Assembly: GCA_023260975.1 (NCBI GenBank)
Contig: JALQTK010000001.1
Location: 91,852 to 155,851, forward strand
From: Pseudidiomarina sp.
GTDB taxonomy: Bacteria; Pseudomonadota; Gammaproteobacteria; Enterobacterales; Alteromonadaceae
DNA: 64,000 nucleotides
Direction: 5' to 3'
The first letter of the stretch is position 1, and every line of letters begins with the position of its first letter. The notes beneath the pieces were generated by a model. That model had not been told where the DNA came from. It worked only from the letters and a program-made list of their open reading frames with translations, and searched no databases. The translations under genes and the position numbers were made by a program. Below are positions 1 through 64,000 of this stretch, piece after piece.

Positions 1-361
1 GCGGTTCGGATAGAGCTGGCAAATAGCGCAATGCATAGGGTTCAACACGCACTCGAATAGTCTCCCACCAGCTCGCCATAGTATCGCTGTAGCGACTGAT
101 ATCTGTTTCAGTTAGATCATCATTTATAATGAGCAGCCGTAACTCGGCTAAATGGGCTCGATAAATTGGTAGTTGGGTTTGTGCGTGCCAACGATGAAGT
201 TCACTGATACTGGCACTGACCTCATCATCTAATGTTCCAGATAACGCCACATAATCAGCTAGTTTCCATGTAATAAAAGTATCTGCGAAGCGGTATCCGA
301 TGCGGTTGGAACAGCCCACAATCACCAACAGTGAAAGTACGATAACTGCCAGTCGCTGCAT
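1..361 (-). CDS. Lipoprotein of DUF6279 type, C-terminus cut off by window edge
   Basis: The frame is open from an ATG at 361 to the window edge, giving 120 residues. It starts MQRLAVIVLSLLVIVGC, a short hydrophobic signal ending in a lipobox with the acylated Cys at residue 17, so it should be a lipid-anchored envelope protein. The mature start (NRIGYRFADTFITWKLADYV) resembles DUF6279 lipoproteins, whose function is unknown. It lies 34 bases after the LytTR regulator gene in the same direction and could be co-transcribed with it. The family name is recognised from memory. Confidence 0.65.
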   Translation of the reverse strand, partial: MQRLAVIVLSLLVIVGCSNRIGYRFADTFITWKLADYVALSGTLDDEVSASISELHRWHAQTQLPIYRAHLAELRLLIINDDLTETDISRYSDTMASWWETIRVRVEPYALRYLPALSEP

Positions 362-395
362 CATTACCCCTACCCTTTGGTTCATGTCGATGTGA

Positions 396-1223
396 TCATG
401 TCGATAAGATCAGTTTTTTGATACGGTCTTTATAGCTGCGGCTAACTTTTAATTCTTTACCATTGCGCAAGATCAAATGGTATTCACCATTTTGCCGACT
501 ACATAACTTTTCAACCTGATCCAAGTTAACAATAGCTGAGCGGTGAATGCGTTGAAAGCGCAATGGATTTAACTCATCTTCTAGTTCTTTCATGGTACGA
601 CGTAATATATGCGTCTCATTACAGGCGTGAATACACATATAGTCGCCCGCTGCATCAACCCACTCAATCGAGTTGATTGCTACCCGAGTGATCTCGCCAC
701 TCTCTTTGATTGCAATATGCTCAGGGTATCGCGCCATACTCATATCCTCACCGCTCGCTAAGCGCTTGAGGATATCCTCGCAATCTTCGCCGGTTGCATC
801 AGCCAATAAATTGAGAATACGTAGGTGTTGCGCGTTACGTTCACGTTCAGCCAAATTCTTTTCAATACGCCGTATACTTTGCTCTAACCGCTCATGATCA
901 ACTGGCTTTAACAAGTAATCAATTGCACGCACTTCGAAGGCTTTAATGGCGTAATGATCATAAGCGGTGACAAACACCACCAGCGGCATTTGTTTACCGG
1001 CAGCCTGAACTTCACGAAGTACATCAAAACCATTCATGCCCGGCATTTGAATATCAAGAAAAACTAAATCTGGTGCCAGCGCGATAATTTTATCGACCGC
1101 TTGCCGTGCGTTCTGACATTCATCCAACACCTCAACGTGGCTGAACTCACGCAGTCGAACAATAAGACCACGGCGAGCCAGCGACTCGTCATCAACGATC
1201 AGAGCGCGAATGGTTTGTGTCAT
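396..1223 (-). CDS. LytTR-family response regulator
   Basis: This is a 275-residue two-domain regulator. The receiver domain (about 5-125) has the acidic pair D11-D12, phosphoacceptor D57 in FLDIQMPG, and K106 in LLKP. The C-terminal part (about 170-272) is a LytTR DNA-binding domain, with the RRTMKELE and FQRIHRSAIVNL segments typical of the family. The start codon overlaps the end of the kinase gene by four bases (ATGA), so the two are translationally coupled. It probably receives phosphate from that kinase and controls transcription. The targets are not visible in the sequence. Confidence 0.93.
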   Translation of the reverse strand: MTQTIRALIVDDESLARRGLIVRLREFSHVEVLDECQNARQAVDKIIALAPDLVFLDIQMPGMNGFDVLREVQAAGKQMPLVVFVTAYDHYAIKAFEVRAIDYLLKPVDHERLEQSIRRIEKNLAERERNAQHLRILNLLADATGEDCEDILKRLASGEDMSMARYPEHIAIKESGEITRVAINSIEWVDAAGDYMCIHACNETHILRRTMKELEDELNPLRFQRIHRSAIVNLDQVEKLCSRQNGEYHLILRNGKELKVSRSYKDRIKKLILST

Positions 1224-2302
1224 AAAGTATTAGCCTGCTCATAAGGAATACGGATCTCAATCCGCAGTCCTTGTGGATCATTACTGGCTACTGTAAATGA
1301 GTAGTGCTTACCAAACAAGGCCTGTAAGCGGTCTCGGGTATTAACCAGACCAACACCGCCGCTACCCAACAATTGTTCAATTGGCTTGTTCGTACCAGGG
1401 CCATTATCGCTAATGACGACGACTAATTGGTCGTGCTCACAATACCCTAGAATATCAATTCGGCCACCTTCTTCTAATTTAGCAATGCCGTATTTAATAG
1501 CATTTTCAATCAGTGGTTGCAGAAACAAACTCGGCACCAACGCCCGTAACGCTTGCTCGGAAATATCAATAGTGACTTGCAAGCGTTCATCGAAACGCAC
1601 TTTTTCGATATCTAAATACAAGTTAATGGCATCGATTTCTCGACCCAAGGGTATCTTTTTGATGGGTTCATTATCCAACGAAAAACGTAAAAACAAACTT
1701 AGCTTTGACATCATGCGATTCGCTAGATCATTTTCGCCGACTAAAATAAGCGTTGAGATGGCATTTAAGGTATTGAACAGAAAATGTGGATTGAGTTGAT
1801 AACGCAGCATCTTTAATTGAGCTTGATGCGCCATTGAAGTTGCCATCAAGGCTTTTTGCTTTTCGTCTTGCAGCATCTGGTAATATTTAATGCCAAAATA
1901 CAGACCACTCCAACTTAGCATGATATAAAATTTGGCAATCGAATTTTTAAAATAAAACCAGCTATTCTCAGGTCGAAAACCAAACTTGTAAATTTCCCAA
2001 TAAGTTGCGTTATCAATAACGGCCCAACAGGCGGCTGATAAATAGGATGCTGCCAACACCACAATAATCAATTGCCATGGCTGAACATCCCAAATACGCC
2101 GATACAGATGACGTAACGGTACGGTAATTAAAAAGCCCGCATAAGCGCCCAATATAAGAACCAAGGCATAAATGTCACGCATCTCGTGCATTAATGAACC
2201 GATGTAATGCACCAACGCATAACCCGACCATCCAGCTGCTTGCAGCACCCAGAAGAAACGGTTGCGATCATCGAGTAAATTTTTCCAGCGTTTATTCATC
2301 AC
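1220..2302 (-). CDS. LytS/YehU-type membrane sensor histidine kinase
   Basis: 360 residues. Several hydrophobic segments between about 20 and 140 form a membrane sensor without an obvious periplasmic ligand domain. The His_kinase domain follows, with phosphoacceptor H173 in YQLNPHFLFNTLN. A GHKL ATPase domain has the N box around N267 (PLIENAIKYG), the G1 box DNGPG at 299-303, and a late GVGLVNTRDRL box. It is the first gene of the pair with the LytTR regulator. The 154-base spacer to the divergent M61 peptidase gene should hold its promoter. The stimulus is unknown. Confidence 0.93.
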   Translation of the reverse strand: MMNKRWKNLLDDRNRFFWVLQAAGWSGYALVHYIGSLMHEMRDIYALVLILGAYAGFLITVPLRHLYRRIWDVQPWQLIIVVLAASYLSAACWAVIDNATYWEIYKFGFRPENSWFYFKNSIAKFYIMLSWSGLYFGIKYYQMLQDEKQKALMATSMAHQAQLKMLRYQLNPHFLFNTLNAISTLILVGENDLANRMMSKLSLFLRFSLDNEPIKKIPLGREIDAINLYLDIEKVRFDERLQVTIDISEQALRALVPSLFLQPLIENAIKYGIAKLEEGGRIDILGYCEHDQLVVVISDNGPGTNKPIEQLLGSGGVGLVNTRDRLQALFGKHYSFTVASNDPQGLRIEIRIPYEQANTL

Positions 2303-2456
2303 TTTTGCTACTTTGCCGCCATGAACACTTTATCGCTTCAGTATAACCATTCGAATTACCACTGTATTGCGCTTTATCGCACCTATCCTGCTATATAGCG
2401 TGAGCTTGCCATGCTAGCATACGGTAATTTAATTTTGTCTTAGCACCGAGGTGTTC

Positions 2457-4223
2457 ATGCTGCATTATTCCGTTGCTATTGCCGATCACGGCGCGCATTT
2501 ATTTCAAGTCACCATGACCATTCCAAGCCAATCCACCCGTGGTCATATTTTACGCCTGCCCGCATGGCTTCCGGGCAGCTATATGATTCGAGATTTTGCG
2601 CGGCATATCATTGATTTCACAGTCACTTCCGGACAACAGCCGCTGGCCTATCAGTGCCTCGATAAACAAACGTGGCAGCTAGCCGCCAACACTGCGCCGG
2701 TACTAATTCAATATCGCGTGTATGCCTATGACCTATCAGTTCGCAGTGCCTATTTAGAGCGAGATTTTGCCTTCTTTAACCCAACCAGCTTGTGTCTCAG
2801 TGTCGATGAACATCAGCACCATCGGTGTCAGCTTGAGATTGCCTGCCCGGTCGGCTGGCAATTGGCAACCGGTTTACCGCGTCTAACTGGCGCTAACTAC
2901 GAGGGTGGCAGTTTCCATGCGGATAATTATCAGCACCTGATTGATCATCCAGTGCTCATGGGCAACTTAACCATTTACAATTTTAACGTCGCTGGCATTC
3001 CCCACGCCTTAGTGCTGGCTGGACGACATGATGCCGATTGTCCGCGCATCTGCGCTGACCTGGAGCGTATTTGCGCCGAACAAATAGCCATGTTTGGCAA
3101 TCAACCACCGTTCAACCAGTATTTATTCTTAACCATGGTGGTTGGCCGCGGTTTCGGCGGCCTCGAGCATGCTAATTCAACTGCACTTATTTGCAGTCGA
3201 AAAGACCTAATCCATCGCAATAAGGCGACTATCGATAATGACTATCGGGTGTTTTTAAGTTTATGCAGCCATGAATATTTTCATAGTTGGAACGTTAAAA
3301 CGCTTAAACCCAAACTATTTTTGCCTTATCAACTTGAAGCTGAGCAATACACCCCGCAATTATGGTTCTATGAGGGCTTTACCTCGTACTATGACGACTA
3401 CATGTTGCATCGTGCCGGGCTGCTAAGTGCAACTGCCTACTTGGCTATTGTCGGCGAAACCATCGCTAAAGTGCATCGTGGTCGCGGCCATTTGCGTCAA
3501 TCACTGGCTGAATCAAGTTTTTACGCCTGGACCAAATACTACAAGCAAGACGAAAACTCACCCAATGTTATTGTCAGTTACTATGCCAAAGGTGGTTTGC
3601 TGGCCCTATGTATTGATCTCAAGTTACGTTTAGTATCACAGCATCAGTTGAACTTGGCCGATGTCATGGCGGCATACTGGCAGCAATTGGGACAACCATT
3701 GCTGGGTACCGACGATGATAGTTTCGTAAACTTTATCCGCCAACAGTACGAGTATCATGATATTGCTGATTTCATTACCACCGCCACCAGCACCACCGAG
3801 CAACTACCATTGACCGACTTATTGGCGCAGTTCGGTATCAGTACCAACCAGTGCGCAAGTACGGATGACAACAACTTCACTGGTAAAGTGGTTGCTTCGA
3901 GCTTGCCAGTATCGCTGGGGGCTAAATACCGCGCCACCGCCATGGGGCTTGAATTAACTCACGTTTATGAGGGAGAAGCAGCGGCACAGGCGCATTTAAG
4001 TGCCGGTGATCGAATCATTGCTATCGATTTTTTGCAAGCCAGCGATGCCACTGTGCGTGAGTTATTTGAGCGCTTCAAACCCGGACAGGCGGTCACCATT
4101 CATGCCTTCCATCGTGATGAATTACGCCAGCATACACTGTATTGGCAAGAGCCAGCAAAGCAGAGCGTGCAATTAACTGTTGTCGAACCAGAAAAACTTG
4201 CTGGCTGGCTTACGCTAAGCTAA
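2457..4223 (+). CDS. M61 glycyl-aminopeptidase-type metallopeptidase with PDZ domain
   Basis: About 588 residues. It has an N-terminal beta domain, a zinc peptidase domain with GGLEH (236-240) and the zinc motif HEYFHSWN (from residue 274), third ligand E308 in WFYEGF, and a PDZ domain near 480-570. These are the marks of family M61, whose best known member is the Sphingomonas glycyl aminopeptidase. Residue numbers count from the GTG at 2451. The ATG at 2457 is preferred because GAGG (2448-2451) sits five bases before it. No signal peptide is seen, so it is probably cytoplasmic. The 3' end overlaps the convergent pterin-synthase gene by 14 bases. Confidence 0.9.
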   Translation: MLHYSVAIADHGAHLFQVTMTIPSQSTRGHILRLPAWLPGSYMIRDFARHIIDFTVTSGQQPLAYQCLDKQTWQLAANTAPVLIQYRVYAYDLSVRSAYLERDFAFFNPTSLCLSVDEHQHHRCQLEIACPVGWQLATGLPRLTGANYEGGSFHADNYQHLIDHPVLMGNLTIYNFNVAGIPHALVLAGRHDADCPRICADLERICAEQIAMFGNQPPFNQYLFLTMVVGRGFGGLEHANSTALICSRKDLIHRNKATIDNDYRVFLSLCSHEYFHSWNVKTLKPKLFLPYQLEAEQYTPQLWFYEGFTSYYDDYMLHRAGLLSATAYLAIVGETIAKVHRGRGHLRQSLAESSFYAWTKYYKQDENSPNVIVSYYAKGGLLALCIDLKLRLVSQHQLNLADVMAAYWQQLGQPLLGTDDDSFVNFIRQQYEYHDIADFITTATSTTEQLPLTDLLAQFGISTNQCASTDDNNFTGKVVASSLPVSLGAKYRATAMGLELTHVYEGEAAAQAHLSAGDRIIAIDFLQASDATVRELFERFKPGQAVTIHAFHRDELRQHTLYWQEPAKQSVQLTVVEPEKLAGWLTLS

Positions 4224-5091
4224 TGGCGCCCTTACCAACCCCTTCAAAACCAGTCACCTGGATGTGCGCATGGGGGTGCTGTTGTTTAATTTGCTGAGCC
4301 AAATAAGTCGCAATACATTCCACCGTTGAATCAGTGGGGATTAAGTAGTTCTCAGCGCGTGGTATCGCTAGTTCGAACAAGCCTTGATCGGCTCGGTAAC
4401 TATAACCGACATGACTCTGTTCAGTAATCGCCTGCGCCTGGGCAGAGCGCTTTAATTGCGCTATCGGCACAACATCATCTGCTGAACCCAGATAAATATC
4501 GCGCCACGTAGACGCCCATTGCTGCTCTATCGCGGTATCACGCACACCGTCGCGCGTTACGTATAAACGCGAGCGATGACCATGGGCAATGCGCTGACAA
4601 TTACCATCATGTTTCTTTAGCCCATGGGTATAGTGATAATAGGCTCCGGGAATTTCCTCAGTACGCAACTGTAATTGAATCGCATCAACATTTTCCGGTA
4701 ACTCCCGTTTAATAACGGCACGCAAATAATCAATAATGGATGCCATAGTAACCGCCTCGGCATCGATAAAGGCAAATGCGTCAGCCGGGCAATACAGATG
4801 AATTGAACCACCGTGCGGGCGCATAAAATCAACCCACAGAGTGCCCTGTTGTTCGTTGTGGTTTACCCGCGTGTAGCTATGTTCTGTGGGTACTGCAAGC
4901 TTATGGTCGACCGCAGCATCGATAATCCGCTTTATCTGTTTTTTAACGCGGCCAAAATCTAATACCATCGACTGCTCGTTCAGTCGACCATCAAGAATAA
5001 TATCGACGATCCAGCTTTCACCTACCATGCCGCGCTCCGGACATAAATAGGAAAAATCAATAACGGTTAGATCGTTCACAAATAACTGCAT
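4210..5091 (-). CDS. Two-domain 6-carboxytetrahydropterin/6-pyruvoyl-tetrahydropterin synthase family protein
   Basis: At 293 residues it is about twice the length of QueD. It contains two tandem PTPS-like domains, roughly 1-140 and 141-293. The second domain carries the zinc and catalytic signature: H156 in YHYTHGL, C165 in GNCQRI, H170 and H172 in HGH, and a late E283 in GFEG. The first domain has VGES (23-26) where HGH should be and no equivalent Cys, but keeps a VDHK motif (D62-H63) like the catalytic Asp-His pair. I do not see that pair in the second domain. QueD makes the queuosine precursor 6-carboxytetrahydropterin. This two-domain form may do the same or act on a related pterin. It overlaps the M61 gene at its 3' end. 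Confidence 0.8.
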   Translation of the reverse strand: MQLFVNDLTVIDFSYLCPERGMVGESWIVDIILDGRLNEQSMVLDFGRVKKQIKRIIDAAVDHKLAVPTEHSYTRVNHNEQQGTLWVDFMRPHGGSIHLYCPADAFAFIDAEAVTMASIIDYLRAVIKRELPENVDAIQLQLRTEEIPGAYYHYTHGLKKHDGNCQRIAHGHRSRLYVTRDGVRDTAIEQQWASTWRDIYLGSADDVVPIAQLKRSAQAQAITEQSHVGYSYRADQGLFELAIPRAENYLIPTDSTVECIATYLAQQIKQQHPHAHIQVTGFEGVGKGAISLA

Positions 5092-5158
5092 AAGATACTC
5101 AATAGTTAATCAATTAATGAAACAATACCAATGCGCTGCAGTATATCATTGCTTGCGC

Positions 5159-5803
5159 TTAAGCTATAACGCCAATCAAGCCAAACCATTCATATAATAA
5201 CCAACCACTAAGCAACAACAGAGCCATACCCATCAGCCGGTCGAGCCAGTGACTAATAGCCCATAACTTAGAATAGAACGGCTTCCAGGTGATCAACGTC
5301 GCCAGTAAACTGAACCACAGCGCGGTCGCAACCGCCATATATAGGCCGTAGCCTAACTTAATACTATTAGGTGTTGCTGGATCAATCACCGTCGAAAATA
5401 AAGTTAAGAAAAACAGCGTTGCTTTGACGTTTAAGCCATTGGTCAAAAATCCTACCCGAAACGCCTGCCAGTTACTGAGTTTAGCGGCTCGTGCGGGGTC
5501 CACGACCATGCTGCCACGCGGCTGACTTTGCAGTGCTTGCCATCCAAGCCAAGCCAAATAAACTGCGCCAACAACTAAAAAACTGGCATAAACCCATTGG
5601 TAGCGATGAATAACCAGCGCGATACCCAATAGTGAATAGGCCACATGCAATAAAATCCCGGTACCGATGCCGACACTTACCCAGCGGCCAATAGCGCCGC
5701 CATAAGCGAGGCTATATCGGGTAGTGACAGCAAAATCAGGGCCAGGGCTAGCCACCGCCAATAAATGCAATACCGCTATCGCTAAAAATTCGTTTAAATA
5801 CAT
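5159..5803 (-). CDS. LysE/RhtB-family amino-acid exporter
   Basis: 214 residues, almost entirely hydrophobic, with about six membrane segments. The N-terminal block SPGPDFAVTTRYSLAYG is the family hallmark (PGP motif followed by the conserved region of RhtB/LysE translocators). Members export amino acids or related small metabolites across the inner membrane. It is divergent from the LysR gene at 5877, and the shared spacer has a perfect dyad of LysR-box form, so export is probably induced through that regulator. The substrate cannot be read from the sequence. Confidence 0.92.
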   Translation of the reverse strand: MYLNEFLAIAVLHLLAVASPGPDFAVTTRYSLAYGGAIGRWVSVGIGTGILLHVAYSLLGIALVIHRYQWVYASFLVVGAVYLAWLGWQALQSQPRGSMVVDPARAAKLSNWQAFRVGFLTNGLNVKATLFFLTLFSTVIDPATPNSIKLGYGLYMAVATALWFSLLATLITWKPFYSKLWAISHWLDRLMGMALLLLSGWLLYEWFGLIGVIA

Positions 5804-5833
5804 TGCATCAGAACCCTAGTTGATTTACTTTTA

Positions 5834-5858
5834 GTTAATTCAGATTTACTTAATTAAC
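5834..5858. promoter_or_regulatory. Candidate LysR-type operator (GTTAATT-N11-AATTAAC)
   Basis: A perfect 7-bp inverted repeat with an 11-base spacer lies in the 73-base region between the divergent lysE-like and lysR genes. Spacing and position match the T-N11-A pattern of LysR-family binding sites. Binding by the adjacent regulator is inferred. Confidence 0.5.
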
Positions 5859-5876
5859 AGAATTTCGAGGCTTGCT

Positions 5877-6773
5877 ATGACCGTCAAACAACCGTCTCTC
5901 AACGCATTACGCGTATTTGCAGTTGCAGCTCATGCGCAATCGTTTAAACATGCCGCACAACAGCTGGGGGTCTCGCAATCAGCGATTACCCGCCAAGTTC
6001 AAACACTCGAACAGCAGCTTGGTACGCGCTTATTTCACCGCGATAATCGTGTACACGCTTTAACGCCAGCAGGACAAGCATTAGCTCCCGAATTACTGCG
6101 ACTGTTCCGAGCGCTAGAACATACCATTGATAGAGTCCGCGATATTGGTGATAGCGAATTAACGACCCTACGTTTAGCCTTGCCAGACAGCTTATTGCGC
6201 TGGTGGTTAGCTAGTCATATAAAAGATTTTACCGCTTTGTACCCGCACATACGCCTGCAGTTTAACACTGTTGCCATGTATCCGAATAGTAACGAAAAGG
6301 CCGATATCTGTAGCCATTTGCACCATGAGGTGATTGATTTAGCGGTCCATTATGGCCTGTTGAAAGATAAAAATATTCGCCAACAACGACTTTATACGCC
6401 AACAATTACTGCGGTTGCTCGGCAGCTTCCAAGCACTGATCAGGGCATACACTGGCTGGTGGACAGCCAACATTTAATCTGGCAGCAATTCAGCAAGCGC
6501 TTTCCGGCACTGACACAGCAAGGTGATATCCAGCAAGCACCTGAACAGACGCTGCTCGATTTGCTCGCGACCAGTTCTGCCCTATCGCTTACCGACACGC
6601 TGTTTCTTAATCATCCGCAATTGCGTGGGTTGCAACAGGCCAAGCAATGGTCAATTGAGCTGCCAGAGGCAATTTATCTCAGCTGTAAAGAACGTAGCCG
6701 CCAGCCGGTGGCCTTGGTAGCCTTCAGCAAATGGCTAGAAAGCCGCATAACTAGTCAACGTAATAGCCAATGA
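5877..6773 (+). CDS. LysR-family transcriptional regulator
   Basis: 298 residues, a normal LysR length. The N-terminal winged helix-turn-helix (about 8-65) contains LNALRVFAVAAHAQSF and AAQQLGVSQSAITRQVQTLE, matching the family consensus closely. The effector domain (about 95-290) is a type-2 periplasmic-binding fold. Its gene is divergent from the LysE-type exporter, the common layout for a regulator that controls its neighbour and itself. The ligand is probably the exporter's substrate or a precursor; this is inferred from context only. Confidence 0.93.
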   Translation: MTVKQPSLNALRVFAVAAHAQSFKHAAQQLGVSQSAITRQVQTLEQQLGTRLFHRDNRVHALTPAGQALAPELLRLFRALEHTIDRVRDIGDSELTTLRLALPDSLLRWWLASHIKDFTALYPHIRLQFNTVAMYPNSNEKADICSHLHHEVIDLAVHYGLLKDKNIRQQRLYTPTITAVARQLPSTDQGIHWLVDSQHLIWQQFSKRFPALTQQGDIQQAPEQTLLDLLATSSALSLTDTLFLNHPQLRGLQQAKQWSIELPEAIYLSCKERSRQPVALVAFSKWLESRITSQRNSQ

Positions 6774-6827
6774 GGACTAGAAAAACCTCAGAAAATCAGC
6801 GCATAATGCCAGCATAGTGAATTTCTA

Positions 6828-8306
6828 GTGAGCACCGGCAGTGTCATGACAGACTATCAGGTAATTATCGTCGGCAGTGGCTTTGGTGGACAAGCCGCCG
6901 CCATCGAACTGATCAAGCAGCAGCAAAACGATTTTTTGATACTGGAGCGCCGCGACTTTATGGGCGGCACCTGGGTGCAGAACAGTTATCCTGGCGCTGC
7001 CGTTGATGTGCAGTCGCCACTTTATTCGTTGTCAGCAGTGCCATACGACTGGTCACAAATGTATGCTCACCGTGATGAACTGCAAGCCTACACCGATTAT
7101 ATTATCGAGCACTTCAGATTACGGCAAAAAACTCGCTTAAATAGCACCGTTACAGCGATGCGCTGGAATGCTGAGCATTGTCATTGGCAGCTTGAAATTA
7201 ATGGCTGTGAGCAGCTAACCGCGCGCTTTGTCATTAATGCCTCCGGCCCCTTAAGTACGCCGGTGATCCCAGAATTCCCCGGTCGTGATAGTTTTCAAGG
7301 TGCTAGTTTTCACACCAATAATTGGGATCACAACGTTTCACTCGAAGGTAAACGCGTCGCCATTATTGGTAGCGGTGCCAGTGCAGCTCAGGTTATTCCA
7401 GCGATTGTTGATAGCGTGACTGAACTACATATATTCCAGCGCTCGCCGCACTGGGTGGTAAAACGCCGTGACTATGTATTTAAGCCCTGGCAGCGGCGAA
7501 TTTTGCGAACAAAATGGGGCTATCGCCTGCTCCGCAACAGCATTTATTTAGCTCTCGAGCTGCGCGTACTGGGCTTTAAATATTCCAAACTACTCTTGCA
7601 ACTATTGGCTGGCAACGAAGCGCGGCGGCTGATTAAGCAACAAATTAGCGACCCGGTACTGCGCCAAAAGGTTACCCCCGACTTTACCATCGGTTGTAAA
7701 CGCGTGATTATCTCGAATACTCTCTATCCAGCCTACTGTCGTGAACATGTTCAGGTACATGATTGCCATGATGGCATCGCGGCTATAACTCCGAGCGGCA
7801 TTGTGACCCAATCGGGGCAACAGGTTGAACTGGATATTATTGTCTATTCGACTGGTTTTGATGCCACTGATGGCATGATTTCCTATCCGGTGATCGGAGA
7901 GCACGGCCGACTGTTAGCCGATTTTTGGCAGGATTATCCACGCGCCTATCTCGGCACCACGGTACCGTATTTCCCCAATCTGTTCATTGTTACTGGGCCT
8001 AATACGGGTATTGGTCATACCTCAGCATTAGTAGTGATTGAAGCGCAATTACAATACATTATGCGTGCCATGGCGGCGGTATCGAGCGCCGCTAAACGCG
8101 CAATTGTGGTGAAACCCGAAGCAGAGCAACGCTATACTGACCATATTCATGCTGAAATGCGTAAAACGGTTTGGCATTGGGGTGGCTGTAACAGCTGGTA
8201 CAAAAGTAAAAGCGGTAAAGTAATTGCTATATTTCCCGGTTTTAGCCTCACATTTAAACGCTGGACACGAAATTTCAAGGCCGCTAACCATTATTTTATA
8301 GATTAA
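6828..8306 (+). CDS. Flavin-dependent Baeyer-Villiger-type monooxygenase
   Basis: 492 residues from the GTG at 6828; an ATG at 6846 is an equally good start. The FAD-binding motif GSGFGG is at 16-21. The Baeyer-Villiger fingerprint FxGxxxHxxxWD is exact at 156-167 (FQGASFHTNNWD). The NADPH motif GSGASAAQ follows. Enzymes of this class use FAD, NADPH and O2 to turn ketones into esters or lactones. The substrate is unknown. No signal peptide is present. The stop codon shares a TTAA tetranucleotide with the stop of the convergent methyltransferase gene. Confidence 0.9.
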   Translation: MSTGSVMTDYQVIIVGSGFGGQAAAIELIKQQQNDFLILERRDFMGGTWVQNSYPGAAVDVQSPLYSLSAVPYDWSQMYAHRDELQAYTDYIIEHFRLRQKTRLNSTVTAMRWNAEHCHWQLEINGCEQLTARFVINASGPLSTPVIPEFPGRDSFQGASFHTNNWDHNVSLEGKRVAIIGSGASAAQVIPAIVDSVTELHIFQRSPHWVVKRRDYVFKPWQRRILRTKWGYRLLRNSIYLALELRVLGFKYSKLLLQLLAGNEARRLIKQQISDPVLRQKVTPDFTIGCKRVIISNTLYPAYCREHVQVHDCHDGIAAITPSGIVTQSGQQVELDIIVYSTGFDATDGMISYPVIGEHGRLLADFWQDYPRAYLGTTVPYFPNLFIVTGPNTGIGHTSALVVIEAQLQYIMRAMAAVSSAAKRAIVVKPEAEQRYTDHIHAEMRKTVWHWGGCNSWYKSKSGKVIAIFPGFSLTFKRWTRNFKAANHYFID

Positions 8307-9421
8307 TGTCTGCGCGCGATAATTAGTGTGTTTCGCGGGCTATCTGAAACCTCACAGAACTGCTGCAAGCGAACTTGATAGCCGCACTGTTGAAGAAACA
8401 ACGCTCTATCGAGCAGTAACCAGTATTCCAATGGCTGACGAAATAACTGGCGAATCTGATCCAATGCGCGAACCAGCAGTAAGCGCTGCTTTGCCTGCTC
8501 AACAAACGTAGGTAATTGCCTAGACTGAGGCTGAGGTATACGCTGCTGCGCGCATGCCCAGTTAATGAAGTCTTTCAATTCACCGCTAAATTGTTGTTTT
8601 GCCAATGATGGTAATGGTTGATAGTGGTCGCAGCCAGTCACTTCAGTGCGATATAACTCAAACACTAAACGCCATAATTGTTCGATATTTCGCAATCGCT
8701 GAGTGCGTTGTCCTGCGGTGATAAATTGTTGAACAGCCAGTTTTAAATCGGCTTTGCTTAAGCGTAACAGTGATTGCCCAGCGATAGCGGATAATGGCTG
8801 GTAGTCCTCTGTAGCCTGAAGATGATAACAGCATGGCGCGACGAAGAGCTCGCAGCAACCACTCTGAGTCACTTGCTCTAGTAGTCGCCGATGCAGATCA
8901 CCGCACGCATGTAAGGCAACAACAGCGCTATCAGTCGGTAAACTAGCGGGCGCTAGTTGCATGACATTAACCTGATTAAATCGCTGCGAAAGCTTAAAAC
9001 GCTCGGCTAAGGCTTGTCCTTGAGCACATAAATTCGCTTGCCATTCAAGACTGGTTACCGGCAACTCGCGCTGAAAACTCAATAAACGCCCTAAATGCCC
9101 CTTGCCTGCGCACCATTCAACGACCGGATTTTGGCTGGTGAAAGACGCTAAAAAGCCATCTATTTGGGCTAATTTTCGACCCGTTATACCGTTACTTAAC
9201 CAAAACGGTCTAGCCAGCCGAACCGTTTTATCGGTAACCATCGGCTGCAGCGGATTGGGTAATTGGCTTAATTGGTGGTGCAGCTGCTGCTGAATTTGTT
9301 CCGCTGAATTGGGCCATGGCCATTGCCTGGTAGCGAATGGATTAAATTGCCAATAGTGTTGATGCTGGAGTAAAAGTTGGTCGTAGTGCTCGAAGTATTG
9401 CCGCAGCGTATCTGTTGTCAT
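8303..9421 (-). CDS. SAM-dependent methyltransferase (Methyltransf_32-like)
   Basis: 372 residues. The SAM-binding glycine motif is VVEWCAGKGHLGRLL near residue 100. Later come ALHACGDLHRRLLE and VAPCCYH, a combination I associate with the Methyltransf_32 (PF13679) family. The N-terminal 90 and C-terminal 120 residues are specific to this subgroup. The substrate is unknown; relatives act on RNA or protein. It lies just downstream of the tRNA-Gly/Cys/Leu cluster on the same strand, 37 bases past tRNA-Leu, with no clear terminator between, so some read-through is possible. Confidence 0.8.
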   Translation of the reverse strand: MTTDTLRQYFEHYDQLLLQHQHYWQFNPFATRQWPWPNSAEQIQQQLHHQLSQLPNPLQPMVTDKTVRLARPFWLSNGITGRKLAQIDGFLASFTSQNPVVEWCAGKGHLGRLLSFQRELPVTSLEWQANLCAQGQALAERFKLSQRFNQVNVMQLAPASLPTDSAVVALHACGDLHRRLLEQVTQSGCCELFVAPCCYHLQATEDYQPLSAIAGQSLLRLSKADLKLAVQQFITAGQRTQRLRNIEQLWRLVFELYRTEVTGCDHYQPLPSLAKQQFSGELKDFINWACAQQRIPQPQSRQLPTFVEQAKQRLLLVRALDQIRQLFRQPLEYWLLLDRALFLQQCGYQVRLQQFCEVSDSPRNTLIIARRH

Positions 9422-9457
9422 AGGTGGGCAAAACGCATAGAGAAACGATTAGATATG

Positions 9458-9544
9458 TGGTGCCCGGGGCCGGACTCGAACCGGCACGACCGTTAAGTCG
9501 AGGGATTTTAAATCCCTTGTGTCTACCTATTTCACCACCCGGGC
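9458..9544 (-). tRNA. leuZ: tRNA-Leu (UAA)
   Basis: 87 nt including an encoded CCA. Acceptor GCCCGGG pairs with CCCGGGC, a long class II variable arm is present, and the anticodon loop in GGGATTTAAAATCCC gives UAA. The T arm is GGTTCGAGTCC. It is third in the Gly-Cys-Leu cluster, matching glyW-cysT-leuZ beside pgsA in E. coli. Confidence 0.97.
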
Positions 9545-9580
9545 AAAACCTGAGTATATTATTGTGCAGCGTTAGCGTGA

Positions 9581-9654
9581 TGGAGGCGAGTCCCGGAGTC
9601 GAACCGAGGTACACGGATTTGCAATCCGCTGCATAGCCACTCTGCCAACCCGCC
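9581..9654 (-). tRNA. cysT: tRNA-Cys (GCA)
   Basis: 74 nt including CCA. Acceptor GGCGGGT pairs with ACTCGCC (one G-U pair). The anticodon stem-loop CGGATTGCAAATCCG gives GCA, and the T arm has GGTTCGACTCC. It lies between tRNA-Gly and tRNA-Leu. Confidence 0.97.
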
Positions 9655-9662
9655 ATCGCGTT

Positions 9663-9737
9663 TGGAGCGGGAAACGAGATTCGAACTCGCGACCCCAACC
9701 TTGGCAAGGTTGTGCTCTACCACTGAGCTATTCCCGC
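9663..9737 (-). tRNA. glyW: tRNA-Gly (GCC)
   Basis: 75 nt including CCA. Acceptor GCGGGAA pairs with TTCCCGC. The anticodon stem-loop CAACCTTGCCAAGGTTG gives GCC. The D loop is one base shorter than in E. coli glyW. It is first in the three-tRNA transcript; a strong promoter-like sequence precedes it. Confidence 0.97.
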
Positions 9738-9742
9738 TTTGC

Positions 9743-9800
9743 ATTTAACTGCCACTAGAGCGCTACTCCAGTGGCTCGCCATTCTACATGGCAGTTAAAT
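9743..9800. repeat. 58-bp element with perfect 12-bp inverted ends and an inner dyad
   Basis: ATTTAACTGCCA (9743-9754) and TGGCAGTTAAAT (9789-9800) are exact inverted copies. An inner pair, GCCACT (9751-9756) and AGTGGC (9770-9775), is nested inside. The distal arm lies between the -35 and -10 elements of the tRNA promoter, so the full dyad exists only at DNA level and could be an operator. Confidence 0.7.
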
Positions 9801-9808
9801 TCAGTCAA
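9781..9808 (-). promoter_or_regulatory. Sigma-70 promoter of the tRNA-Gly-Cys-Leu operon
   Basis: On the minus strand, TTGACT and TAGAAT are separated by 16 bases and followed by a GC-rich discriminator (GGCGAGCC), typical of stable-RNA promoters. It precedes tRNA-Gly by about 45 bases. Confidence 0.7.
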
Positions 9809-9887
9809 TAATAAATTTGTAATTTCTGTTCGTTTGGCTGTTTTTTGACTGATTCGCTGCACAAACCAGCAAATTGATCAGTTTACC

Positions 9888-10439
9888 CTAACTATGTGCT
9901 GCCAAATCTGCCCACGCTGCACGAAGATATTCGTACATTGACCACAGTGTAAGCACAAAAGCGATATATAAAAGGGTAACTGAGGTGTTGATGACAAAGC
10001 CTTCAACACCCCAAATTAAGCCGCCAATAGCAACCATTTGCGCAATCGTTTTAAGTTTGCCTAAGTTGGATACTTTGACTTGCTCTTGGCGACCGATTTG
10101 CGCCATCCATTCGCGTAACGCCGACACCACCAATTCACGGCTGATAATGGTCAAAGCTGGGATACTAATCCACCACACCGCATAATGCTCAACAACAACC
10201 ACCAACGATGCTGCGACCATGACTTTATCGGCCACTGGATCCAAAAATGCACCGAAAGCGGTGAATTGGTTGTATTTGCGTGCGACATAACCATCTAAGG
10301 CATCAGTAAAACCAGCAATAGCAAACACCAAGGCTGCCCAAAACCCCGCATACTCGATAGGTTGGTAATAAATCACTAAAAACACTGGAATCAATAAAAT
10401 CCGAAATCCAGTCAAAATATTCGGAATATTCCACTTCAC
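9888..10439 (-). CDS. pgsA: CDP-diacylglycerol-glycerol-3-phosphate 3-phosphatidyltransferase
   Basis: 183 residues, standard for PgsA. The enzyme makes phosphatidylglycerol phosphate from CDP-diacylglycerol and glycerol 3-phosphate in the inner membrane. The CDP-alcohol phosphotransferase signature is complete: DALDGYVARKY followed by G and two Asp in GAFLDPVADK. About four to five membrane segments are visible (starting MKWNIPNILTGFRILLIPVF). It follows uvrC by 12 bases and precedes the tRNA cluster, the same order as in E. coli. Confidence 0.97.
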   Translation of the reverse strand: MKWNIPNILTGFRILLIPVFLVIYYQPIEYAGFWAALVFAIAGFTDALDGYVARKYNQFTAFGAFLDPVADKVMVAASLVVVVEHYAVWWISIPALTIISRELVVSALREWMAQIGRQEQVKVSNLGKLKTIAQMVAIGGLIWGVEGFVINTSVTLLYIAFVLTLWSMYEYLRAAWADLAAHS

Positions 10440-10451
10440 AATAGCCTTCCT

Positions 10452-12308
10452 TTATTCATCCCGAAACGCGTGATAGATGGTTTCAGCCAGATCACGACTA
10501 ATACCTGGTATGGCCATGAGTTGCTCAATACTAGCTTGTTTTACCTGTTGTAATCCACCGAGATTTTGCAAAATCTTCTGGCGCCGCTTGGCACCGATTC
10601 CTGGAATTTGTTCTAAACTGGAACTGCGTTGCACTTTTGCCCGACGTTGTCGATGACCAGTAATGGCGAACCGGTGCGATTCATCGCGAATATGCTGAAT
10701 TAAGTGTAATGCCGGTGCATCAGCATTCAGATCGAGCACCTGATGACTGCCAGCGATGATTAAGGTTTCTAACCCGGCTTTGCGACTCTCTCCTTTGGCT
10801 ACTCCGATAAGTAGCGGAGCGCCATACGGCCAATCGGAAAAATAGTCTTCAGCTTGGGCTAACTGACCTTTGCCACCATCAATAAAAACAATGTCGGGTA
10901 ACTGCGCAGTGTTGCTATCGTGCGGCGGTTTCACTGGATCAAAACGGCGTTTCAACGCTTGCGCCATGGCCGCATAGTCGTCACCTGGAGTGATACCCTT
11001 AATATTGAAACGACGATAATCACTTTTCTTCGGACCCTGCTGGTCGAACACCACGCAAGACGCTACGGTTTCTTGCCCCATAGTATGGCTAATATCAAAA
11101 CATTCCATGCGCTGGATGGGCTGATCGAAATCAAGCACTTGCATTAATGCATTGATACGCAAACTCATGGTTGATGCTTGATTAAGCCTACTTTCAAGCG
11201 CATTGAGCGCATTTTTCTGTGCCAATATTTGATATTGACGGCGTTCCCCCCGAACATTATTGGTCATTCGCACCGACTGCGCTAACACCTGCTCGAGTAA
11301 TTGCAACTCATGTTCAGGATCAAGCACCTGCGTGCTATTCGCCTCGGGTAGAATAATCTCGCGTGGCAGTCGCCGCTGAAAATCATCGTTTAGATAAAAC
11401 TGCATTAAAAACGCCAATAAAATTTCATGGTCAGCGGTATTCGCCGGTACCTTAGGAAAATAGCTACGACTACCCTGCACCGCTGCTTCGCGAATAAATA
11501 GGAGATGCACGCTGGCAATACCACCGTGGCGGGCAAAACCAATGACATCAAGTTCTTGTTGATTGCCAGTGACCGCATTACGTTCTTGCACTGCGCGTAA
11601 GGCAGCAATCTGATCGCGATAGCGTCCGGCTTTTTCAAATTCTAATTGTTCACTGGCAGCATTCATACCAGCGACTAATTGATCAATGACTTGTTGATTT
11701 TTACCTTGTAAAAAGGTCTTCGCTAACTCAACTTGCTCGCCATATTCGGCATCACTAGTGTAGCCTTTAACACACGGTGCCAAACAACGTTTCAATTGAT
11801 ACTGCAAGCAGGGACGACTGCGAGCACGATAATACGAATCTTCGCACTGGCGCAGAGGAAATAATTTTTGCAGCAAGCGTAACGACTCGCGCACTGCCAC
11901 GCCATTGGGAAATGGTCCAAAATAATCGCCCTTTTCGCGCCGAGTACCACGGTGAAACGCCAACCGTGGATGGTCATGATGGGTTAACAGGATATACGGA
12001 TAAGATTTATCATCACGCAGCAATACGTTATAGCGCGGGCGGTATTTCTTAATAAAGTTATTTTCGAGAATCAGTGCTTCGGCTTCGGTATTGGTTACCG
12101 TCACATCCATGTTAGCAATTTGACGAACTAAGGTTTGGGTTTTCGGCACATCGACACTGGCGCGAAAATAGCTACTCACGCGTTTTTTGAGATCTTTGGC
12201 TTTACCCACATAAATAACGTCACCTGACTCATCATACATGCGATAAACGCCTGGCTGATGAGTCAGATATTTTACGAATTGCTTCGCGTCAAAGAGGGAT
12301 TCGCTCAT
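10452..12308 (-). CDS. uvrC: UvrABC excinuclease subunit C
   Basis: 618 residues, close to the 610 of E. coli UvrC, which makes the dual incisions in nucleotide excision repair. In order: a GIY-YIG nuclease domain (GVYRMY and IYVGKAKDLKKRVSSYF, about 15-55), a UVR motif (FEKAGRYRDQIAALR, about 215) that contacts UvrB, an RNase H-like endonuclease domain (IQRMECFDISHTMGQE; later DIVFIDGGKGQL), and C-terminal helix-hairpin-helix motifs (LEQIPGIGAKRRQKIL). The start lies 20 bases inside the uvrY-like gene, so the two are probably one operon. Confidence 0.98.
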   Translation of the reverse strand: MSESLFDAKQFVKYLTHQPGVYRMYDESGDVIYVGKAKDLKKRVSSYFRASVDVPKTQTLVRQIANMDVTVTNTEAEALILENNFIKKYRPRYNVLLRDDKSYPYILLTHHDHPRLAFHRGTRREKGDYFGPFPNGVAVRESLRLLQKLFPLRQCEDSYYRARSRPCLQYQLKRCLAPCVKGYTSDAEYGEQVELAKTFLQGKNQQVIDQLVAGMNAASEQLEFEKAGRYRDQIAALRAVQERNAVTGNQQELDVIGFARHGGIASVHLLFIREAAVQGSRSYFPKVPANTADHEILLAFLMQFYLNDDFQRRLPREIILPEANSTQVLDPEHELQLLEQVLAQSVRMTNNVRGERRQYQILAQKNALNALESRLNQASTMSLRINALMQVLDFDQPIQRMECFDISHTMGQETVASCVVFDQQGPKKSDYRRFNIKGITPGDDYAAMAQALKRRFDPVKPPHDSNTAQLPDIVFIDGGKGQLAQAEDYFSDWPYGAPLLIGVAKGESRKAGLETLIIAGSHQVLDLNADAPALHLIQHIRDESHRFAITGHRQRRAKVQRSSSLEQIPGIGAKRRQKILQNLGGLQQVKQASIEQLMAIPGISRDLAETIYHAFRDE

Positions 12309-12963
12309 AGTCAGAGAGTTGCTCTAAATCGATTAAACCGGTTTGAATGGCAACGTGCGCCAATTCCACATCTCCGGAAACACCAATTTTCGCAAAAATA
12401 CGATAACGAAAGGTGTTTACCGTCTTGCTGCTGATATTAAGGTGTTTAGCAATTTCTGCAACCCGTATTCCGCGCCCAATCATTTGCGTTACCTGTACTT
12501 CACGGTCACTTAAATTGCGCAATAACTTAACTTGCTCGGTGCGACGTGGATTCCGAGCCAGGTATTCGGCAACGGCTGTGGCAACATACATTTGCCCGCG
12601 GCCAACGGTTTCCGCTGCTTGAATAAACTCATGATGTGAGGCCGATTCGAGCAAATAGCCGTCGACATGGCGCAAATTACACTGAAAATCTAACACATCT
12701 TGGAAGCGTTTAGCCCACAACAACAATTGTAAATCGGGATGACGCTTCTGCAGTCGACGCCAGGTTTCAATGGTGCCATCGCCGCCAAGGTGACTGCAAA
12801 GAATTACCGTAGCAAAGGGTTTTACTTTTACCGCCTCGCGTAATTGTTGAAAGTTAGCGACGCTATCAGCGACAGTTAATTTATGGTTTGTGAGTGTGGC
12901 GTACATCCCAGCCCGCACCAAATCACTCGATACCGCAATGATATAATTATTCATATTGGTCAC
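12289..12963 (-). CDS. UvrY/GacA-family regulator with degenerate receiver domain
   Basis: 224 residues, in the position and length of uvrY/gacA before uvrC. The C-terminal LuxR-type helix-turn-helix is intact (LSDREVQVTQMIGRG; AKHLNISSKTVNTFRYRIF) and close to UvrY. The receiver half has lost its chemistry. The acidic pair of VDDHELVRAG is here VSSDLVRAG (S12-S13), the phosphoacceptor Asp is replaced at C56 (TVILCSHLGG), and the conserved Lys is E106. UvrY normally takes phosphate from BarA and activates csr small RNAs. This version probably works without phosphorylation or has been repurposed. A second start at M4 is possible. Confidence 0.85.
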   Translation of the reverse strand: MTNMNNYIIAVSSDLVRAGMYATLTNHKLTVADSVANFQQLREAVKVKPFATVILCSHLGGDGTIETWRRLQKRHPDLQLLLWAKRFQDVLDFQCNLRHVDGYLLESASHHEFIQAAETVGRGQMYVATAVAEYLARNPRRTEQVKLLRNLSDREVQVTQMIGRGIRVAEIAKHLNISSKTVNTFRYRIFAKIGVSGDVELAHVAIQTGLIDLEQLSDYERIPL

Positions 12964-13089
12964 TTTTCCCTTGTGAATTATCGTGCTCCGGAACCATTCC
13001 AGAGTTCCATAGGTATCGGAAATAATTACAATAAAGGCAAGTGTTTGTTACATAAAATTCAAAAAGTACGACATTTCTTAACGCTTTTG

Positions 13090-13123
13090 GCATCAAATGA
13101 TCATTTTTTACATCAGTTGATGC
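13090..13123. promoter_or_regulatory. Dyad-rich site upstream of the uvrY-like gene
   Basis: GCATCAA (13090-13096) and TTGATGC (13117-13123) form an inverted repeat enclosing the perfect 12-bp palindrome AAATGATCATTT (13095-13106). It lies in the 180-base AT-rich spacer between the thioesterase stop and the uvrY-like start. It may be an operator. No T-run follows on the minus strand, so it does not look like a standard terminator. Confidence 0.4.
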
Positions 13124-13143
13124 AAAACATGACGTTATTCACC

Positions 13144-13935
13144 TCAACCAAATACCGTAACAGTCTGACGACTAATCGCCACTAACTGACCTTGAGCATC
13201 CCAAATGTGTGCATGCGTATGCCCATAGCCATCAGCGGCATAATCGATATAAGCAGAGTATTGCCACCAATCACTACTCATTAGTTCGGTATTAAGCGGT
13301 TGCGGGAATTCAATTGACCAAGTTAACGAACTGGCTGGTGCAGGTGTCTTTAAATGCGGTAATAAGGCAGGTGGCCAGGCATCCACCAAACCCAGCAGTA
13401 AACCAATAGTGATTGGCTGCTGTTCGTTACTGAAGCGCATCCAGCCACCAAATTCGCGTAATGGTTGACCACTAAACGGCATTGCTCCAACACTGAGATG
13501 GTAGTCAAAATGATGGGTAAATTCAGGCATCAAGTGACTTTTTGGAAAACTCGGACCATGCTCGCGAGCCGGCACTTGCGTTGTCACGGTATCAGTGACA
13601 CGCACGAGCGATTGACGTGAGCGCCCATAACTCGCCAGCGCCATCAATACCACCTGCTGTTGTTGATGAATTTCCACCGCGACTTGGGTGACATTGTTAC
13701 CGTGGCGCAGAATACGCCGAATTAACTGCGCCTCGCCTGGTTGCACTGGCGCCACAAACGATACGGTAAAGGCACGTAGGTGTTGCTCCGCAGTGACCCC
13801 ATGATGGGCGTGTTGCCATGCTAACGCGGCGGTCAAGCCGCCAAATAAGGCGCGACCTTGACCCCAGCCCTCGGGTAATTGAATAGTTTGTTCGGCAGCA
13901 GCGGTAATTTGCGCCAAGACCTCGGTAAATTGCAT
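13144..13935 (-). CDS. Acyl-CoA thioesterase-family protein (double hotdog, TesB-like)
   Basis: 263 residues. The N-terminal segment GWGQGRALFGGLTAALAW and the following LRAFTVSFVAPVQPGEAQL match 4HBT_3/TesB-like acyl-CoA thioesterases, which hydrolyse acyl-CoA in the cytoplasm. A second hotdog half is suggested by residues 150-260, ending in AHIWDAQGQLVAISRQTVTVF. It is transcribed leftwards toward uvrY-uvrC across a 180-base gap. The substrate length is not readable. Confidence 0.82.
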   Translation of the reverse strand: MQFTEVLAQITAAAEQTIQLPEGWGQGRALFGGLTAALAWQHAHHGVTAEQHLRAFTVSFVAPVQPGEAQLIRRILRHGNNVTQVAVEIHQQQQVVLMALASYGRSRQSLVRVTDTVTTQVPAREHGPSFPKSHLMPEFTHHFDYHLSVGAMPFSGQPLREFGGWMRFSNEQQPITIGLLLGLVDAWPPALLPHLKTPAPASSLTWSIEFPQPLNTELMSSDWWQYSAYIDYAADGYGHTHAHIWDAQGQLVAISRQTVTVFG

Positions 13936-14033
13936 GACAACCTCACTACTTCACAAGATTTCTGCCAATTATACACAGGTACGACCAGATGCCTAGCGAG
14001 GCTGATTTATTTACTTTTGCCGAATGCAAATAG

Positions 14034-14059
14034 AAAAGCCCGCTCAATGAGCGGGCTTT
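14034..14059 (-). terminator. Rho-independent terminator after tRNA-Ser
   Basis: GCCCGCTC/GAGCGGGC stem with a three-base loop. On the minus strand it is followed by TTTTCTATTT. It begins 8 bases beyond the tRNA-Ser CCA end. Confidence 0.88.
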
Positions 14060-14066
14060 CAGAATT

Positions 14067-14158
14067 TGGCGGAGAGAGAGGGATTCGAACCCCCGGTGGT
14101 CGCAAAACCACGCCTGATTTCAAGTCAGGTGCATTAAACCGGACTCTGCCATCTCTCC
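14067..14158 (-). tRNA. tRNA-Ser (UGA)
   Basis: 92 nt including CCA. Acceptor GGAGAGA pairs with TCTCTCC. There is a long class II variable arm. The anticodon stem-loop CCTGACTTGAAATCAGG gives UGA. It has its own promoter and terminator, so it is a single-gene unit. Confidence 0.97.
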
Positions 14159-14191
14159 GTATCTACAGGCGTGCACCTGAAGACGTTGCGA

Positions 14192-14220
14192 ATAATAAAG
14201 AGGTGTTTGGAGGTTGTAAA
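14192..14220 (-). promoter_or_regulatory. Promoter of tRNA-Ser
   Basis: Minus strand: TTTACA, 17-base spacer, TATTAT; both boxes are close to consensus. It lies about 35 bases upstream of the tRNA 5' end. Confidence 0.75.
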
Positions 14221-14369
14221 GCAAAAAATGAAACCTTCTTGCTAGTTTGCTGTCTTTTTAGGCAATTGGGTTAGATCGATAGTTGAAATGCTTGTCGACC
14301 ATACCCATTTATACGGTACACTCTAGCCATTAGAATAATTGACTACAGTTCAACCCTACGGAGATAACC

Positions 14370-15044
14370 ATGAGTAACCAAGCTCAGATTTCAACCGCTC
14401 GTAATGAGTCGGTATTAACCACCAATAAAGTGCTTCGCAACACCTATATGTTACTCGGTATGACATTAGGTTTTAGTGCTGTTGTTGCCTACATCACCGC
14501 CAGCATGGGGCTGCCACATCCGGGCTTTCTAGTCACTATTGTCGGTTTTTATGGGCTGCTGTTTTTGGTGCATAAAACCGCTAACAGTGCGACTGGTTTA
14601 TTGTCTGTGTTTGCTCTGACTGGTTTTATGGGCTACACCCTGGGGCCAATTTTGGGCATGATCAGCGCAATTGGGCCGCAAGGTAACGAAATCATTATGA
14701 CGGCGCTTGGCGGCACTGCATTGATTTTCTTTAGCCTGTCGGCCTATGTATTAACCACCAAAAAAGATATGTCATTCCTGGGTGGCATGATGATGGCATT
14801 ATTTGTGGTGCTGATTGTTGGTGTCATCGCTAATCTATTTATGCAAATGCCGGCCCTAGGTTTAGCTATTTCTGCACTGTTCATTCTGTTCTCAGCCGGT
14901 GCTATTTTGATGCAGACTAGCGCCATTGTGAGTGGCGGTGAACGCAATTATGTATTGGCGACTGTGACGCTGTATGTATCGATCTACAACCTGTTCTTAA
15001 GCCTGATTAACATATTGATGGCGTTTGGCGGGAGTGACGATTAA
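14370..15044 (+). CDS. yccA: BAX inhibitor-1 family inner membrane protein YccA
   Basis: 224 residues (E. coli YccA has 219). About seven membrane segments run from residue 27 to the C-terminus, after a short polar N-terminus (SNQAQISTARNESVLTTNKV) that is typical of YccA. E. coli YccA interacts with the FtsH protease and can inhibit degradation of membrane proteins. In E. coli it neighbours tusE. Here the tusD-C-B genes lie between yccA and tusE, all in one run with gaps of at most three bases. An AGGAG-like ribosome site (GGAGATAACC) precedes the start. Confidence 0.93.
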   Translation: MSNQAQISTARNESVLTTNKVLRNTYMLLGMTLGFSAVVAYITASMGLPHPGFLVTIVGFYGLLFLVHKTANSATGLLSVFALTGFMGYTLGPILGMISAIGPQGNEIIMTALGGTALIFFSLSAYVLTTKKDMSFLGGMMMALFVVLIVGVIANLFMQMPALGLAISALFILFSAGAILMQTSAIVSGGERNYVLATVTLYVSIYNLFLSLINILMAFGGSDD

Positions 15045-15047
15045 ACC

Positions 15048-15404
15048 TTGGCAACATTGGTAATAGCGCTGCACTCCCATCCGAGTGACAGCAGTGACCA
15101 TGAAATTCGCAGCCTGCTGGCGTTTCAATACGCCCAGGCTGCAATTGCTTGTGGGCACCACATTACTATGCTGTTCTGTTATCAGCAGGCCGTGCGTTTA
15201 GCAGACCCAAACCACCCTCACCCACATGCGCTGCGGTGGCAACAATGGGCGATTGAGCACAGTATTCCGCTAGTTGTGTGTAATAGCGTCGCTGAGAATG
15301 AATTTGCGCTCGCAGTTGACCAGCTTCAGGCTGGTTTTGCAGCGGGCGGATTGACCGAGTTCGCCGCCGCAGTGGCGGCTGCCGATCGGCTGGTGCAATT
15401 TTAA
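15048..15404 (+). CDS. tusD: Sulfurtransferase TusD
   Basis: 118 residues, DsrE-like fold. TusD is the catalytic subunit of the TusBCD complex, which takes persulfide sulfur from TusA and passes it to TusE for 2-thiouridine formation in tRNA by MnmA. The acceptor Cys is conserved at C78 (LVVCNS). The ending AAADRLVQF matches E. coli TusD (CDRVVQF). The only reasonable start in frame with homologues is a TTG at 15048, three bases after the yccA stop (a second TTG is at 15057), so translation probably depends on coupling to yccA. Confidence 0.93.
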   Translation: MATLVIALHSHPSDSSDHEIRSLLAFQYAQAAIACGHHITMLFCYQQAVRLADPNHPHPHALRWQQWAIEHSIPLVVCNSVAENEFALAVDQLQAGFAAGGLTEFAAAVAAADRLVQF

Positions 15405-15751
15405 TGACTATTGCAGTAATTCAGACCCATGCAGCCACCGATGGCCATAGTTGGTATGGCCAAGATGCGTTATTAAACTTAGCAAGCCTTGATCTTAACC
15501 CACAATTAATTGTGATTGCCGAGGCGGTGAAGCACTTATGTCATGGCGCTGACGTACAACGTCGGCAGCGCTCTTTGCAGAAACGCTACCGGCTGTTACA
15601 GCTCTATGATTGCCCAAAACCCTGGGTGATTGATACCGATATGCAACGATTTGGTCTAACCACCGATGATTTCATTTTTGATATTGAGATAGTCACCGCA
15701 GTAGAGTTACCGCAGCGACTTTATCAGTGTCATCAGGTTTTGAGGTTTTAA
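15404..15751 (+). CDS. tusC: Sulfur-relay protein TusC
   Basis: 115 residues, DsrF-like, a structural subunit of TusBCD. It has the family outline: an N-terminal strand (IAVIQTHAAT), the alpha/beta core, and the ending CHQVLRF. It lacks the catalytic Cys of TusD, as TusC normally does. The start overlaps the tusD stop by one base (TAATG), which indicates translational coupling in the tusD-tusC-tusB-tusE run. Confidence 0.92.
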   Translation: MTIAVIQTHAATDGHSWYGQDALLNLASLDLNPQLIVIAEAVKHLCHGADVQRRQRSLQKRYRLLQLYDCPKPWVIDTDMQRFGLTTDDFIFDIEIVTAVELPQRLYQCHQVLRF

Positions 15752-16047
15752 TGATGCCGCGAACACTTCATATGCTGCGCCAATGGCCACAAGCAGATTG
15801 GATCAACCAATGGCTTCATGAAGATAGTGTGGTGATCATCTCTGAACAGGCACTTCATGCTGTTATGCAGCAGCCTGAATTACTGCAGCAATTACCCACT
15901 CTGTGTTGTAATTGCTTGCGCAGTGAAGTGCTGCTGCTGAGCGAATCTGAACGTGAAAGAGTGCCTGCGCATGTGCTACAACTTGCCGATTCGGCATGGG
16001 TTGAACTGACACTGCAAAGCGCTCCAGTGATTAGTTGGGGCGATTAA
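15751..16047 (+). CDS. tusB: Sulfur-relay protein TusB
   Basis: 98 residues, DsrH-like. The ATG at 15751, coupled to the tusC stop by TAATG, gives MMPRTLHMLRQWPQ, which aligns with E. coli TusB (MLHTLHRSPW). The longer frame from 15727 runs inside tusC and is not needed. It has a low-similarity middle and a C-terminus ending in VELTLQSAPVISWGD, comparable with VRLTVKHPSQMAW of E. coli. It is the third subunit of the sulfur-transfer complex. Confidence 0.88.
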   Translation: MMPRTLHMLRQWPQADWINQWLHEDSVVIISEQALHAVMQQPELLQQLPTLCCNCLRSEVLLLSESERERVPAHVLQLADSAWVELTLQSAPVISWGD

Positions 16048-16050
16048 CCG

Positions 16051-18070
<2,020 letters not shown>

Positions 18071-18078
<8 letters not shown>

Positions 18079-19432
18079 GATCACCTCGCTGCCATTCACT
18101 GTGGTGATCACGATTTCGTAACCACTCAAGTTTATCCGCCAGTTGCTTTTCAAAGCCACGATCGCTGGGCTGGTATAATCCAGTTTGTGTTATTGCAAAT
18201 GGTAAATAGCGTTCACCAGCAACGACCGCCTGCGGATAGTCATGAGCATAACGATAATCCAAGCCATCGCCAGCTTGTTTATGCAGTTGCGTCGGTGCGT
18301 TGCGTAAATGTTTAGGAACGGCGGCATCAGGATATTGCTCAGCTAATGCTTTGGCTGCATTGAAGGCTTGATAAACCGCATTGCTTTTCGGCGCTAAAGC
18401 ACAATATATAAGCGCTTGCGCTATCGCGCGTTCACCCTCAGCTGGGCCAACCCGAGTAAAGGTATCCCAAGCCTGCAAGGCTATTTGTAGGGCACGTGGA
18501 TCGGCATTACCGATATCTTCAGAAGCAATCGCTAACAACCGCCGGGCCACCACCAAGGGGTCACCACCGCCCAGTAAAATACGTGCGAACCAATATAACG
18601 CACCATCTACTGATGAGCCACGCACTGATTTATGTAATGCCGATAGCAGCTCAAAATAAGGATCACCCTGTTTATCGAAGCCAGCCTGACGCTGGCCAAC
18701 CGCTTGTTGAACAAAAGCTAAATCAAGCTCAGTGGTGGTCGCCGCATCAGCGCAAATTTCCAGTAGATTCAGTGCTCGACGAGCATCACCAGCAGCGCAA
18801 TGGAGGAGATATTCATGGGCGTCAGTGGTTAGCTGCAAACCGCGCTGACCAAGCCCGCGCTGACTATCAGCCAGTGCTTGTGCGAGCACTGCAGCAATAT
18901 CGACATCATTTAGTTGCTGAAGCCGATAGAGACGTGTTCGCGATAGTAACGCAGGATTTAATTCAAACGCTGGATTTTCAGTGGTGGCGCCGACAAACCA
19001 CACGGTGCCATCTTCAATATGTGGCAAAAAGGCATCTTGCTGGCTTTTATTAAACCGATGCACTTCATCAACAAATAACAACGTCCGTTGCTGCTGTGCC
19101 GCAGCGCGCTGTTGCGCTTGTTCGATGGCACTACGGATCTCTTTTACCCCAGCACTAACAGCGGAAATTCGTGCCATATAGGCATTGCTGCTGCTAGCAA
19201 GCAGCTCGGCTAAGGTGGTTTTACCGGTGCCAGGCGGGCCCCAAAAAATCATTGAATGCAGTAACCCGCGTTCTAGCGCTTGGCGCAGCGGCCGACCATC
19301 ACCGAGCAGATGACTCTGGCCAATGTATTCAGACAAATTTCGCGGCCGCATGCGTGCGGCTAGCGGGCGAAAATCTACCGCATTGGTAAATAGTGATGAC
19401 TGGTCGCTATTATCCGCCGCGCTGGTCATCAA
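18071..19432 (-). CDS. rarA: Replication-associated recombination protein A (RarA/MgsA AAA+ ATPase)
   Basis: 453 residues (E. coli RarA has 447). Walker A is [17 protein letters not shown], Walker [17 protein letters not shown], sensor region [13 protein letters not shown]. These are the family hallmarks, followed by the C-terminal tetramerisation domain ([21 protein letters not shown]). The protein acts at stalled replication forks. The start lies 23 bases inside lolA, and the end overlaps crcB, so the genes are closely coupled. Confidence 0.96.
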
Positions 19433-20051
19433 GTTCTACCCCAGCCGGCAGCTCAAAACGAAATAAATTGACCGGCAAATCACTATTGAGTTGAAGATTA
19501 TCTAATTCAATGGTGCTTAACTGACCTTGCCCATCATCTAGAATAATTCGTTGTAATTGCTTTTTATCAGTACCGCCAAATAGCAGTTGTAGGCTTTGCC
19601 TTGCATCACTATCTGGCAGTGGCTGCAATGCATAACTGTGGTTTTCATAGCTGACGTTATACTCAGCCCATGCCAGCGCATCAGCATCCACTAAAAGTAA
19701 CAATGGGCTTTGCGCCATACTATCAGTCTGATCATACACCGAGACCTGCTCAACAAATGGATTGTAGTACCACAGCGCTCGGCCATCAGCGACCATGACC
19801 GTTTCATTTGGTGCATCAGTTTGCCAATACAATAGGTTTGGGCGCGCTAAGGCGAAGTGACCGTGTAGTTGTTGCAACAAGTCACCGTGCTGATCAGTCA
19901 CAGTTTGGGCAAAGTCAGCCTGTAACGACTGTAGATTTGCTAACCGCGCCATGAGGCTGGCGCGAGCCTCATCACTCGAGTTATCTGCGGCCGCTGTATA
20001 ACTGCTACAAAACAGCAGCAACGCAGCACTAGCAACAAGCTGTTTTAACAT
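19410..20051 (-). CDS. lolA: Periplasmic outer-membrane lipoprotein chaperone LolA
   Basis: 213 residues with a cleavable signal ([23 protein letters not shown]). The mature part has the LolA beta-barrel pattern: [29 protein letters not shown] and [19 protein letters not shown]. It carries lipoproteins from LolCDE to LolB across the periplasm. It lies 32 bases after ftsK and overlaps rarA, as in the E. coli ftsK-lolA-rarA order. Confidence 0.96.
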
Positions 20052-20083
20052 TGAAGTGACCCACCTTAAGAGCTTGTACGATA

Positions 20084-22450
20084 TTAATCACGTGGCGGCT
20101 TAGGCGCGATAACTTCACGTTGGCCATTATGCCCTGCGCCAGTCACAACACCACTTAATTCCATTTGCTCAACAATGCGCGCCGCGCGGTTATAACCGAT
20201 TCTAAACTTACGTTGCACACTAGATACCGATACCCGCCGAGTTTCGGTCACAAATGCCACTGCCTCGTCATACAGCGGGTCACTCTCCTCATCGCCTAAG
20301 TCGAGTTGTTCTCCGGGTAACAAACTATCTTCGCCAATATCGCCTTTAAGAATCTCATCCAGATAATTTGGCTTACCACGTTTCTTCCAATCACTCACTA
20401 CCGCATGCACTTCATGATCATCGACGAAGGCGCCATGCACTCGCGTTGGCACACCACTTCCGGGCGGCAGATAAAGCATGTCACCTTGACCGAGCAATTG
20501 GTCCGCACCTGATTGGTCTAAAATAGTGCGTGAATCAATTTTTGATTGCACCTGGAAAGCGATTCGAGTGGGTATATTGGCTTTAATCAGACCGGTGATG
20601 ACATCGACTGAAGGGCGCTGAGTAGCCAAAATCAAGTGAATTCCAGCAGCACGAGCCTTCTGCGCTATACGGGCAATTAATTCTTCGACCTTTTTACCAA
20701 CAATCATCATCATGTCGGCAAACTCATCAACCACCACCACAATGTTGGGCAGTTTCTGTAGTAATGGCGGCAACTCATCCATGGAATCACCTGGTTTCCA
20801 TAATGGATCGCGCAGCGGTTCACCGGCAGCAATGGCATCAAGCACTTTCTGATTGTAGCCTTTCAGATTACGCACACCCAATGCCGACATTAATTTATAA
20901 CGGCGTTCCATTTCTGCTACACACCAACGCAGTGCATTGGCGGCATCTTTCATATCGGTAACCACTTCGGTTAATAGATGAGGAATCCCCTCGTAGACTG
21001 ATAACTCCAACATCTTCGGGTCAATCATGATCAAACGCACATCTTCTGGTGTGCTCTTGTAGAGCAAACTGAGGATCATGACGTTCACCCCGACCGATTT
21101 ACCTGAACCGGTGGTACCCGCAACTAATAAGTGTGGCATCTTAGCTAAATCAACCACCACCGGTTGCCCTGCAATACCTTTGCCAAGCACCATAGTCAGC
21201 GGCGATTGGCTCTGCTGAAAGGCGTCACAGCTGATAACCTCGCTAAAAAATACCGTCTCTCGGCTCTTGTTAGGTAATTCGAGACCAACATAGGATTTAC
21301 CTGGAATAACCTCAACCACACGCACTGAAATAGCCGATAGCGAACGGGCAATATCTTTATCCAGATTGGATATTTTGGAGACTTTCACACCGGGCGCTAA
21401 ATCGAGTTCAAAACGGGTAATGACTGGCCCGGGTTGCACATTAGCAACTTTCACTTCAACGCCGAAATCGAGTAATACCGCTTCAACCGTTTGGCTTATT
21501 TGTTCCAATTCCGCTGGAGTAAGCGGGTTACCCGTCTTATTCGGGCGGTCTAATAACGCAATTGATGGCAATGGATCGAGTGCGAGCAATTGATTCGGCT
21601 GGTCGTCATCCTCATCGGTCACAGTAGTGGCTAACACCGCCGGCTTCGCTTTCGCGGTGCGACTGAAGCGATTAACATCATTGCTGAGCGCAACAGGCTG
21701 TTCGTCGGTATGAATAACCGGTAAGTCAAAATCATCGTCATCATCAAGCGGCGCTGCGAAAGCAAGCTCTGGTTCAGCTTGGCTCACTTCAGGGCGATGG
21801 CGAGTTACTGCTTTGACTGGCACATCAGCATTCGGTACACGTTGCTTAGCGCGCGCGCGCAGTTGCTGGAGCAGACGTTGACTAGTCGCAACCAACCACT
21901 GACTTAACCAAATTGCACCAGCACCGACATGTTCAGCTACTACCACCCATGACACCCCGGTAACCAAGGTTAAACCAGTGGCCAAGAACGTCAGTAACAA
22001 TAAAGTGGTACCAATCACATTGAAATACGGTAACAGCGCGGTGCTAATTACGTCGCCAACCACTCCACCCGCCGAAAAGGTATAGATATCGGCAAAATTT
22101 AGTGAGGCTAAGGCCGAACTGCCAATCAGCGTGAATAGCAAACCAATCAAACGCAAACCAACCGCTAACCAGTCTAACTCCAGCAGTTGATGCGGCCGCT
22201 TAAACATCAAATAACCAAGCCCAACCAAGCCAAACGGAATCAGGTAGGCGACAAAGCCAAAGGCGAATAAAAGGCCGTCAGCGAACCAAGCACCAATAGC
22301 ACCAGCGGCATTCTCAATAGTGCCTTGGTAACCAGTTTGCGACCAGCTTGGATCAGCCGGATGAAAACTCGCTAACGCTAAAAACAAAAACACCGCAAAG
22401 GCGCCACAGACTATCAGCCCGACTTCGAGCATACGTTGCACACCACTCAT
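20084..22450 (-). CDS. ftsK: DNA translocase FtsK
   Basis: 788 residues, much shorter than the 1329 of E. coli because the linker (about 200-310) is compact and acidic. Four membrane segments lie between 10 and 175. The motor domain has Walker A GTTGSGKS at 445-452 and Walker [16 protein letters not shown]-terminal gamma winged-helix (about 725-780, [19 protein letters not shown]) reads KOPS sequences. FtsK couples chromosome dimer resolution and segregation to septum closure. Confidence 0.97.
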
Positions 22451-22526
22451 TGTGCGCTCCCTCTTATTAGTTGCCTTATTGTAGCTTGCATCGGCGCGGA
22501 TATCAGTACTTTAACACGACTTTTTC

Positions 22527-23018
22527 TCAACCCTTAATGAGTACTTTATTGGCATTCTTGACTTCTTCCATAACCACATAGGTGCGCGATTCATTGACCC
22601 CGGGCATATTCAAAATAGTTTCGCCCAATAATTTCCGATAGGACGGCATATCGGGTACCCGCGCTTTGATCAAAAAATCAAAATCACCAGCGACTAAATG
22701 GCATTCTAAAATCTCCGGCGTACCCTGCACTGCCGAACTGAACTGCGCAAATGCATCAGAGGATGTTCGCGTTAAGGTGATTTCCACGAATACCATGAGG
22801 TTGGCGCCAAGCTTGGCCGGGTTAACTCGGGCATGGTAGCTTTCAATGACCTGCTCACGTTCAAGCTTACGTACGCGCTCATTGCAAGCCGTCGGACTTA
22901 ACCCTACTTTTTTGGCCAGTGCGACATTGGATAATCGACCCTGCTCCTGCAACAAGCGTAGAATTTTACGGTCGATTCTATCAACCGTGATTTTCACTGG
23001 TTCTTCAGGTATGAACAT
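22527..23018 (-). CDS. lrp: Leucine-responsive regulatory protein (Lrp/AsnC family)
   Basis: 163 residues, very close to E. coli Lrp in length and sequence. The N-terminal helix-turn-helix (about 10-70) includes DRIDRKILRLLQEQGRLSNV and LSPTACNERVRKLE. The C-terminal RAM effector domain contains ECHLVAGDFDFLIKARVPDM. It lies between ftsK and trxB as in E. coli, but here ald is inserted and divergent, and the spacer holds a 15-bp Lrp-like box. It is probably both a global regulator and the direct regulator of ald. Confidence 0.95.
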   Translation of the reverse strand: MFIPEEPVKITVDRIDRKILRLLQEQGRLSNVALAKKVGLSPTACNERVRKLEREQVIESYHARVNPAKLGANLMVFVEITLTRTSSDAFAQFSSAVQGTPEILECHLVAGDFDFLIKARVPDMPSYRKLLGETILNMPGVNESRTYVVMEEVKNANKVLIKG

Positions 23019-23091
23019 TAACTTTCTCTATTAATTCGGCTGTTAACCATAATTTACCCTATTTTATAGGTCAAAAAAAGTGCGAAATTAA

Positions 23092-23111
23092 ATAGCGAGA
23101 TTCGCTATAAT
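23092..23111 (+). promoter_or_regulatory. ald promoter -10 box overlapped by an Lrp-type operator
   Basis: TAGCGA-GAT-TCGCTA (23093-23107; one further A-T pair extends each arm) is a 15-bp dyad of the TAG-N9-CTA form seen in the Lrp consensus. It overlaps TATAAT at 23106-23111, the likely -10 of ald. No strong -35 is visible. Direct control by the divergent Lrp is inferred. Confidence 0.55.
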
Positions 23112-23165
23112 GCCGCCCAATTCTGTTATTTCATTAGCTATTCACAAATGAGCGAGACGCAGCCC

Positions 23166-24293
23166 ATGTTGATCGGTGTACCGAAAGAAATTAAAAACCA
23201 CGAATATCGTATTGGTCTTACTCCAGCCGCTGTGCGCGAGTACGTTGCCCATGGTCATCAAGTGATGGTCGAACATAATGGTGGTCTAGCGATTGGCTTT
23301 ACCAATGAGGACTATGTGGCTGCAGGTGCAACAATTAGTCATGATGCTAAAGAAATCTTTGCTCAAGCGGAGATGATCGTGAAAGTTAAAGAGCCTCAGC
23401 CGCACGAGTGTGAGCAGTTGCGCGAAGGGCAAATCTTATATACCTACTTGCACTTAGCTCCTGATCCCAAACAAACCGAGTTATTGGCCAAAGCTGGGGT
23501 AACGGCAATTGCCTATGAAACCGTGACCGACCGCAATGGCGGCTTGCCGTTATTGGCGCCGATGAGCGAAGTGGCAGGTCGTATGTCAATTCAAGCCGGT
23601 GCGCATCATTTAGAAAAAATTAACGGCGGCAGCGGAACCTTGCTGGGTGGTGTACCTGGTGTTGCTCCAGCGAAAGTATTAATTTTAGGCGGCGGCGTGG
23701 TTGGCACACAGGCTGCAAAAATGGCTATTGGTATGGGTGCGGAAGTCACTATTTTAGACCGCTCATTACCGCGCTTACGGCAATTAGATGATTTATTCGG
23801 AGGCCGCGCAAAAACCATTTATTCAACCGTTGATGCCGTCGATGAATATTCACGTAGCGCTGATTTGGTCATTGGTGCGGTGTTGATTCCGGGCGCAGCA
23901 GCGCCGAAGTTATTGACTCGTGAGCACTTAAAAAACATGAAGCCGGGTTCGGTGGTGGTTGACGTAGCTATTGACCAAGGCGGCTGTTTTGAAACCTCTC
24001 GCGCCACGACCCATCAAGAGCCAACTTACATGGTCGACAATGTCGTCCACTATTGCGTCGCTAACATGCCAGGCGGTGTCGCACGGACGTCAACCATGGC
24101 GCTTAATAACGCCACCCTGCCATTTGGTTTGGCACTGGCTAATAAAGGTCTGCAAGCCTTAGCCGATGACCCGCATTTATTAAATGGTCTAAACATGCAC
24201 AAGGGCAAAATAACCTTCAAAGCAGTGCATGACGATTTGGGTAAACAATTAGGCCTGGATTATGTTGACCCGCGGGTGGCGATCCAAAGCTAA
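23166..24293 (+). CDS. ald: Alanine dehydrogenase
   Basis: 375 residues from the ATG at 23166 (MLIGVPKEIKNHEYRIGLTP), which matches the family N-terminus; an ATG at 23148 adds six residues but has no ribosome site. The enzyme reversibly deaminates L-alanine to pyruvate with NAD. Features include catalytic Lys/His in the N-terminal domain (VKVKEPQP; YTYLHLAPD) and the NAD fold VLILGGGVVGTQAAKMAIGM. Its ending LGLDYVDPRVAI is typical. It lies between lrp and trxB and is absent from that place in E. coli. Confidence 0.96.
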   Translation: MLIGVPKEIKNHEYRIGLTPAAVREYVAHGHQVMVEHNGGLAIGFTNEDYVAAGATISHDAKEIFAQAEMIVKVKEPQPHECEQLREGQILYTYLHLAPDPKQTELLAKAGVTAIAYETVTDRNGGLPLLAPMSEVAGRMSIQAGAHHLEKINGGSGTLLGGVPGVAPAKVLILGGGVVGTQAAKMAIGMGAEVTILDRSLPRLRQLDDLFGGRAKTIYSTVDAVDEYSRSADLVIGAVLIPGAAAPKLLTREHLKNMKPGSVVVDVAIDQGGCFETSRATTHQEPTYMVDNVVHYCVANMPGGVARTSTMALNNATLPFGLALANKGLQALADDPHLLNGLNMHKGKITFKAVHDDLGKQLGLDYVDPRVAIQS

Positions 24294-24298
24294 TTTAG

Positions 24299-25294
<996 letters not shown>

Positions 25295-25320
25295 TCAACT
25301 AGATCAGGCAGGAGTTGCTG

Positions 25321-26025
25321 ATGTTGTTACATCTAGCTGATGATCAACAAGCATTTCCTGCCACTACCCTCGCCTTGCGAGAGCCCAATGGGCTGCTAGC
25401 TTTCGGCGGCAAGCTATCAGTGCAACGATTGCTCAGCGCTTATCAAAACGGCATTTTTCCTTGGTATGGCGAGCACGACCCGATTCTTTGGTGGAGCCCC
25501 GACCCACGTGCGCTGTTCACAGCTCAGTCGTTGCATGTAAGCCGATCAATGCGGCGATTTATGGCAACCACGCCGTTACGAATTACGCTGAACCATGATT
25601 TCTCAGCAGTGATCAAATCCTGTGCTGATAGCCATGCCGCCGACGGCTGTTGGCTGCATAGCGAGATGCAGCATGCTTATCGAGAGCTGCATGATTGTGG
25701 TCATGCTCATTCAGTCGAAGTATGGCAGCAACACCAGTTAGTGGGCGGTCTATACGGCGTTAATGTTAATGGTATTTTTTGCGCAGAAAGTATGTTTCAG
25801 CGCCATAGCAATGCATCTAAGCTGGCATTGCTGCAATTTGCCCAGCATTACTTTCGCGCTGGGGGCACCTGGGTTGATGCACAAATTGATAATCCACATT
25901 TACAAAGCCTTGGAGCGATAACTATTCCGCGCCCGCACTATATGCAACAATTGCAACGCAATCAGCAGCAAAACCATGATGTCAGTAGCGATTTTTGGCA
26001 GCCCCGGCAGTTGATTATTATTTGA
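25321..26025 (+). CDS. aat: Leucyl/phenylalanyl-tRNA-protein transferase
   Basis: 234 residues from the ATG at 25321, which has GGAG six bases upstream; the TTG at 25315 is less likely. Highly conserved blocks are REPNGLLAFGG, YQNGIFPWY, ILWWSPDPRA and GHAHSVEVWQ. The enzyme adds Leu or Phe to N-terminal Arg/Lys of proteins, making substrates for ClpS-ClpAP. Those partners are encoded 0.3-3 kb downstream, as in E. coli. Confidence 0.97.
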   Translation: MLLHLADDQQAFPATTLALREPNGLLAFGGKLSVQRLLSAYQNGIFPWYGEHDPILWWSPDPRALFTAQSLHVSRSMRRFMATTPLRITLNHDFSAVIKSCADSHAADGCWLHSEMQHAYRELHDCGHAHSVEVWQQHQLVGGLYGVNVNGIFCAESMFQRHSNASKLALLQFAQHYFRAGGTWVDAQIDNPHLQSLGAITIPRPHYMQQLQRNQQQNHDVSSDFWQPRQLIII

Positions 26026-26101
26026 AGTGGTATTACGCGCGTAAAACAGCTAGAATTTGCGCACTTTAACGAAGACCCTAGGTAATTTTTCGAGGATTTG
26101 A

Positions 26102-26320
<219 letters not shown>

Positions 26321-26335
26321 CAGAGCCGCCGCCAT

Positions 26336-28612
26336 TTAGCCCGTGGTTGATTGACTGCGGGCTTCGCGCTCCTCGATTGAAAGCTTCAAGTGCCCATCAA
26401 CCACAGTGACCGTTACTACACCACCGTTGGTCAGTTCACCAAATAATATCTCATTGGCGAGCGGCTTTTTCAGGTGTTCCTGAATTACCCGAGCCATAGG
26501 TCGTGCTCCCATCGCTTTGTCATAGCCTTTTTCGGCCAACCACTGGTATGCAGCCGGCTCTAATTCCAGCGATACGTTTTTACGATCAAGCTGCGCCTGC
26601 AATTCACAGATAAACTTATCAACGACTTGGGTAATAACCTGCGTTGATAAATGATTAAACCAAACAATAGCATCTAAGCGGTTACGAAACTCCGGCGAGA
26701 ATACCTTGTTAATTTCGTTTAGCGCATCCGGTGCATGATCTTGTTGGTTAAAGCCTATTGAGCGGCGCACAGTTTCTTGCACCCCTGCATTGGTGGTCAT
26801 AACCACAATGACATTGCGGAAATCAGCTTTACGCCCATTGTTGTCGGTTAAGGTACCGTGGTCCATAACTTGCAGCAGAATGTTGTAAACATCGCTGTGG
26901 GCCTTTTCAATTTCATCAAGTAATAACACACAATGTGGGTGCTTTATGACGGCATCAGTGAGTAGCCCACCCTGTTCAAAACCGACATAACCCGGCGGTG
27001 CTCCAATTAAGCGACTGACCGCATGACGTTCCATGTACTCTGACATATCAAAGCGAACAAACTGAATACCCATGACTTTGGCCAATTGCTGGGTTACTTC
27101 AGTCTTACCAACGCCCGTTGGCCCCGCAAACAAAAATGAACCAATCGGTTTACTCTCATTACCAAGCCCTGAGCGCGATAAACGAATAGCTGAGGTTAAT
27201 TGGTCAATGGCTTGATCTTGGCCGAACACCACCAATTTTAGGTTGCGATCGAGCTGTTTCAAGGTCTGTTGGTCGGTACGTGATACCGATTGTTCAGGAA
27301 TACGGGCAATTTTCGCGATAATCTGTTCAATATCGCTGACACCAATGGTTTTTTTACGTTTTGATGGCGGTAACAAGCGCTGACTAGCACCGGCTTCATC
27401 AAGCACATCAATGGCTTTATCCGGTAAATGCCGTTCGTTAATATAACGTGCTGCCAATTCCGCCGCCGCACGTATTGCTGGTTGTGTGTAACGAATACCG
27501 TGATGCTCCTCGTAGCGTTCCTTGAGGCCCATCAGAATGCGGGTGGTATCGTCAACTGAAGGTTCGTTGACATCAATTTTCTGGAATCGCCGCACCAGTG
27601 CCCGATCTTTTTCAAAAATATTCTTATATTCGCTGTAGGTGGTCGAGCCGATACATTTCAATTCACCGCTACTGAGCATCGGCTTTAATAGGTTCGATGC
27701 ATCAAGCACTCCACCACTTGCCGCTCCAGCACCAATAATGGTGTGAATTTCATCAATAAACAAAATCGCGTCATCATGCTCAGTGATTTCTTTTAGCAAC
27801 TGCTTGAAGCGTTTTTCAAAATCACCACGATACTTGGTACCGGCTAGCAGGCCACCCATGTCCAATGAAAAAATCACCGACTTAGCAATTACTTCGGGCA
27901 CTTCCTCATGCACAATGCGGTAGGCCAGACCTTCAGCAATGGCTGTTTTACCGACGCCAGCCTCGCCCACCAATAACGGATTATTCTTGCGGCGTCGGCA
28001 CAGCGTTTGAATACAGCGCTCTAGTTCGGCCTCACGGCCAATCAGCGGATCAATCATGCCGTTACGAGCACGGCTATTGAGATTGCTACAAAACCGCTGC
28101 AGATAGCTTTGTTGTTCTTCAGCGGCTCCTTCAGCGGCGGCTTGTTGCTGTGGCTCATTGTCGTTGTTAGCCGCATCTGGTTTGGTTAACCCGTGAGACA
28201 AGTAATGAACCACATCAAGGCGCGTAATATCGTGTTTGTTGAGCAGGTAGACGCCATGTGATTCTTGTTCACTAAATAGCGCCACCAGCACGTTGGCACC
28301 GCTTACTTCACTGCTGCCTGACGACTGCACATGAAATACAGCGCGCTGTAACACCCGCTGAAAACCCAGTGTTGGCTGGGTTTCGGTATCACCGGTGTCA
28401 TGTTCAAAGGATGGCGTACTGCGTTCGATATAACCCAGTAATTCTTGTTTCAACACGGCGAAATCTAAACCACAGGCTTTCAAAGCCGCTGCTGCTTCAG
28501 GATTTTCCAGTAGCGCTAACAGTAAATGTTCAACAGTCATTAATTCATGACGACGATCTCGCGCAATCCGAAAAGCATCATTTAAGGTCACTTCTAGCGC
28601 TTTATTTAACAT
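26336..28612 (-). CDS. clpA: ATP-dependent Clp protease ATP-binding subunit ClpA
   Basis: 758 residues, identical in length to E. coli ClpA. It has an N-terminal ClpS-binding domain (1-145), D1 Walker A GEAGVGKTAIAEGLA, and D2 Walker A GPTGVGKTEVTQQL with DEIEKAHSDVYNILLQ. The Clp_D2-small domain is at the end. It unfolds substrates and feeds them to ClpP. It follows clpS by 36 bases in one operon, and with aat completes the N-end rule module. Confidence 0.98.
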   Translation of the reverse strand: MLNKALEVTLNDAFRIARDRRHELMTVEHLLLALLENPEAAAALKACGLDFAVLKQELLGYIERSTPSFEHDTGDTETQPTLGFQRVLQRAVFHVQSSGSSEVSGANVLVALFSEQESHGVYLLNKHDITRLDVVHYLSHGLTKPDAANNDNEPQQQAAAEGAAEEQQSYLQRFCSNLNSRARNGMIDPLIGREAELERCIQTLCRRRKNNPLLVGEAGVGKTAIAEGLAYRIVHEEVPEVIAKSVIFSLDMGGLLAGTKYRGDFEKRFKQLLKEITEHDDAILFIDEIHTIIGAGAASGGVLDASNLLKPMLSSGELKCIGSTTYSEYKNIFEKDRALVRRFQKIDVNEPSVDDTTRILMGLKERYEEHHGIRYTQPAIRAAAELAARYINERHLPDKAIDVLDEAGASQRLLPPSKRKKTIGVSDIEQIIAKIARIPEQSVSRTDQQTLKQLDRNLKLVVFGQDQAIDQLTSAIRLSRSGLGNESKPIGSFLFAGPTGVGKTEVTQQLAKVMGIQFVRFDMSEYMERHAVSRLIGAPPGYVGFEQGGLLTDAVIKHPHCVLLLDEIEKAHSDVYNILLQVMDHGTLTDNNGRKADFRNVIVVMTTNAGVQETVRRSIGFNQQDHAPDALNEINKVFSPEFRNRLDAIVWFNHLSTQVITQVVDKFICELQAQLDRKNVSLELEPAAYQWLAEKGYDKAMGARPMARVIQEHLKKPLANEILFGELTNGGVVTVTVVDGHLKLSIEEREARSQSTTG

Positions 28613-28648
28613 CGCGATACTCCTGCTGCGTCGTCATTGATCATTCGA

Positions 28649-28951
28649 TTAAGCTTGTTCCATGGTACATAACAGCGGGTGCTGATGGTCATGGGCGTAA
28701 CGATTCACTTGCACCACCTTGGTTTCGGCGATTTCGGCTGAGTAAGTACCACAAACGGCACTGCCCTTATAATGAATTGTTAGCATAGTGTCGGTCGCCC
28801 GCTCTGCATCCATACGGAAAAATCGCATCAACACCTCAACCACAAAATCCATTGGTGTGTAGTCATCGTTATTAAGAATAACCTTATACATCGGCGGTGG
28901 CTGCACGCGTTGCTGCTGCTCGACCTGATGTTTTTGTTGTGCTGCACCCAT
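28649..28951 (-). CDS. clpS: ATP-dependent Clp protease adaptor ClpS
   Basis: 100 residues. The conserved core is [24 protein letters not shown] (N-degron pocket region), later [20 protein letters not shown]. ClpS binds proteins with N-terminal Leu, Phe, Trp or Tyr and delivers them to ClpA. It is first in the clpS-clpA operon and divergent from cspD, as in E. coli. Confidence 0.98.
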
Positions 28952-29050
28952 GCTGTGATAATACCTACTTTATAGACGTTATTTGACGTTTCAGCTCGAC
29001 TATTTTTACGACAACGCCCAATGCTGTACATAATTTAATCAAAATTTGCC

Positions 29051-29078
29051 TTGACTATCAGCAGAACTCACCTAGAGT
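29051..29078 (+). promoter_or_regulatory. Candidate promoter of cspD
   Basis: TTGACT, 16-base spacer, TAGAGT, about 110 bases before the cspD ATG. The resulting leader of roughly 100 nt is in keeping with long 5' leaders of cold-shock genes. The 236-base clpS-cspD spacer holds no gene. Confidence 0.5.
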
Positions 29079-29187
29079 AAAACATGGCGTTAACATGAGC
29101 TGTTTTCAAGTAAGCCAAGTAATAAAGCTGCATTGACGTCATTCTAACAATAACTAACTTCAGCTGCAGAACAAAGGAAGTAGACGT

Positions 29188-29397
29188 ATGGCGACCGGTA
29201 AAGTGAAATGGTTTAACAACTCGAAAGGTTTTGGCTTTATCGAGGCGGAAGACCGTGAAGGTGATATCTTCGCGCATTATTCAACCATTGAGATGGAAGG
29301 CTATCGTACCTTAAAGGCAGGCCAAGATGTTGAGTTTCAACTCGAAGAAGGCCCTAAAGGTTTGCATGCAGTCCACATAACTCCGGTGCAAAAGTAG
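29188..29397 (+). CDS. cspD: Cold-shock-domain protein CspD
   Basis: 69 residues forming one cold-shock OB fold with RNP1-like KGFGFIE and the start MATGKVKWFNNSKGFGFI. The sequence IFAHYSTIEMEGYRTLKAGQ and its place opposite clpS identify CspD instead of a CspA paralogue. E. coli CspD is a single-strand DNA-binding replication inhibitor made in stationary phase. AGGAAG lies 7 bases before the ATG. Confidence 0.95.
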   Translation: MATGKVKWFNNSKGFGFIEAEDREGDIFAHYSTIEMEGYRTLKAGQDVEFQLEEGPKGLHAVHITPVQK

Positions 29398-29420
29398 TTT
29401 CACTAACTCCGCACCCGCTT

Positions 29421-29449
29421 AAAAACGCCGGCCTAACCCCGGCGTTTTC
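29421..29449. terminator. Bidirectional terminator between cspD and yejK
   Basis: AAAACGCCGG / CCGGCGTTTT stem with a short loop, A-run on one side and T-run on the other. It serves cspD on the plus strand and the convergent yejK gene on the minus strand. Confidence 0.88.
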
Positions 29450-29480
29450 TATTTATCCGCGGTATACCCTATTTGTACTA

Positions 29481-30521
29481 CTAACTATCAATACCGAAAA
29501 AGCGGCGTAATTGATCACGTAAATTTGGCGGTGTGCCATGTATTGTTAAGGTATCGGTGTGCACATCATAGAGCACCCGCTCCCCCAGTGCTTGCTGGTC
29601 AAAGCCGACACTGATGCCAGCGCCTTGCCCCTGAAATTTAACCAGCTTGCGTAATATCGTGCGATCCATAGGGAATTCATCCGCTAGCGGTGTGCTTGAT
29701 GTTGCCGTGAAATCAGCAAAGCTGCTGGCCGTTGGCAGGTGTTGTTGCAACTGCTCTGACAAATCTTTGATACGCACCGGTTCGCCTTGTTGCCACTGGG
29801 CATCACAAATATCATAGACTGACTTACGTAACAGCTTGCTTTGCTGCTCTGGTAGATCCTGTTGCTGCACATAGTGCTGCACCGATTGCACCAACTGCTG
29901 TGATAGCTGCTTGGCATTAACACCCTCGGCGCAGCCAAGAAAATCTAGGAAAAAATCAGATACTTTGCGACCAACTCGGCCCTTAATAAAGGATATGTAA
30001 CTGGCTGACGTGTGGTTATCGTGCCAATCACTTAAATTGATGGTGGCCGCCAGTTGCACTCGGCTCAGATCAAGCTGCGACGAGCGATCAACAGACAGAT
30101 CAGCGGCAATACTGACGCCATCCTTGCTGGGTAAAAATGCAACCAATAAAAAATCTTGGCCGCGCTGGTAGTAACTCGCGACCAGCAGAAATCCAGCTTC
30201 CAAAATGCCGTAATGCTGTAATTGATTATGAAGAAGTTTTGCGGCCATTTGAGAAAATTCGATAAAGTCTAAGCGCGCCCCACGCCACTGCGCTAAATGC
30301 TCTGGAAAGGCACTCAGTTGACTGCGCTCAACGGCATCCTCAGAGGTTAAAAAACGGGCATATCCTTTACTCGGCTTGGCATCATAAATCTCGCGTAACT
30401 CATTGATTAACAATCCAACCTGATCGTTTATTGGAAGTATGGCGGGAGCTAAACGTAAGCCGATTTGGCCATTGCTGGTGTAAAACTGATGGATAATGCT
30501 GTGTTTTATGTCGGCGTGCAT
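29481..30521 (-). CDS. yejK: Nucleoid-associated protein YejK (NdpA)
   Basis: About 346 residues from the ATG at 30521; a TTG at 30545 would add eight. It matches E. coli YejK (335 residues) throughout, including FIKGRVGRKVSDFFLDFLGCAEG and the ending TLTIHGTPPNLRDQLRRFFG. E. coli YejK sits on the nucleoid and binds topoisomerase IV. It is divergent from yejL-yejM, the E. coli arrangement. Confidence 0.95.
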   Translation of the reverse strand: MHADIKHSIIHQFYTSNGQIGLRLAPAILPINDQVGLLINELREIYDAKPSKGYARFLTSEDAVERSQLSAFPEHLAQWRGARLDFIEFSQMAAKLLHNQLQHYGILEAGFLLVASYYQRGQDFLLVAFLPSKDGVSIAADLSVDRSSQLDLSRVQLAATINLSDWHDNHTSASYISFIKGRVGRKVSDFFLDFLGCAEGVNAKQLSQQLVQSVQHYVQQQDLPEQQSKLLRKSVYDICDAQWQQGEPVRIKDLSEQLQQHLPTASSFADFTATSSTPLADEFPMDRTILRKLVKFQGQGAGISVGFDQQALGERVLYDVHTDTLTIHGTPPNLRDQLRRFFGIDS

Positions 30522-30591
30522 GGTAGTTTTAATTTCCTGTTGCAATCGCTATGTTAAGATAAACGCATTCTAACACGATGAGAGTGAAAAA

Positions 30592-30813
30592 ATGCCGATT
30601 GTGTCCCAATACGATGCCAACTTGCAGCAGCAATTATTAGAACAAGTTCTCGACCTACTCGAGCGCAATCAAGTGAGTCGAGACTTAGCCTTAATGACCT
30701 TAGGTAATGCCGTAACTAATGTGATCTATCAAAATTACCCGGCTGAGCTCGGCTACAAAGTGGCTGAACAATTTGGCAAAGTACTGTTACAATCGTTAGC
30801 TAAGCCTGCTTAA
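30592..30813 (+). CDS. yejL: YejL family protein (DUF1414)
   Basis: 73 residues, close to E. coli YejL (75). MPIVSQYDANLQQQLLEQVL and LMTLGNAVTNVI match the family. It is a small, soluble, mainly helical protein of unknown function. It is followed by yejM after 11 bases, and the divergent yejK lies 70 bases upstream. Confidence 0.93.
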   Translation: MPIVSQYDANLQQQLLEQVLDLLERNQVSRDLALMTLGNAVTNVIYQNYPAELGYKVAEQFGKVLLQSLAKPA

Positions 30814-30824
30814 TCGGAACGTTC

Positions 30825-32453
30825 ATGAAACAACGCAAGCAACGACGCGATAAAATTGCACGACTGATCAGTTGGGGCCATTGGTTTACCTTCTTTAATA
30901 TCCTTGTGGTGTTAGCGATTGGCAGTCTTTATATCGAAGCGGCTGAAGCTCCTGGTAGCGGGCTTGGCGTGATATACATGTTGCTTAACTGGCTAGGGCA
31001 TTTTGCCTTTCTACCCTTTATTGTTTTCATTATCCTAATTTTTCCATTTTGCTTAATCGTGCCCTATTCCCGAGTATTGCGAGGCATTGCCACCTTGGTC
31101 GCCGCGCTTGGAATTATTGCGTTAGTAGCCGATTTACTGTTCTATCGACAGTACGGTTATCATCTCAACACCTATTCGCTTACCCAGCTAGCGGCCGATG
31201 CTGAAGCGGTATTTGCGGGTGCTAGTTTTCTCATTCTACTGGCGATGTTGCTTACCTTTGTGGTGTTACTGGTATTTGAATTAGCGCTGGCAAATCTGGC
31301 CTGGAAACGTCTCGATCGCTTGCAGCAAAAAGCCTGGGGGGCAGCCTTTAGTGCGGTATTTGTGCTGTGCTTTTTAGCGAGTCACAGTATTCATGTGTGG
31401 GCTGATGCAGTGCTCTATACCAATATTACCAAGCAAGATGATACCTTTCCGCTGTCCTATCCAACTACCGCAAAAACCTTAATGAGCAAGCATGGTTTGC
31501 TAGTTGCTGAACGTCATCAAGCAACCGACCGCTTACTGCGAGAAACCACTAGTATCGAGTTGAATTACCCAGCGAGTGCGCTAATGTGTGCCCGCGTTGC
31601 TGAGCCACCAACCACGCTAATTGTCGCCTTTACCAGCTTATCGTTAGCACAACAACAGCAAATCGGTGCGCTATTTCCTGAATTACAACTGTATAGCAGC
31701 CCACTACTTGGCCAGCTCGATAGCACCAGTGGATTGTTTGAATTAGTCTATGGTTTACCTGATTTATATATGCGAGCAATTACCGCTAATAATGCTGAAC
31801 CAGCCTATTTTAACCCGTTACGAGACTATCGGATTGAGTTTACTGCCGCCCTATTCAGCCACGACAGCCAATCCAGCGCCTTAGTACTGCCGCAGTCGCT
31901 GCAACAATTCACTGCCTTCGGCATTGCCGATCCAGCCGCCGTACTCGCTTTAGCGGTCAGTGAACCAGAGCATCCGGCGGTGTTACGGCGTATACGTCAA
32001 GCGCTCGATAATAATATGCAGGTCATCATTACCGCACTTACGCCTGCAACTGCTGATAGCAGCAATAACCGCTATGCTGTTGCCAGCATGCGTGTTCCGT
32101 TATGGACAAGCGCTACGTTAGCCTGGCAAGCGCAGCCATTAGCAACTCTAACGGATATTATGCCGAGCGTATTAAGCGACTATCTTCAATGCGTTGAGCA
32201 AGCGAAGCACTACTCTATTGGGCACGACCTGAGCGATGAAGTTCGCCGCTGGCCGTTGGTGACTACCTATGGCGAAGTGTTGGTAATCTATCAAGAAGAC
32301 ATGACTTCGGTTATCGATCGCGATGGCCATATCGAAAGTTTTGACAACCTTAATTTCGAACTGTTACCTGGGGTCAGCCCTGCTACACCGGTTTTAATTG
32401 ATAGCTTACGCAAGTTAAAACGCTTTAATCAGCAAAGTAACGGTAATCCGTAA
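30825..32453 (+). CDS. yejM: Inner membrane LPS-homeostasis regulator YejM (PbgA/LapC)
   Basis: 542 residues, somewhat shorter than the 586 of E. coli. Five membrane segments lie between about 15 and 195, then an arm and a periplasmic sulfatase-like domain (about 250-530). E. coli YejM senses periplasmic LPS and blocks LapB, so that LpxC is spared from FtsH. The N-terminal polar stretch MKQRKQRRDKIARLISWGHW is family-typical. It is the last gene before tRNA-Pro, as in E. coli. Confidence 0.93.
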   Translation: MKQRKQRRDKIARLISWGHWFTFFNILVVLAIGSLYIEAAEAPGSGLGVIYMLLNWLGHFAFLPFIVFIILIFPFCLIVPYSRVLRGIATLVAALGIIALVADLLFYRQYGYHLNTYSLTQLAADAEAVFAGASFLILLAMLLTFVVLLVFELALANLAWKRLDRLQQKAWGAAFSAVFVLCFLASHSIHVWADAVLYTNITKQDDTFPLSYPTTAKTLMSKHGLLVAERHQATDRLLRETTSIELNYPASALMCARVAEPPTTLIVAFTSLSLAQQQQIGALFPELQLYSSPLLGQLDSTSGLFELVYGLPDLYMRAITANNAEPAYFNPLRDYRIEFTAALFSHDSQSSALVLPQSLQQFTAFGIADPAAVLALAVSEPEHPAVLRRIRQALDNNMQVIITALTPATADSSNNRYAVASMRVPLWTSATLAWQAQPLATLTDIMPSVLSDYLQCVEQAKHYSIGHDLSDEVRRWPLVTTYGEVLVIYQEDMTSVIDRDGHIESFDNLNFELLPGVSPATPVLIDSLRKLKRFNQQSNGNP

Positions 32454-32471
32454 AGTTTTGCTGATTTGACC

Positions 32472-32499
32472 TTGCCATTGCCGGCTTTTTCATTATCAT
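32472..32499 (+). promoter_or_regulatory. Candidate promoter of tRNA-Pro
   Basis: TTGCCA, 16-base spacer, TATCAT, ending 12 bases before the tRNA, between the yejM stop and the tRNA. Confidence 0.5.
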
Positions 32500-32511
32500 A
32501 GCTGGCTCGGT

Positions 32512-32588
32512 CGGCATGTGGCGCAGCTTGGTAGCGCACTGTCATGGGGTGTCAGGGGTCGGAGGTTCAAATCCTCTCATGCCGACCA
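32512..32588 (+). tRNA. proL: tRNA-Pro (GGG)
   Basis: 77 nt including CCA. Acceptor CGGCATG pairs with CATGCCG. The loop ATGGGGT gives anticodon GGG. The T-T mismatch in the anticodon stem (CTGTC/GTCAG) also occurs in E. coli proL as I recall it, so it is not a defect. It follows yejM as in E. coli. Confidence 0.96.
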
Positions 32589-32598
32589 ATAATCAAAT

Positions 32599-32637
32599 AA
32601 AAAAGCCGCAGCGTGGTATCCACAGTGCGGCTTTTTT
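32599..32637. terminator. Bidirectional terminator after tRNA-Pro
   Basis: AAAAAGCCGCA / TGCGGCTTTTT arms enclose an inner GTGG-TAT-CCAC stem. It ends tRNA-Pro on the plus strand and the small secreted-protein gene on the minus strand. Confidence 0.9.
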
Positions 32638-32654
32638 GTCTCTATAACAGCAGT

Positions 32655-33059
32655 TTATTTCTTGGTATATACCGCGGCTGCAGAACCTGACTTAGTCACT
32701 TGATACGGCGTTTTTGCTTGCATCTTATCGCAGATGTCAGCACTCTCACCGGCATTAACAAAGCCTTTGTTGCCAACGCTTTCACAACTATCTCTTTTCA
32801 CTTTTTGCCACTTTAGTGCTTTTAGCTTTGGATTTTTAGCAATTTCAGACTCCATTTTGCTAATAGCTTCATCACACTGTTTGTGATACGAAGCATCTTT
32901 GGTGCGAGCTTCATATAACAAGCCAACCTTCTGTGGGCCTTGTACTGAAACCCAACCACATAAACGTGAGCCAGACTGCGCTTCAGCTGGCGCGGGTGTT
33001 AGTGACAACATAGCTGCTGCTACCAGTGATAAAGCTAAGTTTGCTTTTAAGGTATTCAT
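32655..33059 (-). CDS. Small exported cysteine-containing protein, unknown function
   Basis: 134 residues from the ATG at 33059 (MNTLKANLALSLVAAAMLSL), which gives a clean signal peptide cut after the AEA near residue 28. The mature protein of about 105 residues is basic and has four Cys (in RLCGWV, KQCDEA, DSCESV, ADICDK), which could make two disulfides in the periplasm or outside. I do not recognise a family. It is 137 bases downstream of the secretin gene on the same strand and could be a late part of that unit, although the spacer may hold its own promoter. Confidence 0.75.
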   Translation of the reverse strand: MNTLKANLALSLVAAAMLSLTPAPAEAQSGSRLCGWVSVQGPQKVGLLYEARTKDASYHKQCDEAISKMESEIAKNPKLKALKWQKVKRDSCESVGNKGFVNAGESADICDKMQAKTPYQVTKSGSAAAVYTKK

Positions 33060-33196
33060 CGTATTAAAACTCCAGTGAATGGATAAGATAACCATAGGTA
33101 ATTATCACCTGATGGGCGCGCCTTATCCGATTTGCGCGCGGTAAATTGATTCAATCAGTGCGACTGCCAGACCCGGTTCAATCTGGCTAGTTGCTC

Positions 33197-35056
33197 TTAG
33201 TAGTAGAGAAACCTTAGTGCTTCTTTCAGACGCTCACCGGTTGAATGCATGCGATCCCAGCGTTCCAGAGATACATCGCTCTGACGAAACTCACGATAGT
33301 ATTCTTCTTTTTGCAGATGCGTCAGTATTGCCTCGATATTTGCCGGTGTTCTCTCAGTGAAGCCAAAGCGCTCGAGCAACTGCTCCATCCGGCTACTCAT
33401 CGGGTCATTATCGCTAGGCGCTGCATCAGATAACTGCACCGGCTCTCTCGGGGTAACCAGAATTAGTACCGAACGCTGCAATTCGTTGGTCCTTTTATTA
33501 GAGAACAGGTACTGAATACCTGGAATATTCTGCAATCCCGGTACCCCGTCACGGGTGCTGGACGATGATTTTTCGCTCAAACCGCTCAGTACTAGCGTAT
33601 CACCCAGGTTCATCACGACATTTGCATTCGCTGTAGTTTCCCCAATCTCAATCTGATACGCCACTCGCGGATTATCATTGCTGGCGTTTAACGATGTCCG
33701 CTGTGCATCTACCTTGAGCTGTACCTGGCCCTGCGACAAAAAGTTAGGGGTGACGGACAACTTAATACCGAAGCGTTTTTCTAGCGGAACAATGGTGGTA
33801 CCACCTTCTTGGCTGGCGGAAACAACGCCAGCACTCAAGTTGGTGCCAGAGAAGAATTCCGAGGTTAAACCTTCTATGGCCGCTAAGGTCGGACGCGCGA
33901 GTACCTCGTTGAGCGAGTTGTTAGCGTTAGCAATATTTAGTGAATAAGATAGCGCCGGAATGGTTACTGCCCGGGTAATCGAGGTACTTGACGATGAATC
34001 ATCGTTGGAACTAGTAATCCGTGAATAGGCAGGTAGATTGCCGGTAACCGAGCCAAGCTGCATGGTGAGAGCATTCAGCAGGTTTACACCGCGCGATGTT
34101 GACATGAGTTCCTGAGTCGATAGCAACACCACATCAACCAATAGCATACGTGGTGTCTCGGCTGATACTCTTGCTGATGGTTGCGGTATAGAAGTCATGT
34201 GGTCGTCTAACTCGCTATCCTGGCTATCTTCTTGGTCAAACAGCCCATCGGTCATTGCCGGCGACAAATCTGGAACCGAGAAAGCTTGCGCTAACAGGAG
34301 CGAGCGATCGGTGTAGAAAGTCTTCCACTGCGCCAAGCGGCGATCGATACGCTCGAGCTCTGGGGTGTTTCCATACTGTTCAATTAACGCTGCTCGCACC
34401 CACTCGGCGCGCGCGAAATTGCCGCAAGATCCGTAAACCGGAATACTCGACCGCAAAAATTCCAGCGGCGGTTTAGCGGATACCTTTAGATACTGATTCG
34501 CCATAGCGCAGGCTGTTTTCGCGTCGCCGCTAAGATAGGACGCAATCATCAAACCGCTAATGGACGGTGCACTTTCTGGGGTTAGTAGCAGTGCATCGGC
34601 GAACGCTTGTTTGGAAAAGTCGTAGCGCTTCAGGTCCATATAGGCGAGGCCCATAAATTCCAGCGCAATCCAATTACTCGGATCAATCCGCAGTGATTGC
34701 TGATAGCCTTCTAGAGCAATCTCCGCCTTTTGCGTATCGCCGCGTAGCGCCTGTAAATGATAGACAAAGCCGTTCAAAAAATGCAGGTAGGCATTGCGTG
34801 GGTCTAGTTGCAGCGCCTCATTTACCGCCAACTGCGCCGGCGCTAGTTGCATTCGTTTGATAAAGCCAACAGCAACATTAACCTTGGTCAACATCTCAGA
34901 ATCGTTGACAGCACGAGGAATCAGCTCAACATGTTCCATCATTTCAACAAACGAGCGTGCTGGCATTTGTGCCACCGCGTTTGACGAACAAGTTAGCATC
35001 AATGAGCTGACAATGATCAGTCGATTCCGCCGTAATCCGTGTGCAAATGGTTTCAT
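33197..35056 (-). CDS. TPR-containing secretin (type II/III secretion system GspD/PilQ family)
   Basis: 619 residues. A signal peptide (about 1-30, ending SSNAVAQ) is followed by a TPR region (about 55-200, with ALQLDPRNAYLHFLNGFVYH and SLRIDPSNWIALEFMGLAYM), a low-complexity acidic linker (about 262-300), and a secretin domain (about 300-537). The domain contains TIVPLEKRFGIKLSVTPNFL and the signature VPGLQNIPGIQYLF at 505-518. A C-terminal helical tail of 80 residues is unusual. Secretins form outer-membrane multimeric pores. It is third in the BON/lectin/secretin operon, coupled by TAATG. No ATPase, inner-membrane platform or pilin gene is in the window. Confidence 0.85.
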   Translation of the reverse strand: MKPFAHGLRRNRLIIVSSLMLTCSSNAVAQMPARSFVEMMEHVELIPRAVNDSEMLTKVNVAVGFIKRMQLAPAQLAVNEALQLDPRNAYLHFLNGFVYHLQALRGDTQKAEIALEGYQQSLRIDPSNWIALEFMGLAYMDLKRYDFSKQAFADALLLTPESAPSISGLMIASYLSGDAKTACAMANQYLKVSAKPPLEFLRSSIPVYGSCGNFARAEWVRAALIEQYGNTPELERIDRRLAQWKTFYTDRSLLLAQAFSVPDLSPAMTDGLFDQEDSQDSELDDHMTSIPQPSARVSAETPRMLLVDVVLLSTQELMSTSRGVNLLNALTMQLGSVTGNLPAYSRITSSNDDSSSSTSITRAVTIPALSYSLNIANANNSLNEVLARPTLAAIEGLTSEFFSGTNLSAGVVSASQEGGTTIVPLEKRFGIKLSVTPNFLSQGQVQLKVDAQRTSLNASNDNPRVAYQIEIGETTANANVVMNLGDTLVLSGLSEKSSSSTRDGVPGLQNIPGIQYLFSNKRTNELQRSVLILVTPREPVQLSDAAPSDNDPMSSRMEQLLERFGFTERTPANIEAILTHLQKEEYYREFRQSDVSLERWDRMHSTGERLKEALRFLYY

Positions 35057-37845
35057 TAGCGTGGTACCGTCGAAGAAAAAGTAAGTTGATCGGTGCGCGA
35101 ACCTGAACGCCCTTGCATGCAGCCCAATTTTTGCCCAGGCGTCACGTTGTAAGTACCTGGACTGCCGCCATTACCGCCATAAGGACCAAATTTACGACCG
35201 GTGTTGGTATGGAATAGAATGCTATCGACCTCATCACCGGAGCGGTAGTCAACTCGGACCACGTATTCACCCGGCTGAAAGCGTACTTCTGCGGTATAAG
35301 GCGGCGACCCAAGTGAGCCGTGTGGTGGGCCCCAATTACCATTGGCGTATAGGAACGCCAGACCATCGAGCAAGCGCCCAGAACGCACGGCGAAACCTGT
35401 CACGTGTTGTCCTTGGCAGAAACGATAGTCGTCCCAGTAGGTACTGTTTTTTCGACCGATTTTTAGTAGTGCGCCGGTAAAAGGACGGCCATCGCGGCCT
35501 TCTCTCGCTTTGCCTCGAGACAGCCAATGGCCAAGTGCATCCTTATAGCCATATACACCGAACGCTTTTTGCAAATCGGGGTAACGGGCGACATACGATT
35601 TGACATCAAAATCAGCGCTGCCCATACGCCCCTCTTCAATACCCACCAAAATCCAGTGCAATAACACTCCAGAGGCGTCACTACCAAAGGCCAATGAATC
35701 CTGGTAGTTCTTCCTATAGAAGTCTGGGTCAAATTCGAGGGAACCTCGTAAGCCATTGGGAAATCCTGTGGTATCCCAATGTGCGACTAGGTCAATGTCA
35801 CTTTTTTCCTTCGGTTTTTTGTCAGATTTGGTGTCCTTTATGAACGGGTTTTTTATCGATTTATTGATTCGATTCTGCATGTAGTTGTAGGCATCGATAT
35901 CAAAATTATCGTAGTAATAATCCCAATCAAAGGTGCTGCGATCAAAGTGCGCATGGCTCATGTCTTGCGCTTTAGCGGTCGAACCCCCTGCTACGCTAAT
36001 AACCGCGTTAGTACCTGCGCTAATAAGTGCATTAGTACCGCCGGTCCAAGCACTGGTTGCGGCGTTAATCGATGATTGTGCTGCTTTGCGTGCTTGCTCT
36101 TTGGTCTGGTTAAATTCCTGTTGCGCAGCATTTCCCAGCTTATTCAGTGCAGCGGTCGCCTCACTGGCGGTATAGCCCTCGAGATCACTGAACTCACCAG
36201 CAATCTTGTTATAGGCGGCTTCCAGCTCTTTACCGATACAGCCTTGAATTTTCGACGGATCAACGTTAACAGCCGCGGCGCCATTAAACACGTCATCGAG
36301 TTTGGTCGTCACATTGAATGTCACCTCGGTGGAAATTTCAAACGGGTTGACACAACTCGCACTCACCGCAACTTTTATTTTGTCGCCGTTCAAACTCACT
36401 TCGACTTTCTGGCCACTAAAATTGCCCATTAAACCAACTTGCTGGGTGCTCGCACTTATAGCGGTGGTAGCTTGCATACTAAAATTAACCCGACCCAGCG
36501 GTCCCAGCTTAAGCGACAAGGACTGACCAACGTCACCGCGCAATCCGGCGAGACCGGCACTGGCCTGCATCCACCCCATGGTCTGCCCGAGTATATTGAC
36601 CTCACCACCAGCACTCAAATAAGGACCACCGTCGGCCAGCGGGCCCAGTAGCACGTAGTTAAAATACTTATTGTCATTGGGAAAGGGCTTGCTGCTATCA
36701 CCAAAGCGATATTCCGGTGGAGGATTTGGGTTTCTGAACTGCACTACCGATAGCGGTGTAAGCATATTCAATAAAGGATCTTTAAATTTATCGATACCGT
36801 TGATAAAGCCGCCGTATTTTGCCAAACGCTGATCTTTAGTCACCATAGCAACCATCATGTGCGCAGCATCTTCCATAGTAAAGCTCGCCGGCGTGGCCAT
36901 GCGGAACGAAAAGTCCAACAAATCGGCAGCACCCTCTGGGCTGAGCGGTGTCTGGAATTGAATGATGATTTTCTTATCCTCGGCACCTCTAAATAGCGCA
37001 TTGCCCTTATAACCAAAGGTCAGGCTGTTATTGATAAAGAAGGTCGCGTCGGTCAGTGTCATTGGCGGAAGAATTAATGGCAGACGCGCGTTGGGCGCAA
37101 ACTGGAACTCAATGAAGGCCTCTGGTTTGCTAGCATCTTCTGCTTTCTGCGCCATGGTGTTGCCCTGTGCCATCGCGCTAGCGCCGGCTCCTGCCATACC
37201 TGCTAAATCAGTCGGAATTGGCATAACTACGGCGGCGCGAAGCATCACTTCATTAGCCTTCACCCCGAAGGCTTCCATGGTTAGCTTGATGGGGCCGCCC
37301 AGGTTGGCGCGAGCAGCCAGCTGCACACCGCTAGAGAACGACAGCGTGTTGACATTGAAATAGTTATCACGCACCACCTTGCGTAGTGCCGCTGGCATTT
37401 TGATCTGGTCAAGTTGGAAATCGGTGGTAGAAATCGAGATAATGGGCGACCGCAAGGATGTCTCACCCATCACTTTTTGCACTTTTTCACCTAATAAACG
37501 TGGCATAGAGAGCGATTTGTCGACCACCAACAGCAGCGTTTGCTGGGTGCTACCACTGGTAAAAAAGTACAGTTGTAACGGCCCCGACTGAGTCGTATAG
37601 CAACCAGTGAGATTGCCACCACAGCTGGTTTTACCAAGATCGCTCACCATGCCCTGCAACTCGTCCTTGATACCGGCAATCGGCAGATTACCGAGGACTT
37701 TCTGCAAAGTCGGGCTTACATTGGGTGCATTTTGGGCCTCTGCAGGCAAACTCAAGCTCATCATGCCAAGCATTAAGATACTGCACGTAAGTGACCAAGA
37801 TTTAAGCGGCAATAAGCCAAACAGAGATGATTTGATTTTACTCAT
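35056..37845 (-). CDS. Large exported protein with C-terminal jacalin-like lectin domain
   Basis: 929 residues. The signal peptide ends at AEA near residue 37. Residues 40-520 are an unrecognised beta-rich region containing a Gly/Ala/Met-rich stretch (214-240) and a few Cys. Residues 540-620 are helical and Ala-rich. Two repeats of the NYxDL/AFG-HW-G-EGR type lie at 705-740 and 746-784. Residues 790-929 resemble a jacalin-related lectin (VTGFAVRSGRLLDGLAFLY, later FHTNTGRKFGPYGG). It is likely a carbohydrate-binding surface or secreted protein. It overlaps the BON gene (ATGA) and the secretin gene (TAATG), so it may be the substrate or a partner of that pore. Confidence 0.75.
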   Translation of the reverse strand: MSKIKSSLFGLLPLKSWSLTCSILMLGMMSLSLPAEAQNAPNVSPTLQKVLGNLPIAGIKDELQGMVSDLGKTSCGGNLTGCYTTQSGPLQLYFFTSGSTQQTLLLVVDKSLSMPRLLGEKVQKVMGETSLRSPIISISTTDFQLDQIKMPAALRKVVRDNYFNVNTLSFSSGVQLAARANLGGPIKLTMEAFGVKANEVMLRAAVVMPIPTDLAGMAGAGASAMAQGNTMAQKAEDASKPEAFIEFQFAPNARLPLILPPMTLTDATFFINNSLTFGYKGNALFRGAEDKKIIIQFQTPLSPEGAADLLDFSFRMATPASFTMEDAAHMMVAMVTKDQRLAKYGGFINGIDKFKDPLLNMLTPLSVVQFRNPNPPPEYRFGDSSKPFPNDNKYFNYVLLGPLADGGPYLSAGGEVNILGQTMGWMQASAGLAGLRGDVGQSLSLKLGPLGRVNFSMQATTAISASTQQVGLMGNFSGQKVEVSLNGDKIKVAVSASCVNPFEISTEVTFNVTTKLDDVFNGAAAVNVDPSKIQGCIGKELEAAYNKIAGEFSDLEGYTASEATAALNKLGNAAQQEFNQTKEQARKAAQSSINAATSAWTGGTNALISAGTNAVISVAGGSTAKAQDMSHAHFDRSTFDWDYYYDNFDIDAYNYMQNRINKSIKNPFIKDTKSDKKPKEKSDIDLVAHWDTTGFPNGLRGSLEFDPDFYRKNYQDSLAFGSDASGVLLHWILVGIEEGRMGSADFDVKSYVARYPDLQKAFGVYGYKDALGHWLSRGKAREGRDGRPFTGALLKIGRKNSTYWDDYRFCQGQHVTGFAVRSGRLLDGLAFLYANGNWGPPHGSLGSPPYTAEVRFQPGEYVVRVDYRSGDEVDSILFHTNTGRKFGPYGGNGGSPGTYNVTPGQKLGCMQGRSGSRTDQLTFSSTVPR

Positions 37846-38291
37846 GAGTGATTAATCTCGATGGACGATAGGTTAGTTGGGACAACTCGTGCAGCAGACT
37901 TAGACGAAATTAGCTGTCGATCGGGGGGGCTCGGCTGCCAATCTTCAGATGTCAGCGGTTGCAATTCGAGCGCATTATGTACCGCCTTGACACCTTCAAT
38001 AGTCTCGGCAAGGGTCTGCGCCGTTATTTGTTCAAGCTGAGTTTTTACCATGCCAGACAACAGCACCACGCCATAGAGCGATTCAACGGATATATTGCTT
38101 TTAGCCAACACATCATTTTGTGAAAAAAGCTGCTGGATAGTCATGGCTATCACATGGTCGTCGGCCTGCATGACAGCACCCGACCGATGTGGGTTGAGCG
38201 CAGCGGGTTGAGCACTGTTTACAGCACACCCGCTATTAATCAGCGCTGTAAAAGCTAAACTAACTGCAAAAGTGCCTGTTCGCATGCTCAT
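37842..38291 (-). CDS. BON-domain probable lipoprotein
   Basis: 149 residues. An N-terminal hydrophobic signal leads to a Cys at residue 22 (LINSGC), an imperfect lipobox. One BON domain follows (about 45-115), with NISVESLYGVVLLSGMVKTQ and TIEGVKAVHNALEL. BON domains occur in OsmY, in channel proteins and at the N-terminus of Tad-type secretins such as CpaC. Here it is a separate protein. It is the first gene of the operon with the lectin protein and the TPR-secretin, and could anchor or gate the pore. Confidence 0.82.
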   Translation of the reverse strand: MSMRTGTFAVSLAFTALINSGCAVNSAQPAALNPHRSGAVMQADDHVIAMTIQQLFSQNDVLAKSNISVESLYGVVLLSGMVKTQLEQITAQTLAETIEGVKAVHNALELQPLTSEDWQPSPPDRQLISSKSAARVVPTNLSSIEINHS

Positions 38292-38356
38292 TGTTATCTC
38301 TCAAAATTACAGGTAAACATTTTAAAGTGAGTAATGGAGAGCATCATAGTCAGCAT

Positions 38357-38390
38357 GCTGTATGGCTGTATGTCACTAGTTCTAGTGACA
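38357..38390. promoter_or_regulatory. Tandem repeat plus 20-bp palindrome in the divergent spacer
   Basis: GCTGTATG occurs twice in tandem (38357-38372), directly followed by TGTCACTAG-TT-CTAGTGACA (38371-38390), a perfect 9-bp inverted repeat with two central bases. It lies between the divergent BON operon (start 38291) and the NarL-type regulator (start 38464). Position and form suggest the operator of that regulator. A TATACT box at 38423-38428 is a possible -10 for the regulator gene. Confidence 0.6.
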
Positions 38391-38463
38391 GCGAATAAAG
38401 TTTATTTAGTAGACACAAGCGCTATACTCATAGTGGCGTTGCAGCTAATTGTTATAACCTCTT

Positions 38464-39168
38464 GTGAGTAATCGAAATATGCCCGTACCTGTACCAACCA
38501 ATAATGAAATAATTCGAGTTGCGCTGGTGGATGATGACGTTGGCTTTCAAGCTGCTGTTGTTGGCGCACTCACTACAGCTGACGACATCCATCTAGTGTC
38601 GGTGTGCGGGACGCTGGCTGCAGGTATCAAGTTACTTGATGGTGAAGCGGTTGATATTCTTATCGTTGATTTGGGTTTGCCCGACGGCTCAGGAATCAAT
38701 TTGGTACAAAAGGCGAATAGTTGCTGGCCACAATGCAATATAATGGTAAGCACCACCTTTGCCGATGAAGTCAATGTCATGAAATGCCTCGAATCAGGCG
38801 CTACCGGTTATCTGCTCAAAGATAGTAGCCAGCAGAATTTGATTAATGAACTGCGGCATCTGCATGCGGGCGGCAGTCCAATTAGCCCCTTAATTGCTCG
38901 GCGACTACTGAGCCGCTTCCATGGTGATCAAAACGCCCCAAGCAAAGCAGCAACCGAGATAGATGATCAGCCATTGCTCTCAGCGCGAGAGCAGGAAGTG
39001 CTTGAGTTAATTACCAAAGGCTTTACCGCCAATGAAATTGCCAAACTGCTGTCGGTGTCGCACCATACTGTGCTGACGTTTGTGCGGCGTATTTACGCTA
39101 AACTTAAAGTAAATTCAAAAACCGAGGCCATTTATGAGGCTCGACTGCAGGGTATTCTTGATAACTAA
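38464..39168 (+). CDS. NarL/LuxR-family response regulator
   Basis: 234 residues from a GTG at 38464; an ATG at 38479 is the alternative. The receiver is complete: D23-D24, phosphoacceptor D69 in LIVDLGLPDGSG, and K119 in GYLLKD. The C-terminal LuxR helix-turn-helix (about 170-232) contains LSAREQEVLELITKG and AKLLSVSHHTVLTFVRRIY. The cognate kinase follows after 56 bases. The gene is divergent from the BON/lectin/secretin operon, and the spacer contains a strong palindrome, so it probably controls that operon. Confidence 0.94.
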   Translation: MSNRNMPVPVPTNNEIIRVALVDDDVGFQAAVVGALTTADDIHLVSVCGTLAAGIKLLDGEAVDILIVDLGLPDGSGINLVQKANSCWPQCNIMVSTTFADEVNVMKCLESGATGYLLKDSSQQNLINELRHLHAGGSPISPLIARRLLSRFHGDQNAPSKAATEIDDQPLLSAREQEVLELITKGFTANEIAKLLSVSHHTVLTFVRRIYAKLKVNSKTEAIYEARLQGILDN

Positions 39169-39224
39169 TTGTTTTAGCGCCAACCGTTCACGGCTGTCGA
39201 GCCGCGTCTATGTGAATCGATTCA

Positions 39225-40478
39225 ATGCGTAATTTGCTTGCTCTTGCGCCTGCACCGATACTCGCTCAACAATTGCGTATGGTGATGAGTAATTTTCGCA
39301 GTACGATTGTTATTATTCCTGCCTGTTTTATTCTTTGGTTAACTCTCGAAAACCCGCAAAATCAGCTTGATCTCACACTATGGATGACTTGCACAATCTT
39401 GGCCAACATACTGTTACAAGCATACGGTTGGTATTATTTGAAACATGGTTTTGAGCCCAAATCCTTGCGCTCAAACGTCTACATGTACGCATTTTTGCAT
39501 AGCCTTGACGGTATTGCCTGGGGTTTGCTGAGCTGGATAATTATCAGTACCGTCAGCGAAACTGCGGTGATTATTATTATCGCAATTTTTGCTGGCATAC
39601 TGGGGGCTGGATTAGCCACCTTAAGCGCAATCCCGATTCTTTTTATCGCTTTTACTTTGCCACATACTTTGGCGATTACTGCTACATTGTGGAGCAGTGC
39701 TGTCTCGCTTTACCAAGCCATCGCCATCATCGCAGTACTTTATTTTATCTCATTGATAGCCCAAGCAATTAACAGCTCGAAAATAATTAAAAGCGCTATC
39801 AGCACGAAATTAGAACTGGAAAAAAGTAACCAGCGGTTGCGCGAAATAGAACGCTCGCAAACGTTGCAACAAGAACGCCAACGCCTCATGCAAGAAATGC
39901 ATGATGGCCTCGGTTCATCGCTACTGAGTGCGCTGCGGGTAGTAGAGAAAGGTAACATGGCAACTGATGAAGTCGCCCAAGTCCTCAAAGAATGTATTGA
40001 TGATTTAAAACTGGCAATTGACTCAATCGAGCCGGTCGATCAGGATTTGCTGCTATTACTTGCTACATTGCGTTTTCGTATTGGCACACGGCTGGAAAAT
40101 AGCGGTATTACCTTGCATTGGCATGTCGCCACTATTCCACCTTTGCAATGGCTTAATCCAAGCTGCTCATTGCATGTACTGCGAATATTACAAGAAGCTT
40201 TTACTAATATTATCAAGCATAGCGGTGCCAGCGAAGTTCGCTTATCAACACAGACTACCAGCAGCCATATCATTGTTGAGATAGCTGACAATGGCTGCGG
40301 TTTCGATGCTGAACAAACTTCAGCGGCGAGTGGCCGCGGTTTATTAAATCAGCGGCAGCGAGCCGCTGCCATTGGTGCTGAGGTGAATTGGCTTGCTCAA
40401 CAACGCGGCAGTGTCATGCAATTACGTTTACCGCTTGAACATTCGCTACTTCAACAAGCACCTGATCAATCGATTTAG
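39225..40478 (+). CDS. Membrane sensor histidine kinase (NarX/DegS-like, HisKA_3)
   Basis: 417 residues. About six hydrophobic segments (25-180) form a membrane module with little periplasmic mass. A coiled segment (190-220) leads to the HisKA_3 motif with H226 in LMQEMHDGLGSSLLS. The ATPase domain has LQEAFTNIIKHSGAS and DNGCGFDAEQ, then GRGLLNQRQRA. This pairs with NarL-type regulators, and the gene upstream is one. The signal is unknown but is likely within or near the membrane. Its stop shares TTAG with the convergent DUF2805 gene. Confidence 0.94.
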   Translation: MRNLLALAPAPILAQQLRMVMSNFRSTIVIIPACFILWLTLENPQNQLDLTLWMTCTILANILLQAYGWYYLKHGFEPKSLRSNVYMYAFLHSLDGIAWGLLSWIIISTVSETAVIIIIAIFAGILGAGLATLSAIPILFIAFTLPHTLAITATLWSSAVSLYQAIAIIAVLYFISLIAQAINSSKIIKSAISTKLELEKSNQRLREIERSQTLQQERQRLMQEMHDGLGSSLLSALRVVEKGNMATDEVAQVLKECIDDLKLAIDSIEPVDQDLLLLLATLRFRIGTRLENSGITLHWHVATIPPLQWLNPSCSLHVLRILQEAFTNIIKHSGASEVRLSTQTTSSHIIVEIADNGCGFDAEQTSAASGRGLLNQRQRAAAIGAEVNWLAQQRGSVMQLRLPLEHSLLQQAPDQSI

Positions 40479-40738
40479 CGCTGTTTATACTGACTCGGAC
40501 AATAACCACGCAGTATCTCGGCCGGTCGCTTGGCTTGATGTTTCGTCACCCGCCCGCTAACCCGACGGCGCCAATTATTAAACGCACTGCGTTTGAGTTG
40601 CTCGCGCATTAAAGCGATCACTTGTGCTTCGCTTAAACCATAGTTGCTGGCAATCGCTTCAAACGGCGTGCGATCTTCCCATGCCATTTCGATAATCCGT
40701 GAGGTATCGGCAGGGTCAAAAGAATTCTTGTTATTCAT
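40475..40738 (-). CDS. DUF2805 / TIGR03643 family protein
   Basis: 87 residues from the ATG at 40738 (MNNKNSFDPADTSRIIEMAW). The small basic helical protein has IIEMAWEDRTPFEAIASNYGLSEAQV, which looks like a helix-turn-helix, and ends RPAEILRGYCPSQYKQR. I recognise this as the conserved DUF2805 family, function unknown. The start overlaps the end of the ABC exporter gene by 8 bases, so it is translated from the same transcript. Confidence 0.85.
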   Translation of the reverse strand: MNNKNSFDPADTSRIIEMAWEDRTPFEAIASNYGLSEAQVIALMREQLKRSAFNNWRRRVSGRVTKHQAKRPAEILRGYCPSQYKQR

Positions 40739-42557
40739 GCAAAAAACCGCCCGATTGTCGTGCCCATAACTGCGCATAGAGACCATTAGCGTTGAGTAAC
40801 TCAGCGTGACTACCCTGCTCTACAATGCGGCCCTGATCCATCACAATTAAGCGATCCATTGCGGCAATGGTCGACAAGCGGTGAGCAATAGCGATCACTG
40901 TCTTACCTTCCATTAACTTATAGAGGTTCTCTTGAATGGCAGCCTCTACTTCGGAATCGAGTGCTGAGGTGGCTTCATCGAGAATTAAAATCGGTGCATC
41001 TTTTAACATCACGCGCGCAATCGCAATACGTTGTCGCTGACCGCCGGACAACTTCACCCCACGTTCGCCAACATGCGCGTCAAGACCACGCCGACCTTTG
41101 GCATCCACCAAATCATCAATAAACAAGTCTGCTTCAGCACGATGCGCTGCCTGCAGCACTTCGTCATCGCTCGCTTGTGGTCGGCCATAGGCAATGTTGC
41201 CACGAACGGAACGATGCAGCAGTGAAGTGTCTTGGGTCACCATGCCGATATGTTGACGCAAACTATCTTGGCTCACTTGTGAAATATCTTGACCATCAAT
41301 AAGGATTTGACCGCTATTGAGATCATAAAAGCGCAGCAACAAATTGACCAAGGTTGATTTACCAGCTCCCGAACGCCCTACTACACCGATTTTTTCGCCT
41401 GCTTTAATCTGTAGCTGTAATTGCTGCAAAATCGGTTTATCGCTGCTGTATTGAAAACACACGCGGTCAAAGGTGACCTCACCACGTGGCACCTGAAGTG
41501 GCGTTGCATTGGGTACATCACGAATAAGCTGCGGCACACTGACAGTTTGCATGCCATCTTGTACCGTGCCGATATTTTCAAATAGCGCCGATACCTCCCA
41601 CATAATCCATTGGCTCATACCCCAGAGTCGTAACACTAAACTGAGCGCAACCGCGATAGCACCAACACTAATCAGTGCGTCCGCCCATAGCTGCAAGGCC
41701 AACCAAGCAACACTAAATAGTAGCAATGAGTTAAGTAGGTACAGACAGGTATAAAGCTTGGTGACCAAGCGCATTTGTTGATGAACGGTCTGTAAAAACT
41801 CCGCCATACCCTCTTTGGCAAAGGCTTGCTCGCGTTGTGCATGAGAGAATAGTTTGACGGTTTGAATATTGGTATAGCTATCGACAATACGCCCGGTCAT
41901 GACTGAGCGTGCATCGGCCTGTAGCGCCGCCACTTCACCTAAGCGCGGCACAAAATAGCGTAGCAGCACGATATACAGTGCCAACCAGGTCAATAACGGC
42001 AGCGCTAAACGCCAATCAGCAGTGGCAACAATGACTACGGTGCCAATGAAATAGACCGACACATAGTTCAATACGTCAAATAATTTGATCACGGTTTCGC
42101 GCACTGCGAGCGCTGTCTGCATAACCTTGGTGGCTATGCGCCCGGCGAATTCTTCTTGGTAGAAGCTTAATGATTGGTTGAGCAGATAACTATGCAGTAA
42201 CCAGCGAATGCGCATTGGATAATTACCCAACAAGCCTTGATAGGTTACTAATGAATGCAGAATAACCAATACCGGTAAGCCCAGCAAAATGACCGTAGCC
42301 ATACCCGTCAGTGACCAGAAATGCTCGCTAAAAAGCGTGCTACGGTCTTGCTCCGCCAGCCAATCAACAATATTACCAACGAAACTAAACAGCCATACCT
42401 CAGTAATAGCGATCAACATCATTAAACTACCAGCCAGCAAAATATAGCCCCAAGCGCCGCGGCTATAATGCATACAAAACTTCACCAAACCTTTCGGTGG
42501 CTGTTGATCGCCACCCTCAGGGAATGGCTTTAAACGCCGTTCAAACCAAGCAAACAT
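40731..42557 (-). CDS. ABC exporter, fused permease and ATPase
   Basis: 608 residues. The transmembrane domain (about 35-330) has six membrane segments. The nucleotide-binding domain (about 355-600) has Walker A GRSGAGKS at 394-401, signature LSGGQRQRIAIARVML and Walker B ILILDEATSALDSE. This is the half-transporter layout of MsbA- and YddA-like exporters, active as dimers in the inner membrane. The substrate is unknown. It is followed in an overlap by the DUF2805 gene. An unrecognised membrane-anchored protein is encoded 21 bases upstream. Confidence 0.94.
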   Translation of the reverse strand: MFAWFERRLKPFPEGGDQQPPKGLVKFCMHYSRGAWGYILLAGSLMMLIAITEVWLFSFVGNIVDWLAEQDRSTLFSEHFWSLTGMATVILLGLPVLVILHSLVTYQGLLGNYPMRIRWLLHSYLLNQSLSFYQEEFAGRIATKVMQTALAVRETVIKLFDVLNYVSVYFIGTVVIVATADWRLALPLLTWLALYIVLLRYFVPRLGEVAALQADARSVMTGRIVDSYTNIQTVKLFSHAQREQAFAKEGMAEFLQTVHQQMRLVTKLYTCLYLLNSLLLFSVAWLALQLWADALISVGAIAVALSLVLRLWGMSQWIMWEVSALFENIGTVQDGMQTVSVPQLIRDVPNATPLQVPRGEVTFDRVCFQYSSDKPILQQLQLQIKAGEKIGVVGRSGAGKSTLVNLLLRFYDLNSGQILIDGQDISQVSQDSLRQHIGMVTQDTSLLHRSVRGNIAYGRPQASDDEVLQAAHRAEADLFIDDLVDAKGRRGLDAHVGERGVKLSGGQRQRIAIARVMLKDAPILILDEATSALDSEVEAAIQENLYKLMEGKTVIAIAHRLSTIAAMDRLIVMDQGRIVEQGSHAELLNANGLYAQLWARQSGGFLHE

Positions 42558-42578
42558 GAGTGTCCTTTCGACTTAAAA

Positions 42579-43025
42579 TTAATCAGTACAGTCTGTTGCA
42601 ACAAAACGCACAGTGAATAAATTGATGTTATTACGATCTTGATAAAGATACTCAACAAAGTCCGCACGACTGCGATAAAACTGCATATTTTTGGAGTGAC
42701 AGAAGCTATTTAGTAAGTAGTCTTCGACCTGACGGCGCAGCGCCATTGCATCATGTTGAAAACGATCAACAGCAATCAGCGCATAGACAAAACGCATACC
42801 GTAATTTACTACTTCGGCGCGTTCAAAACGTGTTTGTTGGTCCAATAATTTCGGCAGATCGCGGTTCAGTTGGCCAGACCGCTCAAGCAACTCAACATAC
42901 AATTGATTGCGGTCCCGGCTCGGTGCGCTCTGCTGCCAATAATTCCACAGCAACATCGCACTCAAACTCAGGCTAATCAGCAAAAGTCCAAGCTTTAATT
43001 GGGTTTTAAACTGCAATGTCGGCAT
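42579..43025 (-). CDS. Membrane-anchored protein of unknown function
   Basis: 148 residues. One N-terminal membrane segment (about 11-28, LGLLLISLSLSAMLLWNYW) is followed by a predicted periplasmic helical domain rich in Arg/Gln, with two Cys (in NSFCHSKN and ATDCTD) that may pair. I do not recognise a family. It is 21 bases upstream of the ABC exporter gene on the same strand, which suggests a shared transcript. Confidence 0.7.
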   Translation of the reverse strand: MPTLQFKTQLKLGLLLISLSLSAMLLWNYWQQSAPSRDRNQLYVELLERSGQLNRDLPKLLDQQTRFERAEVVNYGMRFVYALIAVDRFQHDAMALRRQVEDYLLNSFCHSKNMQFYRSRADFVEYLYQDRNNINLFTVRFVATDCTD

Positions 43026-43061
43026 GCGTTACCATCGAGTTAGCCTACTGACCGTTAACAC

Positions 43062-43391
43062 CTAACGATCGCTGGTATCGCGATACTCACCTTCAAATAC
43101 CCGGCCGGAATCTGTGGTGCTGCTGTTTCTGGTTGCTGAATTGTTTTGTTGAGCGGCTTTAGCAGCCTGTTTTGCAGTTCGGCTAAACTGCCAAAACTGC
43201 TTTATTTCGCGGCGGCGACGCCACATGACAGGTAATAATAAAATCCAGCCTACGAGCAAGAACATCAAGCCTAAGCCCACTGCCAGCACGAATAATAAGC
43301 CCATCAATAGCCAACTGAGAACCAGCACGAGAGGGTTTGCGCCAGCAGGCGGGGTTAATTTCGAACGCACGGTGCGAAGATAAATTAGCAT
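43062..43391 (-). CDS. Small membrane protein of unknown function
   Basis: 109 residues. A long hydrophobic stretch (about 21-55, probably two segments) is followed by RRRR and a polar, Ala/Asn/Ser-rich cytoplasmic tail ending FEGEYRDTSDR. It is 36 bases upstream of the gene at 42579-43025 on the same strand. No family is recognised. The start could also lie a few codons downstream, but the size, composition and operon-like spacing make it a plausible gene. Confidence 0.6.
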   Translation of the reverse strand: MLIYLRTVRSKLTPPAGANPLVLVLSWLLMGLLFVLAVGLGLMFLLVGWILLLPVMWRRRREIKQFWQFSRTAKQAAKAAQQNNSATRNSSTTDSGRVFEGEYRDTSDR

Positions 43392-43443
43392 AACATTCTC
43401 AGCATTTAGGTATCTGTCATCATTATGTGGGCAGTTGCCGTGA

Positions 43444-43962
43444 TTACAAGCGTTGCGCCCACTTATCTTGTAACAATTTGAGTAAAATGCTGGTTAGGTT
43501 GACGATATTAAAAACCGTTCCGGACACGCTGCCGACCAACACCGAATACATCAAGCCAAGTAATTCAGCGAGTAAAAACCAGCGCCGGATTAAATCAGGT
43601 TCATTGAGTTTAATCGAGCCGATGGTGAAAATAAGCGATGAACTGTAGGCTAAAGCAAGCGCCCAATACACTGCACTGCCGACCTGCGGCACCAGCAGCT
43701 CGTAGATCAGAAAAGCGATGTTTATCGCGACAAATGACCACAAAACCCATGGGCCTTGCCAGCGTATTGCAATGAGATTACGAAAAAAGGCAATGCCGGT
43801 GACTATGCTACCGGCCATTGCCTCAATCATAAAAAAATGAATAGACAAGCAGCCCAATGCGATTGCTGATATCAGTCGATAGCTGTTGGCACTGGGCTGA
43901 CGATAGGCAATAAAGTTTACAACCAGCGCGATGACACCAAAACTTTCAGCCAATAAATTCAC
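43444..43962 (-). CDS. YgjV family inner membrane protein
   Basis: 172 residues, about six membrane segments. The pattern ESFGVIALVVNFIAYRQPS and ALGCLSIHFFMIEAMAGSIV fits the Imp-YgjV family (E. coli YgjV), whose function is unknown. It lies six bases downstream of the M28 peptidase gene on the same strand and so is probably the second gene of that transcript. Confidence 0.82.
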   Translation of the reverse strand: MNLLAESFGVIALVVNFIAYRQPSANSYRLISAIALGCLSIHFFMIEAMAGSIVTGIAFFRNLIAIRWQGPWVLWSFVAINIAFLIYELLVPQVGSAVYWALALAYSSSLIFTIGSIKLNEPDLIRRWFLLAELLGLMYSVLVGSVSGTVFNIVNLTSILLKLLQDKWAQRL

Positions 43963-43968
43963 TACTAA

Positions 43969-45636
43969 TTACTGCCGTTGGCTTTGTGAGGCATCACGAA
44001 TGCCACGAAACTCATTCCCTTCATACCAGTTTGGCCATACAGCGCTGTTAGCCAGCTCATGGCCAACCTGATAATACAGCCATAAATCTTGTTGAACGCC
44101 ACGTAAATCCCAATTCGGATCATACTCATCAGCCGGCTTATGATAGGCGTCACGGAGATATTCAGCCCGTTTCTGCTGACCATAGCTGATACCATAGTCG
44201 ATATGGTCATTACCGCCTTTCGCGTACAACATAGGCACGCCACGCTTGGCCAGATTAAAATGATCTGAGCGATAAAATGAACCAACCTCAGGCATTGGCT
44301 CAGGCGCTACGTAGCGCCCCTGCTGTTCCACATAGTGGGCTAAATGATCTTCTAATTCAGAATTACCATAGCCAACAACCACCATGTCACGCATGGGCCC
44401 GTAAACATTCATAACATCCATATTAATACCAGCTACCGCTTTCGCTAACGGTAACATTGGATGCTCGGCATACCAGTCAGAACCTAACAATCCGCGCTCT
44501 TCTGCGGTAACTAAGACAAACACCACAGAGCGCTCTGGAGCCGGCTGGCTGGCGTAGAATTCAGATAATGCGAGTACCCCAGCGGTACCACTGGCATTAT
44601 CTTGCGCGCCATTGAAAATGCCATCATCTGGGTTGATCGGGTCAACCCCCATATGGTCCCAGTGAGCCATATAAATAACGTGTTGGTCAGGGTACTTTGA
44701 CCCTTCGATATAACCAATTAAATTCGGTGAATCGAGATAATCAAACTTAGTTGCCACACTCAGAGAAACCGAGACACCCAGCTCTATAGCCTGAAAATCA
44801 GCCTGCTGGGCCGCTTTACGCATGCTTTTATAATCGCTACCCAGGCGGGCAAATAAGCGATCAGCACTGGCTTCGGTAAGCCAGCCTTCAACCGCACTGC
44901 GGTCCATATTTTTATTTTCTCGGGCTAAGTCGAAACGTTGCGGCGAACCACCCGCGACGACTGCCCAACCGTATCCGGCAGCGGCGGTTTCATGAATGAC
45001 CAGAATACCCGCTGCACCTTGACGAGCAGCTTCTTCGAATTTATACGTCCAGCGCCCATAGTAGGTCATCGCTTTACCATTAAATACCTCAGCATCACCA
45101 CTATCAAAGCCGGGATCATTAACCAGCACCACCACGGTCTTACCGGCCACATCTAGGCCTTGGTAATCATTCCAACCAAATTCTGGAGCAACGATACCGT
45201 ATCCGGCAAAAACCAGCGGGCTATCCACCAAGTCAACGCGTTCTTGTACCCGCGGTGACCACACCATCATGTCGTTACGATAGGCAAAAGCTGATAATTC
45301 GGCATCATCGAAGCGCATATCACTGACTTGATAAGGCAACATCCGCACCAAAGGGACCGCTTGCTGATAACTACCGGTATCGGCATTGAAGGGCTTGATG
45401 CCCCACTGAGAGAACTTCTCTTCAACCAAGGCAACTGTTTTCGTCTCGCCCTCACCAGCTGGGGCGCGACCGGCAAAATCATCGCCACTAAGGGTCGCCA
45501 AATACTCACGATAATTTTCATTAAAACTATACCAATCAACACTAACAGCGCTTGATGGCTCGCCTTCAATAGGTGCCGGAGCTGGACTACAGGCCAGCAA
45601 CGAACAGGTTGCAAGTAATACCGTTAGGCGTTTCAT
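43969..45636 (-). CDS. M28-family zinc peptidase, lipoprotein with PA domain
   Basis: 555 residues. The lipoprotein signal ends at LLAC with C16. A protease-associated domain is inserted at about 130-250. The M28 catalytic domain has zinc ligands H325 (AHWDH), D346 (QDNASG), E380 with E379 as likely base (TAEE), D407 (NMDV) and H459 (YRSDHF). M28 enzymes are aminopeptidases or carboxypeptidases. As a lipoprotein it should act at the outer membrane or in the periplasm on peptides. It is followed by the ygjV-like gene. Confidence 0.93.
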   Translation of the reverse strand: MKRLTVLLATCSLLACSPAPAPIEGEPSSAVSVDWYSFNENYREYLATLSGDDFAGRAPAGEGETKTVALVEEKFSQWGIKPFNADTGSYQQAVPLVRMLPYQVSDMRFDDAELSAFAYRNDMMVWSPRVQERVDLVDSPLVFAGYGIVAPEFGWNDYQGLDVAGKTVVVLVNDPGFDSGDAEVFNGKAMTYYGRWTYKFEEAARQGAAGILVIHETAAAGYGWAVVAGGSPQRFDLARENKNMDRSAVEGWLTEASADRLFARLGSDYKSMRKAAQQADFQAIELGVSVSLSVATKFDYLDSPNLIGYIEGSKYPDQHVIYMAHWDHMGVDPINPDDGIFNGAQDNASGTAGVLALSEFYASQPAPERSVVFVLVTAEERGLLGSDWYAEHPMLPLAKAVAGINMDVMNVYGPMRDMVVVGYGNSELEDHLAHYVEQQGRYVAPEPMPEVGSFYRSDHFNLAKRGVPMLYAKGGNDHIDYGISYGQQKRAEYLRDAYHKPADEYDPNWDLRGVQQDLWLYYQVGHELANSAVWPNWYEGNEFRGIRDASQSQRQ

Positions 45637-45664
45637 TACTCTATCTCCTTGGTTGGTATTCTAT

Positions 45665-46141
45665 TTACTTTGCTGAACACTCACGGACCTTAGCACCCAG
45701 CTTAATCTGGTGATCAGCAAAATAGCCGAGATTCATTTCCAACGCGCCGTAATAAGGTACATTGGGGCGGTATACTGCGCAGCGACTCGGATCGATGCTT
45801 TCACATGGCTGCATTTGAATAATTTTAACAATACGCTGCTGGTTATCGAGATACGCAATATCCAGTGGAATCCACGTGTTGTACATCCAAAATCCACTAT
45901 CACCTGAGCGTTCAGTGGTATAACGAAACCACATGCCTTGGTGTTGCCCCAGCTGCTCACGCATCATCAGCCCGCGCGCTCGGCTGGCGTCGGTATCGGC
46001 TATTTCCGCGCGAATAACCTGCTGATGACCATCAATACAAACAGCAACGGATGACGGAGCTGCAATCGCTGCAGCGCCAACACTCGCGACTGATAGCAGC
46101 ACCAATAATGCCGGTGTATAGCGGATCATTGCAGTCGTCAT
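45665..46141 (-). CDS. Exported DUF192 family protein
   Basis: 158 residues with a signal peptide (about 1-28, ending AAAIAAP). The DUF192 core is present: ARGLMMREQLGQHQGMWFRY and the strongly conserved FWMYNTWIPLDIAYLD. The four Cys (in AVCIDG, MQPCES, SRCAVY and RECSAK) may form disulfides. The function of DUF192 is unknown. It is encoded 28 bases upstream of the M28 peptidase gene in the same direction. The 201-base region to the divergent ybhK shows nothing else. Confidence 0.9.
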   Translation of the reverse strand: MTTAMIRYTPALLVLLSVASVGAAAIAAPSSVAVCIDGHQQVIRAEIADTDASRARGLMMREQLGQHQGMWFRYTTERSGDSGFWMYNTWIPLDIAYLDNQQRIVKIIQMQPCESIDPSRCAVYRPNVPYYGALEMNLGYFADHQIKLGAKVRECSAK

Positions 46142-46342
46142 AGAAGAGCCCGTTTGGTAACCACAGATAGCGCTAGTATGGCCCTAAAGAGCGCGGAAAA
46201 AAAGTACTTCGGCGGCTAAAAGAACGCCAAACTGAGACATAATCCTGCGCTGCCGCTGCGACGAACTCCAAGCGATCGCTTGAAAGGCTCATCAGATGCG
46301 CATACAGTACGCTTATTCATCCAATAGTAACAATTACACCAC

Positions 46343-47251
46343 ATGAGCAAACGCGTGCCAGCACCACGTCAACTTCGTGACTTAAAAATGATTACCGCCA
46401 TTGGTGGTGGGCATGGATTGGGTCGTGTACTACATTGTTTAAAGTTCATGCGTAAGCGTTTAATTGGTATTGTGGCGACCACCGATAATGGCGGTGCTAG
46501 TGGGCGTCTGCGGCAACATCAACACACCATTGCCTGGGGCGATATCCGTAATTGCTTAAGCCAATTAACCCAACAGCCTTTAGCAGCCGAAGTACTCAAT
46601 TATCGCTTTAACGAACAGCATGAACTACATGGCCACAACCTCGGCAATTTACTACTCTATACACTCGACCAACTGAGTACCCGACCAATCGACGGTATTG
46701 CGCTGCTAAGTCGATTACTCAATATCACCACGCGGGTGTTACCCATGTCGGAAATGCCAGTCGACTTGGTCGCTGAAACGCACGAAAAAATACAGTGTTT
46801 TGGCGAAGTTCATGTTGATCAATTGTGTCGTATGCCACTCCAACTAAAACTTGAACCGTCCGTGCAGGCAACTCCTGAGGCGGTGCAGCATATACTTCAC
46901 TCTGACTTAATCCTGTTAGGGCCCGGTAGTTTCATGACCTCAATCATGCCGCCGTTATTACTCGCTGAAATTCGAAACGCCATCGCGGCTAGCCCTGCCC
47001 CAGTAATTTTTATTGATAATTTAATTGCTGAAAATAGCCCCGCTGGGCGTTTATCATTGAGTGAGCGTTTGGCATGGATGCAACAGCAACTAGGGCCTTT
47101 AGCAATCGATTTGGTGATCAGCAATCATGCTGATACGCAACTGACTATACCAACCATTAACACCGTTATGCCTGCTCGCGACGCCCGCCATCGGCATGAT
47201 CCAGTAAGCTTGCTGCACGCTCTAGAGCGCGCAGTAACCCTGTTATATTGA
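46343..47251 (+). CDS. ybhK: YvcK/CofD-like protein YbhK
   Basis: 302 residues, the length of E. coli YbhK. It has the nucleotide-binding-like start ITAIGGGHGLGRVLHCLK, then VATTDNGGASGRLR and HNLGNLLLYTL, and later LILLGPGSFMTSIMP. The family includes B. subtilis YvcK (GlmR), a UDP-GlcNAc-binding factor needed on gluconeogenic carbon. The role in gammaproteobacteria is not established. The M14 peptidase gene starts 15 bases after its stop. Confidence 0.92.
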   Translation: MSKRVPAPRQLRDLKMITAIGGGHGLGRVLHCLKFMRKRLIGIVATTDNGGASGRLRQHQHTIAWGDIRNCLSQLTQQPLAAEVLNYRFNEQHELHGHNLGNLLLYTLDQLSTRPIDGIALLSRLLNITTRVLPMSEMPVDLVAETHEKIQCFGEVHVDQLCRMPLQLKLEPSVQATPEAVQHILHSDLILLGPGSFMTSIMPPLLLAEIRNAIAASPAPVIFIDNLIAENSPAGRLSLSERLAWMQQQLGPLAIDLVISNHADTQLTIPTINTVMPARDARHRHDPVSLLHALERAVTLLY

Positions 47252-47266
47252 TAATCGAGGTAGTAG

Positions 47267-49933
47267 ATGAATCATTTTCGTAGTGCAGCGCTCGCCGCTG
47301 CGTTGGTCTGCATGAGCTATAGTCACACTGTGAACGCTGAAGCGTTAGCGATAAGCAACAACTTTCGCACCGATGTACCGAGTATTGAAACGGTTCTCGG
47401 TTACCCTACTGGCAGTCGTATCAGCACTCCAGAAGCGATTCAACAGTACTTTAAAGTTTTGGCCGAACGTTTCCCGCAGAATGTGGTGTTGAAATCCTAT
47501 GGGCAAACCTGGGAAGGTCGCGAACTGTATTACGCGATCATATCGAGTGCGGAAAATATTGCCAACTTAGACAGTATTAGAACCGGCATGCAACAGCTCG
47601 CCGATCCACGTGTCACCAGCAAAGAGCGCGCCACACAATTAATTGAATCATTGCCGGCAAGTATCTGGTTATCCTACGGTGTGCACGGAAACGAAATATC
47701 TTCACCCGAAGCGGCCATGTTAACCGCCTGGCATTTACTTGCCGCTAACGATCAGCAGACAAAAAATTATCTTGATAATACCGTGGTTTATATCGATCCA
47801 CTGCAAAATCCGGATGGCCGCGGGCGATTTGTCAGCCGCTATTATATGACGCTGGGAAGTGTCCCAAGTAGCGACCGTATTTCCGCTGAACATAATGAAC
47901 CGTGGCCCAGTGGTCGTAGTAATCATTATCTATTCGATATGAATCGTGACTGGATCGCCCTGACCCAACCGGAAATTGCCGGCCAGGTCAACGCACTACT
48001 CGAGCATTTACCGTTAGTATTTGTTGATTTGCATGAAATGGGCGGCGATACCAGTTACTACTTCACCCCCGAAGCGCGACCTTACAATCCCTTAATCACC
48101 AAAAGCCAGCGTGAGCAGTTGTGGGTGATTGGCGAGCACAATGCCAAATGGTTCGATGAATTGGGTTATGACTATTTCACCCGAGAAATTTTCGATGCAT
48201 TTTACCCAGGCTATGGCGCCAGTTGGCCGCTTTATCATGGCACCTTATCTATGACCTATGAGATGGCATCGGCTCGTGGGCTACATTTTCGCACTAAAAA
48301 TGGTGACATATTGACCTATGGTGACGGCGTCAAACGCCATTATGTCGCCTCTGTCGCTACCATTGAATCAACCACTGAACATCGGCGCAAATTACTTAGT
48401 GACTTTTGGCAATACCGTCAACAGGCGGTTCGTGATGGCAGTACCAGCGAGCGCCGCTTCCACCTCTTCCGAGCTGATGATGATCGCGCCGGTAGCCGCC
48501 GTCTCGCCGGTTTATTAACCCAACATGGCATCGAGGTTGGCCAAGCTGAACACGCTTTTAAAGCCTGTGGCGGCGATTTCCCTGCCGGTAGTTTTATTGT
48601 AGATGGCGCGCAACCTGCGCATTATATGGTGCGAACACTATTGGATCCGGAAATAAAAATGGATGACGCGTTTTTGGCGGATCAAGAACGGCGGCGAGCA
48701 AATAATTTACCCGACGAAATTTACGATGTGACGGCGTGGTCACTGCCTTTGATGTTCAACCTCAGCTATGAAACCTGCGCGAAAATCCCTTCGATCAAAC
48801 AAACCGCTGTCACCGAGCAGTTGATCGAACCAGGAAAGCTCAATCATGCCGATGCTAAAGTGGCTTTTATTGCCGCTTGGGGTGACATGAATAGCGGCCG
48901 CTTGCTCACCGCAGCGCTGCGCCAAGGTTTGGTCGTTAAACGCAGTGATTTAGCCTTTACTCATGCAAATGGTACCCGCTACCCCGCTGGAAGCCTGATT
49001 TTTACCCATGCTGACAATACTGCCGAGTTGCCGCGTCAGCTTGCTGAGCTAGCGCAAAGTACCGGTGCTCTAATCGACGGCGTTGACCGCAGCTGGGTTA
49101 CTGATGGGCCTAACTTCGGCTCGAACAATGTTAAGCGTATGCATGCGCCCGCTATCGCACTGGCCTGGGATGAACCTTTTTCCAGTCTCAATGCCGGCCA
49201 TACCCGTTTCGTTATTGAACAACAGTTCAATTATCCAGTAACGGCAATCCGCGCCAAGCAGCTGGCTAGTGCCGATTTAAGCCATTATCAGGTGTTAATT
49301 TTACCCACTATTGCTGGTGACCTTGACCATCATTTTGGCGAGCGTGGCAGTGCCAATATCAAGCAATGGGTCGAGCGTGGTGGCGTTCTGATTACCTTTG
49401 CCAACGCCAGCGATTGGGCCATCGACAATGGCCTATTAGCGAGCGCAATAGAGCGGGCGAGTGGCCAGAAGACCGACAGTCACCATGCCGATAAACGGGT
49501 TGATGGTATGCTGTTACACAGCCATGCTGAACTGGCCGACTACATCAAAGCCGATGAAGCTTCGCCGTATCCAAGCTCCGGCGTATTAACGCGCCTTGAG
49601 GTTGATTTGGAACATTGGTTGACCGCAGGCATGAAGGCACAGGCGATTAGTTTAACCGTTGGTAATCGCATTTATCGCCCACTAACTATCGATAATGGTC
49701 GCAATGTTATGCGTTACGCTGCCGCAGATAGCGTGGTTGCAAGCGGTTATCTGTGGGCTGAAAATACTGACCAATTAGCCTATAAACCATTCTTGATGTG
49801 GCAGCCACGCGGTCGTGGCATGGTGATTAGTTTTGCTCAAGAGCCAACCTATCGGGCCTATCTCGATGGCTTAAATATCGCCCTGATGAATGCTATTTTC
49901 GCTGGTGCCGCGCACGCAACACCTTTGCGATAA
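47267..49933 (+). CDS. Exported M14-family zinc carboxypeptidase
   Basis: 888 residues with a signal peptide ending near TVNA (residue 24). The catalytic domain (about 50-350) has zinc ligands H140 and E143 (HGNE) and H256 (VDLHEMGG), substrate-binding NPDG (181-184), and a likely catalytic E332 (TYEMAS). The 500-residue C-terminal part has a region like a class-I glutamine-amidotransferase fold (ADLSHYQVLILPTIAG; VERGGVLITFAN, about 670-715). It probably trims peptides in the periplasm or outside. Confidence 0.92.
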   Translation: MNHFRSAALAAALVCMSYSHTVNAEALAISNNFRTDVPSIETVLGYPTGSRISTPEAIQQYFKVLAERFPQNVVLKSYGQTWEGRELYYAIISSAENIANLDSIRTGMQQLADPRVTSKERATQLIESLPASIWLSYGVHGNEISSPEAAMLTAWHLLAANDQQTKNYLDNTVVYIDPLQNPDGRGRFVSRYYMTLGSVPSSDRISAEHNEPWPSGRSNHYLFDMNRDWIALTQPEIAGQVNALLEHLPLVFVDLHEMGGDTSYYFTPEARPYNPLITKSQREQLWVIGEHNAKWFDELGYDYFTREIFDAFYPGYGASWPLYHGTLSMTYEMASARGLHFRTKNGDILTYGDGVKRHYVASVATIESTTEHRRKLLSDFWQYRQQAVRDGSTSERRFHLFRADDDRAGSRRLAGLLTQHGIEVGQAEHAFKACGGDFPAGSFIVDGAQPAHYMVRTLLDPEIKMDDAFLADQERRRANNLPDEIYDVTAWSLPLMFNLSYETCAKIPSIKQTAVTEQLIEPGKLNHADAKVAFIAAWGDMNSGRLLTAALRQGLVVKRSDLAFTHANGTRYPAGSLIFTHADNTAELPRQLAELAQSTGALIDGVDRSWVTDGPNFGSNNVKRMHAPAIALAWDEPFSSLNAGHTRFVIEQQFNYPVTAIRAKQLASADLSHYQVLILPTIAGDLDHHFGERGSANIKQWVERGGVLITFANASDWAIDNGLLASAIERASGQKTDSHHADKRVDGMLLHSHAELADYIKADEASPYPSSGVLTRLEVDLEHWLTAGMKAQAISLTVGNRIYRPLTIDNGRNVMRYAAADSVVASGYLWAENTDQLAYKPFLMWQPRGRGMVISFAQEPTYRAYLDGLNIALMNAIFAGAAHATPLR

Positions 49934-49937
49934 CTTG

Positions 49938-50534
49938 TTAATCGGGCTGGTTGTGGTCAGCCGCAATGCGCGAAGCGACTGCGCCACGCTGGTCCCGATA
50001 CTTGGCATCTTTGCGTTTGCTGTACGGGCGTAAACAAGGCTCATCGAGCTGTTCGAAGCTGAGCGCCCCGATTTTCATGAGTGGTCGTAATGCTAACGGT
50101 AATTTGCCGCTGTTATAAAACTCCAATACCACCTGCCCTGACCAACCCGGGTCAATACGATGCGCAGTCACGTGCACCATTAAACCTAAACGCGCCAAAC
50201 TAGACCGCCCGTCTAACCAACCAACCATATCATCGGGTAAGGTAACCGCTTCATGGGTTACCGCCAAAGCAAACTCACCGGGGTGAATAAAAAACGCTTG
50301 TTCCGCGTTAAGCACAATCGCCTCACTCATCACTTGAGAAATAGCGCGGTCAATATCTTCGCGGCTACCACTAATATCAATAAATGGTGCGGCATGATCT
50401 TGCAACACACGAAATTCATTGCCTAAGCGAATATCAACGGTGACACCGGTAATATCTTCTGCTTGGGGAGGCGGGTCGATCACAATTTTACCAGCAGCTA
50501 AGTAAGCTTCTATTTGACCATCAGTTAAGCGCAT
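49938..50534 (-). CDS. dcd: dCTP deaminase
   Basis: 198 residues (E. coli Dcd has 193). [41 protein letters not shown] and the active-site strand [15 protein letters not shown] are diagnostic. The enzyme converts dCTP to dUTP, the main dTMP precursor route in enterobacteria. It lies 22 bases after mrp on the same strand, so the two may share a transcript, and five bases from the convergent M14 gene. Confidence 0.97.
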
Positions 50535-50556
50535 AAAATTCTCCTGTAAGCCACCA

Positions 50557-51597
50557 TTATGGCTTGTCTGTCGCTTGTTGGTAAAGCTGCATAGCTAATT
50601 GCTGTGCACTATCACGAATAACTGCTACCAGTGGATCGGTCGGGTCTTGGATCGCCAGTGGCACGCCGTCATCGAGCGCTGCGCGCATGCGTGCAGCCAG
50701 TGGCCACGCACCCAGTAATGGGATGCCCTCACGCTGCGCTACTGCGGCGCCGCCGCCACTACCAAAGATTGCCTCATGATGGCCACATTGTGAACATTCA
50801 AAATAACTCATATTTTCAATCATGCCGGTGAGCGGAATACCAACCTTGCGAAACATCTCAATACCTTTTTCAGCATCAGCTAAGGCAACGGTTTGCGGCG
50901 TGGTGACCACTACCGCTCCAGTAATCGGTAATTTTTGTGCCATCGTCAGTTGAATATCGCCTGTACCTGGCGGCATATCGATAATTAAATAATCCAGTTG
51001 CGGCCATTGGCTATCACGAAATAATTGCTGTAACGCGGCACTGGCAACTGGGCCGCGCCAAATAGCAGGTGCGTTGGCTTCGGTTAAATAGCCCAGTGAG
51101 GTAACCCAAATACCATGACGCTGATGTGGGATGATTTTATTCTGAGCGCTATACTGCAGTTTTTCATCGGCACCGCCGAGCATGGTCGGTAACGATGGTC
51201 CGTATACATCAGCGTCGAGCAGCCCAACCTTAGCGCCAAAACCAGCTAACGCCAGCGCCAGTTGCACACTGACTGACGACTTACCAACTCCGCCTTTACC
51301 CGATGACACCACGATGATATTGCCATAGAGCAATGGTAACTCAGGCTGAGTATTGGCTAATTTGACGATCTTGAGCTGCAGTGACCAAAGGCATTGCGAC
51401 AACACGGGGTCGGCGCGAAACGGTGCTAGAAAGCTCTCGTCGGCAGCAAATGGCAGGGTTAATAGCGCCTGTCGTTGACCACCATCATCAGTAACCTGCA
51501 ACCATTCAAGTGGTAATTGGCCTTGCCAACCAGCAATACGCAAGCGCTCATAAGCAATCTTTATAGGATCCGCTGAAAACCACTTTTTAAACATCAA
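50557..51597 (-). CDS. apbC: Iron-sulfur cluster carrier protein Mrp/ApbC
   Basis: 346 residues (E. coli Mrp has 369). A short N-terminal domain precedes a P-loop with deviant Walker [15 protein letters not shown] (KGGVGKS). [16 protein letters not shown] and the C-terminal CxxC in [15 protein letters not shown] complete the pattern of ParA/MinD-like Fe-S scaffold ATPases. It is divergent from metG with a 104-base spacer, as in E. coli. Confidence 0.95.
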
Positions 51598-51701
51598 AAA
51601 AACCCTCGGTTATGCCTCGGCTAAGCCGCATGATACGGTGAGTGTAGCTGGATTGCCAGCGGTGATTCAGGTACACTGCGCAGATATCTTTTTGCCGTTA
51701 C

Positions 51702-53747
51702 ATGGACCGCTCGATGTCAGTTACTTCACGTAAAATTTTGGTTACTAATGCCCTACCTTATGCCAATGGCCCGATTCATATCGGCCATATGCTTGGCTAT
51801 ATCCAAGCCGACATTTGGGTACGTTTTCAAAAATTGCGCGGCCACGAATGCCACTATGTATGCGCTGATGATGCCCACGGCACGCCAATTATGCTCAAAG
51901 CGCAGCAGTTAGGTATTGCGCCTGAGCAAATGATTGCGGACATGCAACAAGCACATCAAGCCGATTTTGCTGACTTTCAGGTGGCCTTTGATAACTATCA
52001 TTCAACCCACAGTGACGAAAACCGTGCTTGTGCCGAACTTATTTATAAACGCTTGCGCAGTGCCGGTCACATTAAAACCAAGACCATCGAGCAACTATAC
52101 GACCCTGAGCGCAAGATGTTTTTGCCGGACCGGTTTGTTAAAGGCGACTGCCCAAAATGTGGCGCTACCGATCAATATGGCGATAACTGTGATGTCTGCG
52201 GGGCGACCTATTCACCCACTGAATTAAAAAATCCGCGCTCGGCGGTATCTGGTGCTACCCCAGAGTTGCGCGAATCAGAACACTATTTTTTTGATTTGCC
52301 CGCCTTCGAGCACATGCTCAAGGCCTGGACCCGCTCCGGATCGCTGCAAGATGAAATGGCGAATAAGCTCAATGAGTGGTTTGAAGCCGGCTTGCAGCAG
52401 TGGGATATCAGTCGCGATGCGCCCTACTTCGGTTTTGAGATCCCCGATGCCCCGGGAAAATATTTCTATGTTTGGCTGGATGCGCCAATTGGTTACATGG
52501 GTAGCTTTAAGAACTACTGTGAACGCACCGGTGCGGCCGATTTTGACAGTTTTTGGCAGCCTGACAGCAACGCTGAGCTATATCACTTCATTGGCAAAGA
52601 CATTATTTATTTCCATAGCCTATTTTGGCCGGCAATGCTCCATGGTGCCAATTTCCGTCAGCCGACCAACGTCTGGGCGCACGGTTTTATCACCGTAAAC
52701 GGTACCAAAATGTCGAAATCAAAAGGTACCTTTATCATGGCGCGTACGTACCTGGATCATCTTGATCCAGATTACTTGCGCTATTATTTTGCTGCCAAGT
52801 TATCCAGCCGTATTGATGATCTTGATCTCAATCTGACTGATTTCGCCCAACGGGTGAATGCAGATTTGGTCGGTAAAGTCGTTAACATTGCCAGTCGCTG
52901 CGCCAGCTTTATTAGTAAGAAATTTGCTGGTCGCTTAGCCGCGCAACTTCACGACACCAGTCTATTGGATGAATTTGAAGCCGCCGCTGATGGTATCGCC
53001 CAAGCTTTTGAACAGCGCGAATTTAGCCGAGCTATGCGTGATATCATGGCACTCGCCGACAAGGCCAATGGGTATATTGCCGATAAAGAGCCATGGCAGG
53101 CGATCAAAGACCCTGCGCGTGCTGCTGAGGTGCATGAAGTTTGTTCGATTGGAATAAACTTATTCCGTATTTTAATGGTTTATTTGACTCCTGTGGTGCC
53201 GCAATTATCAGCCCGTGTACAAGACTTTTTGCAGGACCAATTTGTTTGGGATAGTTATAAAACACGGTTACTAGACCACCCTATTAAACCCTTCAAGGCG
53301 CTGTTACAACGTGTTGAAATGACTCAGGTAGATGCCATGATCGAAGATTCAAAGGCGCTCAACAACGCCGCCCCGGTAACGACTAGCGACAATTCTGAAC
53401 TAGCCGCTGACCCACTTAGTGCCGAAATAAACTATGACGACTTTGCCAAAATTGATTTACGCGTGGTGCGTATCGTTCATGCCGAACATGTCGACGGTGC
53501 CGAAAAACTGCTTAAATTGACCCTTGATCTTGGTGGCGAGAGTCGCCAAGTGTTTGCCGGAATTAAGTCAGCTTATCAACCAGAACAGCTGATTGGTCAA
53601 CTAACCGTTATGGTGGCCAATTTAGCCCCACGCAAAATGCGCTTTGGTGTTTCTGAAGGTATGGTACTAGCGGCTGGTCCAGGCGGTTCTGAACTGTATA
53701 TTTTGAACCCACAAGATGGTGCCAAAGCTGGCATGCGCGTGAAGTAA
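51702..53747 (+). CDS. metG: Methionyl-tRNA synthetase
   Basis: 681 residues (E. coli 677); the ATG at 51714 is an alternative start. Class I motifs are [12 protein letters not shown] (HIGH) and KMSKS in [12 protein letters not shown]. The zinc knuckle has CPKC and CDVC in the inserted domain. The C-terminal OB-fold tRNA-binding domain (about 578-681) contains [15 protein letters not shown] and [16 protein letters not shown]. It charges initiator and elongator tRNA-Met. The rlmI start overlaps the metG stop by one base (TAATG). Confidence 0.98.
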
Positions 53748-54937
53748 TGAATGCAACTATTCACCTTCTTGCAGGTAAAGAAAAATCATTAAAACGGCTC
53801 CACCCGTGGATATTTAGTGGCGCTATCGGCAAAGTCAAAGGCAACCCACAGAGCGGTGACACTGTGACCGTGCACAGCGCCGATGGCGACTGGCTCGGCT
53901 ATGCTGCGTGGTCGCCACAGTCGCAAATTCGCGCGCGCATCTGGAGTTTTCAGCAAAACGATAGCATTGATGCGCAGTTTTTCTTACAACGCATTTCAGC
54001 CGCCAAAGTCCTGCGCGAGAGCTTAAATATTGCCAGTAACGCTTACCGTGTCGTCGCCGCAGAAAGCGATCAACTACCCGGAGTAACAATTGATAAATAC
54101 GGTGATTGGCTCGTCTGTCAGCTGCTCAGCGCCGGTGCTGAACGCTGGCGCGATGCAATTGTTGCAGCGTTGCGTGCGCTGTATCCTGAGTGTGCGATTT
54201 TTGAGCGTTCAGATGTTGATGTACGCAAAAAAGAGGGCTTGCCAGCGCTGGTGCAGTTGCTGCACGACAATGGCAGTGGAGCGCCTCCGACCACCTTATG
54301 GATTGAAGAAAATGGTTTGCAATTAGGCGTCGACCTACAACAAGGACATAAAACCGGTTATTACTTGGATCAGCGTGATAGTCGTCAAGCCATGCGCCGC
54401 TATGCATCCGGTAAACGGGTCTTAAACGCTTTTAGTTACAGCGGTGGCTTTGGCTTGTTCGCAGCGGCAGCCGGCGCCAGTGAAGTAGTTAATTTGGATG
54501 TTTCTGCTGCTGCGCTCGAACAAGCTAGTGACAATCATCAACGCAATGGTTTTGCACCAGATACACTGAAGAATATGCAATTAGATGTGTTTGAAGCATT
54601 ACGTAAGTTTCATCATCAAGGTGAACGCTTCGACGTGATCGTGCTTGATCCACCTAAGTTTGTCGATAGCAAAGCCAATCTGATGAATGCCTGTCGCGGC
54701 TATAAAGACATTAATCGCTTGGCGGTTATGCTATTAAAACCAGGTGGTACGCTGTTGACTTTTTCTTGCTCGGGGTTACTGTCAGGCGAGTTATTTCAAA
54801 AAGTGGTAGCGGATGCCTGTTTAGATGCTAAACGACCCATGCATATTATTGAGCATCTGTTTCAAAGCGCCGATCATCCAGTGCGAACTAATTTCCCAGA
54901 ATCACTGTATTTAAAAGGCTATGTGTTAAGGGGCTAA
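53747..54937 (+). CDS. rlmI: 23S rRNA (cytosine-1962-C5)-methyltransferase RlmI
   Basis: 396 residues, identical in length to E. coli RlmI. It has an N-terminal PUA domain (KSLKRLHPWIFSGAIGKVKG), a central EEHEA-like domain, and a Rossmann methyltransferase domain with VLNAFSYSGGFGLFAAA, the DPPK motif in VIVLDPPKFVDSK, and catalytic Cys in FSCSGLLS. It methylates C1962 of 23S rRNA. It is translationally coupled to metG and followed by hinT after one base. Confidence 0.96.
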   Translation: MNATIHLLAGKEKSLKRLHPWIFSGAIGKVKGNPQSGDTVTVHSADGDWLGYAAWSPQSQIRARIWSFQQNDSIDAQFFLQRISAAKVLRESLNIASNAYRVVAAESDQLPGVTIDKYGDWLVCQLLSAGAERWRDAIVAALRALYPECAIFERSDVDVRKKEGLPALVQLLHDNGSGAPPTTLWIEENGLQLGVDLQQGHKTGYYLDQRDSRQAMRRYASGKRVLNAFSYSGGFGLFAAAAGASEVVNLDVSAAALEQASDNHQRNGFAPDTLKNMQLDVFEALRKFHHQGERFDVIVLDPPKFVDSKANLMNACRGYKDINRLAVMLLKPGGTLLTFSCSGLLSGELFQKVVADACLDAKRPMHIIEHLFQSADHPVRTNFPESLYLKGYVLRG

Positions 54938-54938
54938 G

Positions 54939-55304
54939 ATGACCACAATTTTCGATAAAATCATCGCTGGCGAAATTCCCGCAGATATTGTCCACGAGGA
55001 CGAAATCAGCTTGGCCTTTCGCGATATTAATCCACAAGCACCAGTGCATGTGCTGATTATTCCAAAAAAGCCGATTGCCACCATCAACGATATCCAAGTG
55101 ACCGATCGCGAACTCGTCGGTCATCTTTACCTAGTGGCGGCTAAGCTCGCACAGCAGTTTGGAATTGCCGATAATGGCTATCGCGTGGTGATGAACTGTA
55201 ACGCCGATGGCGGGCAATCGGTCTATCATATCCATCTGCATTTACTCGGTGGCATCACCATGGGTTGGCCACCATTTGCCAATCATCAACCCAAAGTCAA
55301 CTAA
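54939..55304 (+). CDS. hinT: HIT-family nucleotide hydrolase (HinT)
   Basis: 121 residues, one HIT domain. MTTIFDKIIAGEIPADIVHE and the histidine triad HIHLHLLGG (HxHxHxx) are typical of HinT, a purine nucleoside phosphoramidase. E. coli HinT has 119 residues. It is one base after rlmI and three bases before the fatty-acid-hydroxylase-type gene, so it is internal to a four-gene run starting with metG. Confidence 0.95.
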   Translation: MTTIFDKIIAGEIPADIVHEDEISLAFRDINPQAPVHVLIIPKKPIATINDIQVTDRELVGHLYLVAAKLAQQFGIADNGYRVVMNCNADGGQSVYHIHLHLLGGITMGWPPFANHQPKVN

Positions 55305-55307
55305 CCG

Positions 55308-56129
55308 ATGACCACAGAGTTAGTGCTGCGATTAAGTTGTTTTGTGCTGATGCTACTGGTCATGTTCGGCTGGGAAGCTTGGCGCCCTAAACGCCGGCCT
55401 AGTGCAGTAAAAGGCTGGCGCTGGCTGCACAATTTCAGTTTGATCGCAGTGGCTACAGTCATCGTACGGTTAATACTTCCGGCCGGCGCTGTTGGCGCAG
55501 CGCTGTGGGCCGAGAGTCAACAACTTGGTTTATGGCACTGGTTAGCAGCACCCTATTGGCTAGCTTTTATTGTTAGCCTGGTGCTACTCGATTTCGCCAT
55601 TTATTGGCAACACCGCGCTTTTCATGCCATTCCATGGTTATGGCGATTGCACCGAGTGCATCATGCTGATCCAGATTTCGATGTCAGTACCGGACTGCGC
55701 TTTCACCCGTTGGAAATCATCCTGAGTATGTTGATAAAAATTGCCGTGGTGGTGCTAATCGGTGCACCGCTATTGGCAGTCATCACCTTTGAGATCGTGC
55801 TCAATGCAACCTCATTGTTTAATCATGGTAACGTGGCAATACCAGCGCGACTAGAGCGACCGCTTCGCTATCTGCTGGTGACACAAGAAATGCATCGCAT
55901 TCACCATAGTCAAACCATGCATGAAACGAATAGCAATTACAGCTTTAATCTATCGCTCTGGGATCGGCTGTTCAATAGCTATACCGAACAGGCTGAAGCT
56001 GGCTCTGATGGCATTCGCATTGGCCTCAGCGACTATCCTGATCAACGCCAGACCACCCGCCTACCAGGTATGTTGATGATTCCGTTTAGCCGCCCTAGTG
56101 CCGACCTTCAGTCACCCCCTAAGGTCTGA
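55308..56129 (+). CDS. Sterol desaturase / fatty acid hydroxylase superfamily membrane protein
   Basis: 273 residues with about four membrane segments. The di-iron histidine clusters are present: HRAFH, HRVHH (in LWRLHRVHHADPDFD) and HRIHH (EMHRIHHSQ). Family members hydroxylate or desaturate lipids using a membrane di-iron centre and O2; bacterial substrates are mostly unknown. The last 22 bases overlap the convergent ynjF-like gene. Confidence 0.92.
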   Translation: MTTELVLRLSCFVLMLLVMFGWEAWRPKRRPSAVKGWRWLHNFSLIAVATVIVRLILPAGAVGAALWAESQQLGLWHWLAAPYWLAFIVSLVLLDFAIYWQHRAFHAIPWLWRLHRVHHADPDFDVSTGLRFHPLEIILSMLIKIAVVVLIGAPLLAVITFEIVLNATSLFNHGNVAIPARLERPLRYLLVTQEMHRIHHSQTMHETNSNYSFNLSLWDRLFNSYTEQAEAGSDGIRIGLSDYPDQRQTTRLPGMLMIPFSRPSADLQSPPKV

Positions 56130-56719
56130 TAGCCAGCGTATAATCGGCTTATGGTGGTGACCCAACAGAGTACAGCGAAGCTATAAGCAATCGGGTTAAA
56201 CCACTGCGGCACTAAACATAGCAGGGTAAATACCACAATCGTTTCAAAACCCTCAGTCAATCCGCCCATATAATGCAGCGACTTGCTCGGATAACGCGGG
56301 TTATCGATACCGCGTTTACCGGCAATCGCCGCGAAAGCTAAAAATGTCGCTCCGGTGCCCATAAAGGTCAGCATCAGTAACCCAGCGGCAGCGCCATGCT
56401 GCGCGGGATTGGCCAACAAAAAGCCAAATGGCACGGCTGAATAGAAAATAAAATCAAGGCTAATGTCTAAATAGCCGCCGGCATCGGTTGCCCCCTGCTG
56501 GCGCGCAATAGCGCCATCTAAACCGTCGCCGAACCGATTCAATAAAATCGCGATCAGCGCCCATAAGTAGTGTCCATAGGCCAGCGCTGGAAGTGCTAAC
56601 ATACCAATCAGGAAACTCATCAAAGTGACTTGATTAGCCGTTAAACCGACACCGACCGCAACTCCTGCCAGTCGATTTAACGGCTTATTTAGTTGTTTTA
56701 TCCACCATGGGTCAATCAT
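56108..56719 (-). CDS. ynjF: CDP-alcohol phosphatidyltransferase family protein YnjF
   Basis: 203 residues from the ATG at 56719 (MIDPWWIKQLNKPLNRLAG); the upstream in-frame part lies in ynjD. It matches E. coli YnjF closely (ALARRRGLTDAGGFLDISLDF versus IARQQGATDAGGYLDISLDF). The DG-x2-AR-x8-G-x3-D-x3-D signature is complete, so it should move a phosphatidyl-type group to an alcohol in the membrane, with unknown acceptor. It is last in the ynjB-C-D-F operon and overlaps ynjD by 8 bases. Confidence 0.92.
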   Translation of the reverse strand: MIDPWWIKQLNKPLNRLAGVAVGVGLTANQVTLMSFLIGMLALPALAYGHYLWALIAILLNRFGDGLDGAIARQQGATDAGGYLDISLDFIFYSAVPFGFLLANPAQHGAAAGLLMLTFMGTGATFLAFAAIAGKRGIDNPRYPSKSLHYMGGLTEGFETIVVFTLLCLVPQWFNPIAYSFAVLCWVTTISRLYAGYQTLGGD

Positions 56720-57371
56720 GGTTATGCCCCTTTGGCCACTCAAGCAATTGACAGTGCGGCGGAAAATCACTGCGATCATGACTCACGATAATAGCGCTGG
56801 TACCGATTTTGCTTAAGTACGCAAAAGTCCACTGGCGCATTCGTTGACGTAAATCACTATCGAGCGCAGCAAAGGGTTCATCGAGCAACAGCAACCGCGG
56901 TTGATTAATAACGGCTCGCAGCACCGCAATGCGTGCACGTTGGCCACCACTAAGTGCGGTTATTGGCTGCTGCGCCAGACCGGCTAGCTCAATTTGCTCA
57001 AGTCGCTGCATAATCATGCTACGCTGCACTCTGGCTGCTTGCGCACGCACATGTGCTGGTAAGGCGATGCGCAGATTTTCAATCACCGATAAATGCGGGA
57101 ATAATAAAAAATCTTGCCAAACAATACCGATCCCGCGCTGTTCAATAGCCTGCGTTGTTATGTCGACACCCGCCAACTCAATACTGCCCTGAACCAGCAG
57201 ATGACTTTGTTGGTCACCCAATAGCCAGCGTAACCAGCTCGACTTACCGCAACCACTGGGGCCCATTACGGCCAATAGTTCACCCTGCTGAAGACTGATA
57301 GCTGGTAACCGAATTTGACTTTGCGGTAGTGTTAAGTGCGCCTCACTAAGTCGTACATAGGCACTCGTCAT
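56712..57371 (-). CDS. ynjD: ABC transporter ATPase YnjD
   Basis: 219 residues from the ATG at 57371 (MTSAYVRLSEAHLTL), coupled to ynjC by ATGA; E. coli YnjD has 217. Walker A is MGPSGCGKSS, signature LSGGQRARIAVLRAV, Walker B LLLLDEPFAALDSD. It energises import through YnjC. The E. coli YnjBCD substrate is not established. Confidence 0.93.
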   Translation of the reverse strand: MTSAYVRLSEAHLTLPQSQIRLPAISLQQGELLAVMGPSGCGKSSWLRWLLGDQQSHLLVQGSIELAGVDITTQAIEQRGIGIVWQDFLLFPHLSVIENLRIALPAHVRAQAARVQRSMIMQRLEQIELAGLAQQPITALSGGQRARIAVLRAVINQPRLLLLDEPFAALDSDLRQRMRQWTFAYLSKIGTSAIIVSHDRSDFPPHCQLLEWPKGHNHD

Positions 57372-58942
57372 CGCTGCTCTCCCTCGGTAATTCGTTGTGG
57401 CCATGCTAACAGCACCACAAAACATAATGCCAATAGCCATTGGCTGACCGCATAAATTGCTATGAGTTGATTATTCGCACCACTGCTATTGGCTACCAGT
57501 TCGCTGGTTAAAGTAGGCCAACGGCCGCCACCCATTAATACAATGGGTAAGTATTGCGCCATACTGACCAACCCAGCAAATACCCAGGCCAATAACAGAG
57601 GTTGTTTTATCAGCGGCCGCTTAGCCAACCACCAACTGCGCCAAAAGCCATAACCGTAACTTTGTAAGGTGGTGACATAACGTTGCTCGAAACGCCGTTC
57701 AGCCGGCGCTAAAATCAGCGCAACATAGGCTGCACTAAAGGGAATTTGTGCGGCTACCAACGCCATACCATAGTGCCACCCACCGGCACCACTGGTGAGC
57801 AGCGCAAACACCTGTTGCCAGGCTAACAGCAAGGTAAGTTGTGGCACTAATAACGGTAGCAACAGCCACATCATCAGTGCGCTGATACGACCGCGCCGCT
57901 GCCATTCCAATAACACCACCACCCAGATCAGGCTTATACTGGCAACCAGCATGGCCAGACCCGCACTATGAGCAAATAATTGCAGCAATTGAGGCAACTC
58001 TTGCTGCCAGCGCGCAAGGCTCCAGCTACTGGGCAACAGCTGCGGATAAAACCAACCTAACGCGGCACTCTGCGCAACGATGGCTAGCGCTGCCAGTAAT
58101 CCAATGAGGCTGATTAGAGTCGCTACGGGTAAACGCACCGTAGTGCCCTTTAAACGCGGCAAAAGTTGCCAAATAGTGAGCTTCTCTAGGGCCAAAATCA
58201 ACAGCCCGGCGAGCGCTGCGAGTAACAATAAGGTGATTGCCCCATAGCTGGCAAAGAGTTGACTAGTCGGTTCAGCATCGAGCTGCCATTGCAGCACCTG
58301 AACCGCCAATGGTGCCGGAGTTTGTGGTGCGGCTAGCAGCGCCACATCGACCACACTCAGGCTATAAACAACCACAATCATCAGTGGCAAACGCATTCGC
58401 CGCAGCAACTCAGGCATCACCAATAACCACCAACTGCGTTGGCGGCTATAACCCAAACTTTGTCCGCTTAACAACCAGCGCTGCCATGGCATTTGTGCCA
58501 GCGCCCGCTGACTCATTAACCACAAAAATGGAATTTCTTTAAGCGCCAAAATCACCACAAAACTGACCAACTGTTGCCGATCAAAGAATTGCAGCTGCCA
58601 GCTCTCAGGCAGCAATCGCCATAACCAGCCATAGGGCGCTAATAACCAGAGTAAACCAATTGCCAACGCTAAGTGGGGTAAGGCGATCAGCTGCAATAAC
58701 CTACAGCCACCAGCGGTGCTTGGTTGCACGCTAAGGATTACCAGCCAAGCAATCAGCATAATCGCAACAGCGATTAGAATTGACTGGCTAACCATTGTGC
58801 TAAGGCCGGGATAGTTCAGCCAACTAAACAATAACTGCGGTTGTTGCAGCAGTTGCGCGCCGATGTAACCAGCGAGCAGCAACCATGGCAGTACTAATAC
58901 CACCAGCGCAACGCTCGTTCGCCACTGGCTGACCGTGATCAT
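57368..58942 (-). CDS. ynjC: ABC transporter permease YnjC, double-length
   Basis: 524 residues from the ATG at 58942, which overlaps the ynjB stop by four bases. It is a fused double permease with about twelve membrane segments and two copies of the EAA-type loop (around LSGQSLGYSRQRSWWLLVMP and YVTTLQSYGYGFWRSWWLAK), as in E. coli YnjC (511) and the related ThiP/FbpB importers. It forms the channel of the YnjBCD importer in the inner membrane. Confidence 0.92.
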   Translation of the reverse strand: MITVSQWRTSVALVVLVLPWLLLAGYIGAQLLQQPQLLFSWLNYPGLSTMVSQSILIAVAIMLIAWLVILSVQPSTAGGCRLLQLIALPHLALAIGLLWLLAPYGWLWRLLPESWQLQFFDRQQLVSFVVILALKEIPFLWLMSQRALAQMPWQRWLLSGQSLGYSRQRSWWLLVMPELLRRMRLPLMIVVVYSLSVVDVALLAAPQTPAPLAVQVLQWQLDAEPTSQLFASYGAITLLLLAALAGLLILALEKLTIWQLLPRLKGTTVRLPVATLISLIGLLAALAIVAQSAALGWFYPQLLPSSWSLARWQQELPQLLQLFAHSAGLAMLVASISLIWVVVLLEWQRRGRISALMMWLLLPLLVPQLTLLLAWQQVFALLTSGAGGWHYGMALVAAQIPFSAAYVALILAPAERRFEQRYVTTLQSYGYGFWRSWWLAKRPLIKQPLLLAWVFAGLVSMAQYLPIVLMGGGRWPTLTSELVANSSGANNQLIAIYAVSQWLLALCFVVLLAWPQRITEGEQR

Positions 58943-60003
58943 TGTTGATAGCGCTCTAGCCATTGTTGCTCAAGCAGTTTAACCCAGCCCACGTGCGGCT
59001 CAGCTTGCGCGGGAAATACATGCTGTGGAGTATTGTCGTGGCTAAAGCGAATTACTGCCGCATCACCCCAGCCATCGGCTGCTTGCTTGCGCTGTTGCGC
59101 GGCTTCACTGAGCAAAAAATTAACGACTTGAAGTGCTCCCTCGGGGTTATTAGCAGCCTTTGGAATGGCTAGATAATGGCTATTGGTGATAGCGCGCTGA
59201 CCAACCAATAGGGCTTTAATAGTGGCTGGCAAACGCTGATTACGCTGCGCGTTAGTTAGCTCCGAGGGATTAAAACTAACCGCGTTATCGAGCACGCCCT
59301 GGGCTAATAATTGCTGTTGTTGCGCGGCGCTGGCTGGGAACTCTCGTCCGCCGCGCCATAACAGCGGGTGCAACTGATCTAAATAGGCCCATAGCGGAGC
59401 CAATAGCTGTGCCTGCTGGGCAGCCTGTGGCGCTTGATATAACGCCCCATGATGCTGATTTAATTCGAGCAGTAACAGTTTCAGAAAGGTGGTGCCATGA
59501 AACTCGGGTGGTTTTGGGTAACTCAGCCGCCCTGGGTTGCTGTTGGCATAGTCCAGCAACTGCTGCGGCGACATACTGTTGGTATGCCCTAAGCCACGCA
59601 CCAATAGGTGAAATTGCCCTACCCCCCATGGTAATTCAAAGTCATCGGTAGCAATGCCAAAATCGTGCTGCCAGCCAAGTGAGGGGTCAAGTAGTGCGCT
59701 ATTAGCTACCGCTGCGGAAAGATTTCCACGTAGCGCATTAGCGGCTTTCAATGCATGAAAATTTTCGCCATTCAACCACAGCAGATCGACCGCACTACGC
59801 TGCTGTTGCTGCTGGTTTTCGCGCAGTAATAAAGCGACCGTCTCACTAATATCAGCGACTTTCACATGTACCAGTTGAATGTCTTCTGCAGCTAATTGTT
59901 GTTCTGCCCAGCGTAGGTACTGATTAACCTCGTCGGAGCCACCCCAGGCATGAAAATAGACCTGCTGAACGCTGACTAGCGCCGCTATAAACCAAAGTTT
60001 CAT
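58939..60003 (-). CDS. ynjB: Periplasmic substrate-binding protein YnjB
   Basis: 354 residues (E. coli YnjB 388). The signal is short (MKLWFIAALVSVQQVYFHAWGG). The mature protein is a type-2 periplasmic-binding fold with DLLWLNGENFHALKAANALRG and LPWGVGQFHLLV, which match YnjB. It should pick up the substrate for YnjC-YnjD. It overlaps the upstream flavoprotein gene by four bases (ATGA). Confidence 0.9.
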   Translation of the reverse strand: MKLWFIAALVSVQQVYFHAWGGSDEVNQYLRWAEQQLAAEDIQLVHVKVADISETVALLLRENQQQQQRSAVDLLWLNGENFHALKAANALRGNLSAAVANSALLDPSLGWQHDFGIATDDFELPWGVGQFHLLVRGLGHTNSMSPQQLLDYANSNPGRLSYPKPPEFHGTTFLKLLLLELNQHHGALYQAPQAAQQAQLLAPLWAYLDQLHPLLWRGGREFPASAAQQQQLLAQGVLDNAVSFNPSELTNAQRNQRLPATIKALLVGQRAITNSHYLAIPKAANNPEGALQVVNFLLSEAAQQRKQAADGWGDAAVIRFSHDNTPQHVFPAQAEPHVGWVKLLEQQWLERYQQ

Positions 60004-62165
60004 TTACGTCGCCACTGATGAAACCGAGCGAGCCAGGCTAATACGCGTTGCGGTGCATGCGCGCGTTTCCATACCCCGGCCACGTATTTATTGGCCTCAG
60101 CCATGGTTGGATAAATGTGTATAGTAGCCAACAGCTTATTCAAGCCAATGCCATGCTTCATTGCTAGCACAAATTCGGCTAATAAGTTACCCGCGTGAGC
60201 CCCGACGATCGTTACACCTAAGATTTTGTCACTGCCCGCTTTGGTCAATACTTTGACCCAACCATAGCGCTGCTGATCAGCAATAGCGCGATCCAAATCA
60301 TCAATGTCATAGCGTGAAACCTCCACGGCTATACCCTGCTGTTCAGCTTCTTTTTCATTGATACCAACACGCGCCACCTCAGGTTCACAGAAGGTCGCAG
60401 CGGGCATCACTCGATAATCAACTTTGAATTTTTTAAACGGGCTAAATAAGCCGTTTACCGCAGCATACCAAGCTTGATGACTGGCCGCATGAGTTAACTG
60501 AAAAGGCCCTGCGACATCACCGACTGCATAGATATTGGGAAAGTTTGTCTGTAAAAATTGGTTAACCGTGATGGTCTTGTCGGTTATTACCCCGAGCTCT
60601 TGCAAGCCATAGCCATCAAGCCTTGGCTGGCGCCCTAAGGCGACCAAAATCAGGTCGCTTTCAACGCGTTGCTCAGCAGATGGAATTGGCTCGGCAGCCT
60701 CTGTCGGAGCAATATGAACCACTTGAGTAGAATTGTCCTGACTGACTTGCATTGCCTTGTAACCGGTATACACGGTGATTCCATCACGCTGTAATTGCTG
60801 CTTTACCAGTTCAGCTGCATCACTATCCTCGCGTGGCAGCAATTGCGCTAACGCTTCAACTACCGTGACCTCACTACCGAGGCGGGCAAAGGCTTGCGCT
60901 AATTCTACGCCAATCGGTCCGCCACCGAGCACGGTCAAACGCTGAGGCAAGTCAGTCAACTGCCAAATACTGTCTGAGGTCACATAGCGACTCTCGGCAA
61001 GCCCTACAATACCTGGAACCAGCGGCCTTGCACCGGTAGCGAGAATAATAGTTCGTGCTGAACGCAGAGTGACCTGGCCCTGGGCATCAGTAATTTCAAC
61101 CTGCCACGGACTGACTAAACGCGCCTTGCCCAATAACACATTGACGCCGAGACCTTGGTAGCGTTCGACTGAATCATGCGGCTCAATATCAGTGATAACC
61201 TGTTGCACCGTCGCCATCACCGTTTTGAAATCAATACTGGCTAAACTGACACCCACACCATGTTGATTCAACGCATTGGCATGTTTTCGTCCATGCGCTA
61301 AATGCAATAAGGCTTTCGACGGAACGCAGCCGGTATTGAGACAGTCACCACCCATGGCATGCTGTTCGATTAAAGTCACCTTAGCTTTCACTGCAGCAGC
61401 GATATAGGCACTCACCAAACCACCAGAACCGGCACCGATCACCAGCAAATTGTCGTCAAAGTGATGCGGACGGCGCCAACCGCTATAAATACGTCGCGCT
61501 TTGAGCCAGTTGACCACTTGTTTTGCTACTAACGGAAAAATACCGAGCAACACAAAACTCAACAATAATTCAGTCGACAGCACATCGGCCACCTGTTCAA
61601 CTCGAGCTAATTGGGTTCCGGCATTCACGAATACTGCTGTACCAGCTAACATACCAACTTGGCTTACCCAATAGAAACGCCATGCAGGGATGCGGGTTAA
61701 GCCCATCACCAAGTTAATCATCCAGAATGGAAACAGCGGCACTAACCGCAGTGTCAGCAGGTACCAGGCGCCGTCGCGACTGATACCCGCGTTTACTTGC
61801 TGTAAACGCTCATCAAAGCGTTGCTCCAAACTATCACGGAGCACATAACGTGAGCTCATGAAGGCTAAAAGTGCGCCAACAGTCGAAGCAAACGAAGCCA
61901 GCACTAATCCCCAACCGAGGCCAAATAAGGCACCACTGCCCAAGGTTAGTACTACAGCACCGGGTATTGACAGTGCGGCAACCGCGACATAAACGACAAA
62001 ATAGCCGACAAACAGTAAAACAAAATGATCACGGTGCCATTGCGCTAATAGTTGTTGCTGCGCTTTGAGCTGATCGAGGGATAGCAAGTGATGCCATTGC
62101 TGCTGATAAATAACAGCAATGATCAGCAGCACCAGCACAATAAGACTAAGTTTTCCCCACCGCAC
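60000..62165 (-). CDS. Fusion of TVP38/DedA-like membrane domain and mercuric-reductase-type flavoprotein
   Basis: 721 residues. Residues 1-215 are a TVP38/TMEM64 (VTT, DedA-like) domain with GSGALFGLGWGLVLASFAST and LRLVPLFPFWMINLVMG. Residues 238-721 are a class-I pyridine-nucleotide-disulfide oxidoreductase: FAD motif GAGSGG (244-249), redox pair C275/C280 in GGDCLNTGCVPSK, NAD(P)H motif GGGPIGVELAQAF, and a C-terminal HIYPTMAEA carrying the His-Glu catalytic pair of its partner subunit. MerA's extra C-terminal Cys pair is absent, so mercury reduction is unlikely. It precedes ynjB with an ATGA overlap. Confidence 0.9.
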   Translation of the reverse strand: MRWGKLSLIVLVLLIIAVIYQQQWHHLLSLDQLKAQQQLLAQWHRDHFVLLFVGYFVVYVAVAALSIPGAVVLTLGSGALFGLGWGLVLASFASTVGALLAFMSSRYVLRDSLEQRFDERLQQVNAGISRDGAWYLLTLRLVPLFPFWMINLVMGLTRIPAWRFYWVSQVGMLAGTAVFVNAGTQLARVEQVADVLSTELLLSFVLLGIFPLVAKQVVNWLKARRIYSGWRRPHHFDDNLLVIGAGSGGLVSAYIAAAVKAKVTLIEQHAMGGDCLNTGCVPSKALLHLAHGRKHANALNQHGVGVSLASIDFKTVMATVQQVITDIEPHDSVERYQGLGVNVLLGKARLVSPWQVEITDAQGQVTLRSARTIILATGARPLVPGIVGLAESRYVTSDSIWQLTDLPQRLTVLGGGPIGVELAQAFARLGSEVTVVEALAQLLPREDSDAAELVKQQLQRDGITVYTGYKAMQVSQDNSTQVVHIAPTEAAEPIPSAEQRVESDLILVALGRQPRLDGYGLQELGVITDKTITVNQFLQTNFPNIYAVGDVAGPFQLTHAASHQAWYAAVNGLFSPFKKFKVDYRVMPAATFCEPEVARVGINEKEAEQQGIAVEVSRYDIDDLDRAIADQQRYGWVKVLTKAGSDKILGVTIVGAHAGNLLAEFVLAMKHGIGLNKLLATIHIYPTMAEANKYVAGVWKRAHAPQRVLAWLARFHQWRRK

Positions 62166-62190
62166 AAGCTTCTCCTTTGCGCTGCACTAA

Positions 62191-64000
62191 TTAAAATAGG
62201 TAGTTCATGGTTAGCTTCGCATGCCGCGGTAATTCCGGAAACACCAAAGTAGCGCCAAAATAGCCACCCTCAAACACCGGCGACCAATTGCTTTGATTAG
62301 TCACATTGAATAAATCGACACGCGCACGCAAACGACTCGTGGCTTGCCACTGCGCAAATAGATTGACACTATGCTGTTCACGAATGCGCACACTATTCAA
62401 ATAATCCAATTTATAGTCACCGTGATAGCTCAGTTGTCCACCCAGCTCCACCGCCGTATGCACGTTAACACCGAAAGCAATACTCAGCTGATGGTCTGGC
62501 AACCCTTGAACACGCGCGGTGGATGCCGGAAAAGCAGCAAAATTGGGTGCTCCTACACCGGTGCCGGCAACTAAGTCAGGTCGTGAGGTATCAAATGCAT
62601 CATAAACAGTACGGGCATCTTGAAATGCAGGTGAATCATCAAAGCGCGCCGACAAATAGCTATAGCCAGCACTCAGCCACGCTGTCTCCGCCTGATAGAA
62701 TAATTGGCTTTCAATACCTTGGGTTTTTATTCCTGAATTCGAACCATCGCGATTACGCAGACTGCGGTTCTGATAGAACCAGTTCACATCAGCGTACCAG
62801 GGGCTGCCCACTGGAGCATATTTGTAGCCCAGCTCTATAGCCTGGTTTTCGGTGGCAAAGTTTAACGGGTTAATCCGTTGATCAGCACCCAACACCGTGC
62901 CACCAGCCATGCTATTGGAGGTTGATTCAGTAAAATTGGCCGCCACATAAAGTCGTTGATCGTGGCTTAGCTTATATGCAGCACTTGCCTGGGCGGAATA
63001 AAGCCAGTCGGAATAACTGTCCTTTGCCGCCATAACCCCAGCTGGCGCAATCGCATCGCGCGCGGTTACATCGTACCAATCAGCACGCCCACCAAATTCT
63101 AACGTCAATCGGTTCGTCAACTGCTGGCGGTGCTGTGCGAATAGACTCCACTGGTAACTGCGTGAGGCGGTGGTATCAGACAAATTAAAATCACCCGCAC
63201 CATCACCGTTAATATCATATTGTGTGCCCGGTGATACATACACACCGGGCCGCAGTAGCACTAATCGCGCTTGTTGTTCTGGCGACAACGGAATCCGCCG
63301 ATTGCTCAACGGTCCGCTTAAATCAACTGGCAAATCTGCTTCGGTGGTAAATTGGCTATAACCCAAAACGTCATTATAACGCAGCCCACCGCCAAACCAG
63401 CTGGTGCTTTGTGCGCTCCAATCAGCTTGCCAGGTTGAGCGTGATTCAAAGGTGCTGGCACCATCAATAATTTCAACAAAACTATTTTGTGCAATCTCTT
63501 CGCGTTGCAGATGTTGCATCATCAGATCATGCCGATAGTTCCATTGCGAACCCAATTGACGCTGATAGTCACCGTAAAGCAACCAAGTTTGTGCGTGGTT
63601 AATATCATCTGGATCGGTGTAGACTTGATTGCGCGGCAACGCAATTAAGCCGCTTGGTGCTATCAGCGAAAAAGCTCCTGGAATCAACGAGCCATTAGGC
63701 TGACGCCCCTGCCCCTGAAGATAAAGTCCATGATCAATGAGATTCTGGGTGGGGCGATTAAAACCGGCGTTATCGGTCCAATCAACCTGATAGAATTCAC
63801 CGTAAAGATTTAGTTCGGATTGGTTATCCAGTAACCATCGATAGGTCATAAACACGCTATCACTGCTAAATTCCGCATAGTCATAAAAGCTATTTTCGCG
63901 AATTGACTCAACACTCACACGCGCGCCTTGTTGGCCCTGTTGCAGCACCACGCCATGGTCAAGTTGGGCACGATAGGCATGCCAGCGCCCCAATTCAACA
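62191..64000 (-). CDS. TonB-dependent outer membrane receptor, N-terminal part outside the window
   Basis: 602 complete codons are seen and the frame stays open through the window edge; the plug domain and signal must lie beyond 64000. The visible part is a beta-barrel with alternating aromatic strands (TLEFGGRADWY, YVAANFTESTSN, AIELGYKYAPVG) and ends in LTMNYLF with the terminal Phe of outer-membrane proteins. A loop near 258-270 (DINGDGAGDFN) resembles a calcium-binding or spacer motif. It lies 25 bases upstream of the flavoprotein-ynjBCDF genes and probably feeds the importer. Confidence 0.88.
   Translation of the reverse strand, partial: VELGRWHAYRAQLDHGVVLQQGQQGARVSVESIRENSFYDYAEFSSDSVFMTYRWLLDNQSELNLYGEFYQVDWTDNAGFNRPTQNLIDHGLYLQGQGRQPNGSLIPGAFSLIAPSGLIALPRNQVYTDPDDINHAQTWLLYGDYQRQLGSQWNYRHDLMMQHLQREEIAQNSFVEIIDGASTFESRSTWQADWSAQSTSWFGGGLRYNDVLGYSQFTTEADLPVDLSGPLSNRRIPLSPEQQARLVLLRPGVYVSPGTQYDINGDGAGDFNLSDTTASRSYQWSLFAQHRQQLTNRLTLEFGGRADWYDVTARDAIAPAGVMAAKDSYSDWLYSAQASAAYKLSHDQRLYVAANFTESTSNSMAGGTVLGADQRINPLNFATENQAIELGYKYAPVGSPWYADVNWFYQNRSLRNRDGSNSGIKTQGIESQLFYQAETAWLSAGYSYLSARFDDSPAFQDARTVYDAFDTSRPDLVAGTGVGAPNFAAFPASTARVQGLPDHQLSIAFGVNVHTAVELGGQLSYHGDYKLDYLNSVRIREQHSVNLFAQWQATSRLRARVDLFNVTNQSNWSPVFEGGYFGATLVFPELPRHAKLTMNYLF

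Follow-up and report, generated by a model that had tools for sequence, protein, structure and literature searches.

A clade of TPR-secretins paired with lectin-ended and other exported partner proteins, with no matches to secretion or pilus motor genes nearby

The conserved core of the unit described here is a gene pair, encoding a secretin with N-terminal TPRs (the TPR-secretin) and an exported partner (the cargo), which is present in the window, a 64,000-nucleotide stretch of DNA from Pseudidiomarina sp., and in related loci of other genomes. In the reading that we favour, to which we give a probability of about one half, a self-piloting TPR-secretin would display or release its Sec-exported partner without the motor of a T2SS, T4P or Tad system, the transport and its direction being what we infer from the genes and their surroundings.

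In the window three genes lie head to tail on the minus strand. The first encodes a BON-domain exported protein of 149 aa (37842..38291; PF04972, E 1.7e-13), the second the lectin-ended cargo of 929 aa (35056..37845), made up of a signal peptide, a core at about residues 40–560, a coiled stretch, repeats and a C-terminal jacalin domain, and the third the TPR-secretin of 619 aa (33197..35056). The BON and cargo genes overlap through ATGA (37845–37842) and the cargo and secretin genes through TAATG (35058–35054). An ORF check and a reading of the sequence agreed with the first-pass annotation on these genes, their coordinates, lengths and strand and both overlaps. Similar overlaps are found in L057, the locus of Idiomarina sp. 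UBA6142, which holds the closest relative of the cargo (89% identity) and where the cargo gene is doubled. The description of the first protein as a BON-domain lipoprotein held for the domain, though the lipobox, INSGC, is non-canonical at −3 in both the window and L057, so its status as a lipoprotein is only probable. The BON gene had also been taken for a core component and the three-gene order for the unit, and neither was borne out. A six-frame HMM search found an ortholog of the BON gene only in the window and L057, and the conserved unit is the secretin with its partner in either order, the cargo coming first in 14 of 19 loci and the secretin in five. A weakly similar BON protein is found ~7 kb away in L067.

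About 100 bases 3′ of the secretin gene is a probable fourth, accessory gene for an exported protein of 146 aa (32655..33095, minus strand), with a tRNA-Pro gene beyond it. The 146-aa protein matches the protein 3′ of the L057 secretin (66% over 96 aa), and a similar stretch (E 8e-11) lies within the 431-aa protein that neighbours the distant TPR-secretin of L093. The BON protein and, probably, the 146-aa protein are lineage-specific accessories. On the other side of the operon and divergent from it are two genes that, like the 146-aa one, the first-pass annotation does not mention. They encode a NarL/LuxR-type response regulator (38464..39168, plus strand), whose ortholog in L057 has the corresponding position, and an adjoining HisKA_3-type sensor histidine kinase (39225..40478, plus strand), at whose place L057 has an unaligned ORF of 409 aa. 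From its position, the response regulator is probably the regulator of the operon.

The TPR-secretin matches the secretin family PF00263 over residues 378–537 (33446..33925, minus strand) with 98.9 bits against a cut-off of 27.5 (E 3.2e-28), placing it in the secretin superfamily. Inner-membrane parts of T2SS and T4P bind their secretins through N0, STN and Secretin_N domains. A profile search found no match to N0, STN, Secretin_N or pil_N before the pore domain of the window secretin. The same genome, an assembly of 1.9 Mb that is 86.6% complete, has four other secretins, all on other contigs, in loci that we read as PilMNOPQ, Tad, MSHA-like and Gsp, and these served as a control. Three of the four match such N-terminal domains, with only the MSHA-like one matching PF00263 alone, and the genome's own GspD matches both N0 and Secretin_N whereas the window secretin matches neither.

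In place of these domains the window secretin has a TPR domain at residues 54–249 (34310..34897, minus strand), which forms 11 helices in the predicted model and within which profiles place TPRs at about residues 70–165; the mean pLDDT of the model is 56 and its pore part is unreliable. Of the curated TPR models, the PilW type was the one matched by the most members, 15 of 16, and TIGR02521 (PilF/PilW) was the best NCBIfam TPR match of the window secretin, at 34.1 bits against a cut-off of 154. In fold searches with the TPR domain generic TPRs were level with PilF, so the pilotin reading rests on the architecture of the protein. A lipobox-like match was found in six of 14 TPR-secretins whose partners are of types other than the cargo, which fits a pilotin in cis. 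Among the 20 cargo-type secretins only L073 has the pattern, probably in sequence before its true start. By analogy, it would seem that the TPR-secretin carries its own pilotin, which would act in assembly.

The C-terminal tail (residues 585–619; 33200..33304, minus strand) lies outside the Pfam secretin domain and ends in FLYY. Most TPR-secretins share the tail consensus [FY]REFRxGDV...RLxxxLxFLYY. Over 34 sequences the tail holds 3.06 bits per column, and its last four residues 3.45, compared with 3.18 for the secretin domain and 1.28 for the linker. The protein ends in Y or F in 31 of these 34, the exceptions (L084, L085 and L146) all being tectonin-type. In the weak model the tail is helical, and the model gives no usable evidence on whether it would contact the TPR groove. 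In the sections of the Tad study drawn on here (PMC10499894), TadD is described as a lipoprotein pilotin with five TPRs and 11 helices, whose groove binds the last four residues of the secretin RcpA, residues that are essential for the ring. The likeness to RcpA (CpaC) and TadD thus takes in an 11-helix TPR domain, a short C-terminal tail, essential in RcpA in that description, and the secretin pore, for which RcpA (8odn) was the best solved match (E 5.4e-14), level with PilQ (5.8e-14). Unlike the Tad pair, the window protein unites TPR domain and secretin in a single chain; pil_N was not matched, the tail ends in FLYY and no match to CpaF, TadB or TadC adjoins. In CpaC, as the first-pass annotation states, the secretin itself includes a BON domain; the window genome's own Tad secretin gave no BON match in a profile search.

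The cargo pairs with the TPR-secretin well beyond the window. A pattern scan of a species-genome collection returned 24 cargo-related loci, mostly titled Burkholderiales; since it used six exact peptide patterns it is no census. When the ORFs of these loci and the window were clustered by single-linkage BLAST, the only families present in at least five of the 25 loci were the cargo and the TPR-secretin, though diverged families near the cargo could be missed by such clustering. A third cluster comprises five ORFs, ABC-type ATPases, but these are spread over four loci. In six-frame HMM searches the two genes were neighbours in the window and at 16 of those 24 loci; L129 and L134 bring the pairs to 19, always co-directional. 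Carriers of the pair include Limnobacter sp. MED105, Herminiimonas and Paucimonas lemoignei. No secretin adjoins the cargo in the other eight loci (L064, L066, L068, L071, L072, L074, L077 and L080), of which L064, L068 and L077 are on contigs of 4.0–4.5 kb; the eight represent seven genomes, and in six of these a TPR-secretin was found elsewhere. Every one of the 19 pairs belongs to the window or to a genome reached through the cargo, and their adjacency is therefore no independent sample.

Counted by genome, a TPR-secretin (E ≤1e-25) is present in 20 of 21 cargo genomes, the sole one with no match being an Arsukibacterium draft, and in two of the 20 (G542 and G545) it is a pentapeptide-partnered one. 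Base rates came from three samples searched for the secretin first. TPR-secretins were found in three of 369 genomes of the class (E ≤1e-40) and 11 of 398 in the phylum sample (E ≤1e-60), both lower bounds because at most three candidates were scored per genome, and in seven of 48 genomes of another class.

In an alignment of 23 cargos the core is conserved, the coiled stretch varies in length, FDxxxY...YPDLQ...HW repeats come next and the jacalin end is variable. In the window protein the repeats (residues 686–784; 35494..35790, minus strand) are of the FDxxxY...YPDLQ...HWLxxGxxEGR type, and other proteins encoded by genomes of the family match the repeat region by itself. The jacalin-type domain (residues 796–921; 35083..35460, minus strand; PF01419, E 3.4e-14) has the motifs YGGNGG and GXXXD, the latter as GSRTD. 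GXXXD is given as the sugar-binding motif of jacalin-related lectins in the part of PMC4059138 consulted. Sixteen of the 23 aligned cargos match jacalin, 13 of them with GXXXD, and seven do not. The domain has the beta-prism fold of griffithsin and ZG16 (ZG16, Z 20.3, rmsd 2.3, 138 aligned). By profile, fold and motif the C-terminal domain is a jacalin-related lectin, with sugar binding predicted. In L073 the jacalin domain is encoded by a separate overlapping gene. For the core, no family or solved relative was found among curated families and solved structures. When the whole cargo was searched by fold, the top of the best 50 matches listed from each of Foldseek and VIA-align were to the jacalin domain, and a viral structure library gave one match at E ≤0.001. 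We do not claim the fold of the core as new, the core having been searched only together with the jacalin domain. Five cargos match the Senescence domain, the best with E 0.019, a match of which no use was made.

The cargo is one of several partners. Searches that started from the secretin reached more distant TPR-secretins with other exported proteins as neighbours, among them pentapeptide-repeat proteins and tectonin propellers. Of 38 TPR-secretin loci, 33 have an adjacent, co-directional partner gene, for the cargo in 19, a pentapeptide-repeat protein in 11 and a tectonin protein in three. The remaining five are L090, where the neighbour is an exported protein of 3251 aa, and L083, L091, L093 and L132, which are cut by contig ends; L092 and L093 are counted as two of the 38 and are contig ends of one genome, probably of one gene. 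A ricin-B-lectin protein lies beside the TPR-secretin in L084. In L088 there is a B-lectin protein ~3 kb from the TPR-secretin.

In a tree of 61 secretin domains, the 36 TPR-secretins fall on one side of a branch (support 100/99) and the 25 other secretins on the other. The 20 cargo-type secretins lie together on one side of a further branch (97/100) with the pentapeptide-type ones around them. Two rows whose partner sides are cut off were labelled by sequence, L083 as pentapeptide-type and L132 as cargo-type. Repeats of included rows (L004, L135 and L136) and rows with fewer than 110 domain residues were left out of the tree, and the inner order of the non-TPR secretins is unused because of a long-branch warning among them. 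Forcing the pentapeptide-partnered secretins together was rejected (p-AU 0.0004, or 0.0005 without L083), so the exporter clade stayed while the partner changed: one exporter clade has exchanged its partner.

Within the tree, the window and L057 belong to a set of 14 rows (99/86). The other rows of this set are from records titled Burkholderiales, Betaproteobacteria or genera of these, with one exception, G550 (Gammaproteobacteria). The cargo was not found in four other genomes of the genus of the window, and of 147 genomes of the family only the window's own has the full cargo. This absence from genus mates, together with the placement in the tree, suggests that the operon was likely acquired by gene transfer from a Burkholderiales-like donor. 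Searches of plasmids gave no match to the cargo and 27 to the secretin, none covering more than 80% of the query. The best is a distant TPR-secretin of Asticcacaulis sp. AND118, encoded on a 135-kb plasmid, that scores 80.9 bits with PF00263 and E 1.3e-46 with the c1 model; it is followed by two exported proteins with no family match, has no motor match nearby and has a tail that neither ends in FLYY nor is aromatic-ended. The clade can therefore be plasmid-borne, with the pair of the window not seen on the plasmids searched.

Known secretins form the outer ring of machines that have many parts and are driven by cytoplasmic ATPases, and the loci were searched for such parts with eleven queries from the same genome: PilB, PilC, PilM, the MSHA ATPase and platform, CpaF, TadB, TadC, a GspE fragment, GspC and the prepilin peptidase. 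The names are partly our own reading, and pilin and pseudopilin genes were outside the set. By tblastn (E ≤1e-3) none of the eleven had a match in the 46 loci searched (the whole window and 45 related loci; 707,658 bases) or in L145, L146 and L147, while each recovered its own locus as a control. There was thus no match to the GspE fragment, GspC or a PilC-type platform of a T2SS in all of these loci, nor, in the 46, to CpaF, TadB and TadC of a Tad system or to PilB, PilC and PilM of a T4P. Curated profiles agree, with PilQ at 73.9 bits against a cut-off of 284, MshL at 52.8 against 250 and, judging T3SS on the secretin alone, SctC at 40.6 against 238. The earlier view that the operon has no motor gene near it and is no visible T2SS, T3SS, Tad or T4P locus is upheld for what these searches cover, the first point over the whole window.

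Genome-wide, 32 of the 34 known carrier genomes were searched for GspL, RcpC and T2SSF (G170 and G320, known from contig-end pieces only, being left out). GspL was found in 19 and RcpC in 14, 13 of these over the cut-off, and seven (G159, G269, G491, G495, G531, G545 and G547) have neither. The first-pass annotation had allowed that the genes might always accompany a complete T2SS or Tad locus elsewhere in the genome, and this is not the case. T2SSF matches were found in all but two, G491 and G495, each rated 100% complete with 0% contamination. Secretins were counted in nine carrier genomes, and in these two the TPR-secretin is the one secretin match; neither gave a match to T2SSF, GspL or RcpC, T2SSE (PF00437) having been run only in the window genome. 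Both are of the tectonin type, with tails that lack the FLYY end, and every tested genome of the window's own type has T2SSF matches, so that a motor in trans may yet serve this type. Independence from a motor is therefore possible for the clade, and for the type of the window would follow by extension.

In the mechanism that we propose, the lectin protein and the secretin would cross the inner membrane by Sec, as their N-terminal signal-like sequences suggest. The TPR domain would take the role that TadD and PilF play in trans, making the secretin self-piloting, and the FLYY tail may promote ring assembly by docking in a TPR groove, either that of the same subunit or that of its neighbour, as the end of RcpA does with TadD. 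The ring would then pass or hold its dedicated partner, leaving the variable C-terminal lectin domain at the surface or in the medium. The partner could be drawn out as it binds sugars at the surface or folds outside the cell, with no motor required. Set against this mechanism are the three tails of 34, and that of the plasmid-borne TPR-secretin, that are not aromatic-ended, the Arsukibacterium draft that has a cargo but no TPR-secretin match, the seven of 23 cargos that do not match jacalin, the T2SSF matches in all tested genomes of the window's type, and the passage of the partner through the pore, itself something we infer.

The partner might instead stay in the periplasm or span the pore as a plug, cap or scaffold, with the pore exporting a polysaccharide or an unlinked protein. 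Close gene pairs of partner and secretin are what subunits of one complex would give, and in the cargo a core of ~500 residues is conserved whereas the lectin end is present in some members and absent from others. However, export and, in many cases, sugar-binding or repeat domains are all that the three partner families have in common, for which cargo is a better fit than one conserved plug, and in some genomes two cargo genes accompany one TPR-secretin (L057, L058, and L059 with L066), again as for cargo rather than a fixed subunit. We consider a plug or scaffold rather unlikely. The secretin could also be an alternative outer-membrane ring that borrows the motor of a T4P, T2SS or Tad system in trans to push the partner. 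The window genome does have PilB/PilC, Tad, MSHA-like and Gsp genes elsewhere, 30 of the 32 carrier genomes have T2SSF matches, and in G749 GspL and T2SSF are on the same contig ~21–27 kb away. Such borrowing is harder to reconcile with a window secretin that matches none of N0, STN and Secretin_N, with carriers that lack GspL (13 of 32) or RcpC (18 of 32) and with G491 and G495, where T2SSF was not matched, and it seems unlikely.

Transport might even run inwards, the lectin protein capturing glycans or other ligands and the TPR-secretin admitting them to the periplasm much as HofQ and PilQ do with DNA. HofQ models turn up among the lower-scoring matches to the secretin domain, some partners have sugar-binding domains, and in both pentapeptide loci tested the next gene after the pentapeptide gene encodes an SBP_bac_3 protein. 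That single-linkage ORF clustering of the 25 cargo loci, which could miss diverged families, gave no conserved glycan-utilisation genes beside the pair speaks against uptake, which we think very improbable. Motor-less export or display of the partner remains the reading that we prefer.

TPRs have already been noted before the secretin domain of an Akkermansia PilQ, so a fusion of TPRs and secretin is not in itself new. That protein, Amuc_1098 (NF042912), is described in the portion of PMC4960237 used here as having pilotin-like N-terminal TPRs and a C-terminal secretin in one protein, which is the likeness; it differs in being presented there as a type IV pilus secretin, with no lectin partner mentioned in that portion. 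The match to NF042912 is weak, reaching E ≤1e-5 in eight of 16 members with a best E of 4.7e-7, and the cut-off of the model is 750 bits. PilQ and PilF/PilW of T4P are the best curated matches of the window secretin (TIGR02515, 73.9 bits; TIGR02521, 34.1 bits), but both are far under their cut-offs of 284 and 154 bits, STN and Secretin_N were not matched, and the genome has a separate PilMNOPQ-like locus. In AlgK/AlgE, PgaA and BcsC a periplasmic TPR scaffold precedes an outer-membrane pore, and CsgG exports curli without an ATPase at the outer membrane; unlike the proteins described here these use beta-barrel or CsgG pores rather than secretins, and the resemblance is drawn from general knowledge. 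None of the papers among the matches listed from the open-access literature deals with a TPR-secretin that has a lectin for a partner.

Somewhat more tentatively, at a little under even odds, the clade may constitute a separate motor-less export route of diderm bacteria, with a self-piloting TPR-secretin that can be the sole secretin of its genome, an interchangeable partner (a jacalin, tectonin, ricin-lectin or pentapeptide-repeat protein) and spread by transfer. A clade with its own pilotin-like domain, a dedicated partner and sole-secretin genomes with no T2SSF match would suggest that a secretin can work alone. If true, the pair would provide a two-gene model for the assembly, gating and energy needs of secretins in the export of proteins across the outer membrane, and possibly a small display system for lectins.

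In the locus of Idiomarina sp. UBA6142 (L057), the cargo gene is doubled in tandem (3064-8654) between the BON and secretin genes, and the GXXXD sugar-binding motif of the jacalin domain is absent from the second copy. At another locus, L079, the cargo is split into pieces lying in different frames (7723-9272), the jacalin part forming a separate open reading frame. Repeats of the FDxxxY type, which occupy residues about 686-792 of the cargo, also stand alone in proteins of three loci from same-family genomes (L007, L009 and L011).

In four Burkholderiales loci, the place of the window's BON gene before the cargo is taken by a gene of a single family (L058 3896-4600; L060 6989-7741; L063 7034-7738; L067 from 6974), whose L058 member carries PAS and winged-helix (Trans_reg_C) domains.

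TPR-secretins are also seen with other neighbours. At two of the loci where a pentapeptide-repeat protein gene replaces the cargo, this gene is followed by one for an SBP_bac_3-like exported protein (L086 10852-11697; L131 6305-7207). Behind the second TPR-secretin of genome G159 comes an exported protein of 3251 residues (L090 3-9755, minus strand). On a 135-kb Asticcacaulis plasmid, a distant TPR-secretin, which is probably a lipoprotein, precedes two exported proteins that match no family (L147 7620-12365).

On the 3′ side of the window's own TPR-secretin lies a minus-strand gene for an exported protein of 146 residues (32655-33095), which is conserved in L057 and resembles the N-terminal part of a 431-residue protein (L093 1153-2448) adjoining a distant TPR-secretin. 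Directly behind the module is a tRNA-Pro (ggg) gene on the plus strand (32512-32588), possibly the point at which a transferred cluster inserted.
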